NCBI GenBank assembly: GCA_016183815.1
Contig: JACPDW010000034.1
Location: 1 to 48,816, forward strand
DNA from: Flavobacteriia bacterium
GTDB lineage: Bacteria > Bacteroidota > Bacteroidia > Flavobacteriales_D > Crocinitomicaceae
DNA length: 48,816 nt
Direction: 5' to 3'
A program made the position numbers and the translations under genes. A model generated the notes under the pieces. That model worked only from the letters and a program-made list of their open reading frames with translations, was not told the origin of the DNA and ran no database searches. Below, in pieces: positions 1 to 48,816 of this stretch; the first letter of the stretch is position 1; each line of letters opens with the position of its first letter.

Positions 1-147
1 AAGATTAAGAAAATAGAGCGTTATTTGGAGCATTCTGTACCTACAATTATAGGAGTTGAAGCGGTAAATCATTTTAAAGAATCTTTCACAAACGAGGGTT
101 TTACAGATACAAGCATCGTAAAATGGGATAATGTGAAACGTCTATAA
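1..147 (+). pseudogene. 3' end of a phage virion-morphogenesis-like gene (partial)
   Basis: The window opens inside a reading frame of 48 codons that ends with TAA. The peptide contains the stretch AVNHFKESFTNEGFTD followed by KWDNVKR. This resembles the N-terminal part of Mu gpG-type phage morphogenesis proteins of Bacteroidota phages, where an AVNHF motif is followed by a Trp and VKRR-like motif and the protein then continues for 100 residues or more. Here the frame stops right after VKR-Leu, so the gene looks truncated as well as cut by the window edge. Family assignment rests on motif memory only. If correct, it marks the end of a prophage or prophage remnant. Confidence 0.45.
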
Positions 148-149
148 CT

Positions 150-237
150 TAACATGCCTCCCATAAGGAGGCAGAGGTGAGGCGCAGCCACAGCTCCCGA
201 AGGAGACTCCAGCACTTGTTTAGGTCAATGCCTAACA
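150..237 (+). other. GC-rich block of consecutive hairpins, possible structured RNA
   Basis: This block is far richer in G+C than its surroundings and folds on paper into consecutive hairpins. TGCCTCC at 155-161 pairs perfectly with GGAGGCA at 167-173. A GGC-GCA-GCC hairpin lies near 182-194. CTCC-CGAA-GGAG lies near 197-210. TAGG and CCTA pair near 220-235. There is no T-run after any stem, so these are not simple terminators. There is no convincing ORF. It may be a non-coding RNA, a packaging or recombination site, or a mobile-element end. I do not recognise a family, and strand is assumed from the flanking genes. Confidence 0.4.
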
Positions 238-290
238 TAAAACAAAGTTACAACAAAATAAAATAGGTTCGACAAAAAGATTAAAAAAAA

Positions 291-383
291 ATGGCAGATT
301 TTGAAAAAATTATAATTATTAAAAAAGATTCTAAAGAAGATTTTCATATAACATATGCTAAAATTAAAAAGGAGCTACTATAA
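291..383 (+). CDS. Small ORF, 30 aa, unknown function
   Basis: An ATG at 291 opens a 30-codon frame starting MADFEKIIIIKKDSKE and ending KIKKELL. It is a lysine-rich, mixed-charge peptide with no signal peptide or membrane segment. The stop codon TAA at 381-383 sits inside the loop region of a strong terminator hairpin, so the transcript ends with this ORF. It lies between a phage-like gene end and a truncated ABC-F gene, so it probably belongs to the inserted element. It may be the start of a longer gene cut short by a deletion. Function unknown, and coding status is uncertain because of its length. Confidence 0.35.
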   Translation: MADFEKIIIIKKDSKEDFHITYAKIKKELL

Positions 384-401
384 AAAGTAACTCCTTTTTT
401 T
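366..401 (+). terminator. Rho-independent terminator
   Basis: AAAAAGGAG at 366-374 pairs with CTCCTTTTT at 391-399. An inner TACT/AGTA pairing is separated from the outer stem by one C-A mismatch. A run of seven T residues follows. It closes the phage-like segment and probably marks its outer edge next to the ABC-F remnant. Confidence 0.8.
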
Positions 402-696
402 GGTTCAAGGATTGGCAAAACCGCTCCAAATCTTAAATACTTTTAACCATGGGTTTATGCAAAGATACAATAAAAACTCCAAAAGAAAAATTAGCTTTAA
501 AGAAAAAAAGGAAATGGAGCAGTTAGAATTAACTCTAGAAAATTTAGAGCAAGAAAAAAAGAAGTTAAGTGAGGACTTAAGTATTGCTAATTTAAATTCG
601 TCAGAAATTATGAAAGCAGGACAAAGACTAGCAGAAATAGTACTTTTAATTGATTCCAATACAGAACGTTGGTTATTTTTGTCAGAATTAGCTTAA
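400..696 (+). pseudogene. 5'-truncated ABC-F ATPase (uup-like), C-terminal coiled-coil remnant
   Basis: From about position 462 the frame reads KRKISFKEKKEMEQLE, then a Leu/Glu/Lys-rich coiled coil, then QRLAEIVLLID and RWLFLSELA. This matches the C-terminal domain of Uup-type ABC-F proteins, where KRKLSFKE-like and RWLELSE-like sequences bracket two antiparallel helices. Neither ATPase domain (about 550 residues) is present. The 20 or so residues before KRKIS do not look like ABC-F, so the join between foreign DNA and the old gene should lie between about 402 and 465. The DNA just upstream is phage-like, which suggests a prophage or element inserted into uup. Confident for the domain, moderate for the insertion history. 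Confidence 0.7.
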
Positions 697-732
697 AGAA
701 TACAAAAAAAAAATTCATTTATAAAAAAATAT

Positions 733-740
733 TAATTTTG
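733..740 (+). promoter_or_regulatory. Candidate -7 box (TAATTTTG) for the barrel-protein gene
   Basis: TAATTTTG fits the Bacteroidetes TAnnTTTG -7 consensus and ends 15 nt before the chosen ATG at 756. No clear TTG lies exactly 19 nt upstream, so this is a weaker call than the rpmH and rpsL promoters. Confidence 0.45.
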
Positions 741-755
741 TCAAAAAATATACTT

Positions 756-1496
756 ATGAAAAAACTTACTTTATTCGCCTTATTGTTTGTACTATGTGCA
801 ACAGTAAGTATGGCTCAACAAGAGAGCAAAAATGTTGTTAAACTAGGTCTTTTTGGTTTAGCAGGCAAGAATTTACGTTTTAGTTACGAACGACTGTTAA
901 CAAAACGTATTTCTGTACAACTATCAGCTGCTTTTTTATTAGAAAGAGGAATGCCCACATTTTTTGAGGATAAATTAAAAGAAGAAGACACTTCTGGAAC
1001 ATCTTCTTCTTCAGCATTTAGCTTAGATTATATTAAACTAAGGGGTTTTAATTTGATGCCTGAATTGAGAATTTATGGCAAAAAACATGGTGCTGGTAAA
1101 GGTTTTTATTGGGGTCCTTATTTTAAGTTTAATAGATATTCACTAGATTTTGGAGGATTAAGTTCTGGTACTCTCTTCTCTGCAGAAGGAAAATTTACTT
1201 CTTTTGGATTGGGATTAAATATTGGAACTCAATGGACAATAGGTAAACACATATCTATTGATTGGAATTTTCTTTCTGTTGGAGTAAATTTTGGTCACTT
1301 ATCAGCTGATTTTTCTTCATATAACACCTTCGTTAATACTCAAGATTGGGCAGATGAATTTAATGCGAGCGATAGCAGTGTTCCAATGTTTGGAAAATTT
1401 ACTGCTTCTCCAACATCTAATGGTATTCAGGTTAAAACTGGTTCTGCTCCAGTTATTGGAATCGCTTCTCGTCTAGCTATTTGTGTTAGATTTTAA
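756..1496 (+). CDS. Outer-membrane beta-barrel protein, DUF3575-like
   Basis: I chose the ATG at 756 because it begins a clean signal peptide (MKKLTLFALLFVLCATVSMA, then QQ) and follows a TAATTTTG promoter box. The upstream in-frame start at 669 overlaps the ABC-F remnant and would bury the signal peptide. The 246-aa protein has a mature start VVKLGLFGLAGKNLRFSYERLLTKRISVQ, like the first strands of DUF3575-type barrels. It continues with alternating Tyr/Phe/Gly-rich strands and ends in an aromatic residue (CVRF), typical of outer-membrane barrels. A terminator follows 22 nt downstream, so it is a single-gene unit. The barrel fold is well supported, but the cargo or role is unknown. Confidence 0.8.
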   Translation: MKKLTLFALLFVLCATVSMAQQESKNVVKLGLFGLAGKNLRFSYERLLTKRISVQLSAAFLLERGMPTFFEDKLKEEDTSGTSSSSAFSLDYIKLRGFNLMPELRIYGKKHGAGKGFYWGPYFKFNRYSLDFGGLSSGTLFSAEGKFTSFGLGLNIGTQWTIGKHISIDWNFLSVGVNFGHLSADFSSYNTFVNTQDWADEFNASDSSVPMFGKFTASPTSNGIQVKTGSAPVIGIASRLAICVRF

Positions 1497-1518
1497 ATTA
1501 AATGTAATATATTATTTT

Positions 1519-1551
1519 AAAGCTGTCCTTTTTGACAGCTTTTTTTTTTTT
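1519..1551 (+). terminator. Rho-independent terminator
   Basis: AAAGCTGTC at 1519-1527 pairs perfectly with GACAGCTTT at 1534-1542 around a six-base loop, followed by a long T-run to 1551. It terminates the barrel-protein transcript. Confidence 0.9.
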
Positions 1552-1640
1552 CAGACAACCATTTGTTTTTTTAATAGTTTTCTATATATAACTTTATCTT
1601 TTTTGTTAGAAGGTTAACATACAATTTTAAATTAAATAAA

Positions 1641-3494
1641 ATGAAATATATATTTCTTCTTATGTTTTTCGGCAGTCTGCAAATTTATGCACAACAACAA
1701 GTAATAACAAACAACGCTAGTAACCCTAATACTTGTGATGGTTCTGCAATTTTTATTGACACAAATATAACAAACTCTTGGATTTGGACAAATGTATCTA
1801 CAAACATGACTTTTAGTCCTGATCAATCCTTTGTTTACGGACTTTGTGCTGGTGATTACATTCTGACTTACCTTGATTCTAATAATATGCAAATTAATAT
1901 TCAATTTCAAATATTAGCTCCTGATTGTTCTGATTTTCAAATAAGTACACAAACTATTTCTCCAAGCACCAATTTATCTAATGATGGGGCTATTTATGCT
2001 ACTGTTTCTGGAAATAACAATGGATTGACCTTTATTTGGAGTAATGGAGAAACAACTTCTTCTATTATTAATTTAGCGGAGGGAGAATACGCTGTCTGTG
2101 CATACAATGAATTACAATGTGAATCTTGTACAACAGTGCAACTAATTGCGGATACTATCTTAAATCCTTGTAATGATTTGTTTATAGATGTCATAATTAC
2201 TCAAGCACCAAGTTCACCATCAAGTCTAGACGGCGAAGCATATATATCTTTTTCAGGTGGTACAGCTCCTTATTCTTTAATTTATACTTATAATAATGAA
2301 GTCGATACCCTTTTAAGCAGTGGAACTTCATCTTTTCCTCATATAAATTTAGGCGAAGGAATACTTTGTTATAATGTCATTGATGCAAATGGTTGTTCTG
2401 TTGATGATTGTGAACAAATTGTCGCTAGTGGTAATCCTTGTGATGATTTTTTTGCCACGACCTACACCACTCCAAGTAATAATTATAGTCCATTCTGCAA
2501 TGGATCCGCCACTATTAGCGTGTCTGGTGGTACAGCTCCTTATTTAATTGATTTTATTCCTATTGACGGTAATGAATCTAGTCAATTAGAATTGTGTGCA
2601 GGGACATATTATTTTATGGTACATGACGCGTTGAATTGCAGTTTCAGTGGTTCATATACCATTGGTTTGGATATAGATACTAATTTAATTCAAGATTTAA
2701 ATGTTACTATTAACACCAATAATGTTTACTTATCCGGATTATGTGATGGTAACGTTTATATTGAGATTTCAGGAGGTATTCCACCTTATACCATACTAAA
2801 CCAAGAAGGTATCGTTATATCTAATTATCTTAGTAATCAATGTGAGGGGATTTATTCTATTATAGTTTTTGATGCATCGGGACAACAAATAGCTATCAAC
2901 TATTTTATTGCAAGTCCAAACCAAATCATTGACAATAATTTCTTACCAGATAGCACCATCGTTGATACTTTGATGAATAATCTAATTGAAAACTGTGACA
3001 TTGATTTCAGTAGTATTGACACTGCATTTTTGGCTAATGTTAATGTTGTTTCTCTTGATTCAATTATTGTTTCATGGAATATTATAGATGCAAATGGCGT
3101 TACAGAAATTTTACAAAATTATTCATTAGATGCAGGTTTTGGTGTTTATCAACTTATTTTAGAAATTTTTTGCCCTCAAAGAGCCCAAGGTGATTATCTA
3201 ATAGTGAAAGAACAATTTAAAATATCTAATCTTCTCAGTCAAATTGAAAATAGTCAAACAAATAAAAATTGGAAAGTATATCCAAATCCTTTTTCTGAAA
3301 ATCTTCAAATTTCTTTTGAAATAGATAAAGCTACAAGGATTCAAATTACTGATTTACAAGGTAGAATTATACTCAACCAACGCTTTGAAGATTCAAATAT
3401 TATGCTAAACACTCAAAATTGGGAAAAAGGAACTTATTTGATTCATATTCAAAATGAATTGATAAACGAAAGTAAAACTGTAGTGAAATTTTAG
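1641..3494 (+). CDS. T9SS-secreted, Cys-rich surface protein with SprB-like repeats
   Basis: This 617-aa protein begins with a signal peptide (MKYIFLLMFFGSLQIYAQQQ). Several divergent Ig-like/SprB-type modules of about 80-90 residues follow, each with a pattern like SGGTAPY and a Cys pair (for example near residues 200-260, 285-340 and 370-420). Extended linkers carry many Asn, Thr and Ser. The last 75 residues form a type A T9SS sorting domain: WKVYPNPFSENLQISF, then TDLQGRII, then GTYLIHI and a Lys-Val-Val-Lys-Phe end. This domain directs export by the Por secretion system and attachment to or release from the cell surface. Likely an adhesin or matrix protein, but the ligand cannot be read from the sequence. 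The gene is convergent with the next one and shares a hairpin terminator with it. Confidence 0.88.
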   Translation: MKYIFLLMFFGSLQIYAQQQVITNNASNPNTCDGSAIFIDTNITNSWIWTNVSTNMTFSPDQSFVYGLCAGDYILTYLDSNNMQINIQFQILAPDCSDFQISTQTISPSTNLSNDGAIYATVSGNNNGLTFIWSNGETTSSIINLAEGEYAVCAYNELQCESCTTVQLIADTILNPCNDLFIDVIITQAPSSPSSLDGEAYISFSGGTAPYSLIYTYNNEVDTLLSSGTSSFPHINLGEGILCYNVIDANGCSVDDCEQIVASGNPCDDFFATTYTTPSNNYSPFCNGSATISVSGGTAPYLIDFIPIDGNESSQLELCAGTYYFMVHDALNCSFSGSYTIGLDIDTNLIQDLNVTINTNNVYLSGLCDGNVYIEISGGIPPYTILNQEGIVISNYLSNQCEGIYSIIVFDASGQQIAINYFIASPNQIIDNNFLPDSTIVDTLMNNLIENCDIDFSSIDTAFLANVNVVSLDSIIVSWNIIDANGVTEILQNYSLDAGFGVYQLILEIFCPQRAQGDYLIVKEQFKISNLLSQIENSQTNKNWKVYPNPFSENLQISFEIDKATRIQITDLQGRIILNQRFEDSNIMLNTQNWEKGTYLIHIQNELINESKTVVKF

Positions 3495-3502
3495 TTTGTG
3501 AA

Positions 3503-3526
3503 ACTCATTTTAGATATAAAATGAGT
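3503..3526. terminator. Bidirectional hairpin between convergent genes
   Basis: ACTCATTTTA at 3503-3512 pairs perfectly over ten bases with TAAAATGAGT at 3517-3526 around a GATA loop. It sits 9 nt after the T9SS gene and contains the stop codon and last codons of the minus-strand UbiA-like gene. Its position suggests termination in both directions, although neither side has a long T-run. Confidence 0.6.
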
Positions 3527-4302
3527 CCTAAAAGAAGTGAACTTAAGTCGATTAATCCATGATAATATAATAATTTATTAGGTTTTCCTATAAATCTGAT
3601 TAAAAAATAGATATATAAATTGATAAAAAATATTTCTGGTTTTAAATCTTTAAAAAATGGAGTTAAATAAAATCCAAATAATAGAAAGATATTTAAAAAA
3701 TGTAATAACAGTTGCATTTTTTTACCTAACAAATTAGCAAAAGTTTTAATACTGTCCTTTTCATTGTCTTTGATATCAAAAATAACTGTCAGAAGAAAAT
3801 AAAATATAAAAAACGCACTGTACACTTGCCATAAATTATTGCTAAAGAAATTTTCAATTGAAGGAAGAATAAACAAAGTCCCTGTCCAAATAGCAGAAAT
3901 TATGAAATTTTTTAAATAAGGAATGTTTCTCAACGCAGATTTTCTAGGAAAAACATATAAAATTGAAATTATCGATAAAAAAGCTAAAAAAATGATTTGA
4001 ACAAAAGAAAAAGTCAGTTTGAAAAATAAAAAAATTTCAATTATAAAAAGCCCAACAAAAATCTTATCAAAAATCTTTTTGTTATGTAACAACCAATTTG
4101 TCTGATCAGAATTTTCATCATTTATATTGTGCCAAAAGGTTTGTTGAATATAATACATGATAAAAATTGCTATGGAAACAAAAGTGGATAAAAAAACGGT
4201 TGATGTTTTTAAAAAATAATTTTGAAATCCATAACTCAAAACAAAACCACAAAGACTTAAATGAAAATTTCCGTAGAGGTAAAAAGCTAGAATTTTTTTC
4301 AT
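3505..4302 (-). CDS. UbiA-superfamily prenyltransferase-like membrane protein
   Basis: This 265-aa, very hydrophobic protein has about seven or eight predicted transmembrane segments. UbiA prenyltransferases carry two Asp-rich Mg-diphosphate motifs. The second is recognisable here as FDIKDNEKDSIKTFANLLGKK, with Asp spacing followed by a conserved LG. The first is weak: the equivalent loop reads WHNINDENSDQ, with only part of the NDxxDxxxD pattern. It may be a UbiA-like paralogue of the type common in Bacteroidota rather than a proven quinone or heme enzyme. It lies 3 nt after uvrC on the same strand, so they are probably co-transcribed. Its stop codon lies inside a terminator hairpin. Confidence 0.6.
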   Translation of the reverse strand: MKKILAFYLYGNFHLSLCGFVLSYGFQNYFLKTSTVFLSTFVSIAIFIMYYIQQTFWHNINDENSDQTNWLLHNKKIFDKIFVGLFIIEIFLFFKLTFSFVQIIFLAFLSIISILYVFPRKSALRNIPYLKNFIISAIWTGTLFILPSIENFFSNNLWQVYSAFFIFYFLLTVIFDIKDNEKDSIKTFANLLGKKMQLLLHFLNIFLLFGFYLTPFFKDLKPEIFFINLYIYFLIRFIGKPNKLLYYHGLIDLSSLLLGLILYLK

Positions 4303-4305
4303 TTA

Positions 4306-6102
4306 TTAATGATTTTCTAAAAAATGAATTAATTTTTTGTATTTTTCCAAGCCAATCAGCTGAATAACTTCATTTTTATCAGCATGTAATATGTTTTTTT
4401 TACTTTTGAATTTTTCCATTAAAATTTGTTTTGTTTTTGGACCAATTCCAATAATATCATCTAAAAATGAATGAATTCCTTTTTTTATTCTTGTCTGTCT
4501 ATGAAAAGTAATTCCAAATCGATGTGCTTCATTTCTTAAAAATTGTATTGTTTTTAATGTTTCAGACCTTTTATCAAGATAAATGGGAATTGAATCTTCA
4601 GGAAAAAAAATTTCTTCTAAACGTTTAGCAATACCAATAATCGTTATTTTTTCCAAAAGATTTAATTTTTTTAAAGACTTACAGGCGGCACTCAATTGAC
4701 CTTTTCCACCATCGATTACAATCAGTTGTGGCAAGGGCTTCTTCTCCTCTATTAATCGTTTATATCGACGATAAACTACTTCTTCCATCGTTGCAAAGTC
4801 ATCAGGACCAATCACATATTTTACATGAAAATGTCTATAATCTTTTTTGCTTGGTTTGGCATTTTTAAAAACTACACAAGCAGAAACAGGACTTGTCCCT
4901 TGTATATTTGAATTATCAAAACATTCAATATGAATAGGTAATTGACTCATTCTTAAATCGTTTTTTATTTGATTTAAAATTCTTTCATAATGTTGTTCTG
5001 GGTTTTTAATTTTTTCCGCTTTTTCCTTATCTAATTTAAACCATTTGACATTTTTTATTGAGAATTCTAATAATTTCTTTTTATCTCCTATTTGAGGTAC
5101 TACATATTGAAATGATTCTTCTTTAACTTCAGGACTTTCTTCAACTAACACTATTTTTGATGTACTTCCAAATTGTTGCCTTAATCTTGGTAAAACGAAA
5201 GAAATTATTTCACTGTTATTTTCTTCTAGCTTTTTATTTACAACGATATTTAAACTATTTATTAAAGCTCCATTTTTTACAATACAATAATTCAAATAGG
5301 CCTTTTTTTCCTCTTGAATACAAGTGATGGTGTCCAATTCCTTTTCTTGAGGAGACACAATCAAAGATTTTGCGTGATAGTTTTCCAAAGACGAAATTTT
5401 TTGTTTTGTGCTTTGAGCTTCTTCAAATAACAAAAGCTGTGATTGTTTCATCATTTTTTCATTTAGGTAGTTTAAAACTGGCTTTAAATTCCCTTTTAAA
5501 ATGTGTTTCATTTGATCGATCTCTTGTAAATATTCTTTTTCGGTTTGTAAACCTACACAAGGACCTTTACATTTTTTAAGATGGTAATCCAAACAAACTT
5601 TATATTTATTTTGCTTGATTTTGTTTTGACTCAAATCTAATGAACAAGTCCTAATGGTAAATAATTCATTAAATAACTTTAATAAAGTTTGCATCATTTT
5701 TCCACTAGGATATGGACCAAAATAAAAAGATCCATCTTCTTCTATTTGACGTGTGCTAAAAACTCTAGGAAAAGCTTCATTTTTAACACAAATCCAAGGA
5801 TAACTTTTATCGTCTTTGAGTAAAATATTATATTTTGGTTGGTGAGTTTTAATTAAATTGTTTTCTAACAAAAAGGCATCTGCCTCATTTTCAACTACTA
5901 AAAATTGAATGTCTGCAATTTGCGAGACTAACAATTTAGTTTTAAAATTATCTGCCGGTCGATTAAAATAGGATAAAACTCTTTTTTTTAAATTTTTCGC
6001 TTTTCCAACATATATTATTTTTTTTTGATTAGAAATAAATTGATAAACCCCTGATGTGGTAGGTAAGTTTTTTATTTTATTTTCTAATTCTGTACTTAGC
6101 AT
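4306..6102 (-). CDS. uvrC: Excinuclease ABC subunit C
   Basis: UvrC makes the dual incisions on either side of DNA lesions in nucleotide excision repair after UvrAB loading. The 598-aa length is normal. The N-terminal GIY-YIG nuclease shows SGVYQF (17-22) and YVGKAKNLKKRV (31-42). Four cysteines at 153, 170, 178 and 182 match the Fe-S cluster site known in UvrC. A UVR helix pair that binds UvrB lies near 205-242. The RNase H-like second nuclease contains ECFDNSN (Asp396) and VIDGGKGQL (462-470). Tandem helix-hairpin-helix motifs with GIGPKTKQIL close the protein. All catalytic regions are intact. Confidence 0.97.
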   Translation of the reverse strand: MLSTELENKIKNLPTTSGVYQFISNQKKIIYVGKAKNLKKRVLSYFNRPADNFKTKLLVSQIADIQFLVVENEADAFLLENNLIKTHQPKYNILLKDDKSYPWICVKNEAFPRVFSTRQIEEDGSFYFGPYPSGKMMQTLLKLFNELFTIRTCSLDLSQNKIKQNKYKVCLDYHLKKCKGPCVGLQTEKEYLQEIDQMKHILKGNLKPVLNYLNEKMMKQSQLLLFEEAQSTKQKISSLENYHAKSLIVSPQEKELDTITCIQEEKKAYLNYCIVKNGALINSLNIVVNKKLEENNSEIISFVLPRLRQQFGSTSKIVLVEESPEVKEESFQYVVPQIGDKKKLLEFSIKNVKWFKLDKEKAEKIKNPEQHYERILNQIKNDLRMSQLPIHIECFDNSNIQGTSPVSACVVFKNAKPSKKDYRHFHVKYVIGPDDFATMEEVVYRRYKRLIEEKKPLPQLIVIDGGKGQLSAACKSLKKLNLLEKITIIGIAKRLEEIFFPEDSIPIYLDKRSETLKTIQFLRNEAHRFGITFHRQTRIKKGIHSFLDDIIGIGPKTKQILMEKFKSKKNILHADKNEVIQLIGLEKYKKLIHFLENH

Positions 6103-6262
6103 TTTTATTTAGAATGAATATAAATTTCTATGTTGTGTTTTGCTACTTTACAACTAAATATTATTAAATCAATTAGTTAAAAAATTAAATTTGGTACTAA
6201 ATAAAATAATATAATAAAATAGTACTATAAATCCCTACAAAGTTAATTTTCTTTAAAAAAAT

Positions 6263-7528
6263 TTGTTTATTTTGCTCTTTAATGTAAAAGTTTTGTGTAA
6301 AAATAAACTTAATAACAAACATTATCACCGAATAGATAATATCTTTGAAAAGAATGCCTACTTAATTGCTTTTCGTTTAACTCTATTTTTATCTATTTCT
6401 ACTTTTTTACTTTCTATTTATTTATTTTTTGTAAACATTGGTTTTATTAATTTTCTTTTAACCTTTATTGGTTTTTTATTATCAAGTTCAGCGTTTTTAT
6501 TACTATATTTTACGGGTAAACATCGTAGTGTCATGTTGTTTTTTAATATTATTTTTTGTCTTGTGGTAAGTTATTCTCTTTATAGTGTAAGTAATCGTCC
6601 ACGTGTAGTAGAGGGTTTATGGATGATGACCAATTCTTTTCTTGCCTTTGCCACATTGGGAAGAAAATGGGGTACAATTATTACCGTCTCGAATGCTTTG
6701 GTTCTTGCTTCTTTCTTTTTACTATTTTATAACGATCAAATCAAACTTTTACATGAGGTTGAATTTAAAAATATTATTTCATACGTTATTAATATTCTAA
6801 TTTGTTTCACCTTTTTGTTTTATGTGAATTGGCAAAGTATCATTACAAATAATAAAGCTCAAAAAAATTTAGATAATAACCGTACTTTTTTAGAAAATCA
6901 ATTTGATTTAATCAATAAACAAAATGAAGAAAAAACGATTTTATTAAAAGAAATTCATCATCGTGTGAAAAATAATTTACAGGTAATAGTCAGTTTATTA
7001 CGACTTCAATCACAAGAAATTGCTGACAAAAAAAGTAAAGATGTTTTTAAAGAAGCGGTTAGCAGAGTTATTACCATGTCACTTATACATGAAAAAATTT
7101 ATAAATCTGAAACCCTTTCGTCTGTTGATATAAACGACTATTTTAAATCCTTAGCAGATCATTTAATACTTAATTATCCCACTCAAAACAAAGTGGATTT
7201 TAAATTTATCACAAAAATTAAACAAATGGACTTAAAGCCTATTGTACCATTGGCTTTAATATTTAACGAACTAGTTTCTAATTCAATTAAATATGCTTTT
7301 GTAGAAACAAAAATTCCACTTATTAAACTAGAATTGGTTCAATTAACCGACAAAGATTATGAATTGTTTTATTCGGATAATGGAAAATGGAGAGATGAAA
7401 TTGCAGAAAACAGTTTTGGTTTAAAATTAATTGATACTTTGTGCGAACAATTAAATGGAACTTATCAGCTTGAAAAAAAGAATGATGGCACTTTTTATAG
7501 TTTTTATTTTGAAGATTTCAATTCTTGA
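6263..7528 (+). CDS. Membrane sensor histidine kinase, HisKA_2 type
   Basis: About six hydrophobic segments (residues 32-195) anchor this kinase and probably form the sensor. A short coiled coil follows. The dimerisation/phosphoacceptor box is [20 protein letters not shown], with the phospho-His at about residue 233. The ATPase domain has the N box [13 protein letters not shown], a degenerate G1 box YSDNGKW and the G2 box [10 protein letters not shown]. It lacks a receiver and has no adjacent response regulator, so its partner lies elsewhere. No ATG is available: TTG at 6263 or TTG at 6293 must be used, and the latter is plausible because a TATTTTGC promoter-like string lies at 6268-6275. The domain call is firm and the start is uncertain. 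Confidence 0.9.
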
Positions 7529-7530
7529 TG

Positions 7531-7538
7531 TATCTTTG
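7531..7538 (+). promoter_or_regulatory. -7 box TATCTTTG for the DinB-like gene
   Basis: A perfect TATCTTTG starts 2 nt after the kinase stop codon and ends 8 nt before the ATG at 7547. This gives the DinB-NlpC pair its own promoter and predicts a leader of only a few nucleotides. Confidence 0.65.
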
Positions 7539-7546
7539 CGTAAGTC

Positions 7547-8122
7547 ATGACAAGCAGTGAATTACTTTTTGAAGCCAAAAAAATTACCGATGAGGGTCGT
7601 GATATATTAGAAAATAATTTTCTCCCCTTATCCCCTACCCAGAAAAAATGGCGTATTAATAATCAATCATGGAATATTTTAGAAATTTTTGCCCATTTAA
7701 ATAAGTTTGCTTCTTACTACCATCTAACATTTGAACGAATTATTTCTAAAACCAAATTTAAAACACCAAAAGAAAATTTTGTTTCTTCTCCTTTAGGTCG
7801 ATCAGCTTGGAAATCAATGAAATTAGGTAATTCTAAAAATGTTAAACGAAGACTCAAATCTTTACGACAGTTTAACCCTCTTTTTGACAAGCAACTTGTG
7901 AGTGGAAACGACGAAAAGGACTTTGTTGAAAATTTAAAACAACTTTCAGAAATTATTGAAAAGGCAAAACAAGTCAATATTCGAAAGGTTAAGATTCCAA
8001 TTTCAATCAGTAAAATTATTCGTTTACGTTTGGGCGACGCGTTGTTGTTTGTCGTATATCATAACGAACGTCATATTCAACAGGCAGTAAATATCCTTCA
8101 ACATCCTAATTTTCCAAAATAA
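7547..8122 (+). CDS. DinB-superfamily four-helix protein
   Basis: This 191-aa protein matches the DinB_2 fold, a four-helix bundle that binds a divalent metal through three His. The ligands are visible as LEIFAHLNKF (His50) and YHNERHIQQA (His172 and His176). The order and spacing fit the family, which includes thiol-dependent S-transferases as well as proteins of unknown role. There is no signal peptide. The next gene starts 2 nt after the stop, so the two form an operon with the promoter at 7531. The substrate is unknown. Confidence 0.8.
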   Translation: MTSSELLFEAKKITDEGRDILENNFLPLSPTQKKWRINNQSWNILEIFAHLNKFASYYHLTFERIISKTKFKTPKENFVSSPLGRSAWKSMKLGNSKNVKRRLKSLRQFNPLFDKQLVSGNDEKDFVENLKQLSEIIEKAKQVNIRKVKIPISISKIIRLRLGDALLFVVYHNERHIQQAVNILQHPNFPK

Positions 8123-8124
8123 AA

Positions 8125-8877
8125 ATGAGATTTGCTTTTTGTAAAGTCAGTCTTTCTCCTTTACGTTCTGAAGCTAAAGATCAAAGTGAATGTTGTTCAC
8201 AAATTTTTTTTGCTGAACCAGTCCTTATTATCAGTGAAAATGAAAAGTGGGTCAAAATAGAAACATTTTTGGACAAATATGTTGGATGGTCTGATGCTTC
8301 ACATTTTGAAACTCTTTCAAATGAAGAATTTGAAGTGTTATGTAAAACTACAAAACAACTCATTGAATCAAGAATTATTGAAGTTCAAACACCTTGGGGC
8401 AAACAAGATGTATATCAAGGAACTCTTTTGCCTTTAGAACTGGGTAAAAAAGTATGGAAAATTGGCAAATATTCTTTTTCACTTTTAAATAAAAATAAAT
8501 CTTATGCTAATTGGGAAAATTTTGCAACATCTTATTTAAATGTTCCTTATTTATGGGGTGGAAAAAGTGCTTTTGGTATTGATTGTAGTGCTTTTGTTCA
8601 AATTGTTTTTCGATTTAGAAAGATTAATTTGCCAAGAGACGCATATCAACAAGCTGAATATGGAAATAGTATTCCTTTTGAAAATCATCAAAAAGGAGAT
8701 GTGGCTTTTTTTAATAATGAAGAAGGACGAATTATCCATGTTGGAATATTGTTAGATAAAAATCATATAATTCATGCTTCATCCTGGGTAAAGATTGATT
8801 CTTTTGATCAAAATGGAATATTTTCAAATGAAAAAAATAAATATACACATTTTTTAAGTGACATTAAAAGAATGTAA
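8125..8877 (+). CDS. NlpC/P60 family peptidase with N-terminal SH3 domain
   Basis: The 250-aa protein resembles cytoplasmic gamma-D-glutamyl-dipeptidyl peptidases (YkfC/peptidase VI type) that recycle cell-wall peptides. An N-terminal SH3-like part begins SLSPLRSEAKDQSE. The papain-like domain has PYLWGGKSAFGIDCSAFVQ with catalytic Cys154, then HVGILL with His205, then IIHASS with His217. The conserved WGG before the Cys is present. No signal peptide is visible, which fits a cytosolic recycling role rather than murein cleavage outside. It follows the DinB-like gene by 2 nt and is convergent with rimM. Confidence 0.9.
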   Translation: MRFAFCKVSLSPLRSEAKDQSECCSQIFFAEPVLIISENEKWVKIETFLDKYVGWSDASHFETLSNEEFEVLCKTTKQLIESRIIEVQTPWGKQDVYQGTLLPLELGKKVWKIGKYSFSLLNKNKSYANWENFATSYLNVPYLWGGKSAFGIDCSAFVQIVFRFRKINLPRDAYQQAEYGNSIPFENHQKGDVAFFNNEEGRIIHVGILLDKNHIIHASSWVKIDSFDQNGIFSNEKNKYTHFLSDIKRM

Positions 8878-8942
8878 AATCAGACTTTTTTAACATTTTG
8901 TTACTACAAACAATAAATTAAAAAACTATAAAAAATTGCAAT

Positions 8943-9458
8943 TTAATCAAACAATCCGTCAGGAGATAAAATAAAAAGCTTTTTCTCTTTTCTATCTACT
9001 TTTTTCACTAAACCTGGAATCAGTGGGATTAATATTTCTTTTCCCTGCTGATTGATTTGTAACAAAGGGTTTGAAGGCAAATCAATAACTTGGTCTATTT
9101 TCCCTAGTAATCCAAGTTTTTCATCAATACAATCAAAAGCTATAATCTCGTGATCATAAAAATGATTATCATCTAGTTTTTCTAATAATTCTATAGGGAG
9201 ATAAACTTTTTTTCTAAGAATTTTTTTAGCTTCATTTTCATTATTAACCTCAATGAATTTTACTCTTGCAAAAGATTTATTTTTCAATTGAAATTGTTGA
9301 ACAGTGAAAGGAATCAATTGACCATCATTTTCTATCCAAAAAACTTTTGGAATTTTAAATTCTTCAGGATGAGAGAGGTCTAAAAACAAGGAAACTTCAC
9401 CTTTAAATCCGTGAAGTTTCGCTATATGTCCTAAGAGATAAGACTCTTGAATTTTCAT
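8943..9458 (-). CDS. rimM: Ribosome maturation factor RimM
   Basis: RimM helps assemble the 30S head and binds uS19. The 171-aa protein starts SYLLGHIAKLHGFKGEVSLFLD, matching the N-terminal RimM barrel (GxIxxxHGxKGE). The C-terminal PRC-like barrel contains LLGKIDQVIDLPSNPLL and ends with ILIPLIPGLVKKVDRKEK and a DGLFD-like tail. It starts 6 nt after rpsP, the usual partner in the rpsP-rimM operon. Confidence 0.96.
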   Translation of the reverse strand: MKIQESYLLGHIAKLHGFKGEVSLFLDLSHPEEFKIPKVFWIENDGQLIPFTVQQFQLKNKSFARVKFIEVNNENEAKKILRKKVYLPIELLEKLDDNHFYDHEIIAFDCIDEKLGLLGKIDQVIDLPSNPLLQINQQGKEILIPLIPGLVKKVDRKEKKLFILSPDGLFD

Positions 9459-9464
9459 AAAAAC

Positions 9465-10079
9465 CTAAGCTTCTTCAGCTGGAGTTTCTTCAATTGATTC
9501 GTTACTTTCTGTATTGTTTTCATCAGAAACAGCAACTTCAACATTATCTGAAGTTTCAGCAGTTGATTCTTCGCTTTGAACGTTGTTTTCTTCTGCCACT
9601 TCAGTTATTGCTTCTTCTTGAGGTGCATTTTTAGCTTCTACTTCTTTTGCTTTAGCTTCTTTAGCCAACATTTCATTTTTCAATGCTTCTGCTTTTGCTA
9701 AAGATTCAGATTTAGAAAGTCCTTCTTTTTTAGCTATTACTTTAGCTTCTTTCTCAGTCAACCAAGAAATAAATCTTTTTTCAGCTTCTTCTTCTGAAAA
9801 TGCTCCTTTTTTTACTCCGTTTAATAAGTGATTTTTGTACATCACCCCTTTATAAGAAAGGATAGCTCTTGCTGTATCAGATAATTCAGCACCTTTTCTA
9901 ACCCAAGATAATGTACTATCAAAATTAATTTCAATAGTTGCTGGGTTTGTATTTGGGTTATAGATTCCCAATTTTTCAATAAATTTTCCGTCTCTTTTAG
10001 CTCTTGAGTCGGCTACTACTAAATGAAAAAAAGCATTACCTTTTTTCCCGTGTCTTTGCAATCTAATTCTTGTTGCCAT
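9465..10079 (-). CDS. rpsP: 30S ribosomal protein bS16 with long acidic C-terminal extension
   Basis: The core (residues 1-85) has the bS16 signature [23 protein letters not shown] and IEKLGIYNP. Full length is 204 aa against about 80-90 in E. coli. The extra part is an Ala/Lys/Glu helical stretch (about 95-150), then an acidic low-complexity tail rich in Glu, Ser, Thr and Asn (about 150-204). Bacteroidota bS16 often carries extensions, so this is expected in kind, but the tail is long. It heads the rpsP-rimM operon with a canonical promoter and a leader hairpin upstream. Confidence 0.96.
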
Positions 10080-10095
10080 TACTTCTGTAATTTTT

Positions 10096-10110
10096 GAGGT
10101 ACAAAACCTC
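10096..10110 (-). promoter_or_regulatory. Leader hairpin of rpsP-rimM
   Basis: GAGGT and ACCTC pair around an ACAAA loop in the predicted ~50-nt 5' leader between the promoter at 10136-10166 and the rpsP start. Without a T-run it is not a terminator. It could tune translation or bind a protein, but that is inference. Confidence 0.4.
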
Positions 10111-10135
10111 GGTTAAACATTTATTTTAAGGGGTG

Positions 10136-10166
10136 CAAAGATACAAAGAAAATATTATAAAACAAG
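10136..10166 (-). promoter_or_regulatory. Canonical Bacteroidetes promoter of rpsP
   Basis: Read on the minus strand, CTTG (10166-10163) is followed by exactly 19 nt and then TATCTTTG (10143-10136). This is the standard TTG/TAnnTTTG layout. It lies 57 nt upstream of the rpsP ATG. Confidence 0.85.
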
Positions 10167-10450
10167 ACATTAAACGTGATTTTAGAAAAATAAATTTCAC
10201 TTTATTAAAAAAATATGGTTTTGTGAAGTAAAAAAGTGCAAATCTACAAGAAAAATGGTGAAAATTTTCTAACAAATTTTGGAATTAATACTAACTGATT
10301 ATTGAAAATTAAAATGATTTTTCCCGCAGATTGCACTGAAAAATACACAGATTAACGCAGAGTTTTTTAAAAATTATACTGCAATAATTTGACACAAAAT
10401 AAAAATGAAAAGCTAAACAAGAAAAAGTTTCCAGAACAAATAAAAATCCA
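10167..10450. other. Gene-free AT-rich spacer with degenerate CGCAGATT-type repeat
   Basis: No ORF with coding character, tRNA or clear terminator is visible. Between about 10323 and 10362 the sequence reads CCCGCAGATTGCACTG, then ACACAGATTAACGCAGAG. CGCAGATT words spaced like this recur in intergenic regions of many Bacteroidota genomes, so this is probably an interspersed-repeat remnant. The remainder is A/T-rich filler between the rpsP promoter and the end of the 10451 gene. Confidence 0.45.
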
Positions 10451-11338
10451 TTATTGCCAAACAGGACAATCTTTACAATCTTGTTTTGATTTCAAATAAA
10501 AAAATCCACCAATAGTAATATTGTGTTGAAAATACCAAAAAGAATGTTTTGCATACGCATTTTTATCTGATTCCCTTAATTTAACTTTCCAAATTGACAT
10601 TCTTCCTCCACTTAACTCAGGTTGAATAAAAAAATGTTTAAAGAACTCAAATCGTAATGAAGCATGAGTAGAAAGTCCCATTCCTGCAACAGATTGAGTA
10701 TATCTTTCAAAATTTTGTGCAAAATTGAAATCGGAAATTGTAAATAAAATTCCCGTTCCCAAAGCAATATTTGCATTTAGCCCAAACCATTGACTTTTAG
10801 TTTGATAAAGCAATAAACTCCGCATTAGTTCAACTCTTATGTAATTCAAACCATTGGAGTTCTCATAATGAAAATGATTTCTGTCCGTTGTAATCATTTT
10901 TCCATCATAATCTCCTGACCATAAAGAATCTACACCTGGATCGATGTGTCCTGTCAATAAAACATTATTTTTATCATCCATTAAATATTTCATATGGTCG
11001 TATCCAAGTGAGATGGACAATTTTGGTTTAATGTAGTACCCTACTCTAACATTGAATTGTGGTACAACAAAAGTGTTTATGTTAAAATACGTAGAAATAT
11101 CGTTACTTGGATTGTCAGACGCTGTTACGTTTTGTAGCGTAAATCTGTATCCTGTCCCGTTAAATAAAATATCACTTTTAGAATAATAAGTTCTGTTATA
11201 ACCCCAATAGAACCAAAGACTTCCTTTTCCTGTAGTTCTTTTGTCTTTTTTAAACCTATATTTTTTTTGACTGACACTACTAAAAGTAAGGAATAAAAAT
11301 AATACTATTAACCCTAAAGATTTTATTTTTGTAACCAT
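10451..11338 (-). CDS. Outer-membrane beta-barrel protein, unknown role
   Basis: The 295-aa protein has a signal peptide (MVTKIKSLGLIVLFLFLTFSSVSQ). It continues with amphipathic, aromatic-rich strands typical of a porin-like barrel: GSLWFYWGYNRTYYSKSD, VPQFNVRVGYYIKPKLSISLGYDHM, and others to FQHNITIGGFFYL. It does not end in Phe but has a short tail with CKDC. The ATG overlaps the last 16 nt of the upstream lipoprotein gene, implying translational coupling and a joint function at the outer membrane. I do not recognise a named family. Confidence 0.7.
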   Translation of the reverse strand: MVTKIKSLGLIVLFLFLTFSSVSQKKYRFKKDKRTTGKGSLWFYWGYNRTYYSKSDILFNGTGYRFTLQNVTASDNPSNDISTYFNINTFVVPQFNVRVGYYIKPKLSISLGYDHMKYLMDDKNNVLLTGHIDPGVDSLWSGDYDGKMITTDRNHFHYENSNGLNYIRVELMRSLLLYQTKSQWFGLNANIALGTGILFTISDFNFAQNFERYTQSVAGMGLSTHASLRFEFFKHFFIQPELSGGRMSIWKVKLRESDKNAYAKHSFWYFQHNITIGGFFYLKSKQDCKDCPVWQ

Positions 11339-12012
11339 TGAATAAATTCTTGTTGACTAATAATTTTTTCCAACTGATAATCTGATTTTAAATGTATATC
11401 ATGAATTCTCACCAATCCTATACCCTCAGAAAAATAAGATTTAAACACCGAAAATACTTGTTGTTGTTTTTTAGTATGTGGATTGACTTGAGTCATACGT
11501 ATGGTATCTAATACAGTGATGGTATTTTCATTTCGACCTAAAACTTTTGTTTTAATTGGAGTACCATTATCAATTTTCCTAATTACTTCATATAAAATAA
11601 CAGTTGAATCAGTAAAACCAGGAAATTGAGATAGAAAATGGGTAACTTGATTTTCATACATTGGAAAAAATCCTTTTTTGGAAATATTGGCTTTTTGTTT
11701 TTTACCTTGTTTATCCACCACCATCATGTCCATCATGTCCAAACTATCCAAATTATAATTCATTGCATCTGTAATTCTTCCGTCCATAGAATAATTTTCA
11801 ACAACAATATGTTTTCCATAGGAGTCTTCAATACCGTAAACCCTATTAAATTTTTCGTTTAAACCTTGTTTAACATCACGATACACATAAACTTTGGCCT
11901 CTTGTTGGTAAGGATAAAAAAAGGAATAATATGGATTTGTTGAAATTTTATCTTTACAAGAGTGTAAAAATAGAACAAAAAAAACTAAAAATAATTTAAA
12001 TAAAAATCTCAT
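11323..12012 (-). CDS. Lipoprotein of unknown function, coupled to an outer-membrane barrel
   Basis: A 229-aa protein with a lipoprotein signal: a hydrophobic run, then the lipobox LHSC at about residues 16-19, then KDK. The mature part is rich in beta-prone sequence and contains no catalytic motif I can name. It starts 12 nt after the rluB-type gene and overlaps the following barrel gene by 16 nt. The three form an apparent operon with one promoter. The tight overlap suggests the lipoprotein and barrel act together, but that is inference. Confidence 0.7.
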   Translation of the reverse strand: MRFLFKLFLVFFVLFLHSCKDKISTNPYYSFFYPYQQEAKVYVYRDVKQGLNEKFNRVYGIEDSYGKHIVVENYSMDGRITDAMNYNLDSLDMMDMMVVDKQGKKQKANISKKGFFPMYENQVTHFLSQFPGFTDSTVILYEVIRKIDNGTPIKTKVLGRNENTITVLDTIRMTQVNPHTKKQQQVFSVFKSYFSEGIGLVRIHDIHLKSDYQLEKIISQQEFIQWLQK

Positions 12013-12024
12013 TATAATTTAAAT

Positions 12025-12924
12025 TTAACAACGATTCATTTTTAAGAACATAACTTCTTTCTCGTCAAGATGTCTATAAAACGAGCGAGGTAAATCTCTT
12101 TTGGTTAATCCAGCAAAATATACTCGATCTAGTTTATCAACTTCGTAACCCAAATGTTCAAAAATACGACGAACAACACGATTTTTACCAGAGTGTAATT
12201 CTATTCCTACTTCAAAGTTAGAACCTGATTTTTCGACATAGTCAATTTTATCACATTTAACAAAACCATCGTCTAATACAACGCCTTCACGTATTTTTTG
12301 CAAATCCTCTAAACTTACAGGTTTGTTAAGAAAAACATGATATATTTTTTTTGATTCAAAACGAGGGTGAGTCAACTTTTTGGCTAAATCTCCATCATTT
12401 GTAAATAATAATAGTCCTGTGGTATCTTTGTCTAATCGTCCTACTGGATAAATTCTTTCTTTACAAGCTTTTGATACTAAAGACATTACTGTTTTTCTAC
12501 CTTTTGGATCTTCCATAGTAGTAATAAATCCTTTTGGTTTATTTAATAAAACATATCTCTTTTTTTCAGCATTGATTGTGTGTCCATCATACTTAACAAC
12601 ATCAGTTGGTTTGATTTTGTACCCTAACTCGGTAATTATTTTGTCATTAATTGAAATAACACCCGATTGAATCAAAACATCAGCTTCTCTTCTTGAGGCA
12701 ACACCAGCGTTTGACAAAAATTTATTTAAACGGATTTCCTCTTCGTTAAAACTTGGCAAAGGATCGCCTTTTTTGACCTTTTCTTTAAATTGAAAATATT
12801 TTTTTCTATCTTTTTCTGAAGGAATGTTAGACTTACTTACATCGTTCGTTTTAGTCTTTTTATCTTTAGAGATAAATGTTTTTTTGGGGGAATTTGATTT
12901 TTTTTTTGTGTTCATCACGAGCAT
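12025..12924 (-). CDS. rRNA pseudouridine synthase, RluB/RsuA family
   Basis: The family isomerises uridine in 23S (RluB/E/F) or 16S (RsuA) rRNA. An S4 RNA-binding domain (about 65-110) shows IRLNKFLSNAGVASRREAD. The catalytic domain carries VGRLDKDTTGLLLFTNDGDL with the nucleophile Asp165, and later HSGKNRVVRRIFEHLGYEV. RluB is the likeliest member but the target uridine cannot be read. The first ~60 residues are a Lys/Ser-rich extension of the kind common in Bacteroidota. The start could be Met1 or Met4. It heads an operon with the lipoprotein and barrel genes. Confidence 0.92.
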   Translation of the reverse strand: MLVMNTKKKSNSPKKTFISKDKKTKTNDVSKSNIPSEKDRKKYFQFKEKVKKGDPLPSFNEEEIRLNKFLSNAGVASRREADVLIQSGVISINDKIITELGYKIKPTDVVKYDGHTINAEKKRYVLLNKPKGFITTMEDPKGRKTVMSLVSKACKERIYPVGRLDKDTTGLLLFTNDGDLAKKLTHPRFESKKIYHVFLNKPVSLEDLQKIREGVVLDDGFVKCDKIDYVEKSGSNFEVGIELHSGKNRVVRRIFEHLGYEVDKLDRVYFAGLTKRDLPRSFYRHLDEKEVMFLKMNRC

Positions 12925-12935
12925 AAATTATTTTG

Positions 12936-12943
12936 CAAAGATA
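12936..12943 (-). promoter_or_regulatory. -7 box TATCTTTG of the rluB-type gene
   Basis: The minus strand reads TATCTTTGC 11 nt before the start codon at 12924, predicting a very short 5' leader. It lies in the 30-nt gap after tsaB, so the rluB operon has its own promoter. Confidence 0.65.
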
Positions 12944-12954
12944 GACAAAATGAA

Positions 12955-13614
12955 TTATTTAGAAAAAAATTCTTTTAAATAGAGCGGTTCAAAGTACGCA
13001 ACAGACTCAAATTGTGAAAGTTTAAACTTTTCCCACGCAACAATGGTTTGAAATTGTGCACTTAATTGAATCTCATCATCAAAAATAATATTTCTATTTT
13101 TCCATAGAATTTTGCATTTTTCAATACCATCACCGACAGCTATTAATGGAATTTGATTAAATTCAATATATGAATTTTCATCTAATATATCAGCACTTAA
13201 TTCTTTAATGATAACATCATTTTCATACATACATGAATAGACTTCCATTCTTCTAGCATCAATCATTGTTAAAATTCTATGATTTGGATATTTCAATTTT
13301 GTTGCATAATACAAACATAAATTTGTTTCAATCGAAATTAATGGAACTTGAAGGGCGTAACATAAACCTTTAGCAACAGAAACGGCAATTCTCAAACCAG
13401 TATAAGAACCTGGTCCTGAAGACAAAGAAACGGCCTGAATATCAGAGTAATGTAACGCTTGATTTTGAATTAATTGATCAATAAGTATTGTTAAAAGTTC
13501 ATTGTGTTTCAATTCTTCATTTTGAACATCAATATACTCGATGAGTTCACCACTTTTTGACAAAGCAACGGAACAAATTTTAGTAGCACATTCTAAATGA
13601 AGAATAAAACTCAT
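12955..13614 (-). CDS. tsaB: tRNA threonylcarbamoyladenosine biosynthesis protein TsaB
   Basis: TsaB is the ASKHA-fold partner of TsaD in making t6A37 of ANN-decoding tRNAs. The 219-aa protein has the N-terminal ILHLECATKICSVAL and the hallmark LSSGPGSYTGLRIAVSVAKGL, followed by VPLISIETN. Length is normal. Its ATG overlaps the stop codon of the response-regulator gene by 4 nt (ATGA), so translation of the two is coupled. That pairing with a signalling gene has no obvious functional reason. Confidence 0.94.
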   Translation of the reverse strand: MSFILHLECATKICSVALSKSGELIEYIDVQNEELKHNELLTILIDQLIQNQALHYSDIQAVSLSSGPGSYTGLRIAVSVAKGLCYALQVPLISIETNLCLYYATKLKYPNHRILTMIDARRMEVYSCMYENDVIIKELSADILDENSYIEFNQIPLIAVGDGIEKCKILWKNRNIIFDDEIQLSAQFQTIVAWEKFKLSQFESVAYFEPLYLKEFFSK

Positions 13615-14300
13615 GGAAGCAATTCTAACTTAAAGCCAACTCCATGAATATTTGTAATGAGGATACTTGAATCTTCTGAAAGATATTTTCTTAATTTGGT
13701 TATAAAAACATCTAAACTTCTTCCAATAAAATAATCTTCCATTCCCCAAACCCCGTTCATTATCATTTCTCGTGTAACAATTTGATTTTTAAAACGAACT
13801 AAAATAAGGAGAATTTGTGCCTCTTTTTTAGTTAAAATTTTTGAATTTAGATCTTTTGTTAAAGAATAATTAGCTGAATCAAAGGTATAGGATTTTAATT
13901 TATACACAGTTTGTTCTTCTTCTTTGTCAAGAATATTACTTCTTTTTAGTAAAGATTTTATTCTCAAATCTAATTCATCAAAGTTAAAAGGTTTGGTTAA
14001 ATAATCATCTGCACCAATTTTAAGACCTTCAATTTTATCTTCAGTCATCGATTTGGCTGTCAAAAAAATAATAGGAATTTCTTTGTTCAATTTTCTGATG
14101 TCTTTTGCTAATGAAAAGCCATCTTTTTTAGGCATCATAACATCTAGAATACAAAGATGATACTGATCTTGATGAAATTTTTGAAGAGCATCAGAACCGT
14201 CAAGGGCTAAAACTACTCGATAACCTCTCTCCTTTAATTGGTCTGAAATAACATATCCTAAATTGGTGTCATCTTCAGCCAGTAATATCTTTGGTTTCAT
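13611..14300 (-). CDS. OmpR/PhoB-family response regulator
   Basis: The receiver domain (residues 1-115) shows the acidic pair EDD (9-11), the phosphoacceptor in CILDVMMPKKDG (Asp53) and LTKPF with the conserved Lys. The C-terminal winged-helix DNA-binding domain (about 130-229) includes LTKKEAQILLILV and DVFITKLRKYL with an HGVGFKL end. No histidine kinase is adjacent, so it is an orphan here. A candidate promoter lies at 14401-14408 and the predicted leader of about 95 nt contains a strong hairpin, suggesting post-transcriptional control. Confidence 0.94.
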   Translation of the reverse strand: MKPKILLAEDDTNLGYVISDQLKERGYRVVLALDGSDALQKFHQDQYHLCILDVMMPKKDGFSLAKDIRKLNKEIPIIFLTAKSMTEDKIEGLKIGADDYLTKPFNFDELDLRIKSLLKRSNILDKEEEQTVYKLKSYTFDSANYSLTKDLNSKILTKKEAQILLILVRFKNQIVTREMIMNGVWGMEDYFIGRSLDVFITKLRKYLSEDSSILITNIHGVGFKLELLP

Positions 14301-14333
14301 CTTGAATATAAAATTAAATGGGTTTAAAAATGA

Positions 14334-14367
14334 ACGAGAGCTTAAAACTGGCGTTCTAAACTCTCGT
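14334..14367 (-). promoter_or_regulatory. Long hairpin in the response-regulator 5' leader
   Basis: ACGAGAG at 14334-14340 pairs perfectly with CTCTCGT at 14361-14367. Inside, TTA/TAA and AAC/GTT pairs continue the stem toward a TGGC loop with only isolated mismatches. It lies about 35 nt upstream of the start codon. The lack of a T-run argues against a plain terminator. Confidence 0.5.
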
Positions 14368-14400
14368 CACACTAATCAACCTAACCTACTACTACTTTTG

Positions 14401-14408
14401 CAAAGTTA
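14401..14408 (-). promoter_or_regulatory. Candidate -7 box TAACTTTG of the response-regulator gene
   Basis: The minus strand reads TAACTTTGC about 100 nt upstream of the ATG at 14300. The resulting leader has a GTAGTAGTAGGTTAGG-like stretch and the hairpin at 14334-14367. Confidence 0.5.
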
Positions 14409-14507
14409 TATTATATTTTTAATTTATACAACTTTTTTATAAATTATTTTATTTTTTTGGCGTAAAGGTTATAAAATATCGATTAATTAAATTAAATCAT
14501 ATACAAA

Positions 14508-14981
14508 CTAACTCATGTGTTTTAAGTTCATTCCGTAAAGCACAATAAATACAACAGCCATCACAGCAGAAAATGTAGAGAATGTTACTCCAAAAATAAG
14601 AGGTACGATTACACCAACCACTTGTGTAGCGGAATAAATGTAATACCCTTGTTTTTGTAATTTCCACATTTTAATTACACCCCATAAACCTACTAATATC
14701 AATACGATAGCAGTAATGATGTATGGCCAAGAGAATACTGTAGAGGCCTCATTCATTGCTTGATTGAGCTGTTGAGCACCCTCCGTGTTCATGTCCATGC
14801 CTGAGTTCGCCATACTTTCATTAAGCTTGTCGCCCACATTAACTCCAGCAGCATCAACTACTCCTTTAGCAGCACTCATAATTATCATTGAGATAATTCC
14901 AATACCCGCTGCAATAAAACTTAAAATACATAAGACGGTCAAAAAACCAGGTCTTTTTGGTGTTTCATTTACTTCACTCAT
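14508..14981 (-). CDS. Small four-helix inner-membrane protein
   Basis: A 157-aa protein with four predicted transmembrane segments (about 14-38, 76-100, 112-128 and 130-152). A polar loop rich in Asn, Met and Gly (about 40-72) separates the first pair. The N-terminus MSEVNETPKRPGFLTVLCILSF is like small Bacteroidota membrane proteins that begin with a Pro-Gly-Phe-Leu-Thr motif. No enzymatic motif is seen. It stands alone between the response-regulator promoter region and the divergent phosphatase gene. Confidence 0.65.
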   Translation of the reverse strand: MSEVNETPKRPGFLTVLCILSFIAAGIGIISMIIMSAAKGVVDAAGVNVGDKLNESMANSGMDMNTEGAQQLNQAMNEASTVFSWPYIITAIVLILVGLWGVIKMWKLQKQGYYIYSATQVVGVIVPLIFGVTFSTFSAVMAVVFIVLYGMNLKHMS

Positions 14982-15149
14982 AATATAAAATTTAAATAGT
15001 TACAGGACAAATATATACTTAATTTTTATAAAAACAATTAATTTGAATTTTTTTTTTATTTATTTTTTCTATTCAAGTGTTTTCTTTATTTCCTTTGTAA
15101 ATAAAAATGTGTTTTTAAAAAATACATTATCTTTACTAATTTTTATTCT

Positions 15150-16532
15150 ATGAAACTTAAAAAAATTGAAAATTATTTTATCGGAGATTTGTTAAGCAAA
15201 ACAGAGGATGTTTTTGATAAAGCTAAAATTACTTTTCTTTTTTATTTTATACTTTTTATTTTTATAATTGCTATTCCATTTGTAATTCAACTGTATTTAC
15301 AAAATTATATTTACCATTTAATCATAAATTTATTTGAAATAATTGTACTAATTTCAATATTTATACTGTTTAAAAAAAATGCGACAAGTAAACAAATTGG
15401 ATTAACTTTTTTTGGAATGGACATCATAATGTCCACCGTTAGCTTAATATTTCAAAATGCAAACTTTGATCTTCAAGCAGGTGTTTGGAGTATTTTACTT
15501 ATTCTTTTTTGTTTTTTTGTATTAGGTAATGTTTGGGGATTGCTTTCCTCACTTTTCATCTTTGTATTATTTATTGCATGTCAACCTATAAATGGTATTC
15601 CTGCATTATTAAACTTCAATGTTCCAGATAATCAAGTCGTTCCTAGTGAAGAAGTGTTTATTACTTTTCCTTTTCTACTAATTATTTATCTCGTATATTA
15701 TTTTATCAAAACAAAATTGATTGCTGAAAAATTGATTAAAAAACAACAAATAGAAATATTAGAACAAAAAAAGGACATTAATGATTCCATCTTATACGCT
15801 AAAAAAATTCAAGATGCTATTTCACCTCACGACTGGATATTTAATAAATTTTTCCCTGAGTCATTTGTTTTATACCTGCCAAAAGATATTGTAAGTGGTG
15901 ATTTTTATTGGTTCCATCAAATAGATGAAGAGGAAAGTATTATCGCTGTGGGAGATTGTACAGGTCACGGAATCCCTGGAGCTTTTATGACGGTTATTGG
16001 CTCTAATTTATTAAATGAAATTATTATTAGAGAAAAAAATTATTCTCTTCCAGATGTATTACAACAACTCGATGAAAGAGTATCTTATACTTTAAAACAA
16101 GATATTTCTCACGATAAAATTGTACAAGATGGCATGGATATTCTTCTTCTTAAAGTAAACAAAAAAAAGAATATTATTGAGGTATCTTCTGCCAATCGAC
16201 CCTTTATTTTAATACAAAACAATACCTTACAAATCGAAAAAGGAACAAAATTTTCAATCGGAGGATTTAATACCACACAAAAAAAGTTTGATTTATTTAC
16301 AACTAATATTAATAAAAACGATAGTATTTATCTTTTTTCTGATGGTTATGTCGATCAATTTGGTGGTGAAAAAAATAAACGATTTAAAACAGAAAGTTTA
16401 AAACAATTAATCAATGAAAATCATGATAAACCCTTAAACGAACAATTAAATATATTTAAACAAACCATCAATAATTGGAAAAGGAATAATGAACAAACCG
16501 ACGACATCATTGTTCTTGGTATTAAATTCTAA
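15150..16532 (+). CDS. Membrane-anchored SpoIIE-type PP2C serine/threonine phosphatase
   Basis: The first ~190 residues hold about six hydrophobic segments and likely sense an envelope or membrane signal. A coiled-coil linker (195-220) leads to the SpoIIE/PPM domain (about 220-460). Metal-binding motifs are present: PKDIVSGDFYW (244-254), GDCTGHGIPGAFM (268-280), DGMDILLL and LFSDGYVDQFGG. Such enzymes usually dephosphorylate an anti-anti-sigma factor or another partner-switch protein, but no such partner lies nearby. It resembles the PAS-linked phosphatase at 45903-47075, so the genome has several inputs into this kind of pathway. Confidence 0.93.
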   Translation: MKLKKIENYFIGDLLSKTEDVFDKAKITFLFYFILFIFIIAIPFVIQLYLQNYIYHLIINLFEIIVLISIFILFKKNATSKQIGLTFFGMDIIMSTVSLIFQNANFDLQAGVWSILLILFCFFVLGNVWGLLSSLFIFVLFIACQPINGIPALLNFNVPDNQVVPSEEVFITFPFLLIIYLVYYFIKTKLIAEKLIKKQQIEILEQKKDINDSILYAKKIQDAISPHDWIFNKFFPESFVLYLPKDIVSGDFYWFHQIDEEESIIAVGDCTGHGIPGAFMTVIGSNLLNEIIIREKNYSLPDVLQQLDERVSYTLKQDISHDKIVQDGMDILLLKVNKKKNIIEVSSANRPFILIQNNTLQIEKGTKFSIGGFNTTQKKFDLFTTNINKNDSIYLFSDGYVDQFGGEKNKRFKTESLKQLINENHDKPLNEQLNIFKQTINNWKRNNEQTDDIIVLGIKF

Positions 16533-16584
16533 AAAATCAATGTCTTTATAGAAATAATCTATCAAAATAAACCTCAAAAATTGT

Positions 16585-16592
16585 TATTTTTG
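16585..16592 (+). promoter_or_regulatory. Candidate -7 box TATTTTTG of the ABC exporter gene
   Basis: TATTTTTGC ends only 4 nt before the ATG at 16597. If used, transcription would begin at or next to the start codon, giving a leaderless mRNA. Confidence 0.5.
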
Positions 16593-16596
16593 CAAG

Positions 16597-18363
16597 ATGT
16601 TACAACAATCTAAGGTAGATTTTAAAGTATTCAAACGCTTAATCAAATACGTCAAACCTTACAGAAAATTTTTATTTTTATCTTTCTTATTCACACTATT
16701 TCTATCTGTACTATCGCCTGCAAGACCATTTTTAATTGGGAAAGTTGTGCACGATTTTATTGTGGAGAGTCAAAATCATTCCATGTTATTACAATGGACG
16801 TTATTGATTCTAATAATTTTAATTCTTGAAGGTTTTTTTCAGTTTTTGCTGAGCTATTTTAGTTCTTTGCTCGCTCAATCGGTAATTAAAGACATAAGAA
16901 TAAAACTTTTCAAACACATTTCTACCTTTAGAATGAAATATTTTGATAAAACGCCAATAGGAAATCTTGTTACCCGTGTAGTCTCTGATATCGAAGCTAT
17001 TGCCGATGTTTTTTCTTCTGGTTTAATCGATGTATTGGGTGATTTATTGATGTTAATAGTCATTATTTTTTGGATGTTTTTTATTAATTGGAAACTTTCA
17101 TTAATGACTTTAATTCCAATTCCGTTATTGATTTTAGCTACAAGAATTTTTGCAAAAGCGATGAGAAAATCATTTCAACAAGAAAGCACACAAGTGAATC
17201 GTTTAAATACTTTTGTTCAAGAAAGATTAACTGGAATGAGTTTAGTACAATTGTTTAATCGTGAAAAAAAAGAAGCAGAAAAATTCAACGATATAAACAA
17301 AGCACATCGACAAGCTCATGTTAATGCAGTTTGGGCTTTTTCGATTTTTTTTCCTGTGGTAGATATTTTAAGTTCTTTATCTGTCGCTTTTTTATTGGTT
17401 TGGGGTTCTTTTCAATTTTTAGGTAATCACCTCCCCGACCCAAAAGCCATTTACGAAGAAATTTTTCAATTTACTTTGTGGATAAATATGTTGTTTAGAC
17501 CTGTAAGAATGTTGGCCGATAAATTTAACATTTTGCAAAGGGGAATTGTGAGGGCAGACAGAGTTTTTGAAGTTTTAGATAGAAAAGAAAATATTCAACA
17601 AGAAGGTCATATAAATGATTTAGATTTTAACCAAAATATTACTTTTAAAAATATTTTCTTTGCTTATAAAGGCGAGGAATTTGTATTAAAAAACATCAAT
17701 CTCGAAATAGAAGCTGGCAAAACTTATGCTTTTGTTGGTGCAACTGGATCGGGAAAAACGACCATTGTCAACTTATTATCGAGATTTTATGAGTACCAAA
17801 AAGGGGATATATTTATTGGTAACACAAATCTTAAAGATATTGAATTAAATTATTTAAGGAAAAATGTATCTACTGTTTTACAAGATGTTTTTCTTTTTTC
17901 GGATAGCATTTACCACAATATCACTTTAGGTTCAGACGAAATCCCTTTATCTGAAGTTAAAAAAGCGGCTAAAGCAATAAATGCAGATGAATTTATAGAA
18001 AAATGCCCTAATCAATATGACTATTTAGTTGGTGAAAGAGGTGGTGTTTTATCCGTAGGGCAAAGACAATTAATCTCTTTTATCAGGGCATATTTATATA
18101 ATCCTCACATCTTAATATTAGACGAAGCAACATCAAGTGTGGATAATGAATCTGAAGAATTAATTCAAGATGCTATAGAAACATTAACTAAGGGTAGAAC
18201 ATCCATAATTATTGCCCATCGTTTATCGACAATACAAAATGCGGATAAAATAGTGGTTTTAGAAAAAGGTGAAATTCAAGAAATTGGTACACATCAAGAA
18301 TTAATGGATTTAAAAGGAAAATACTTTAAAATGGTTCAAATACAATATTTAAAAATGGAATAA
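16597..18363 (+). CDS. MsbA-like ABC exporter (membrane and ATPase domains fused)
   Basis: The 588-aa half-transporter has a six-helix type IV exporter domain (about 20-330) and a C-terminal ATPase. The nucleotide-binding domain shows Walker A GATGSGKTT (about 381-389), a Q-loop VLQDVFLFSDS, the signature LSVGQRQ, Walker B ILILDEATSSVD and the H-loop IIAHRLST. The family exports lipids, lipid A or peptides as a homodimer or heterodimer, and the substrate is not evident. The Val in LSVGQ is common in this lineage. It follows the phosphatase gene by 64 nt with its own promoter box. Confidence 0.92.
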   Translation: MLQQSKVDFKVFKRLIKYVKPYRKFLFLSFLFTLFLSVLSPARPFLIGKVVHDFIVESQNHSMLLQWTLLILIILILEGFFQFLLSYFSSLLAQSVIKDIRIKLFKHISTFRMKYFDKTPIGNLVTRVVSDIEAIADVFSSGLIDVLGDLLMLIVIIFWMFFINWKLSLMTLIPIPLLILATRIFAKAMRKSFQQESTQVNRLNTFVQERLTGMSLVQLFNREKKEAEKFNDINKAHRQAHVNAVWAFSIFFPVVDILSSLSVAFLLVWGSFQFLGNHLPDPKAIYEEIFQFTLWINMLFRPVRMLADKFNILQRGIVRADRVFEVLDRKENIQQEGHINDLDFNQNITFKNIFFAYKGEEFVLKNINLEIEAGKTYAFVGATGSGKTTIVNLLSRFYEYQKGDIFIGNTNLKDIELNYLRKNVSTVLQDVFLFSDSIYHNITLGSDEIPLSEVKKAAKAINADEFIEKCPNQYDYLVGERGGVLSVGQRQLISFIRAYLYNPHILILDEATSSVDNESEELIQDAIETLTKGRTSIIIAHRLSTIQNADKIVVLEKGEIQEIGTHQELMDLKGKYFKMVQIQYLKME

Positions 18364-18364
18364 A

Positions 18365-18673
18365 TCAACCGTATTTTCTTTTTCTTTCTTTATAATTCCT
18401 TTTCATTGCTTTTTCCAAATCTCTTCTGTTTTTTTCTGCTTTTTTGATGGTTTTTCTTGCAGCTTTACTTTGTCTATTCCAATGAGCTTTTCTTGCTTGT
18501 TTTTGTGTCTTAAATGTAGCGTTTTTTCGTCTTTGTCTGTCTTTAGAAATCAACTTTTCGGCTTGTTCAACCGATGTTGGATCCTTCTTTTTAAATAACA
18601 TGCAAGAAGGAGAAAAAATTAATCCAAATAATAATAGTGTAATAAAATATTGTTTTCTTGTTAAGATATACAT
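18365..18673 (-). CDS. Small, strongly basic lipoprotein
   Basis: I use the ATG at 18673 because a lipoprotein signal follows (LLLFGLIFSPSC, lipid-bearing Cys near residue 24). An upstream in-frame start would overlap the divergent gene. The 102-aa product has a mature part dominated by Lys and Arg: KDRQRRKNATFKTQKQARK, then a helical RKTIKKAEKNRRDLEK stretch and a KERKRKYG end. Such a charged peptide tethered in the envelope could bind phosphate-rich or acidic polymers, but no function is known to me. It is convergent with the ABC exporter (stop codons 2 nt apart) and divergent from the Rieske-like gene. Confidence 0.7.
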   Translation of the reverse strand: MYILTRKQYFITLLLFGLIFSPSCMLFKKKDPTSVEQAEKLISKDRQRRKNATFKTQKQARKAHWNRQSKAARKTIKKAEKNRRDLEKAMKRNYKERKRKYG

Positions 18674-18680
18674 AATTTTG
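18673..18680 (+). promoter_or_regulatory. Candidate -7 box TAATTTTG of the Rieske-like lipoprotein gene
   Basis: TAATTTTG with a TTG at 18650-18652 upstream fits the local promoter type, with a spacer one base longer than ideal. The first base coincides with the start codon of the divergent basic lipoprotein, so the two genes interlock. Confidence 0.5.
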
Positions 18681-18700
18681 TATTCAATACAGGTAAATAA

Positions 18701-19126
18701 GTGAAAAAAAAGTTGCAAATATCGTTGTTTTTTTGGCTCGTTTTTTTAATATCTTGTAAAAAAGATATTAACAATCCTGTTCCAAATGTTCATTTCGACA
18801 TAACAATCTATTTTAATCTACCCTCATACAGTTCTTTAGAAGGTATTGGCGGTTGGGCTTATGTTGACGGTGGTTCAAAAGGGATTATAGTGTATAGAAA
18901 AAGTCAAGATGAATTTTTAGCGTTTGACAGACATTCTCCTGCAAATGATGGAATTTGTGATAAAGCATTAGAAGTAGATACCAATAACTTTCTTCAATTA
19001 AATGATTTATGCAGTGGAGCAAAATTTTCTCTATTAGATGGAAGTGCAATTTCTGGAGCTAATATTGGCTTAAGGCAATACAATACTGAATTTAATGGAG
19101 GTAATCAATTAAGGATTTTCAATTAA
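18701..19126 (+). CDS. Lipoprotein with Rieske-like fold lacking the cluster ligands
   Basis: Translation starts at GTG 18701. The lipobox is FLISC (Cys19). The 141-aa protein matches a group of Bacteroidota Rieske-like lipoproteins: GGSKGIIVYRKSQDEFLAFDRHSP, then LLDGSAISGA, then LRQYNTEF and a LRIFN end. True Rieske centres need CxH and CxxH pairs. Here the first site reads DRHSP and the second LCSGAKF, so the [2Fe-2S] ligands are missing and electron transfer is unlikely. The role may be structural. Fold assigned from pattern recognition. Confidence 0.7.
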   Translation: MKKKLQISLFFWLVFLISCKKDINNPVPNVHFDITIYFNLPSYSSLEGIGGWAYVDGGSKGIIVYRKSQDEFLAFDRHSPANDGICDKALEVDTNNFLQLNDLCSGAKFSLLDGSAISGANIGLRQYNTEFNGGNQLRIFN

Positions 19127-19150
19127 TTGAGAAATTTTATTTCAAAGAAA

Positions 19151-19181
19151 TTTGTGAGTAAAGATTTTTTTACTATCTTTG
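19151..19181 (+). promoter_or_regulatory. Canonical promoter of rpmH
   Basis: TTTG at 19151-19154, a 19-nt spacer, and TATCTTTG at 19174-19181 give a textbook Bacteroidetes sigma-ABfr promoter. It leaves a leader of about 60 nt before rpmH. Confidence 0.9.
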
Positions 19182-19246
19182 CACCCGCTTATAGAAAAAG
19201 AAAACATTAAGCAATTTAAAAATTCAATCATTTATAAGGATTTGTC

Positions 19247-19405
19247 ATGAAAAGAACGTTTCAGCCATCAACCCGTAAGAGAAGAAATAAACACGGATTC
19301 AGAAGTAGAATGGCCACAAAAAACGGACGTAAAGTCTTAGCTTCTCGTCGTAAAAAAGGAAGAAAAAAATTAACTGTTTCTGACGAACAATTTCACAAAA
19401 GATAA
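19247..19405 (+). CDS. rpmH: 50S ribosomal protein bL34
   Basis: A 52-aa, highly basic protein reading [20 protein letters not shown], then [21 protein letters not shown]. This is the complete bL34 pattern with a short C-terminal addition ([10 protein letters not shown]). bL34 is a small protein of the 50S subunit. No rnpA follows, unlike in Proteobacteria and Firmicutes. The next gene encodes a 63-aa protein 134 nt downstream. Confidence 0.97.
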
Positions 19406-19539
19406 CTAGTTAAGTATATTAAAGAAAAGTGTATTCTATAATTTAGAAAACAACTCGAATTGTTAAAAAATCTTAATGATACAACTTTTCTTAGCTTTTT
19501 AAGTTATATTTATAATAATTCTAAATAAAATTCAAAAAT

Positions 19540-19731
19540 ATGGGACGTCCGGCTACAAAACCTGCAAGACTACGCGATGGTTTTTACATTGAAGTAAGAA
19601 ATGCGGGCTCATCACCTGTCTTCGTAAGAAGAGACACTAGAGAACAAATGATAATTGCTGCTGAAGAATACAAACGTAGTAAACAAGTGGTTATTTTAGG
19701 CGAGCACAAAAACGATAAATGGTTAGGATAA
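19540..19731 (+). CDS. Conserved-looking 63-aa protein of unknown function
   Basis: The peptide begins MGRPATKPARLRDGFYIEVR, continues with a possible beta-rich middle (SPVFVRRDTREQM) and ends with a helix and strand (AAEEYKRSKQVVILGEHK). It is basic, soluble, and has no signal or membrane segment. The MGRPATKP start resembles small nucleic-acid-binding or AT-hook-like proteins, but a true AT-hook (RGRP) is absent. It is followed by a clear terminator and preceded by rpmH, so it may share that transcript. Well-formed codon usage and the terminator support a real gene. Confidence 0.7.
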   Translation: MGRPATKPARLRDGFYIEVRNAGSSPVFVRRDTREQMIIAAEEYKRSKQVVILGEHKNDKWLG

Positions 19732-19763
19732 ACTAACTTTTTTACTTTTAATTTAATTTTATA

Positions 19764-19787
19764 AAACTCGGGAAACCGGGTTTTTTT
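19764..19787 (+). terminator. Rho-independent terminator
   Basis: AAACTCGG pairs with CCGGGTTT (one T-G wobble) around a GAAA tetraloop, followed by a T-run. It ends the rpmH/63-aa gene segment. Confidence 0.9.
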
Positions 19788-19935
19788 ATTTTAATAAAAC
19801 ATCAAATAGTTATTTTTGAACAATCATTTGGGCTATTCAAAACTAAAAAAAATTTATTGAATAAATCTAAAAAGAAAAAAATTGTAAATTTTACCTTTAG
19901 TAACTCAAGTTATATATTTTTTCATCTACATTGTT

Positions 19936-19943
19936 TAACTTTG
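19936..19943 (+). promoter_or_regulatory. -7 box TAACTTTG of pruA
   Basis: TAACTTTGG ends 14 nt before the ATG at 19958. It overlaps an in-frame upstream TTG at 19931, which argues against using that TTG as the start. Confidence 0.55.
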
Positions 19944-19957
19944 GCAAAAATTTCGTC

Positions 19958-21589
19958 ATGTCAAACTATATTTTAAACGTACCCATTGCGGTAAATGAAC
20001 CAGTAAAATCTTATGCCAAAGGTTCTAAAGAAAGAGAATCTTTATTAAAGAAATACAATGAATTACTTCATCAAAATCCTATTGATATTCCGATGTATAT
20101 TGGTTCAGAAAAAATATTTACTAGCAACAAAAAACAAATAAAACCACCTCATAATCATCAAAAAGTAATTGCTACTTATAATTATGGTGAAGCTAGTCAC
20201 GTTGAAAAAGCAATTAAATCAGCATTAGAAGCCAAAAAAGATTGGGAAAATTTACCATGGGAACAAAGAGCTTCTATTTTTTTAAAAGCTGCGGATTTAT
20301 TAGCAGGTCCATACAGAGATAAAATGAATGCAGCCACGATGTTAGCTCAATCTAAAAATGTTTTTCAAGCTGAAATCGATGCTGCCTGCGAAATGATTGA
20401 CTTTTTTCGATTTAATGTTCAATTCATGACTCAAATCTATAAAGATCAACCAGAATCTTTGCCTGGAATTTGGAATAGATTAGAATACAGACCTTTAGAA
20501 GGATTTATTTTCGCTTTAACTCCATTTAATTTCACTTCAATAGCGGCCAATTTATGTGCTGCTCCTGCTATGATGGGGAATGTAATTGTTTGGAAACCTG
20601 CTGATTCTCAAATATATTCAGCTCAAGTAATTATGGAATTATTTAAAGAAGCTGGTTTACCTGATGGTGTTATTAATATGGTTACCATCGACGGACCAAC
20701 AGCAGGTGAAATTATTTTTAAACATAAAGATTTTGCTGGTTTACATTTTACAGGGTCAACAGCTGTTTTTAAATCCTTATGGAAAAATATCGCTTTAAAT
20801 ATTGATTCATATAGAAGTTATCCTCGTATAGTTGGTGAAACTGGAGGAAAAGATTTCATAATGGTGCATCCATCTGCAGATGTTTTTGAAGTTGCAACTT
20901 CAATGTCTCGTGGAGCATTTGAATTTCAAGGTCAAAAATGTTCAGCTGCCTCTCGTGCTTATGTTCCAAAAAGCAAATGGGACGAGATAAAAAATATTTT
21001 GGTTCAACAAGTATCCTCTTTTAAAATTGGAGACCCACAAAATACCTCAAACTTTATAAATGCGGTGATTGACGAGAAAGCTTTTGATAAAATCGCCTCT
21101 TTTATTGATTATATCAAATCTTCTACTGATGCAAAAATCATTGTTGGTGGGAATTACGATAAATCTAAAGGGTATTTTATAGAACCTACTGTTGTTTTGA
21201 CTGAAAATCCTTCATTTAGAACCCTATGCGAAGAAATTTTTGGACCTGTTTTAACCATTTACTTATACGAAGACACTGATTTTGAAAAAACTTTAGATTT
21301 GGTGGACAATACTTCAGACTATGCTTTAACAGGTGCAATAATGTCGAAAGACAGATATGCGATTCAAGTTGCTTTAGACAAACTTCGTCATTCAGCTGGA
21401 AATTTTTACATCAATGACAAACCAACTGGAGCTGTTGTCGGTCAACAACCATTTGGAGGTGCAAGAGGTTCTGGAACAAACGACAAAGCTGGGGCTTCTA
21501 TGAATCTGTTGAGATGGGTTTCTGCAAGAACAATCAAAGAAACTTTTGTAAGTCCTAAAGAGTATAAATATCCTTTTTTGGAAGAGTAA
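19958..21589 (+). CDS. pruA: L-glutamate gamma-semialdehyde (P5C) dehydrogenase
   Basis: This NAD-dependent aldehyde dehydrogenase oxidises glutamate semialdehyde to glutamate in proline degradation. The product of 543 aa matches the stand-alone P5CDH length. Motifs include ALTPFNFTSIAANLCAAP (cofactor fold), GLHFTGSTAVFK, VGETGGKDF with the general-base Glu, and FQGQKCSAASRAYV with the nucleophilic Cys. The C-terminal FGGARGSGTNDKAG and a LRWVSARTIKE segment are typical of the family. There is no fused proline dehydrogenase domain, so PutA activity is supplied elsewhere. I chose ATG 19958 because a promoter box overlaps the alternative TTG. Confidence 0.95.
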   Translation: MSNYILNVPIAVNEPVKSYAKGSKERESLLKKYNELLHQNPIDIPMYIGSEKIFTSNKKQIKPPHNHQKVIATYNYGEASHVEKAIKSALEAKKDWENLPWEQRASIFLKAADLLAGPYRDKMNAATMLAQSKNVFQAEIDAACEMIDFFRFNVQFMTQIYKDQPESLPGIWNRLEYRPLEGFIFALTPFNFTSIAANLCAAPAMMGNVIVWKPADSQIYSAQVIMELFKEAGLPDGVINMVTIDGPTAGEIIFKHKDFAGLHFTGSTAVFKSLWKNIALNIDSYRSYPRIVGETGGKDFIMVHPSADVFEVATSMSRGAFEFQGQKCSAASRAYVPKSKWDEIKNILVQQVSSFKIGDPQNTSNFINAVIDEKAFDKIASFIDYIKSSTDAKIIVGGNYDKSKGYFIEPTVVLTENPSFRTLCEEIFGPVLTIYLYEDTDFEKTLDLVDNTSDYALTGAIMSKDRYAIQVALDKLRHSAGNFYINDKPTGAVVGQQPFGGARGSGTNDKAGASMNLLRWVSARTIKETFVSPKEYKYPFLEE

Positions 21590-21657
21590 TTAAACATAAT
21601 TGTTCTTCATAATTATGAAGTAAATTATTTTTTTAAACATATTGTATTTTTCCATAA

Positions 21658-21792
21658 GACAAGGCCGTTACAAAAGTCAATAATCGAGGCTTTTCAAAAA
21701 TTTGAATCCGCAATCCCGATATTTGCTTCGGGATGAGGAATTTAAATTTTTGGATTAACGATGAGAATTGGGTTTTGAAACGGTCTTAAGAC
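21658..21792. repeat. ~130-bp imperfect palindrome in a convergent gap
   Basis: The left arm (about 21658-21719) and the right arm (about 21728-21790) are imperfect inverted copies. Shared blocks in order are GAC, CGTT, CAAAA, CAAT, CG, CAAAAATTT, AAT and ATCCCGA, meeting at an 8-nt loop. The tip ATCCCGA/TCGGGAT is perfect. The right edge contains a perfect ten-base palindrome GTCTTAAGAC (21783-21792). It lies between convergent pruA and a lipoprotein gene, so it may act as a two-way terminator. Its size and form suggest an interspersed REP/MITE-like unit. Confidence 0.65.
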
Positions 21793-21797
21793 TCTAT

Positions 21798-22523
21798 TTA
21801 GCAACCCATTGGAACATCGATAATAATCAATTTGGAGATTTTTTCACCGCTGTCTTTTCTGTCACCAGAAATTCTTAGAAAATAACGACTAATATTTACT
21901 CCACTCGGATATTCATTTGGGTTTTTAATGTATTGAATAATTTTAGCCCAATCCTCACCACATTGTTCCAATACTTTTAGTTTTAGTTCTTCAATGGGAA
22001 TTTGTGGAAATTTTTCTTTCTCTTTTGACGAATATTTAGCACAAATAAATTGATTGTTGTTGTTTGTTTTTAAAAATTTCCAATTTGAATAAAAATGTAT
22101 CCAATCAATTAAATCGCAGTGAGGCCCTTCATTCATGATTGTAACGCTTGTTTCAAATCTTTGTTCTATTTTAATATTTTGTAAAAACTCACTAAAAATT
22201 GAAAGTTGTTTTGCTTCTATGGTTTCTCCAAGTTCAGCAAAAATTGTTACAGAATCTTTTTGGACATTTTTTGTATTATTTTCTTCATCATAAATAATAA
22301 AACCATGGAGAACAAGTGTAAATTCATTAAATAATAGAGTTGTTTTAGAACCATCTTCTTGATGCTTTATAGTTATAGTATCATTAAATGTCTCTTCTAA
22401 ATTTGAAGTTAGCATTTTTTCGATGTTCGTCTTTTGGTGGGATTTGTTTTTTTTTGGAAAAAAATTGCAACCAATTAAACTTAAAATTGAAAGTGAAATT
22501 AAAGCGATATTTATTGTTTTCAT
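21798..22523 (-). CDS. Lipoprotein of unknown function
   Basis: The 241-aa protein has a lipoprotein signal (ISLSILSLIGC, lipid Cys at about residue 19). The mature part is mixed alpha/beta with no family I recognise. Notable are several Cys residues, including near the end (VPMGC) and in PHCDLIDWIHFYSNWKF. Codon use is very AT-rich like the neighbouring gene at 22720. These two lie between conserved genes and may be lineage-specific additions. It is convergent with pruA across the palindrome. Confidence 0.6.
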   Translation of the reverse strand: MKTINIALISLSILSLIGCNFFPKKNKSHQKTNIEKMLTSNLEETFNDTITIKHQEDGSKTTLLFNEFTLVLHGFIIYDEENNTKNVQKDSVTIFAELGETIEAKQLSIFSEFLQNIKIEQRFETSVTIMNEGPHCDLIDWIHFYSNWKFLKTNNNNQFICAKYSSKEKEKFPQIPIEELKLKVLEQCGEDWAKIIQYIKNPNEYPSGVNISRYFLRISGDRKDSGEKISKLIIIDVPMGC

Positions 22524-22676
22524 TTTAAAATTTTACAGTTTAAAGGTATTAATTTATTTGAAATGATTAACTTTTTAAAGTTTATTTAATAAAGAAAATT
22601 CTATGATAACTTAGATTAAATTTTGAATATGGTTAAAATATTTGATAAATAATATCAATAAAAAAGATTATATTAA

Positions 22677-22684
22677 TAAATTTG
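22677..22684 (+). promoter_or_regulatory. Candidate -7 box TAAATTTG
   Basis: TAAATTTGG lies 35 nt upstream of the TTG start at 22720. No well-spaced TTG precedes it, so it is a weak prediction. Confidence 0.35.
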
Positions 22685-22719
22685 GCAAAAAACTAATCAT
22701 CAATTAAATTTATAATAAA

Positions 22720-23703
22720 TTGAAAATAAAGTACTTATTGTTATTTACTTTACTATCCTTATTTGGATATGGACAAAACCTTAACTCCTATATTGAATAT
22801 CATAAAAAATGTCGAATGGCAGAGAAATACTTTCTAAAAGATAGTGTTTTGCAATGTTTTTCAACATATAATGATGTTTTTTCACACAATGAATTATTAT
22901 TTCCAAGAGATTGTTTTATGGCTGCTCAAATTGCACATAGTGTAGATAATGATTCATTAGCAATTGAATACCTATTAAAAGGAATATCCTTTGGACTTAA
23001 TCCAGATTTCTTTTCTATTGACACCTTTGAAACTAACGCATCAAAACTAAAAGATTTAAAGAACTGCAGATTTTGGACTAAAGTAATTTATAAAAAAGAT
23101 TCTTTAATGAAAATATATAGAAATAAAGTTGATTGGAAATTAAAAAAAGAATTAATGAGTCTAATAAGAACTGATCAAAATTGGAGAAGAAAAAACAATA
23201 AATGGTTTAATCGAAATTTTAGACCAGGATTAGAAAAAAAATTTAATATATTTAATCAGAAATGTATGTTATATTTGGATTCAGTCTTTAATTCAGTTGG
23301 TTATCCAGGTAATTGGTTAATAGGTACTGGTGATTCTCTTGCCTATCAGACAAAATATGCTTCATTCAATAATGCTAATTTGGGCGATTTGGTCAGTGTA
23401 TTACTTTATCATAATGATTCAGCTTTTATAAATTATGGTGATTTTTTATTAAAGGAAATTGACAATGGACATATTCACCCAAGAGTATATGCATTGATAC
23501 GAGATTTTAGAGATAGACATCTTGACAAAAAAGACAAAGAGGAAATAATGTATTATAATATTTGGTGGGAAAGAGGTAATCTTTCAGTCGATGAAATTGA
23601 GAATCATTGTAATGAAATTGGCTGTCCAACAAAACAACATTTACGAGATTTAAGTAACAAATTAGGAAAAGGATACGATGTATTTTGGTCACCGTTTAGA
23701 TAA
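22720..23703 (+). CDS. Secreted protein of unknown function
   Basis: Translation probably begins at TTG 22720, because a clean signal peptide (MKIKYLLLFTLLSLFGYGQ) follows at once and no ATG precedes it. The 327-aa protein then has a helical, tetratricopeptide-like first half (EKYFLKDSVLQCFSTYND, then DSLAIEYLLKGISFGL). The second half contains SVGYPGNWLIGTGDSLAYQT and ends KGYDVFWSPFR. It resembles the Bacteroidota secreted proteins in which TPR-like repeats precede a domain with GYPG and Trp residues, but I cannot name it. It stands alone upstream of the ribosomal cluster. Confidence 0.6.
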   Translation: MKIKYLLLFTLLSLFGYGQNLNSYIEYHKKCRMAEKYFLKDSVLQCFSTYNDVFSHNELLFPRDCFMAAQIAHSVDNDSLAIEYLLKGISFGLNPDFFSIDTFETNASKLKDLKNCRFWTKVIYKKDSLMKIYRNKVDWKLKKELMSLIRTDQNWRRKNNKWFNRNFRPGLEKKFNIFNQKCMLYLDSVFNSVGYPGNWLIGTGDSLAYQTKYASFNNANLGDLVSVLLYHNDSAFINYGDFLLKEIDNGHIHPRVYALIRDFRDRHLDKKDKEEIMYYNIWWERGNLSVDEIENHCNEIGCPTKQHLRDLSNKLGKGYDVFWSPFR

Positions 23704-23888
23704 AAACAAAAAATAATGTAGATAAAATTAAATTATTATTTACATTTTTTACATTTGTCGCTTAAAAATTTATTAAAATTAAAATAACTAAAAATCAAAA
23801 AAAAAATTATCATTTCGTCGTTAATTTCAAGTAATTTAAGAGTAATAAACAATGATTTGTGAAAAAGTGAATTTTTTTTATCAAAATG

Positions 23889-23919
23889 CTTGTTAATTAA
23901 GAATTTCTTTATATCTTTG
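23889..23919 (+). promoter_or_regulatory. Canonical promoter of the rpsL ribosomal cluster
   Basis: CTTG at 23889-23892, a 19-nt spacer and TATCTTTG at 23912-23919 match the Bacteroidetes consensus. The leader is about 60 nt and contains a hairpin. This is the likely main promoter for the cluster starting with rpsL. Confidence 0.9.
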
Positions 23920-23922
23920 CAC

Positions 23923-23943
23923 CCCCAAAACTATGAATTGGGG
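23923..23943 (+). promoter_or_regulatory. Leader hairpin upstream of rpsL
   Basis: CCCCAA at 23923-23928 pairs with TTGGGG at 23938-23943 at the very start of the predicted transcript. A 5'-terminal hairpin could stabilise this highly expressed mRNA or bind a regulatory ribosomal protein; both are inference. Confidence 0.5.
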
Positions 23944-23986
23944 TATAAATTATTAATATACAGCATTAAAAAAAGAGAAAGTAAAT

Positions 23987-24367
23987 ATGCCAACTATCCA
24001 ACAATTAGTTCGCAAAGGACGAACGGCAGTAGTAAAGAAAAGCAAATCAGCTGCTCTTGACTCATGTCCGCAACGTAAAGGGGTATGTGTAAGAGTTTAC
24101 ACCACTACACCTAAGAAACCTAATTCCGCTATGAGAAAAGTAGCTAGGGTTCGTTTAACCAATGGTAAAGAGGTCAATGCTTACATCGGAGGAGAAGGGC
24201 ATAACTTACAAGAACACTCTTTAGTATTAGTGAGAGGAGGAAGGGTAAAAGATTTACCTGGAGTACGTTATCACATCGTTAGAGGTGCAGAAGATACTGC
24301 TGGCGTGGAAGGAAGAACTCAAAGACGTTCAAAATACGGAACTAAAAGACCAAAGGTAAAAAAATAA
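23987..24367 (+). CDS. rpsL: 30S ribosomal protein uS12
   Basis: The 126-aa protein sits in the decoding centre. Signature segments are [34 protein letters not shown] with the streptomycin-relevant Lys in KKPNS, and [22 protein letters not shown]. The KPNSA and RVKDLPG loops look wild type, so no streptomycin-resistance change is visible. It is the first gene of the cluster, 16 nt before rpsG. Confidence 0.98.
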
Positions 24368-24383
24368 TTAAGCTTTTAAAGAA

Positions 24384-24854
24384 ATGAGAAGAAGAAAAGC
24401 CAAAAAATTAACCATTCTCCCTGATTCGAAATTCAACGATGTTCAGGTTACTAAGTTCGTCAATAATTTGATGTATAGTGGGAAAAAGAATTTAGCTTAC
24501 AAAATTTTTTATGATGCAATTGATATTGTAGAAAAAAAATTGGAAGACCAAACAGGATTAGATGTTTTTAAAAGAGCATTAGACAATGTGGCTCCTACTG
24601 TAGAAGTAAGAAGCCGTAGAGTTGGTGGTGCTACATTCCAAATACCAACACCTGTTCGTGAAGACAGAAAGAATTCACTTGCAATGAAATGGTTAATTGG
24701 ATATGCTCGTAAAAGAAACGAAAAGTCAATGGCCTCTAAATTAGCTTCAGAAATTATTGCTGCTTCAAAAGAGGAAGGTGCTGCTTATAAAAAGAAAGAA
24801 GACACTTTACGTATGGCTGAAGCAAACAAAGCATTTTCACATTTTAGATTTTAA
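24384..24854 (+). CDS. rpsG: 30S ribosomal protein uS7
   Basis: uS7 nucleates assembly of the 30S head and contacts E-site tRNA. The 156-aa sequence begins [19 protein letters not shown] and contains [26 protein letters not shown]. Length is normal. It lies between rpsL and fusA (6-nt gap), the standard str order. Confidence 0.98.
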
Positions 24855-24860
24855 TATACA

Positions 24861-26966
24861 ATGGCTAGAGATCTCAAATTAACAAGAAATATAGGAATTG
24901 CAGCTCATATCGATGCTGGTAAAACAACTACAACAGAACGTATTCTCTATTATTCAGGTGTAAATCATAAAATTGGTGAGGTTCATGATGGTGGTGCTAC
25001 CATGGATTGGATGGAACAAGAACAAGAAAGAGGTATTACTATTACTTCCGCAGCTACAACTGTAAGTTGGAATTATAGAGGACAAAAATACCATATCAAT
25101 ATTATTGACACTCCTGGACACGTTGACTTTACTGTTGAGGTGAACCGCTCTTTAAGAGTATTAGATGGGTTGGTGTTTTTGTTTTCCGCTGTTGACGGTG
25201 TTGAACCTCAATCTGAAACAAACTGGAGACTTGCAAACAATTATAACGTACCTAGAATTGGTTTTGTCAATAAAATGGATCGTCAAGGTGCAGACTTTTT
25301 AAAAGTTTGTAAACAAGTAAAAGATATGTTAGGAAGTCATGCTTTACCTTTACAAATTAATATTGGTGAAGAAGACAATTTTAAAGGAGTAGTTGATTTA
25401 ATCAATTTCCGTGGAATTGTTTGGAATGATCATGATTTAGGAATGACTTTTCAAGAAGTTGAAATTCCTGCCGATATTATTGATGAAGCTAGACAACTAA
25501 GAAGTGAATTGCTAGAAGCTGTAGCTGAATTTGATGAATCTTTAATGGAAAAATTCTTTGAAGATGAAAATTCATTAACGGAAAGAGAAATATTAAACGC
25601 TTTACGTGCTGCTACTATTTCAGGAAAAGTTGTTCCTATGATGTGTGGTTCTTCTTTTAAAAATAAAGGTGTTCAAGCAATGTTAGATATGGTGATGGAA
25701 ATTCTTCCTTCCCCTCTCGATATTGATGCCATTAGAGGTATTAACCCAAAAAATGATGAGGAAGTTACTCGTCAACCTTCTTATAATGAACCTTTTTCTG
25801 CTTTAGCATTTAAAATTGCAACTGACCCGTTTGTTGGTCGTTTGTGCTTTATTAGAGCATATTCAGGGAAACTACAAGCAGGTTCTTATGTGTATAATTC
25901 TCGATCTGACCAAAAAGAACGTATTTCTAGAATTTTTCAAATGCACGCAAACAAGCAAAACCAAATTGATGAATTAGGTGCTGGAGATATTGGAGCTGTA
26001 GTAGGATTTAAAGACATTAGAACTGGAGATACTTTATGTGCTGAAAACGCACCAATTGTATTAGAGTCAATGAAGTTTCCTGAACCAGTAATTGGTTTAG
26101 CAATTGAACCAAAAACTCAACAAGATACTGACAAATTGTCTATTGGTTTAAATAAATTATCTGAAGAAGATCCTACATTTAGAGTTAAATCAGACATTGA
26201 AACAGGACAAACGATTATCGAGGGAATGGGTGAACTTCATTTGGAGATTATTGTTGACCGTCTTAAAAGAGAATTTAAAGTTGAAGTAAATCAAGGTGCG
26301 CCACAAGTTTCTTATCGTGAGGCCATTACATCATCTGTAGATCACCGTGAAGTATATAAAAAACAAACAGGTGGTAGAGGTAAATTTGCTGATATTTTTG
26401 TAAAAATATCTCCTCAGTCAAACGCTGAAAAAACAGGTCTTGAATTCATAAACTCTATCAAAGGTGGTAATATTCCGAGAGAGTTTATTCCATCTGTTGA
26501 AAAAGGATTCAGAGAATCAATGAAAAACGGTGTTCTTGCAGGTTATCAAATTGACTCCATGGTTGTCGAATTAGTTGATGGTTCTTACCATAATGTCGAT
26601 TCAGATTCTTTATCTTTTGAGATTTGTGCAAAAATGGCTTATAGAGAGGCGTTAAGAAAATGTAAACCTATATTGTTAGAGCCAATTATGAAAGTAGAAG
26701 TAGTTACACCAGAAGAAAATATGGGTGACATTGTTGGCGACTTAAACCGTCGTCGTGGAATGATGAAAGGCATGGACGATAGAGCTGGTGCAAAAGTTGT
26801 TAAGGCAGATGTTCCTCTTTCAGAAATGTTTGGATATGTAACTCAATTGAGAACTTTATCTTCAGGTAGAGCAAGTTCAACAATGGAATTCTCACATTAT
26901 GCTGAAGCACCAGCAAATGTATCAAGTGATGTAATAGCAAAATCAAATGGTAAAGTTAACGCTTAA
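24861..26966 (+). CDS. fusA: Elongation factor G
   Basis: EF-G is the GTPase that drives tRNA-mRNA translocation. The 701-aa protein has the G1 motif [16 protein letters not shown], switch [13 protein letters not shown]3 DTPGHVDF and G4 NKMDRQGAD. Domain II follows from about residue 300, and domains III-V include [13 protein letters not shown] and [16 protein letters not shown]. It is full length and intact. In this lineage tuf is not placed after fusA; rpsJ follows directly after 11 nt. Confidence 0.98.
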
Positions 26967-26977
26967 AAAGATAGATA

Positions 26978-27283
26978 ATGAGCCAAAAAATTAGAATAAA
27001 ATTAAAATCTTACGATCATAACCTAGTGGACAAGTCTGCTGAAAAAATCGTAAAAACAGTTAAAGCGACAGGTGCTGTAGTAAGTGGTCCAATTCCATTA
27101 CCTACACACAAAAGAATTTATACCGTATTGAAATCTCCACATGTTAACAAAAAAGCAAGAGAACAATTTGAATTGTGTTCATACAAAAGATTATTGGACA
27201 TCTATTCCTCTTCATCAAAAACAGTTGATGCTCTAATGCGTTTAGAATTACCAAGTGGCGTTGATGTTGAAATAAAAGTTTAA
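26978..27283 (+). CDS. rpsJ: 30S ribosomal protein uS10
   Basis: The 101-aa protein (NusE, also part of antitermination complexes) shows [49 protein letters not shown] and [11 protein letters not shown]. It is followed by an 89-nt gap before rplC, the longest spacer in the first half of the cluster. Confidence 0.98.
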
Positions 27284-27372
27284 TAAATAATTAGTCCGTT
27301 AGTTATATGTGAAAACAGATATACACAAACGACAAAAAATACTAAAAAGTAAGTAATAAATATAAATAAAGT
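27284..27372 (+). promoter_or_regulatory. rpsJ-rplC spacer with possible long stem
   Basis: The 89-nt spacer has GTCCGTTAGT near 27292 opposed by ACACAAACGAC near 27321, with TATAT/ATATA pairing inside, so a long imperfect stem-loop is possible. No TAnnTTTG promoter box is seen. In E. coli the S10 leader is the target of uL4; a similar role here is only a guess. Confidence 0.35.
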
Positions 27373-27987
27373 ATGCCGGGAATTATAGGAAGAAAAATCG
27401 GAATGACTAGTATCTACAGTGCCGAGGGCAAGGCAACGCCATGCACAGTGATAGAAGCTGGTCCTTGTGTGGTCACTCAGTTGAAGACACAAGATAGAGA
27501 TGGTTACGATGCTGTTCAACTTGGATTCGGTGAAAAAAAAGAAAACCGAACAACAAGTGCATTAAAAGGACATTTCAAAAAAGCAAATACTACTCCAAAA
27601 GCTAAATTAGTTGAATTCAAAGGATTTGATAATTTAAACGTAGGTGATGTAATCCTTGCCAATATTTTTGAAGAAGGCGAATATGTTGGAGTAAAAGGAA
27701 CTTCAAAAGGAAAAGGATTTCAAGGGGTTGTAAAAAGACATGGTTTTGGTGGCGTTGGTCAATCAACACATGGTCAGCACAACCGTTTAAGAGCTCCTGG
27801 TTCAATTGGTGCTTGTTCATATCCTGCAAGAGTTTTTAAAGGAATGAGAATGGCAGGTCAAATGGGTAACAGTACAGTTACAATTGAGAACTTACAAGTT
27901 TTGAAAGTAATTGAAGAAAAAAATTTATTAGTGGTAAAAGGTTCAATACCTGGAGCCAAAGGTTCAACCGTAATAATTGAGAAATAA
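27373..27987 (+). CDS. rplC: 50S ribosomal protein uL3
   Basis: The 204-aa protein begins [21 protein letters not shown] and has the conserved central loop [25 protein letters not shown] that reaches the peptidyl-transferase centre, then RMAGQMGN. The stop overlaps the rplD start by 1 nt. Confidence 0.98.
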
Positions 27988-28613
27988 TGGAAGTAAAAGT
28001 ATTTGACCAAACAGGAAAAGCCACTTCTAAAAAAGTAACTCTTTCGGATAGTATTTTTGCAATTGAGCCAAATGACCATGCAATCTATTTAGATGTAAAA
28101 CAATATTTGGCAAACCAAAGACAAGGTACTCATAAATCCAAAGAAAGAGCTGAAGTTTCCTATTCTACTCGTAAATTGAAAAAACAGAAAGGAACAGGTG
28201 GTGCAAGAGCAGGTAGTAATAAATCTGGAACTAGAGTGGGTGGAGGTCGAATTTTCGGACCAAGACCAAGAAACTATAGTTTTAAATTAAATACAAAATT
28301 AAAACAATTAGCTCGTAAATCTGCCATTTCATATAAAGCAAAAGAAGAAGCTATTTTAGTTTTAGAAGATCCTAAAATGGATACAATAAAAACTAAAGAT
28401 TTCATCGGCTTAATTCAAAATTTAGATTTAAGTAATGCAAAAACTTTATTAGTATTAGGAGAAAAAAATGATCCAATTTATTTGTCTTCAAGAAATCTAA
28501 AAAAAGTGAAAGTAGTTACAGCTGATTCATTAAACACTTTTGATGTATTAAATGCTAAAAAGCTTGTATTAACAGAAGGTTCAGTGGGAGTTATTGAAAA
28601 GATATTAAATTAA
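27987..28613 (+). CDS. rplD: 50S ribosomal protein uL4
   Basis: uL4 lines the exit tunnel. The 208-aa protein shows the tunnel loop KLKKQKGTGGARAGSNKSGTRVGGG and FGPRPRNYSFKLN, with the globular C-terminal part ending EKILN. In many bacteria it represses its own operon. Coupled to rplC by a 1-nt overlap. Confidence 0.98.
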   Translation: MEVKVFDQTGKATSKKVTLSDSIFAIEPNDHAIYLDVKQYLANQRQGTHKSKERAEVSYSTRKLKKQKGTGGARAGSNKSGTRVGGGRIFGPRPRNYSFKLNTKLKQLARKSAISYKAKEEAILVLEDPKMDTIKTKDFIGLIQNLDLSNAKTLLVLGEKNDPIYLSSRNLKKVKVVTADSLNTFDVLNAKKLVLTEGSVGVIEKILN

Positions 28614-28620
28614 TGAAGAA

Positions 28621-28920
28621 ATGAAATTAGGAATCATTAAAAAACCCTTAATTACTGAAAAAGCAACAATTGCTAGTGAAAATCGTAATATTTTTACTTT
28701 TTTAGTGGATAGAGGTGCAAATAAAATAGAAATAAAAAACGCCGTTGAAAAAATGTATGGAGTGAATGTAAAAAAAGTTCGTACACAGATTTATGGCGGT
28801 GGAGTTTCTTCTGTTAAATATACCAACAAAGGGATTGTAAGTCAACCTAATAATCCTTGGAAAAAAGCATTGGTTACAGTAGCAGAAGGTCAAACCATTG
28901 AATTGTTTAACAATTATTAA
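28621..28920 (+). CDS. rplW: 50S ribosomal protein uL23
   Basis: The 99-aa protein sits at the tunnel exit and docks SRP and trigger factor. It shows [48 protein letters not shown] and a C-terminal [16 protein letters not shown]. Normal length; 8 nt before rplB. Confidence 0.97.
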
Positions 28921-28928
28921 AAAGTAAA

Positions 28929-29753
28929 ATGGGACTAAAGAAATTTAAACCAACCACACCAGGTCAAAGACATAAAATCAATTCTACTTTTGATGAGATT
29001 ACAGCTTCAACACCAGAAAAATCTTTGCTTGCAAAAAAGTCAAAGTCTGGTGGCCGAAACAACACTGGTCGAATGACAATGAGATATTTAGGTGGTGGGC
29101 ATAAACAACAATATAGAATTATCGATTTCAAAAGAGATAAACATGAAGTGCCTGCAACAGTAAAAACTATTGAATATGACCCAAACAGAACGGCACGAAT
29201 CGCTTTGTTGTATTATGCTGACGGAGAAAAAAGATACATCATTGCTCCAGAAGGATTAAAGGTAGGTGATAGTTTACTTTCAGGAAAATCAGCTGCACCA
29301 AATGTTGGTAATGCACTATTTTTAAGTGATATTCCTCTTGGTACTGTTATTCATAATATTGAAATGAAACCTGGAAAAGGGGGTGCTATTGCTAGAGGAG
29401 CTGGATCTTATGCACAATTAAATGCTAGAGATGGAAAGTATGCAATCGTAAAAATGCCTTCAGGTGAAACAAGAATGATATTAACTACTTGTATTGCAAC
29501 TATTGGTTCTGTTTCTAATTCCGAACATAGTTTGGTAAGATCAGGAAAAGCAGGTCGAACAAGATGGTTAGGAAGAAGACCGAGAGTTAGAGGTGTTGTA
29601 ATGAATCCTGTAGATCATCCAATGGGTGGTGGTGAAGGTAGAAATGCTGGAGGACATCCAAGATCTAGAAATGGAATGCCTGCTAAAGGGTTTAAAACTA
29701 GAGATAAAAAGAAATATTCAGATAAATTAATAATCGAAAGAAGAAAGAAATAG
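28929..29753 (+). CDS. rplB: 50S ribosomal protein uL2
   Basis: uL2 is essential for subunit joining and peptidyl-transferase function. The 274-aa protein shows [43 protein letters not shown], and the conserved C-terminal [27 protein letters not shown]. The functional His of the [12 protein letters not shown] loop is present. Confidence 0.98.
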
Positions 29754-29756
29754 TGT

Positions 29757-30035
29757 ATGAGTAGATCATTAAAAAAACCGCCTTTTGTTCATTATAAATT
29801 AATGAAAAGAGTGGATGAAGCCCAAGCTTCTCAAAGTAAGTCTGTGATTAAAACTTGGTCAAGAGCATCCACTATTACACCTGATTTTGTTGGTTTAACT
29901 TTTTCAGTACATAATGGAAATAAATTTATACCAGTATTTGTTTCTGAAAATATGGTTGGTCATAAATTAGGAGAATTTTCTCCAACGAGAAATTTTCGTG
30001 GTCATGGTGCAGACAAAAAAAATAAAAAAAGATAA
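29757..30035 (+). CDS. rpsS: 30S ribosomal protein uS19
   Basis: The 92-aa protein of the 30S head shows [43 protein letters not shown] and [19 protein letters not shown] with a basic tail. It is the partner of RimM, encoded at 8943-9458. Confidence 0.98.
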
Positions 30036-30047
30036 AAAAGTAAGCAA

Positions 30048-30449
30048 ATGGGTGCTAGAAAAAGATTAAAAGCAGAAGAGATTAAGTCGGAAAAGAAGAG
30101 TTTAGCTATTGCTAAATTGAACGGCTCTCCTATTGCTCCTCGTAAAATGAGATTGGTAGCAGATTTAATTAGAGGAGTAGAAGTAAATAAAGCGTTGAAT
30201 ATTTTACAACACAATAATAAATTTGCTTCTAAAAGTCTTGAAAAATTATTACGTTCTGCAATTGCAAATTGGGAACATAAAAATGAAGGCAAAAACTTAG
30301 AAGATGAAAGATTGATTGTACGTTCTATTCAAGTAGATAGTGCAACAATGTTGAAAAGAATTCAACCTGCCCCACAAGGAAGAGCACATAGAATTAGAAA
30401 AAGATCAAACCACGTAACCATCATAGTGGATGGATTAAATAAGGAATAA
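30048..30449 (+). CDS. rplV: 50S ribosomal protein uL22
   Basis: The 133-aa protein has an extended hairpin in the exit tunnel. Visible are [27 protein letters not shown] and the tunnel loop [24 protein letters not shown]. The short polar start is typical of this phylum. Next gene 3 nt away. Confidence 0.97.
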
Positions 30450-30452
30450 GAC

Positions 30453-31205
30453 ATGGGACAAAAAACAAATCCGATAGGTAATAGATTAGGTTTCATTCAT
30501 GGATGGGACTCCAATTGGTATGGCGGAAAAAATTACCGTGATAAAATTGTAGAAGACGATCAAATTAGAAAATATTTGAATGCTCGTTTAACAAAAGCAA
30601 GTATTTCAAAAATAATCATCGAACGTACGTTAAAATTAATAACCGTTACTATTAATACAGCACGTCCGGGAGTGATTATAGGCAAACAAGGTTCAGAAGT
30701 GGACAAATTAAAAGAAGAGCTAAAAAAGTTAACTAAAAAGGAAATTCAAATCAATATTTTTGAAGTGAAAAGACCTGAATTAGATGCTCGATTAGTTGCT
30801 GATGGTATTGCTCGTCAGTTAGAAGCAAGAATTTCTTTTCGTCGTGCTATAAAAATGGCTATTGGTTCGACAATGAGGATGGGTGCAGAAGGAATAAAAG
30901 TGAAGATTTCTGGAAGACTTAACGGAGCAGAAATGGCTAGATCTGAAATGTATAAAGAAGGAAGAACTCCTTTACATACTTTCAGAGCTGACATCGATTA
31001 TGCTGTTGGCGAAGCACTAACCACTTATGGATTAATTGGCATAAAAGTTTGGATCTGTAAAGGAGAAGTTTACGGCAGAAGAGATTTATCTCCAAATATT
31101 GGAATGTCTTCTTCATCATCTAAACCAAACAATTCAAATCCATCTGGGGGTAATAATAATAGAAAACCCGCTGGTAATACTGGTGCTAAGAAAAAAAGAA
31201 AATAA
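30453..31205 (+). CDS. rpsC: 30S ribosomal protein uS3
   Basis: uS3 lines the mRNA entry and has helicase function with uS4 and uS5. The 250-aa protein shows [20 protein letters not shown], a KH domain with [20 protein letters not shown], and [31 protein letters not shown]. It ends in a low-complexity Ser/Asn/Gly/Lys tail of about 35 residues, a form frequent in Bacteroidota. Confidence 0.98.
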
Positions 31206-31225
31206 ACTAATTAATTTGTAAAAAA

Positions 31226-31654
31226 ATGTTACAACCGAAAAGAAGTAAATTCAGAAGAGTACAAAAAGGGAGAAATAGAGGTAAAGCCGAAAGAGGTAGC
31301 ACTATTTCCTTTGGTTCTTTTGGTTTAAAAACCTTGGAAAGTGGATGGATTACTTCACGCCAAATAGAAGCTTCTCGTATCGCTGTTACAAGACATATGA
31401 AAAGAGAAGGTCAAGTTTGGATTAGAATTTTTCCTGACAAACCTGTAACATCTAAACCTGCTGAGGTTAGGATGGGTAAAGGTAAAGGTGCTCCAAGTCA
31501 TTGGGTAGCAGTAGTTAAACCTGGAAGAATTATGTTTGAAGCAGATGGTGTGTCTTACGATACAGCTAAAGAAGCACTAAGATTGGCTGCACAAAAATTG
31601 CCTGTAAAATGCAAATTCATTGTAAGAAATGATTACGTTATACAAGGAAAATAA
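31226..31654 (+). CDS. rplP: 50S ribosomal protein uL16
   Basis: The 142-aa protein near the A site begins [19 protein letters not shown] and contains [32 protein letters not shown] and [23 protein letters not shown]. The Arg in the hydroxylatable RMGKGKG loop is present. Confidence 0.98.
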
Positions 31655-31664
31655 TTAAAATAGT

Positions 31665-31859
31665 ATGAAACAGAACGAAATTAAACAGTTATCGAATGAC
31701 GATTTAAAGAGTAGAGTATCTCTTATGAATGAGCAATACGAGAAAATGAAACTTTCTCATAAAGTAACTCCACTAGAGAATCCTTTACAAATTCGTGCAA
31801 TGCGTAAAACAATCGCTCGTTTGAATACTGAAATAACTAAAAGAAGTGCGGAAGCATAA
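31665..31859 (+). CDS. rpmC: 50S ribosomal protein uL29
   Basis: A 64-aa helical protein near the tunnel exit: MKQNEIKQLSNDDLKSRVS, then ENPLQIRAMRKTIARLNTEI. Normal size and place between rplP and rpsQ. Confidence 0.96.
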   Translation: MKQNEIKQLSNDDLKSRVSLMNEQYEKMKLSHKVTPLENPLQIRAMRKTIARLNTEITKRSAEA

Positions 31860-31882
31860 CTAAAAGAAAGTAAGCTTATTAT

Positions 31883-32140
31883 ATGGAAAAGCGAAATTTA
31901 AGAAAAGAAAAAATAGGTGTAGTAACTAGCGACAAAATGGAAAAATCCATTGTCGTTTCTGTTGAAAGAAAAGTGAAACATCCAAAATATGGAAAGTTCG
32001 TTAAAAAAACAACGAAATTTGTGGCCCATGATGAAAAAAACGACTGCAATCTTGGAGATACAGTGAAAATCATGGAAACAAGACCACTTTCCAAAACAAA
32101 GAATTGGAGATTAGTAGAAATTGTAGAAAGAGCTAAATAA
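31883..32140 (+). CDS. rpsQ: 30S ribosomal protein uS17
   Basis: An 85-aa OB-fold protein with [38 protein letters not shown] and [20 protein letters not shown]. All conserved uS17 elements are visible. Confidence 0.97.
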
Positions 32141-32149
32141 AATTAAGTA

Positions 32150-32518
32150 ATGATACAACAAGAATCAAGACTATCGGTTGCCGATAATTCAGGTGCAAAA
32201 GAAGTACTCTGTATAAGAGTTTTAGGTGGAACAAAACGCCGTTATGCCTCAGTAGGTGATAAAATAGTCGTATCCGTAAAAAGCGCTATCCCATCAGGAG
32301 CAGTGAAAAAAGGAAATGTTGCTAAAGCTGTTGTTGTTCGAACAAAAAAAGAAGTACGTCGTGCAGACGGTTCTTATATTCGTTTTGATGACAACGCGGT
32401 AGTTATTTTAAATCAAGCCGGTGAGATGAGAGGAACACGAATTTTCGGACCTGTAGCGAGAGAACTTCGTGAAAATAATTATATGAAAATTGTTTCTTTG
32501 GCTCCTGAGGTGCTATAA
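32150..32518 (+). CDS. rplN: 50S ribosomal protein uL14
   Basis: The 122-aa protein takes part in an intersubunit bridge. It begins [27 protein letters not shown] and contains [21 protein letters not shown] and [21 protein letters not shown]. Standard length. Confidence 0.98.
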
Positions 32519-32528
32519 TTTTAAAGTT

Positions 32529-32846
32529 ATGCAAAAGAAATTACACATTAAAAAAGGCGATTTGGTCAAGGTATTATCCGGCGAATCGAGAGGTCAAGAA
32601 GGTAAAATAATTAATATTGACCGTAAAAAAGATAGAGCTATTGTTGAGGGAATTAACCTCATAAAAAAACATCAAAAACCAAATTCAGCAAATCCTGAAG
32701 GTGGTATTGTTGAGAAAGAAGGTTCTATTCATATTTCCAACTTAATGCTTGTACACAAAGGTGTTGCAAGTAGAATTGGTAGAAAATTAAATGCAGAAGG
32801 TAAATTAGTTCGTTATTCAAAAAAATCTGGAGAGGAGATTAAGTAA
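32529..32846 (+). CDS. rplX: 50S ribosomal protein uL24
   Basis: I use ATG 32529 (105 aa), since the earlier in-frame start would overlap rplN and adds residues foreign to the family. A KOW motif appears as [19 protein letters not shown], followed by [24 protein letters not shown]. The last base of the stop is the first base of rplE. Confidence 0.96.
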
Positions 32847-33397
32847 TGAAACAGAGTTCAAGATTAAAAGAGAATTATACCAAGGATATTATTCCTGAAT
32901 TGGTATCAAAATTTGGGTACAAATCGACAATGGAAGTGCCTAAATTAGAAAAAATAGTAATAAGTCAAGGTGTTGGTGAAGCTGTAGCTGACAAAAAATT
33001 GATTGATAACGCTTTAAACGATTTATCTAGAATTGCAGGTCAAAAAGCTATTGCAACCAATTCAAAAAAAGACGTTTCAAATTTTAAACTACGTAAAGGT
33101 ATGCCTATTGGAACCAAAGTAACTTTAAGAGGAGAAAGAATGTTTGAATTTTTAGATAGACTTTTGTCAGTAGCTTTACCGAGAACAAGAGACTTTAGAG
33201 GTATTAATCCAAAAGGTTTTGATGGCAGAGGAAACTATAATTTAGGTATTAAAGAGCATATTATATTTCCTGAAATTGACATTGATAAAGTAAATAAAAT
33301 ATTAGGAATGGATATTACATTTGTTACTTCAGCTAGAACAGACGAAGAAGCTAAGGCATTGTTAGACGCATTCGGATTTCCATTTATTAAAAAATAA
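32846..33397 (+). CDS. rplE: 50S ribosomal protein uL5
   Basis: The 183-aa protein binds 5S rRNA. Landmarks are [84 protein letters not shown] and a C-terminal [10 protein letters not shown]. Overlaps rplX by 1 nt. Confidence 0.98.
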
Positions 33398-33403
33398 GAA
33401 AAG

Positions 33404-33718
33404 ATGGCAAAAGAATCAATGAAAGCGCGAGAGCGTAAAAGAGAAAGAATGGTTGAAAAAGATTCCAAAAAAAGAGCGGAATTAGTTAAGGTTTTAAAAT
33501 CAACCAGTACAGATGAAGATGTATTATCTGCGAAATGGGATGCAATGATGGCTTTACAAAAAATGCCAGCAAATGGTTCCAAAACACGTTTACATAATAG
33601 ATGTGGATTAACTGGAAGACCAAGAGGATATATGCGTCATTTCGGACTTTCAAGGGTTACATTTCGTGAAATGGCACTTGCTGGTAAAATACCAGGAGTC
33701 AAAAAAGCAAGTTGGTAA
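33404..33718 (+). CDS. rpsN: 30S ribosomal protein uS14, long zinc-free form
   Basis: The 104-aa protein reads MAKESMKARERKRERMVEKDSKKR, then SAKWDAMMALQKMPANGSKTRLHNRCGLTGRPRGYMRHFGLSR, ending VKKASW. Only one Cys is present, so this is the zinc-independent type. Many Bacteroidota have an 89-aa version; here a 15-residue insert (around 29-45) makes it as long as the E. coli protein. Confidence 0.97.
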   Translation: MAKESMKARERKRERMVEKDSKKRAELVKVLKSTSTDEDVLSAKWDAMMALQKMPANGSKTRLHNRCGLTGRPRGYMRHFGLSRVTFREMALAGKIPGVKKASW

Positions 33719-33739
33719 AAAAATAAAAATAAAAATATT

Positions 33740-34138
33740 ATGAATACAGATCCAATAGCAGATTTTTTAACACGTATCAGAAATGCAAGTAATGCACAAC
33801 TGAAAACGGTAGAAATTCCTGGTTCAAATTTAAAAAGGGAAATGACTAAAATTTTGTTTGACCAAGGTTATATTACCAATTATAAATTTGAAGAGGATGA
33901 CAAACAAGGTACAATTAAAATTGCCTTAAAATATAATCCTTCTACAAAAGTACCTGCAATAACTAAATTGGAAAGAATCTCTCGCCCAGGTTTGAGAAAA
34001 TATAAAAATTCCAATGAAATTCCAAGGGTATTAAACGGTTTAGGGATTGCTATTTTATCTACTTCCAAAGGAGTGATTACAGATAAAGAAGCAAAATTGA
34101 AAAATGTTGGAGGTGAAGTCCTCTGCTTTGTTTATTAA
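33740..34138 (+). CDS. rpsH: 30S ribosomal protein uS8
   Basis: The 132-aa protein binds helix 21 of 16S rRNA and often represses the spc operon. It has MNTDPIADFLTRIRNASNAQ, LERISRPGLRKYKNSNEIPRVLNGLGIAILSTSKGVITDKEAK and an end VGGEVLCFVY. Normal length. Confidence 0.98.
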   Translation: MNTDPIADFLTRIRNASNAQLKTVEIPGSNLKREMTKILFDQGYITNYKFEEDDKQGTIKIALKYNPSTKVPAITKLERISRPGLRKYKNSNEIPRVLNGLGIAILSTSKGVITDKEAKLKNVGGEVLCFVY

Positions 34139-34156
34139 AATTAATTAGAAAAGAAA

Positions 34157-34711
34157 ATGTCAAGGATAGGAAAATCTCCGGTAAACATTCCGAGTGGCGT
34201 AGAAGTGAAAATAGAAGGAAACTTAGTTACTGTTAAAGGTTCTAAGGGTACTTTAAGTCAAACGATAGATGATTGTATTAAAATCACTATTGATGGTTCC
34301 ATTATAACTTTTACCCGCGAATCTGATGCACCTAATCACAGAGCTAAACACGGTTTATACCGAGCTTTGATTAATAACATGATTACTGGTGTATCTCAAG
34401 GTTTTAAACAAGATTTGGAAGTGATTGGTGTTGGTTATCGTGCCAATGCAACTGGGCAATTGCTAGAACTAGCTTTAGGATATTCACATCCAATTGCAAT
34501 TGAACTTCCAAAAGAAATTAAAATAACTACTGTTACTGAAAAAGGTAAAGCTCCTGTAGTTTCATTGGAATCTCATGACAAACAATTAATTGGTCAAGTG
34601 GCTGCAAAAATTAAATCTTTCAGAAAACCTGAACCTTACAAAGGAAAAGGTATTCGTTTCGTTGGTGAAGATATTAGAAGAAAAGCCGGTAAATCTGCAA
34701 GTAAAAAATAA
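34157..34711 (+). CDS. rplF: 50S ribosomal protein uL6
   Basis: The 184-aa protein lies near the factor-binding site. MSRIGKSPVNIPSGVEV, VTVKGSKGTLSQ and the C-terminal EPYKGKGIRFVGEDIRRKAGKSA are diagnostic. Confidence 0.98.
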   Translation: MSRIGKSPVNIPSGVEVKIEGNLVTVKGSKGTLSQTIDDCIKITIDGSIITFTRESDAPNHRAKHGLYRALINNMITGVSQGFKQDLEVIGVGYRANATGQLLELALGYSHPIAIELPKEIKITTVTEKGKAPVVSLESHDKQLIGQVAAKIKSFRKPEPYKGKGIRFVGEDIRRKAGKSASKK

Positions 34712-34721
34712 AAATTAGGTT

Positions 34722-35075
34722 ATGGCATTAGATAAAATAAAAAGAAGAATTAAGATTAAAAGAAGAATACGTAAAAAAGTATTCGGAACAGCGTCTATTC
34801 CAAGATTAACGGTTTTTAGAAGCAATAAACAGATTTATGCTCAAATTGTTGACGACAATAAAGGGATTACTTTAGCTTCCGCATCTTCTTATAAACAAAA
34901 AGAAGCTGAAAAGGTAAATAAAGTTACTCAAGCCTCTGTTGTTGGAAAATTAATTGCAGAAAAAGCTAAAACTGTTGGTGTAGAAGCCGTAGTATTTGAT
35001 AGAAATGGCTATTTGTATCATGGTAGAGTTAAATCATTGGCAGAAGCAGCCAGAGAGAACGGATTAAAATTTTAG
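34722..35075 (+). CDS. rplR: 50S ribosomal protein uL18
   Basis: The 117-aa 5S rRNA-binding protein shows [41 protein letters not shown] and the C-terminal [26 protein letters not shown]. Typical length; 3 nt before rpsE. Confidence 0.98.
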
Positions 35076-35078
35076 GAA

Positions 35079-35597
35079 ATGGCAAAACAAGTATTAAATA
35101 GAGTAAAATCTGCAGACATTGAATTGAAAGACAAATTAGTAGCAGTAAATCGTGTGACTAAAGTAACCAAAGGTGGTCGTACATTTAGTTTTTCTGCTAT
35201 CGTTGTTGTAGGTGATGAAAATGGTATTGTAGGTCATGGTTTAGGAAAAGCAAAAGAAGTTACAGAAGCTATTACTAAAGGAATTGATGATGCAAAAAAG
35301 AACTTGATTAGAGTTCCAATTTTAAAAGGAACTGTTCCTCATGCTCAAAAAGGAAAATATAGTGGTGCAAGAGTTTTGCTGAAACCAGCTACTAATGGTA
35401 CTGGTGTAATAGCAGGTGGTGCAATGCGTGCAGTTTTAGAAAGTGTTGGAGTACACAACGTATTGGCTAAATCTCAAGGTTCATCTAACCCTCATAATGT
35501 AATAAAAGCTACAATGGACGCCCTAACTCAAATGAGGGATGCTGTTACTGTAGCTAAACAAAGAGGTATTAGTTTGGATAAAGTGTTTAACGGTTAA
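35079..35597 (+). CDS. rpsE: 30S ribosomal protein uS5
   Basis: The 172-aa protein helps decoding fidelity. It shows [57 protein letters not shown] and [22 protein letters not shown]. Normal length and position. Confidence 0.98.
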
Positions 35598-35608
35598 TAA
35601 ATATTGAT

Positions 35609-35785
35609 ATGGCAACCATAAAAATTAAACAAATCAGAAGTACAATTAAACGTCCTGCTGATCAAAAAGCAACAATTAAAGCGTTGGGATTTAAAAAGTT
35701 GAATCAAATTGTTGAAAAGGAATCAACTCCACAAATTATAGGAATGATTAAAAAAGTACAACACTTAATTCAAGTTATTGAGTAA
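35609..35785 (+). CDS. rpmD: 50S ribosomal protein uL30
   Basis: A 58-aa frame starting at ATG 35609: MATIKIKQIRSTIKRPADQK, then ATIKALGFKKLNQIVEKEST and a MIKKVQHLIQVIE end. This is the full uL30 pattern (KIKQIRSTI, IKALGFKK, MIKKVQHLI). It fills the gap between rpsE and rplO, as expected in the spc operon. Confidence 0.95.
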   Translation: MATIKIKQIRSTIKRPADQKATIKALGFKKLNQIVEKESTPQIIGMIKKVQHLIQVIE

Positions 35786-35806
35786 TAGTCATTAAATTTT
35801 TGAAAA

Positions 35807-36253
35807 ATGAATTTAAGTAATTTAACCCCGGCAGCGGGATCGATAAAAAAAGAAAAAAGAATTGCTAGAGGTCAAGGATCTGGGCATGGTGGAACTTCAA
35901 CTAGAGGACATAAAGGTGCTAAATCTAGATCAGGATACAGCAAAAAAATTGGTTTTGAAGGTGGTCAAATGCCACTTCAAAGAAGAGTTCCTAAATTTGG
36001 ATTTAAAAATATTAATAGAGTAGAATACAAAGCAATAAATTTGGATATTTTACAAACACTGTTTGATAAAACGCAATCAGAAATTATTGATTTGAATACA
36101 TTTAGAGATAATGGAGTAACTTCAAGAAATGACTTAGTTAAAGTATTAGGCAGAGGTGAGTTAAATGCAAAAGTAACTGTTATTGCTCATAAGTTTTCTG
36201 CTAAAGCAAAAGCAACTATTGAAGCAGCTGGCGGAATTTGTACAGAAATCTAA
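35807..36253 (+). CDS. rplO: 50S ribosomal protein uL15
   Basis: The 148-aa protein has MNLSNLTPAAGSIKKEKRIARGQGSGHGGTSTRGHKGAKSRSG in outline (RGQGSGHGGTSTRGHKGAKSR), then GGQMPLQRRVPKFGF. C-terminal domain is complete. The stop codon touches a promoter-like box for secY. Confidence 0.97.
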   Translation: MNLSNLTPAAGSIKKEKRIARGQGSGHGGTSTRGHKGAKSRSGYSKKIGFEGGQMPLQRRVPKFGFKNINRVEYKAINLDILQTLFDKTQSEIIDLNTFRDNGVTSRNDLVKVLGRGELNAKVTVIAHKFSAKAKATIEAAGGICTEI

Positions 36254-36254
36254 T

Positions 36255-36262
36255 TATCTTTG
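36255..36262 (+). promoter_or_regulatory. Candidate internal promoter (-7 box TATCTTTG) before secY
   Basis: A perfect TATCTTTGC begins 1 nt after the rplO stop codon and ends 13 nt before the secY ATG. A TTTG at 36237-36240 lies closer than the ideal 19-nt spacing, so strength is uncertain. It would allow secY through rplQ to be transcribed apart from the upstream r-protein genes. Confidence 0.5.
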
Positions 36263-36275
36263 CAGCTTTTAAAAC

Positions 36276-37613
36276 ATGAAAAAACTTTTACAAAATTTTA
36301 AAAACATTTGGAAAGTCGAGGAACTTCGACAAAGGATATTATTAACCTTACTTTTAGTATTGGTATATCGAGTAGGTTCTTTTATTATTCTTCCAGGGGT
36401 TAATTATGATGCACTCGTTGCCTCAAATGCAAAAGGAGACGCCAATGCTTTAGAATCTTTGTTGTCTTTATTTTCTGGTGGTGGATTTACTAACGCATCA
36501 GTAATGGCTTTAGGAATTATGCCTTATATTTCCGCCTCAATCATTATGCAATTATTAGGAATGGCAGTTCCAGCTGTACAAAAAATGCAAATGGAAGGTG
36601 AATCTGGTCGTAAAAAAATCAATAATTATACTAGAATATTAACAATAGTTATTTGTGGCTTGCAAGCTCCTTCATATTTGACTCTTTGGGTTGGAAACAA
36701 AGGTGCTTTACCTCTAGATGTTAATACTTTTTGGTGGATTCAATCTACATTAACGATGATTGCTGGGTCAATGTTTGCTGTTTGGTTAGGTGAAAGAATC
36801 ACAGATAAAGGAATTGGAAATGGTATTTCTTTATTAATAACGGTAGGAATTATTTCTAGATTACCTCAAGCATTTTTTGCAGAAATAGGTTTTAGTTCTA
36901 ATAATCTTATCAAGATTGTTTTAGAAATAGTAGCTTTCATGGTTATTGTTTTATGTACAATTTTGATTGTTCAAGGGGTAAGAAAAATACCAATAAATAC
37001 AGCCAAAAGAATTGCTGGTTCAAGAGCAACGGCTCAAGGTGCAAGAAGTTATTTACCAATCAAAGTGAATGCCAGTGGGGTTATGCCAATTATTTTTGCT
37101 CAAGCAATAATGACTATCCCTGTAATGATATTTGCTTCAACAGCAGCACAAGGAGGAAATTTTATTCAAAGAACTATGGGAGATGTATATGGAATCCCAT
37201 ATAATGTTTTATTAGCGATTTTGATTATTTTGTTTACTTATTTCTATACAGCTATCATGATAAATCCAAGAAAAATTGCCGATGACTTAAAAAGAGGAGG
37301 TAGTTTTATTCCTGGAGTTAGACCAGGAGAAGAAACCGCTGAATATATAGACGATTTAGTTTCTAGAATTACATTCCCAGGATCATTATTTTTAGCACTC
37401 ATTGCAATAATACCTGCCATTGCTCACGTAGCAGGGATAACATCTGGTTTTGAACAATTTTTTGGAGGAACCTCTTTATTAATTATGGTAGGGGTTGTAT
37501 TAGATACATTACAACAAATTGAATCGTATTTACTCAATCGCCACATGGATGGATTGATGGAAGGATCAAGAGTGAGAGGCAGAAGGACACCTGAAGAAAT
37601 AATGGGATATTAA
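36276..37613 (+). CDS. secY: Preprotein translocase subunit SecY
   Basis: SecY forms the protein-conducting channel of the inner membrane. The 445-aa protein has ten predicted membrane segments. It begins NIWKVEELRQRILLTLLLVLVYRVGSFI and includes LGIMPYISASIIMQLL, WLGERITDKGIGNGISLLI, and VNASGVMPIIFAQAI. The cytoplasmic loop for SecA and ribosome binding shows LKRGGSFIPGVRPG and the C-terminus has IESYLLNRHMDG. Intact. Confidence 0.98.
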   Translation: MKKLLQNFKNIWKVEELRQRILLTLLLVLVYRVGSFIILPGVNYDALVASNAKGDANALESLLSLFSGGGFTNASVMALGIMPYISASIIMQLLGMAVPAVQKMQMEGESGRKKINNYTRILTIVICGLQAPSYLTLWVGNKGALPLDVNTFWWIQSTLTMIAGSMFAVWLGERITDKGIGNGISLLITVGIISRLPQAFFAEIGFSSNNLIKIVLEIVAFMVIVLCTILIVQGVRKIPINTAKRIAGSRATAQGARSYLPIKVNASGVMPIIFAQAIMTIPVMIFASTAAQGGNFIQRTMGDVYGIPYNVLLAILIILFTYFYTAIMINPRKIADDLKRGGSFIPGVRPGEETAEYIDDLVSRITFPGSLFLALIAIIPAIAHVAGITSGFEQFFGGTSLLIMVGVVLDTLQQIESYLLNRHMDGLMEGSRVRGRRTPEEIMGY

Positions 37614-37616
37614 GAC

Positions 37617-37835
37617 ATGGCTAAACAATCGTCAATAGAACAAGATGGAGTAATAATCGAAGCGTTATCAAATGCTATGTTTCGAGTAGAGCTTGAAAAT
37701 GGGCACATTATTACGGCTCATATTTCTGGAAAGATGAGAATGTTTTATATAAAAATATTACCCGGCGATAGAGTAAAAGTGGAGATGTCTCCTTATGATT
37801 TAACAAAAGGTAGAATATCCTTTAGGTATAAGTAA
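37617..37835 (+). CDS. infA: Translation initiation factor IF-1
   Basis: The 72-aa OB-fold factor occupies the 30S A site during initiation. [30 protein letters not shown] in outline ([20 protein letters not shown]), then [33 protein letters not shown] with an FRYK end. Gap of 3 nt after secY. Confidence 0.98.
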
Positions 37836-37854
37836 AATTGAAAAAAAGACAAAG

Positions 37855-37971
37855 ATGAAAGTAAGAGCTTCAGTGAAAAAAAGATCTGCGGATTGTAAAA
37901 TCGTTAAAAGAAAGGGCAGAGTGTATGTAATTAATAAAAAAAATCCGAAACTTAAACAAAGACAAGGATAA
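37855..37971 (+). CDS. rpmJ: 50S ribosomal protein bL36
   Basis: A 38-aa frame from ATG 37855: [20 protein letters not shown], then [18 protein letters not shown]. This is complete bL36. Of the four zinc ligands of the usual form (CxxC, C, H), only one Cys (in ADCKIV) is present; a Lys-Asn-Pro-Lys end replaces the NPKHKQRQG His, so it is the zinc-free type. Confidence 0.97.
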
Positions 37972-37980
37972 AATTAGATT

Positions 37981-38355
37981 ATGGCAAGAATAGCAGGAAT
38001 TGATTTACCAAAAAAGAAAAGAGGAGTTATAGGATTAACTTACGTATTTGGTATCGGTAGAAGTACCGCAAAACAGATTTTGACAAAAAATGGTATTGAT
38101 GAAAATATCAAAGTTGAAGATTGGACAGACGCTCAAGTAGGTTTAATCCGAGAGTCAATCAGTGAAATTAAGACCGAGGGTCAACTTCGTTCTGAAATTC
38201 AATTGAATATCAAACGATTAATGGACATTGGATGTCAGAGAGGGATTCGTCATAGGGCCGGTTTACCATTAAGAGGTCAGCGTACAAAAAACAATTCACG
38301 AACCAGAAAAGGTAGAAGAAAAACAGTTGCTAACAAGAAAAAAGTAACTAAATAA
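37981..38355 (+). CDS. rpsM: 30S ribosomal protein uS13
   Basis: The 124-aa protein of the 30S head reads [30 protein letters not shown] and has the C-terminal [30 protein letters not shown] tail that contacts P-site tRNA. It begins the alpha-operon part of the cluster. Confidence 0.98.
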
Positions 38356-38371
38356 TATTAAAAAGTAAAAA

Positions 38372-38758
38372 ATGGCAAAAACGAATCAAAAAAAGAAAAA
38401 AAACGTTAAAATTGATGCTGCAGGTGAGGCACATATCCAAGCTAGTTTCAATAATTTAATTATTTCTTTAACGAATAATGCTGGTCAAGTAATTTCTTGG
38501 TCTTCAGCTGGAAAGATGGGTTTTAGAGGTTCAAAGAAAAACACTCCTTATGCTGCTCAAATGGCGGCTGAAGACTGTTCTAAAGAAGCTCATGATTTTG
38601 GTTTAAGACGAGTAAAAGTTTATGTGAAAGGACCTGGTGCGGGTAGAGAATCAGCTATTAGAGCTATTCATAACTCAGGTATTGAAGTTATGGAAATTAT
38701 TGACATCACTCCTTTACCTCATAATGGTTGTCGTCCACCAAAAAAACGCAGAGTATAA
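38372..38758 (+). CDS. rpsK: 30S ribosomal protein uS11
   Basis: The 128-aa platform protein shows [57 protein letters not shown] and [17 protein letters not shown]. Complete. A 78-nt spacer, the longest in the second half of the cluster, follows. Confidence 0.98.
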
Positions 38759-38836
38759 CATTGATTAAGTTTTATCGAAGGACTGCCTTAATTCATAAAC
38801 TTTTTCATTTTAATAATAATTACTAAAAAATAAAAT
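38759..38836 (+). promoter_or_regulatory. rpsK-rpsD spacer with pairing potential
   Basis: ATTAAG near 38763 pairs with CTTAAT near 38787, and AAGTTTTAT near 38767 can alternatively pair with ATAAACTT near 38796. Two exclusive folds just upstream of rpsD are a pattern expected of autogenous control by uS4. No promoter box is seen. Inference only. Confidence 0.35.
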
Positions 38837-39448
38837 ATGGCAAGATACAGAGGGCCTGTAACCAAAATAGCCCGAAAATTTAGAGACAATATTTTTGGTC
38901 CCGACAAAGCGGCGGACAAAAGACCTTATCCTCCAGGACAACATGGACCTGCAAAAAGAAGAGGTTCTAAACAATCAGAGTATGCCATTCAGCTATCTGA
39001 AAAACAAAAAGCAAAATATACTTATGGTATTTTAGAACGCCAATTTGCCAATATGTTTGAAAAAGCATCTAGGATGAAAGGAATTACAGGTGAAAACTTA
39101 TTACAATTGTGTGAAACACGTTTGGATAATACCGTTTATCGCCTTGGAATTTCTCCTACAAGAAGAGGTGCTAGACAATTGGTTTCCCATAAACACATTA
39201 CAGTAAATGGAAATGTAGTAAATATTCCTTCTTATACCTTAAAAGTAGGTGATGTAATAGGTGTTAGAGAAAAATCAAAATCATTGGAAACAATAAATAA
39301 TTCCTTAACAACAAATAAAACAAAAAATTACGATTGGTTGGATTGGAATAATTCTGAAATGAATGGTAAATTAATTACTATTCCATCAAGAGATATGATT
39401 CCTGAAAACATCAAGGAACAATTAATCGTCGAGTTATATTCTAAATAA
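38837..39448 (+). CDS. rpsD: 30S ribosomal protein uS4
   Basis: The 203-aa primary 16S rRNA-binding protein has [59 protein letters not shown] and an S4 domain [30 protein letters not shown]. It is a frequent autogenous regulator of the alpha operon. Confidence 0.98.
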
Positions 39449-39466
39449 TAAAAAAAGTATTTGATA

Positions 39467-40459
39467 ATGGCAATATTAGATTTTCAAAAACCGGACAAAG
39501 TAATCATGATTCAATCTGATGACCATATTGGTCAGTTTGAATTTCGTCCACTTGAACCTGGATATGGTATCACAGTAGGAAATGCTTTAAGAAGAATACT
39601 TTTATCTTCTTTAGAAGGTTATGCAATTTCTTCAATTAGAATTGAAGGCGTAGATCATGAGTTTGCAACCTTAAAAGGTGTTGTTGAAGATGTTACTGAA
39701 ATCGTTTTAAACCTTAAACAAGTTCGTTTTAAACAACAAATTGCAGGGACTGACAATGAAACAGTTATTCTTTCTATTAGTGGTCAAGAACAGTTAAAAG
39801 CGGGTGATATTGGAAAATTCACTACTGCTTTTCAAGTCTTGAATCCTGATTTAGTGATATGTAACATGGAGAAAAATGTAAAAATCGAAATGGAATTAAC
39901 AATCATTAAAGGAAGAGGATATGTGCCTGCTGAAGAGAATAAAAACAGTACTTCTCCTTTTGGCACAATATTTATAGATTCAATTTTTACTCCAATTAAA
40001 AACGTAAATTATCGTATTGAGAATTTTCGTGTTGAACAAAAAACTGACTATGAAAAATTGTTGATTGAGATTACTTCTGACGGTTCTATTCACCCTAAAG
40101 ATGCTCTAAAAGAAGCAGCTAAAATTTTGATTCATCATTTTATGTTGTTCTCCGATGAAAAAATCACATTAGATAGCGACAAAAAAGCTGATACAGAAGA
40201 GTTTGATGAGTCTTCTTTACACATGCGTCAACTTTTGAAAACTAAATTAATCGATATGGATCTTTCAGTTAGAGCTTTGAATTGTTTAAAAGCAGCTGAT
40301 GTAGAAACTTTAGGTGATTTAGTATCTTTCAATAAAAACGATTTATTAAAATTTAGAAATTTTGGTAAAAAATCTTTAACTGAATTGGAAGATTTAGTGG
40401 ACAATAAAGGTCTGACTTTTGGAATGAATGTAGCAAAGTATAAGTTGGATAAAGATTAG
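39467..40459 (+). CDS. rpoA: DNA-directed RNA polymerase alpha subunit
   Basis: The 330-aa subunit dimerises to seed RNA polymerase assembly. I use the ATG at 39467 rather than the TTG 6 nt earlier. The N-terminal domain shows [28 protein letters not shown] and YVPAEENK. The C-terminal domain has [26 protein letters not shown] and [13 protein letters not shown], which contacts UP elements and activators. Confidence 0.98.
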
Positions 40460-40460
40460 A

Positions 40461-40507
40461 AAGTTAAAAGGAAGAAGTTAAAAGTAAAAAAATTATAAAG
40501 TTAAAAG
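40461..40507 (+). repeat. Three copies of AAGTTAAAAG in the rpoA-rplQ spacer
   Basis: The 10-mer AAGTTAAAAG occurs perfectly at 40461-40470, 40475-40484 and 40498-40507 within an 86-nt gap. It may be simple-sequence drift or a binding site array. Confidence 0.6.
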
Positions 40508-40545
40508 TTAGAAATATACATTTTTAATTTTAAATTAATGAAATC

Positions 40546-41193
40546 ATGAGACACGGTAAAAAAGTAAATCATTTAGGAAGAAAATCAGCTCACAGAAAGG
40601 CAATGTTGTCAAATATGGCTTGTTCATTATTAGAACATAAAAAAATCAACACAACCCTAGCTAAAGCAAAAGCATTGAGAGTATATGTTGAACCATTAAT
40701 AACAAAATCAAAAACAGACTCTACTCATTCAAGAAGAACAGTATTTAGTTACTTGAAAAGTAAAGAAGTTGTTGCGGAACTGTTTCGCGATATAGCTCCT
40801 AAAGTAGCAGATAGACCAGGCGGTTATACTAGAATTATTAGAACTGGTTTTCGTTTAGGTGACAACGCAGAAATGTGTTTAATAGAATTGGTTGATTTCA
40901 ACGAATTATATACAAAAGCAGACAGTAAAAAAACAACACGTCGTTCAAGAAGAGGTGGAAAAGGTGGTGTAAAAATCACTAATGAAACTTCAACAAACGA
41001 AACTGATGAAATAATTGAAGCAGTTGAAGTAACTGAAAAAGCTGAAGAACAAAAAGCTGAAAATAAAGTTGTTGATACAGTTGAAACTACTTCAACAGAA
41101 GTAGAAGAATCAACAACTATTGAAGATGCTACTGATGAAGATTCTTCCAATAACAATGAGGAAGAGAAAAAAGAAGATTCAGAAGATAAATAA
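40546..41193 (+). CDS. rplQ: 50S ribosomal protein bL17 with long acidic C-terminal tail
   Basis: The core (residues 1-122) shows [34 protein letters not shown] in outline ([17 protein letters not shown]), [16 protein letters not shown] and [27 protein letters not shown]. The last ~90 residues begin with a basic [10 protein letters not shown] stretch and become a Glu/Thr/Asp-rich tail ending [12 protein letters not shown]. coli bL17 has about 127 residues. It is the last gene of the cluster and is followed by a terminator. Confidence 0.97.
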
Positions 41194-41215
41194 TATAATT
41201 TTTATAGTTAATAGT

Positions 41216-41243
41216 AAGGGTGATAGCGATATCGCCCTTTTTT
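41216..41243 (+). terminator. Terminator of the ribosomal cluster
   Basis: AAGGGTGAT pairs with ATCGCCCTT (one T-G wobble) around a six-base loop, with a T-run following. It closes the transcript that ends with rplQ. Confidence 0.9.
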
Positions 41244-41253
41244 ATTCAAACTA

Positions 41254-41691
41254 ATGGAGAAAAAAATAAACATCAGGGTTTATGGTTTACTGATTAATTC
41301 TCAAAATGAAATTTTAGTTTCTGACGAGTTGCGTTTTAATACACCTATGACAAAATTTCCTGGTGGTGGTTTGGAATGGGGTGAATCTCCTATTGAATGC
41401 CTTAAAAGAGAATTTAAAGAGGAACTTAATTGCTCTATCCAAGTAAATGATCTATTTTATATTTCTGATTTTTTCCTCGAATCCGCTTTTCATAAAAATG
41501 TTCAAATAATTTCAATCTATTATTTAGTAACAAAATTAGATTTTACTCCAATCACAATTAATCATTATCCTTTGTATGAAATAGACAAAGAAAATCATCG
41601 TTGGATTTCTATTGAAAAATTACAGGAATCTGATTTTACTTTTCCGTTTGAAAAAAAAGTTTGTCAACTTCTTAAAAAAATAAATGGCTAA
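41254..41691 (+). CDS. NUDIX hydrolase
   Basis: NUDIX enzymes hydrolyse nucleoside diphosphates linked to another moiety. The 145-aa protein has the Nudix box FPGGGLEWGESPIECLKREFKEEL, with all the conserved Gly, Arg and Glu residues in place. Substrate unknown. It begins 10 nt after the terminator and its end overlaps trmB by 8 nt, so the two are translated together. Confidence 0.92.
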   Translation: MEKKINIRVYGLLINSQNEILVSDELRFNTPMTKFPGGGLEWGESPIECLKREFKEELNCSIQVNDLFYISDFFLESAFHKNVQIISIYYLVTKLDFTPITINHYPLYEIDKENHRWISIEKLQESDFTFPFEKKVCQLLKKING

Positions 41692-42358
41692 AAATAAATT
41701 AAGAAGATTTAAAGAAATGGAAGAATTACCCAACGTAATTCAACCAAATAATGTTTATCCTCCTGAAAATGACTTTTATTTAAAAGGAAAATGGAAAAGT
41801 GATTTTTTCAAAAATAACAATAAAATAATCCTAGAATTGGGTTGTGGAAAAGGAGAATATAGTGTAGAATTAGCAAAAAAATACCCAAACAACAATTATA
41901 TTGGAATCGATATCAAAGGAGCAAGAATTTGGGTCGGAGCTAAATCAAGTCATGAATTGTCAATGACTAATGTGGCATTTTTACGTATTAAAATCGATTT
42001 TATTGATCATTTTTTTGACACTAATGAAGTTGATGAAATTTGGTTAACCTTTTCTGATCCTCAGCCCGAAAAACCAAACAAAAGGTTGACTTCTCCTTTT
42101 TTTAGAGAGAAATATAAAAAGATTTTAAAAAAAGAAGGAATGATTCATTTAAAAACAGATAGTGATTTATTGTATGATTATACACTCGAGGAAATTGAAA
42201 AAAATCAAATTAAATTACTTGAAAATATCTCAAATATTGAACACATTACCAATTCTTCTAATGATACATTAAAAATTTTGAATGAAGTTACCACTCATTA
42301 TGAAAAATTATTTTCTTCAAAAGGAATGACAATCAAATATTTAAAATTTTCACTCTGA
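41684..42358 (+). CDS. trmB: tRNA (guanine-N7-)-methyltransferase
   Basis: TrmB makes m7G46 in tRNA using S-adenosylmethionine. The 224-aa protein has the SAM motif ILELGCGKGEYSVELAKKYP, then NYIGIDIKGARIWVGAK and the catalytic motif IWLTFSDPQPEKPNKRLTSPFF, plus HLKTDSDLLYDYT. Length and motifs are complete. It follows the NUDIX gene with an 8-nt overlap. Confidence 0.96.
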   Translation: MAKNKLRRFKEMEELPNVIQPNNVYPPENDFYLKGKWKSDFFKNNNKIILELGCGKGEYSVELAKKYPNNNYIGIDIKGARIWVGAKSSHELSMTNVAFLRIKIDFIDHFFDTNEVDEIWLTFSDPQPEKPNKRLTSPFFREKYKKILKKEGMIHLKTDSDLLYDYTLEEIEKNQIKLLENISNIEHITNSSNDTLKILNEVTTHYEKLFSSKGMTIKYLKFSL

Positions 42359-42427
42359 ATAAAAGGAAAATATTTATTTGCTTATAATTTTTTAAATATA
42401 AATCTAAACTTTGACAAGAGAAAAACT

Positions 42428-42435
42428 TATCTTTG
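42428..42435 (+). promoter_or_regulatory. -7 box TATCTTTG of ettA
   Basis: A perfect TATCTTTG lies 45 nt before the ettA start. A TTTG at 42410-42413 is nearer than the ideal spacer, so the -33 element is unclear. Confidence 0.55.
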
Positions 42436-42480
42436 TAAAACAATATTTTTTTCATTAATTTTAATTAAAACCTTTATAAA

Positions 42481-44166
42481 ATGTCTGATGATAAAAAAGT
42501 AATCTTTTCAATGGTTGGAGTGTCAAAAAATACTCCTCAAGGAAAACAAATTATTAAAAACATTTATCTTTCTTTTTTTTATGGTGCTAAAATAGGCATA
42601 ATAGGTCTAAATGGTTCAGGAAAATCAACAGTAATGAAAATTATTGCAGGTTTGGACAAATCCTTTCAAGGGGAAGTGGTTTGGTCTGGAGGTTATTCTG
42701 TTGGTTATCTAGCACAGGAACCGGAATTAAATCCACAAAAAACAGTCAAAGAAGTGGTGATGGAAGGTGCACAAGAAATTGTTGACGTACTTAATGAGTA
42801 TGAAGAAATAAATCAACAATTTATGGATGAAGAAGTATTGAACGACCCCGACAAAATGGATAAACTTATTGCTCGACAAGGTCAAGTTCAAGACAAAATA
42901 GATGCTTTAGATGCATGGGAATTAGATACAAAATTGAATAGAGCTATGGACGCCCTTCGTTGCCCTCCTGATGATCAATTAATAGAAACACTTTCAGGTG
43001 GTGAAAAAAGAAGAGTCGCTTTATGCCGTTTATTGTTGCAAAATCCTGATGTACTCTTACTTGATGAACCTACAAACCACCTTGATGCAGAGTCAATTGA
43101 TTGGTTAGAACAACATTTACAACAATATGAAGGTACTGTAATTGCAGTTACTCACGATAGGTATTTTTTAGATAATGTTGCTGGATGGATTTTAGAGTTG
43201 GATAGAGGAGAAGGAATTCCATGGAAAGGAAATTATACTTCTTGGCTTGAACAAAAGGGGAAAAGACTAAAAGAAGAAGAAAAAACAGCTTCCAAACGTC
43301 AGAAAATGTTAGAAAAAGAATTGGATTGGGTAAGAATGAATCCGAAAGCTAGACAAGCAAAAAGTAAGGCACGACTTCAAAATTATGAGAAAATGCTTTC
43401 TGAAGACGTTAAAAGCAAAGAGGAAGCTCTTGAAATTCCAATACCTAATGGTCCTCGACTTGGAAATCAAGTAATTGATGCCATTCATGTCATGAAATCA
43501 TTTGGAGATAAATTACTTTATGACGACTTAAATTTCAAATTACCTCCTGCTGGAATAGTTGGAGTAATTGGTCCAAATGGTGCAGGTAAAACTACAATAT
43601 TCAAAATGATTATGAATGAATTACAAGCTGATGGCGGTGAGTTTATTGTTGGTGATACTGTACAAATAGGTTACGTTGACCAAACACATAAAGATATTCA
43701 TCCAGAAAAAACTATTTTTGAAGTCGTTTCTAATGGTTTAGAGTTTATTGAAATTGGTAATCAAAAAATCAATTCAAGGGCTTATCTTTCAAAATTTAAT
43801 TTTAACGGCTCCGATCAAAATAAAAAAGTAGGCGTTTTGTCAGGTGGTGAAAGAAATAGATTACATTTGGCAATGACTTTAAAAACAGAAGCCAATGTTT
43901 TGTTATTAGATGAACCGACCAATGACATTGATGTAAACACTTTAAGGGCTTTGGAAGAGGGTATTATGAGTTTTGCGGGTTGTGCCGTGGTCATTTCTCA
44001 CGACAGATGGTTTTTAGATAGAATTTGTACGCACATCTTAGCATTCGAAGGCGATTCCCAAGTCTATTGGTTTGAGGGAGGTTATTCTGATTATGAGGAA
44101 AATAGAAAAAAACGTTTAGGTGATTCTGGTCCAAAAAGAATAAAATATAGAAAGTTAATCAAATAA
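42481..44166 (+). CDS. ettA: ABC-F translational throttle protein EttA
   Basis: EttA binds the ribosomal E site and gates the first elongation step according to the ATP/ADP ratio. The 561-aa protein has two ATPase domains with Walker A GLNGSGKSTVMKI and GPNGAGKTTIFKM, and signatures LSGGEKRRVALCR and LSGGERNRLHLAM. The interdomain linker with MNPKARQAKSKARLQNYEKM and an arm insertion in domain one are the EttA marks. There is no membrane domain. Full length, unlike the ABC-F remnant at 400-696. Confidence 0.95.
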   Translation: MSDDKKVIFSMVGVSKNTPQGKQIIKNIYLSFFYGAKIGIIGLNGSGKSTVMKIIAGLDKSFQGEVVWSGGYSVGYLAQEPELNPQKTVKEVVMEGAQEIVDVLNEYEEINQQFMDEEVLNDPDKMDKLIARQGQVQDKIDALDAWELDTKLNRAMDALRCPPDDQLIETLSGGEKRRVALCRLLLQNPDVLLLDEPTNHLDAESIDWLEQHLQQYEGTVIAVTHDRYFLDNVAGWILELDRGEGIPWKGNYTSWLEQKGKRLKEEEKTASKRQKMLEKELDWVRMNPKARQAKSKARLQNYEKMLSEDVKSKEEALEIPIPNGPRLGNQVIDAIHVMKSFGDKLLYDDLNFKLPPAGIVGVIGPNGAGKTTIFKMIMNELQADGGEFIVGDTVQIGYVDQTHKDIHPEKTIFEVVSNGLEFIEIGNQKINSRAYLSKFNFNGSDQNKKVGVLSGGERNRLHLAMTLKTEANVLLLDEPTNDIDVNTLRALEEGIMSFAGCAVVISHDRWFLDRICTHILAFEGDSQVYWFEGGYSDYEENRKKRLGDSGPKRIKYRKLIK

Positions 44167-44192
44167 TAATCGGTATAATTTACTTTGAAAAA

Positions 44193-45737
44193 CTAATCAA
44201 ATTCTTTCAAAAAATTACTCCAGTTACAAGTTTCTGATAATTTAACAAGCAATTCATCAGCAGAAATTCTACTTTGAATCATGGTGTCTCGATGTCTGAG
44301 GGTTACCGTATTGTCCTCTAAAGTTTGATGATCTATTGTGATGCAATAAGCTGTTCCAGTGGCATCTTGTCTTCTATATCTTTTACCTATTGAATCTTTT
44401 TCGTCGTATTGACAAGTAAAATCAAATTTCAATCGATTCCAGATCTCGTTGGCTTTTTCAGGTAATCCATCTTTTTTTGTTAATGGAAGAATAGCCACTT
44501 TGTTGGGTGTAAGAATAAATGGAATTTTTAATACAGTTCTTTCGCTTCCATCTGCTAATTTTTCAACAGTATAGGAGCTACTTAAAACTGATAAAAACAT
44601 ACGATCAAGCCCTACCGAAGTTTCAACAACATAAGGAACGTAACTCTCGTTTATTTCAGGATCAAAATATTGTAATTTTTTCCCTGATAAATTTTCGTGC
44701 TGTTTTAAATCGAAATCCGTTCGACTATGAATACCTTCTAATTCTTTAAAACCCATTGGAAAATCAAATTCAATGTCACAAGCTGCATTAGCATAATGGG
44801 CCAATTTTAAATGGTCGTGAAAACGATAGTTTTTTTCTCCTAAACCTAAACTTTTATGCCATTTAATACGACTGTCTTTCCAATATTGATACCATTTCAT
44901 TTCCTCGCCTGGACGACAAAAAAACTGCATTTCCATTTGTTCAAATTCTCTCATTCTGAAAATAAATTGTCGTGCAACAATCTCATTTCTAAATGCTTTA
45001 CCTATTTGAGCAATACCAAATGGTATTTTCATTCTACCTGATTTTTGAACATTTAAAAAGTTTACAAAAATTCCTTGTGCTGTCTCGGGTCTTAAATAAA
45101 TGGTTGAGGCCTCTCCTGAAACAGACCCTAGTTCTGTGGAAAACATTAGATTAAACTGTCTGACTTCAGTCCAATTTTTAGTTCCTGAAAGTGGGCAAAC
45201 AATCTCTAAATCAACAATAAGATTGTAAACACCTTCTAAATCATTGTTTTCTAGAGTAGATTTCATTCTTTCTTCTATAGATTGTATCTTCTCAATATTA
45301 CGCAAAACATTTGGATTCGTTGATCGAAATTGTTCTTCATCAAAAGCATCACCAAATCTTTTTTGAGCTTTTTCAACTTCTTTTTCAATTTTCTGACGAA
45401 TCTTTTCAATATAATCTTCAATTAAAACATCGGCTCTGTATCTTTTTTTGGAGTCTTTATTATCAATTAATGGATCATTAAAAGCATCGACATGACCAGA
45501 AGCTTTCCATGTTTTTGGGTGCATAAAAATTGCTGCATCAATTCCAACAATGTTTTCATGCATTTGTACCATGGCTTTCCACCAAAAGGTTTTAATATTG
45601 TTTTTAAGTTCAACGCCTAATTGACCATAATCATAAGTCGCTGATAATCCATCATATATCTCTGACGAGGGGAAAATAAAACCATATTCTTTAGCGTGAG
45701 AAATAATTTCTTTTAATAAATCCTCTTTTTGTTCCAT
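44193..45737 (-). CDS. glyS: Glycyl-tRNA synthetase (alpha2 type)
   Basis: The enzyme charges tRNA-Gly. The 514-aa protein is the homodimeric class II form: GFIFPSSEIYDGLSATYDYGQLGVELKNNI at the start, motif 2 IPFGIAQIGKAFRNEIVARQFIFRMREFEQMEMQFF, and motif 3 PYVVETSVGLDRMFL, followed by an anticodon-binding domain (VAILPLTKKDGLPEKANEIW). It is distinct from the two-subunit GlyQ/GlyS type. The promoter box is 5 nt from the start codon. Confidence 0.95.
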   Translation of the reverse strand: MEQKEDLLKEIISHAKEYGFIFPSSEIYDGLSATYDYGQLGVELKNNIKTFWWKAMVQMHENIVGIDAAIFMHPKTWKASGHVDAFNDPLIDNKDSKKRYRADVLIEDYIEKIRQKIEKEVEKAQKRFGDAFDEEQFRSTNPNVLRNIEKIQSIEERMKSTLENNDLEGVYNLIVDLEIVCPLSGTKNWTEVRQFNLMFSTELGSVSGEASTIYLRPETAQGIFVNFLNVQKSGRMKIPFGIAQIGKAFRNEIVARQFIFRMREFEQMEMQFFCRPGEEMKWYQYWKDSRIKWHKSLGLGEKNYRFHDHLKLAHYANAACDIEFDFPMGFKELEGIHSRTDFDLKQHENLSGKKLQYFDPEINESYVPYVVETSVGLDRMFLSVLSSSYTVEKLADGSERTVLKIPFILTPNKVAILPLTKKDGLPEKANEIWNRLKFDFTCQYDEKDSIGKRYRRQDATGTAYCITIDHQTLEDNTVTLRHRDTMIQSRISADELLVKLSETCNWSNFLKEFD

Positions 45738-45742
45738 GTGTA

Positions 45743-45750
45743 CAAAATTA
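45743..45750 (-). promoter_or_regulatory. -7 box TAATTTTG of glyS
   Basis: The minus strand reads TAATTTTG ending 5 nt before the glyS ATG (45737). Transcription should start at or very near the start codon. Confidence 0.55.
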
Positions 45751-45778
45751 GTGTTTTATACCGAATACATATTCAAGA

Positions 45779-45799
45779 TAGTCCAAATAAATTGGACTA
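45779..45799. promoter_or_regulatory. Perfect inverted repeat upstream of glyS
   Basis: TAGTCCAA (45779-45786) and TTGGACTA (45792-45799) are perfect inverted copies around ATAAA. It lies about 30 nt upstream of the glyS -7 box, in or just behind the -33 region, so an operator is as likely as a terminator of the minus-strand gene upstream. There is no T-run. Confidence 0.5.
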
Positions 45800-45902
45800 A
45801 TTACATATTGTATTAGTATATTTGAATTATAGGATATTTAATAATTGTATAAGGTATTAGATAGAAAAAAAAGAAAAAGATTTTCAAATTTGAACTTATC
45901 TT

Positions 45903-47075
45903 TTATATTTCAACAACAATAACTAAAACATCATCTGTTTGTTCTAATTTATTTTTCCATTGATAAAACTGATTTTCAAGATTTGTCTTCAACTCACTAG
46001 TTGATTTTGAATTTCTTATCAAATCCTTAAATCTTTTTTTAGTATATTTTTTACCTCCTTTATAGAAATCTTTACCTCCAAATTGGTCAGTAATTCCATC
46101 AGAAAACAAAACGAATTTATCTCCTTTTGCAAAATCAAATTCGTAGGTATTAAATTTTTTTATTACATCATGGTACAAACCTATTGGATATCGATTACCT
46201 TTAAATTCAAACTCTTCTTTATTTCTATAAATTAATACAGAATGATTTGCACCTGAAAATTTTAATTTGTTTTGCGAGAAATCAAAAACACATAATGAAA
46301 TGTCCATTCCATCAGCTCTTTTGATTTTTTTATTTTTATTGAATTCATCGTACAAAAGATGATCGATAGTGTTTAATATCTCACTTGGCTCAACCATTTG
46401 ATGGTGTTTTATAACCGTTTTTAAAAGATTATTTGCCAAAACTGTCATTAACGCACCTGGAACACCATGTCCAGTACAATCGATACAAGCAACAAAAAAC
46501 AAATTATTCCATTCATAAAAAAAATAAAAATCACCTGAAACAATGTCTTTTGGTTGAAAAAAAACAAAATGTTCAGTAAAATAATTCGACAAGATTTTTG
46601 AGTTTGGCAGGATAGAATGCTGAATACTTTGAGCATAATTGATACTGTCCGTTATTTCTCTGTTTTTATTTTTGAGCAGTTTTACAGTCCTTGACAACCT
46701 CTGTTCATTTATCTTCCTATTAGTTATGTCATATCCTACACTAACAACATTCCCCTCCTCATCAAAAGAACTATTCCATAAAATCCAAATTTTTTTGTTT
46801 TCAGAAGTAAAAAGTAATCGTTCGCTGGACAATTCTTCCATTTTTTTTTCTTTAACCCAAAATTTGAACTGATCTATCATTTTATAAGCAGAACTTTCAT
46901 CTTTCCTAGTAGCTTTCCACCAATGAGATCCTAATAATTCATAAGGTTCATATCCTAAAATTCTTTTAACTGATTGACTAACATACAATAACTCGCCATC
47001 AGGATTGATGATAATCACAATGGATTTAATTTTACTTGTGATAATTTCTACTAATTTGTTTGATTCTAGTATCAT
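45903..47075 (-). CDS. PAS-linked SpoIIE-type PP2C phosphatase
   Basis: The 390-aa protein begins with a PAS domain (about 10-120) including IIINPDGELLYVSQSVKRILGYEPYELLG and a PAC-like IWILWNSSFDEEGNVVSVGYDIT. A coiled coil (about 120-150) joins it to a SpoIIE/PPM domain with PKDIVSGDFYFF, CIDCTGHGVPGALM, DGMDISLCVF and LFSDGITDQFGG. It is cytoplasmic, without membrane segments. It would dephosphorylate a partner-switch protein in response to a ligand or redox cue, but neither is identifiable here. Second of two such phosphatases in the window. Confidence 0.93.
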   Translation of the reverse strand: MILESNKLVEIITSKIKSIVIIINPDGELLYVSQSVKRILGYEPYELLGSHWWKATRKDESSAYKMIDQFKFWVKEKKMEELSSERLLFTSENKKIWILWNSSFDEEGNVVSVGYDITNRKINEQRLSRTVKLLKNKNREITDSINYAQSIQHSILPNSKILSNYFTEHFVFFQPKDIVSGDFYFFYEWNNLFFVACIDCTGHGVPGALMTVLANNLLKTVIKHHQMVEPSEILNTIDHLLYDEFNKNKKIKRADGMDISLCVFDFSQNKLKFSGANHSVLIYRNKEEFEFKGNRYPIGLYHDVIKKFNTYEFDFAKGDKFVLFSDGITDQFGGKDFYKGGKKYTKKRFKDLIRNSKSTSELKTNLENQFYQWKNKLEQTDDVLVIVVEI

Positions 47076-47327
47076 ATTTGAAATACAAAATTAATTCATA
47101 TTTAGTTTGGTATTTATTGGGTGTTTTATGAACTAAACACTAATTTACATTCATCGCTTAAAATTGTATTTTTATGGCATAGTTTCAGTTGATTTAATCT
47201 TATTTTTACAAAAAAATAATCAAAATTTATTCTTTTAAACTTCTTAAAGATATTAAGTTTAAAAGTTAAAATAATCCTAATATTTAAAATATTTAAGGTT
47301 TTTTATATACATTTATAATTTTAAAAA

Positions 47328-48473
47328 ATGAAAGTTAAAAAAATAGACTATTCAATGAGTTTTTGTAATAAAAGCCAAAAAAACTTTAATTATCTTTTAT
47401 TAATTTTTTTTGTATTGCTAATAAATGTTGATTTAACAGCTCAATTAGCTCCATTTACTGATATGAATAGGTTTTTTAAAACCTTTTATAAAAACAATAT
47501 CAGACAATTAGAATTTCAAGCAATTAAATCTTTTGAAGCGAGTGATAATTTGATTGTTTATGTCGATTTTAGAGGTGATTTTAAAGTCTATAATGGAGAA
47601 ACGGTTGAATTAATTACCAACCAATTAGTGAACTACAAACTTTCTGACAATCAATTGGCATGGAATATTGGTCCTGTTATCTACCATTATTCACCTGATT
47701 ATCCAAAAAAGAATCTTTTAACCATGTTTGGAAATCAATATTGGCTCAGTGACAGTTTACTTGTTTTTGAAGATACAAGATACAATACGGTAAATGTTCG
47801 TTCTCGAAATGAAAACATGATTTTATATCAATTAACAGGTGATTTATATGGTGTTGAAGAATTGGGAGACAATACAATAGTATTCAGAGAAAATGGAGAT
47901 TTCTTGAAGTTTTTTTGGAATAATAAAATTCATGATTTTGCTGTTTATACTAGAAAAATTGAATTTTCATGTGGTGTAGATGTCATTTGTTTTAACGACC
48001 CAATCAATCAGACATTTGCAGTTTTTGATAAGGGGACAATTGTAGATGTAGAATCTTTGTTTGTCAAAAAATTTAAAGCACTTAGAAATTTTGTTGCGTA
48101 TGAAGACAATCAAAACAATTTATGGATTTATAAAAATGGTGAAAAAGAAATGTTATCCAATTTTAACGTAAATTTTTGGAACGCATTGGATAATTTAATT
48201 GTATGGGAAGAAGGTGGTTTGTTTTATATTTATGAAAAAGATAAAGGAAAAAAACAGCTATTAAACTACATTCCTCAAGATTATCAAATTAAAAATAACA
48301 CCTTAGTATTTAGAAATAATATGGGAGGAATACAAGTATATCAAAACGGAGTTTTAAAAGAGATTACCAAACAATTAGAAGCAAAATATAAAATTTACGG
48401 AAATACAGTGTTGGTTGAATTATTCAATCAAAACTATTTAATTTATCACGATGGAAAAATATATAATAATTAA
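47328..48473 (+). CDS. Secreted repeat protein, possible beta-propeller, unknown function
   Basis: A signal-like hydrophobic segment (LLLIFFVLLINVDLTAQ) ends near residue 39. The 381-aa product then has repeats of about 40-50 residues built on a pattern of hydrophobic strand, aromatic, Asn/Asp turn, for example IVYVDFRGDFKVYNGE, FVAYEDNQNNLWIYKNGEKE, LIVWEEGGLFYIYEKDKGK and LVFRNNMGGIQVYQNGVLKE. This suggests a beta-propeller-like periplasmic or surface protein. No sorting domain is seen at the C-terminus. I do not know a named family. Confidence 0.65.
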   Translation: MKVKKIDYSMSFCNKSQKNFNYLLLIFFVLLINVDLTAQLAPFTDMNRFFKTFYKNNIRQLEFQAIKSFEASDNLIVYVDFRGDFKVYNGETVELITNQLVNYKLSDNQLAWNIGPVIYHYSPDYPKKNLLTMFGNQYWLSDSLLVFEDTRYNTVNVRSRNENMILYQLTGDLYGVEELGDNTIVFRENGDFLKFFWNNKIHDFAVYTRKIEFSCGVDVICFNDPINQTFAVFDKGTIVDVESLFVKKFKALRNFVAYEDNQNNLWIYKNGEKEMLSNFNVNFWNALDNLIVWEEGGLFYIYEKDKGKKQLLNYIPQDYQIKNNTLVFRNNMGGIQVYQNGVLKEITKQLEAKYKIYGNTVLVELFNQNYLIYHDGKIYNN

Positions 48474-48588
48474 AAAAAATGCTTGAAAATTAGTTTGTTA
48501 AATTTTTTTCTTATTAATCTTTCTCAAAATCAAAAAGTTCTTTCATTTCTATGTTTAAAGCTTTAGAAATCTGATAGATCATGCAACT
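48474..48588 (-). pseudogene. C-terminal remnant of an Xre-type HTH regulator
   Basis: On the minus strand the frame ending at TAA 48514 reads MIYQISKALNIEMKELFDFE, then KD. That is the last helix and tail of Cro/C1-type regulators (xxIxKALNIxxKELFDF). Upstream of about 48588 on this strand the homology stops, so most of the HTH gene is missing. The rest of the stretch up to the secreted-protein gene shows nothing recognisable. Confidence 0.55.
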
Positions 48589-48599
48589 TGTAAAACAAA

Positions 48600-48816
48600 T
48601 TGTAATTAAAACCCCCCATAGTTATTTTGATTTTTCAATGGCTAAATGCCATAGATGGTCTTATGACTATGGAAACAAATGGTTTTCTTGGTATTGCTAC
48701 AACAAATCCCGGCAACAGACTTGAAATTAATTCAGATTCCGTGAAAGAGGTTTTTTAAAACCGTATTGAACGGAAAATCTGAAAAATCCCGATTTAGTAA
48801 TTGTTTCTATCCGATT
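48600..48816 (+). pseudogene. Degraded tail-fibre-like gene fragment
   Basis: From ATG 48669 the frame reads METNGFLGIATTNPGNRLEI, then NSDSVKEVF and a stop. The GIxTTNPxxRLEI pattern is typical of Bacteroidota phage-tail-fibre-like and surface proteins (GNVGIGTTNPxxxLEI). A second frame further on gives SEKSRFSN, similar to the SGLRFSN that usually follows, so a frameshift is likely. The sequence is cut by the window edge. Weak call based on a short motif. Confidence 0.4.

Follow-up and report, generated by a model that had tools for sequence, protein, structure and literature searches.

The window, by which we mean the whole 48,816-nucleotide stretch of DNA that was analysed, carries an imperfect palindrome of 127 bp that sits between two convergent stop codons. 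The features of the locus are as follows.

19931–21589, + strand: upstream gene, L-glutamate gamma-semialdehyde dehydrogenase (TIGR01236); its stop codon lies 71 bp left of the element
21656–21660, no strand: left target duplication AAGAC, read from the sequence
21661–21787, + strand (orientation as in models R1–R3): MITE, imperfect palindrome of 127 bp; borders from the alignment of 11 copies
21661–21675, + strand: left terminal inverted repeat AAGGCCGTTACAAAA, with 2 mismatches to the consensus AAGACCGTTGCAAAA
21687–21690, + strand: left conserved internal-loop motif AGGC (cross-phylum alignment: A 60/63, G 62/64, G 61/63, C 53/63)
21708–21738, + strand: tip hairpin CCGCAATCCCGA...TCGGGATGAGG, from the alignments; the tip of the host genome's own subfamily
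21757–21760, + strand: right conserved internal-loop motif AACG (cross-phylum alignment: A 51/63, A 58/62, C 62/64, G 53/64)
21773–21787, − strand: right terminal inverted repeat AAGACCGTTTCAAAA, read on the − strand, with 1 mismatch to the consensus AAGACCGTTGCAAAA
21788–21792, no strand: right target duplication AAGAC, read from the sequence
21798–22523, − strand: ORF of 241 aa that converges on the element; its stop codon lies 10 bp to the right of it

The 241-aa ORF had no Pfam or NCBIfam match at E 0.001. No ORF of at least 80 aa crosses the window copy, and a coding role of the element was rejected on this ground. A known RNA family was also rejected, as no Rfam match at the element reached its gathering score, the TD-1, BTnc231 and microRNA families remaining below the cut-off. 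A search of the whole 48.8-kb window with model R3 at E up to 10 returned a single match, which coincided exactly with the element (76.7 bits). Elsewhere in the window, positions 38769–38800 match the S4-Flavobacteria ribosomal protein leader (RF03141), with 37.4 bits against a gathering score of 35.2.

The mirrored arms and the tip stem described in the first-pass annotation form a real palindrome: the RNA fold of 21640–21810 reached −52.8 kcal/mol, against −31.5 ± 3.6 kcal/mol for 200 dinucleotide shuffles (z −5.9, 0/200 as good), and the DNA fold of the 127-bp element gave z −5.2, with none of 200 shuffles as good. The tip stem, TCCCGA...TCGGGA at 21714–21733, is unique in the window and absent from 100 shuffles. 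A different tip, TTAAC....GTTAA, is found in copy C31 and in other genera, where the alignments place the alternative CAGTTAAC....GTTAATGAGG. The extent required correction. The palindrome had been placed at 21658–21792, whereas the aligned copies and the duplication confine the element to 21661–21787, with AAGAC duplications at 21656–21660 and 21788–21792. The 10-bp palindrome noticed at one edge, GTCTTAAGAC (21783–21792), is present but composite; it is palindromic because GTCTT, the last 5 bp of the terminal repeat, and AAGAC, the target duplication, happen to be complementary.

Terminal repeats and a candidate helper

The host genome contains the element at 13 distinct places, of which 11 hold near-complete and 2 partial copies; the genome search gave 14 rows, one being a second, reverse-strand match of a copy already counted. 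Exact 5-bp duplications (e.g. GTATT, AATTC, GTTAT, ATAAT) flank 8 of the 11 copies, against at most 6 in 20,000 trials in which the flanks were shuffled among the copies. At the level of sequence, the copies, their terminal repeats and their duplications are thus demonstrated. The element is short (127 bp), multi-copy (11 near-full and 2 partial copies) and without a transposase, and it combines 15-bp terminal inverted repeats with target-site duplications in 8 of 11 copies, as a MITE should. The genome-wide copy search proposed in the first-pass annotation was therefore productive, the aligned copies supplying both borders and duplications. A single copy without conservation in relatives would have refuted the repeat, and this is not the case, given the 13 genomic places and the relatives in other species. 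Two of the four other genomes of the genus (G001 and G002) contain no copy.

The consensus terminal repeat occurs exactly in 17 of 240 genomes of the family Crocinitomicaceae. In three of these 17 (G166, G175 and the sister species G004), the repeats bound an element of 1,307–1,308 bp with one transposase gene. Both ends are exact in G166; one end is exact in G175 and in G004, the other carrying 1 and 2 mismatches, respectively. Duplications of 5 bp flank the 1,307-bp copies in G175 (ATACC) and G004 (AATAA), and the left flank of the G166 copy lies beyond the contig edge. The transposase matches NCBIfam NF033581 (IS5) with 273 bits in G166 and 264 bits in G004 (cut-off 140); the Pfam domains of the G166 protein include DUF772 and DDE_Tnp_1, and the G175 protein is 97% identical to it. 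G124 holds a fourth element, whose gene is interrupted by stops and whose flanks do not match. The host genome keeps a 107-bp remnant of an IS end, 78% identical to the G004 IS end. No intact helper was found in it, the best transposase match being 32% identical and lacking these ends. An autonomous element with the same ends, as expected for a MITE, is therefore provided by the IS5-type elements of G175, G004 and G166, with only the remnant in the host genome. A candidate for the cognate transposase that the first-pass annotation had proposed to look for was accordingly located in a sister species, in an IS5-type element with nearly the same ends, but not as an intact helper at home.

By eye, the IS and the MITE have only the terminal ~15 bp in common, and blastn gave one longer, weak match (32 nt, 84%, E 8e-4) between the partial copy C30 and the G175 IS. 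With little or no sequence in common inside the terminal 15 bp, the MITE is no mere internal-deletion derivative of the IS; as far as sequence can tell, it can be seen as a non-autonomous partner of the IS5-type element. We infer that an IS5 transposase moves the element. By IS5-family (DDE) chemistry, with the transposase acting in trans, the element would have entered the gap between the two convergent genes, although the empty site of the window copy was not compared. The inferred transposase would recognise the 15-bp terminal repeat and duplicate 5 bp of the target; the present genome may then retain only a remnant of a helper end, with no close helper left.

A conserved core within and beyond the family

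Model R1, a covariance model built from 20 copies, was run on the 240 family genomes and found a hairpin of ~121 nt in 37 of them, in 8 of 24 genera. The copy numbers are lower bounds, because at most 14 candidates were scored per genome. When 72 matches were compared side by side, many had nothing resembling the consensus repeat at their ends. The outer 12–18 bp vary from copy to copy yet are largely self-complementary, and AGGC, the tip and AACG are unchanged. Alignment A7 has 67 rows, 64 of them distinct. Of its 41 pairs, 34 show changes on both sides, and the covariation score is 0.476, where shuffles give 0.171 and slid partners no more than 0.139. A7 comprises 67 of 81 matches, those below E 1.55e-10, and true copies just above this line are missing; both A7 and the cross-phylum alignment A8 were fitted to the model, which biases them in its favour. 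RNAalifold on the independent MAFFT alignment A6 of 70 copies gave 15 pairs, in the inner stem and tip only (12 with changes on both sides), because the variable outer stems fail to align. Judged from these alignments, the core rather than the ends is the conserved part of the element, which was unexpected.

Some hairpins depart from this pattern in other ways. In L267 (the dnaK 3' region of G033), L061 and L180 (G031) and L179 (G029), a short palindrome like TTCCGATAGCTATCGGAA or TTCCGATAACTATCGGAA lies within the tip or the left arm, and it looks as though a second small repeat had been inserted there. L231 (G003) and L144 (G004) occupy the same stop codon 3' of malate dehydrogenase and have the same layout with almost no common sequence, which would mean that compensated evolution was very fast or that one site received insertions repeatedly.

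The tip CCGSAGTTWACnnnnGTWAATGAGGA was found in at least 119 stretches among the genomes of 84,980 species, against ~0.2 expected at equal base frequencies. Among the matches listed, the records are labelled Flavobacteriales, Bacteroidales, Amoebophilus, Cryomorpha, three Pseudomonas species, Kangiella, Cellvibrionaceae, Woeseiaceae, Gallionella and others; the taxon labels of MAG records may be wrong. The Flavobacteriales model R2 matched 73 of the 80 tip loci listed at E 0.01 and gave no match at this threshold in the other seven (L320, L322, L330, L337, L350, L358, L362). A8 consists of 64 hand-picked matches from 58 of these 80 loci; it excludes 8 loci with matches on both strands, the 7 without an R2 match at E 0.01, and seven that had matches (L307, L317, L327, L333, L339, L352, L360). 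In A8, 37 of 41 pairs change on both sides, and the covariation is 0.694, against 0.165 for shuffles and at most 0.144 for slides. AGGC and AACG are near-invariant across phyla, though they lie outside the tip used for selection. The stems thus demonstrably covary, and the two internal loops, AGGC/AACG and GGAG/TGA, stay fixed.

Model R3 was trained without enterobacterial rows; its tip is conserved by construction, and its E-values are rough. In scans with 9 candidates scored per genome, R3 had a match at E 0.001 in 126 of 369 gammaproteobacterial genomes and in 48 of 395 Bacteroidota genomes, the latter mostly of one family, f29. Its copies number at least 50 in Pseudomonas alcaliphila, 43 in P. 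chengduensis, 40 in an Amoebophilus MAG, 29 in an Alistipes MAG and 11 in the host genome. A Pseudomonas copy had no DNA similarity match among plasmid, E. coli and phage records. The features that we propose for the superfamily, namely the GGAG/TGA tip loop, the AGGC/AACG loop and nested covarying stems, are all present in the window element (R3, 76.7 bits).

Two loci have unusual surroundings. In L301 (a Flavobacteriales MAG), the core lies between 10-bp direct repeats GTAAAATAGT that seemingly include a gene's stop codon; as these repeats exceed the 5 bp seen in the IS5-type copies, they suggest another transposase. In L321 (Bacteroidales MAG RGIG4631), the inverted repeat extends into the flanks (ACAGGAAGAG...CTCTTCCTGT, then TTT), as if the element had been inserted into a terminator loop, unlike the orthologs examined.

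The + strand RNA was the more stable one in all 11 rows of the host genome, in 63 of 64 and 57 of 62 rows (3 opposite) of the other sets and in all 6 ERIC rows, with an average advantage of 8–13 kcal/mol. Shuffled rows (one simple shuffle per row, up to 40 rows per set) still favour the + strand by 2–5 kcal/mol, so that G-rich composition accounts for part of the difference. The GU-versus-AC counts, 85 against 16 and 74 against 18, are regarded as biased because the alignments were fitted to the model. Folding of both strands is the fairer test, though the composition effect remains. The constancy of the loops points to the reading of one folded strand, be it RNA or single-stranded DNA, and we infer selection on that strand; a function has not been shown. 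The proposal that the element folds as a single strand, already made in the first-pass annotation, is supported by the covariation and the consistent strand difference.

Position beside genes, relation to ERIC and rival explanations

In a set of 54 other Flavobacteriales copies, a − strand gene ends −15 to +10 nt from the right end of the element in 31 of 34 cases, against 4 of 23 for + strand genes at the left end (31 against 4, p 3.5e-6). The cross-phylum set of 55 copies gave 14 of 26 on the right and 4 of 22 on the left (14 against 4, p 0.03), and the 24 copies with IS5-type ends showed no such stop-codon precision (right 4/11, left 3/18). Non-IS5 copies such as L154, L160 and L162 meet stop codons with their right end, in a single orientation. 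The gene calls came from a crude ORF rule, and the sets were sorted by hand. The 54-copy set was separated by hand from clear AAGACC-type ends; several of its members have diverged AAGAC-like ends, a few are orthologous, and not all are independent. Copies overlapped by an ORF were omitted (1 of 24, 6 of 54 and 6 of 55), and the cross-phylum set represents 55 of the 64 A8 rows. Copies beside stop codons put the less stable strand into the transcript of the upstream gene, which is a poor fit to a simple functional 3'UTR hairpin. Selection may remove insertions that place the strongly folded strand in the upstream transcript, or else the element may be read from a transcript of its own strand.

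Orthologous sites were compared at six genes in up to 15 genomes each (60 stretches). An automatic presence flag missed L255 and wrongly marked L272, and presence was therefore counted by eye. The element was present in 3 of 15 sites at EttA, 1 of 12 at transketolase, 3 of 8 at HPPD, 1 of 10 at CoA-transferase, 4 of 9 at DnaK and 1 of 6 at malate dehydrogenase, where one strongly diverged hairpin was also seen. The empty sites at EttA, HPPD, CoA-transferase and DnaK were also without the outer arms. Seven copies (L152, L160, L162, L167, L163, L151 and L144) have a separate terminator-like hairpin with a T-run downstream of the element, and several orthologs without the element retain their own, all judged by eye.

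The tip and loops of the element match those of ERIC. Of 5426 E. coli genomes, 5373 contain the 44-nt ERIC centre, e.g. between pgk and fbaA. The E. coli records leave the repeat unlabelled, and the name ERIC for these loci is presumed, with the description of ERIC as a 127-bp element in the accessible part of PMC2229807 as its published basis.

R3 recognised 6 of 7 ERIC loci over their full length, at E 7e-10 to 4e-4: Pantoea (52.6 bits, 6.6e-10), Klebsiella (43.6 bits, 7.5e-8), Citrobacter (27.2 bits, 4e-4) and three E. coli sites (34.9, 31.0 and 29.5 bits), which count as about one test because they are near-identical. In Serratia, R3 matched the tip only (17.5 bits, E 0.068). The ERIC motifs AAGGC and CCAACGCA of Pantoea, Klebsiella and Citrobacter align on the AGGC and AACG of the model; in E. 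coli ERIC the right motif was not aligned with AACG. The best match of R2 to E. coli ERIC was the tip alone and was not significant (E 2.1). ERIC is thus recognised by a model trained without it; that ERIC and these elements descend from one ancestor is our inference. The window element fulfils the ERIC description of a ~127-bp imperfect palindrome in intergenic DNA. It does not have TA at its termini, as listed in Table 1 of PMC2229807 (a source available in part), ending instead in AAGGCC...GGTCTT flanked by a 5-bp duplication, and it shows no nucleotide similarity beyond the core motifs (R2, tip only, E 2.1). Because the terminal TA and the sequence-level tests failed, the element was not filed as ERIC proper.

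Terminal repeats, duplications and an IS would suffice for mobility, and other small palindromic MITEs are known from the accessible parts of PMC2229807 and PMC10969869. The element might therefore be an ordinary IS5-derived MITE, whose hairpin has no role of its own and whose likeness to ERIC reflects convergence of AT-rich palindromes. We consider this unlikely, as such a MITE would keep its ends and lose its middle; here the outer stems change completely, and the largely unpaired AGGC/AACG and GGAG/TGA stay. Convergence also does not predict that Pantoea ERIC aligns with R3 over its full length at E 7e-10. REP and REPIN repeats are tied to a Y1 transposase, and the long hairpin and two Y1_Tnp matches in the genome would suit a REP/REPIN mobilised by such a Y1 (HUH) enzyme. 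This reading is the hardest of all to credit, given the DDE-type terminal repeats with 5-bp duplications and the absence of any copy from both Y1 contigs (L009 = G000:C18, L010 = G000:C11). REPs are described, in the part of PMC3733652 at hand, as palindromes of 20–40 bp tagged GTAG or CGTC, and the element, at 127 bp and with a 5-bp duplication, does not qualify. The earlier label of a REP/MITE-like family consequently survives in its MITE half, on the strength of multiple copies, terminal inverted repeats, 5-bp duplications and an IS5-type element with near-identical ends, and has to be dropped in its REP half, the element being several times longer than REPs.

The place of the window copy between two convergent stop codons would agree with a bidirectional transcription terminator, which we nevertheless regard as very unlikely. 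An intrinsic terminator has a T-run directly after the stem; none follows the stem of the window element, whose right end is succeeded by AAGACTCTATTT. Moreover, the T-run hairpins of the seven relatives lie separately downstream, and several orthologs without the element keep theirs. It is scarcely credible that the core was inserted into the loops of pre-existing terminator hairpins, the outer stem being host DNA, even though the outer stems are unrelated between copies of one genome, copies abut stop codons and locus L321 does look so. We set this idea aside because the empty sites at four genes lack the outer arms.

We are therefore fairly confident in the explanation as a whole, namely that of a MITE moved in trans by an IS5-family transposase, with a folded core that is shared across phyla, ERIC included. 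The element is a MITE whose ends are of the IS5 type, and it belongs to a superfamily that crosses phyla and appears to include ERIC; it is not ERIC sensu stricto, not a REP and not a terminator. Its interior is predicted to be a core that folds as a single strand, in the order stem, loop AGGC/AACG, stem, loop GGAG/TGA and tip hairpin, and this core would be common to elements with entirely different outer arms in Bacteroidota and Proteobacteria, including ERIC. We only infer that a reader of one folded strand is what keeps these loops unchanged. The chances seem to us even for a broader proposal, in which ERIC is the enterobacterial branch of an ancient cross-phylum mobile family. Members of this family would have a folded single-strand core, with two internal loops of the kind bound by protein or RNA, and exchangeable terminal repeats, so that the same core could use one transposase in one host and another elsewhere; selection would act on the core and not on the ends, and its reader would exist in both Bacteroidota and Proteobacteria. 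If the superfamily holds, experiments can address where ERIC comes from, which helpers it has and what its fold means. Mobilisation could then be assayed with the IS5-type partner, mutations could be aimed at the residues of the fixed loops, and the spread across phyla implies a general reader of the loops.

Comparison with known systems

ERIC is a repeat widely used for strain typing (ERIC-PCR). Its hosts are given as Enterobacteriaceae and Vibrionaceae; its orientation is reported to matter, and in Yersinia it can expose an RNase E site where genes have their 3' end (PMC2229807; PMC10969869; both available in part). Like ERIC, also named IRU or RU-1, the element is a 127-bp imperfect palindrome that is intergenic and without a transposase. 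The tip GGAGYTTACnnnnGTAARTGA and the AGGC loop are common to both, and AACG occupies the same place in Pantoea, Klebsiella and Citrobacter. In contrast, ERIC ends in TA, whereas the element has an AAGACC... terminal repeat and a 5-bp duplication, its host belongs to the Bacteroidota, and the stem sequences are unrelated. The accessible part of PMC2229807 reports no helper IS for ERIC, whereas the element has a candidate helper. We found no report of ERIC-type elements in Bacteroidota in the open-access literature of one library, in so far as its texts were available.

Cardinium belongs to the Bacteroidota. Its MITECca01 is likewise a MITE with a parental IS but is about 240 bp long and associated with the IS982 family (PMC9769881, available in part). 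QMITE2 of Coxiella also lies mainly in 3' untranslated regions; it differs in its length of 150–190 bp, its direct repeats of 7–11 nt and the GTAG REP that it carries (PMC5896051, available in part). With the IS5 family (the NCBIfam NF033581 group) the element has in common nearly the same 15-bp terminal repeat and the 5-bp duplications (G004 and G175), but the interior of the IS shares little or nothing with the MITE beyond the terminal 15 bp. Thus, a MITE with an IS5-type partner is of a known kind; what would be new is a relative of ERIC in the Bacteroidota that has other ends and comes with a candidate helper.
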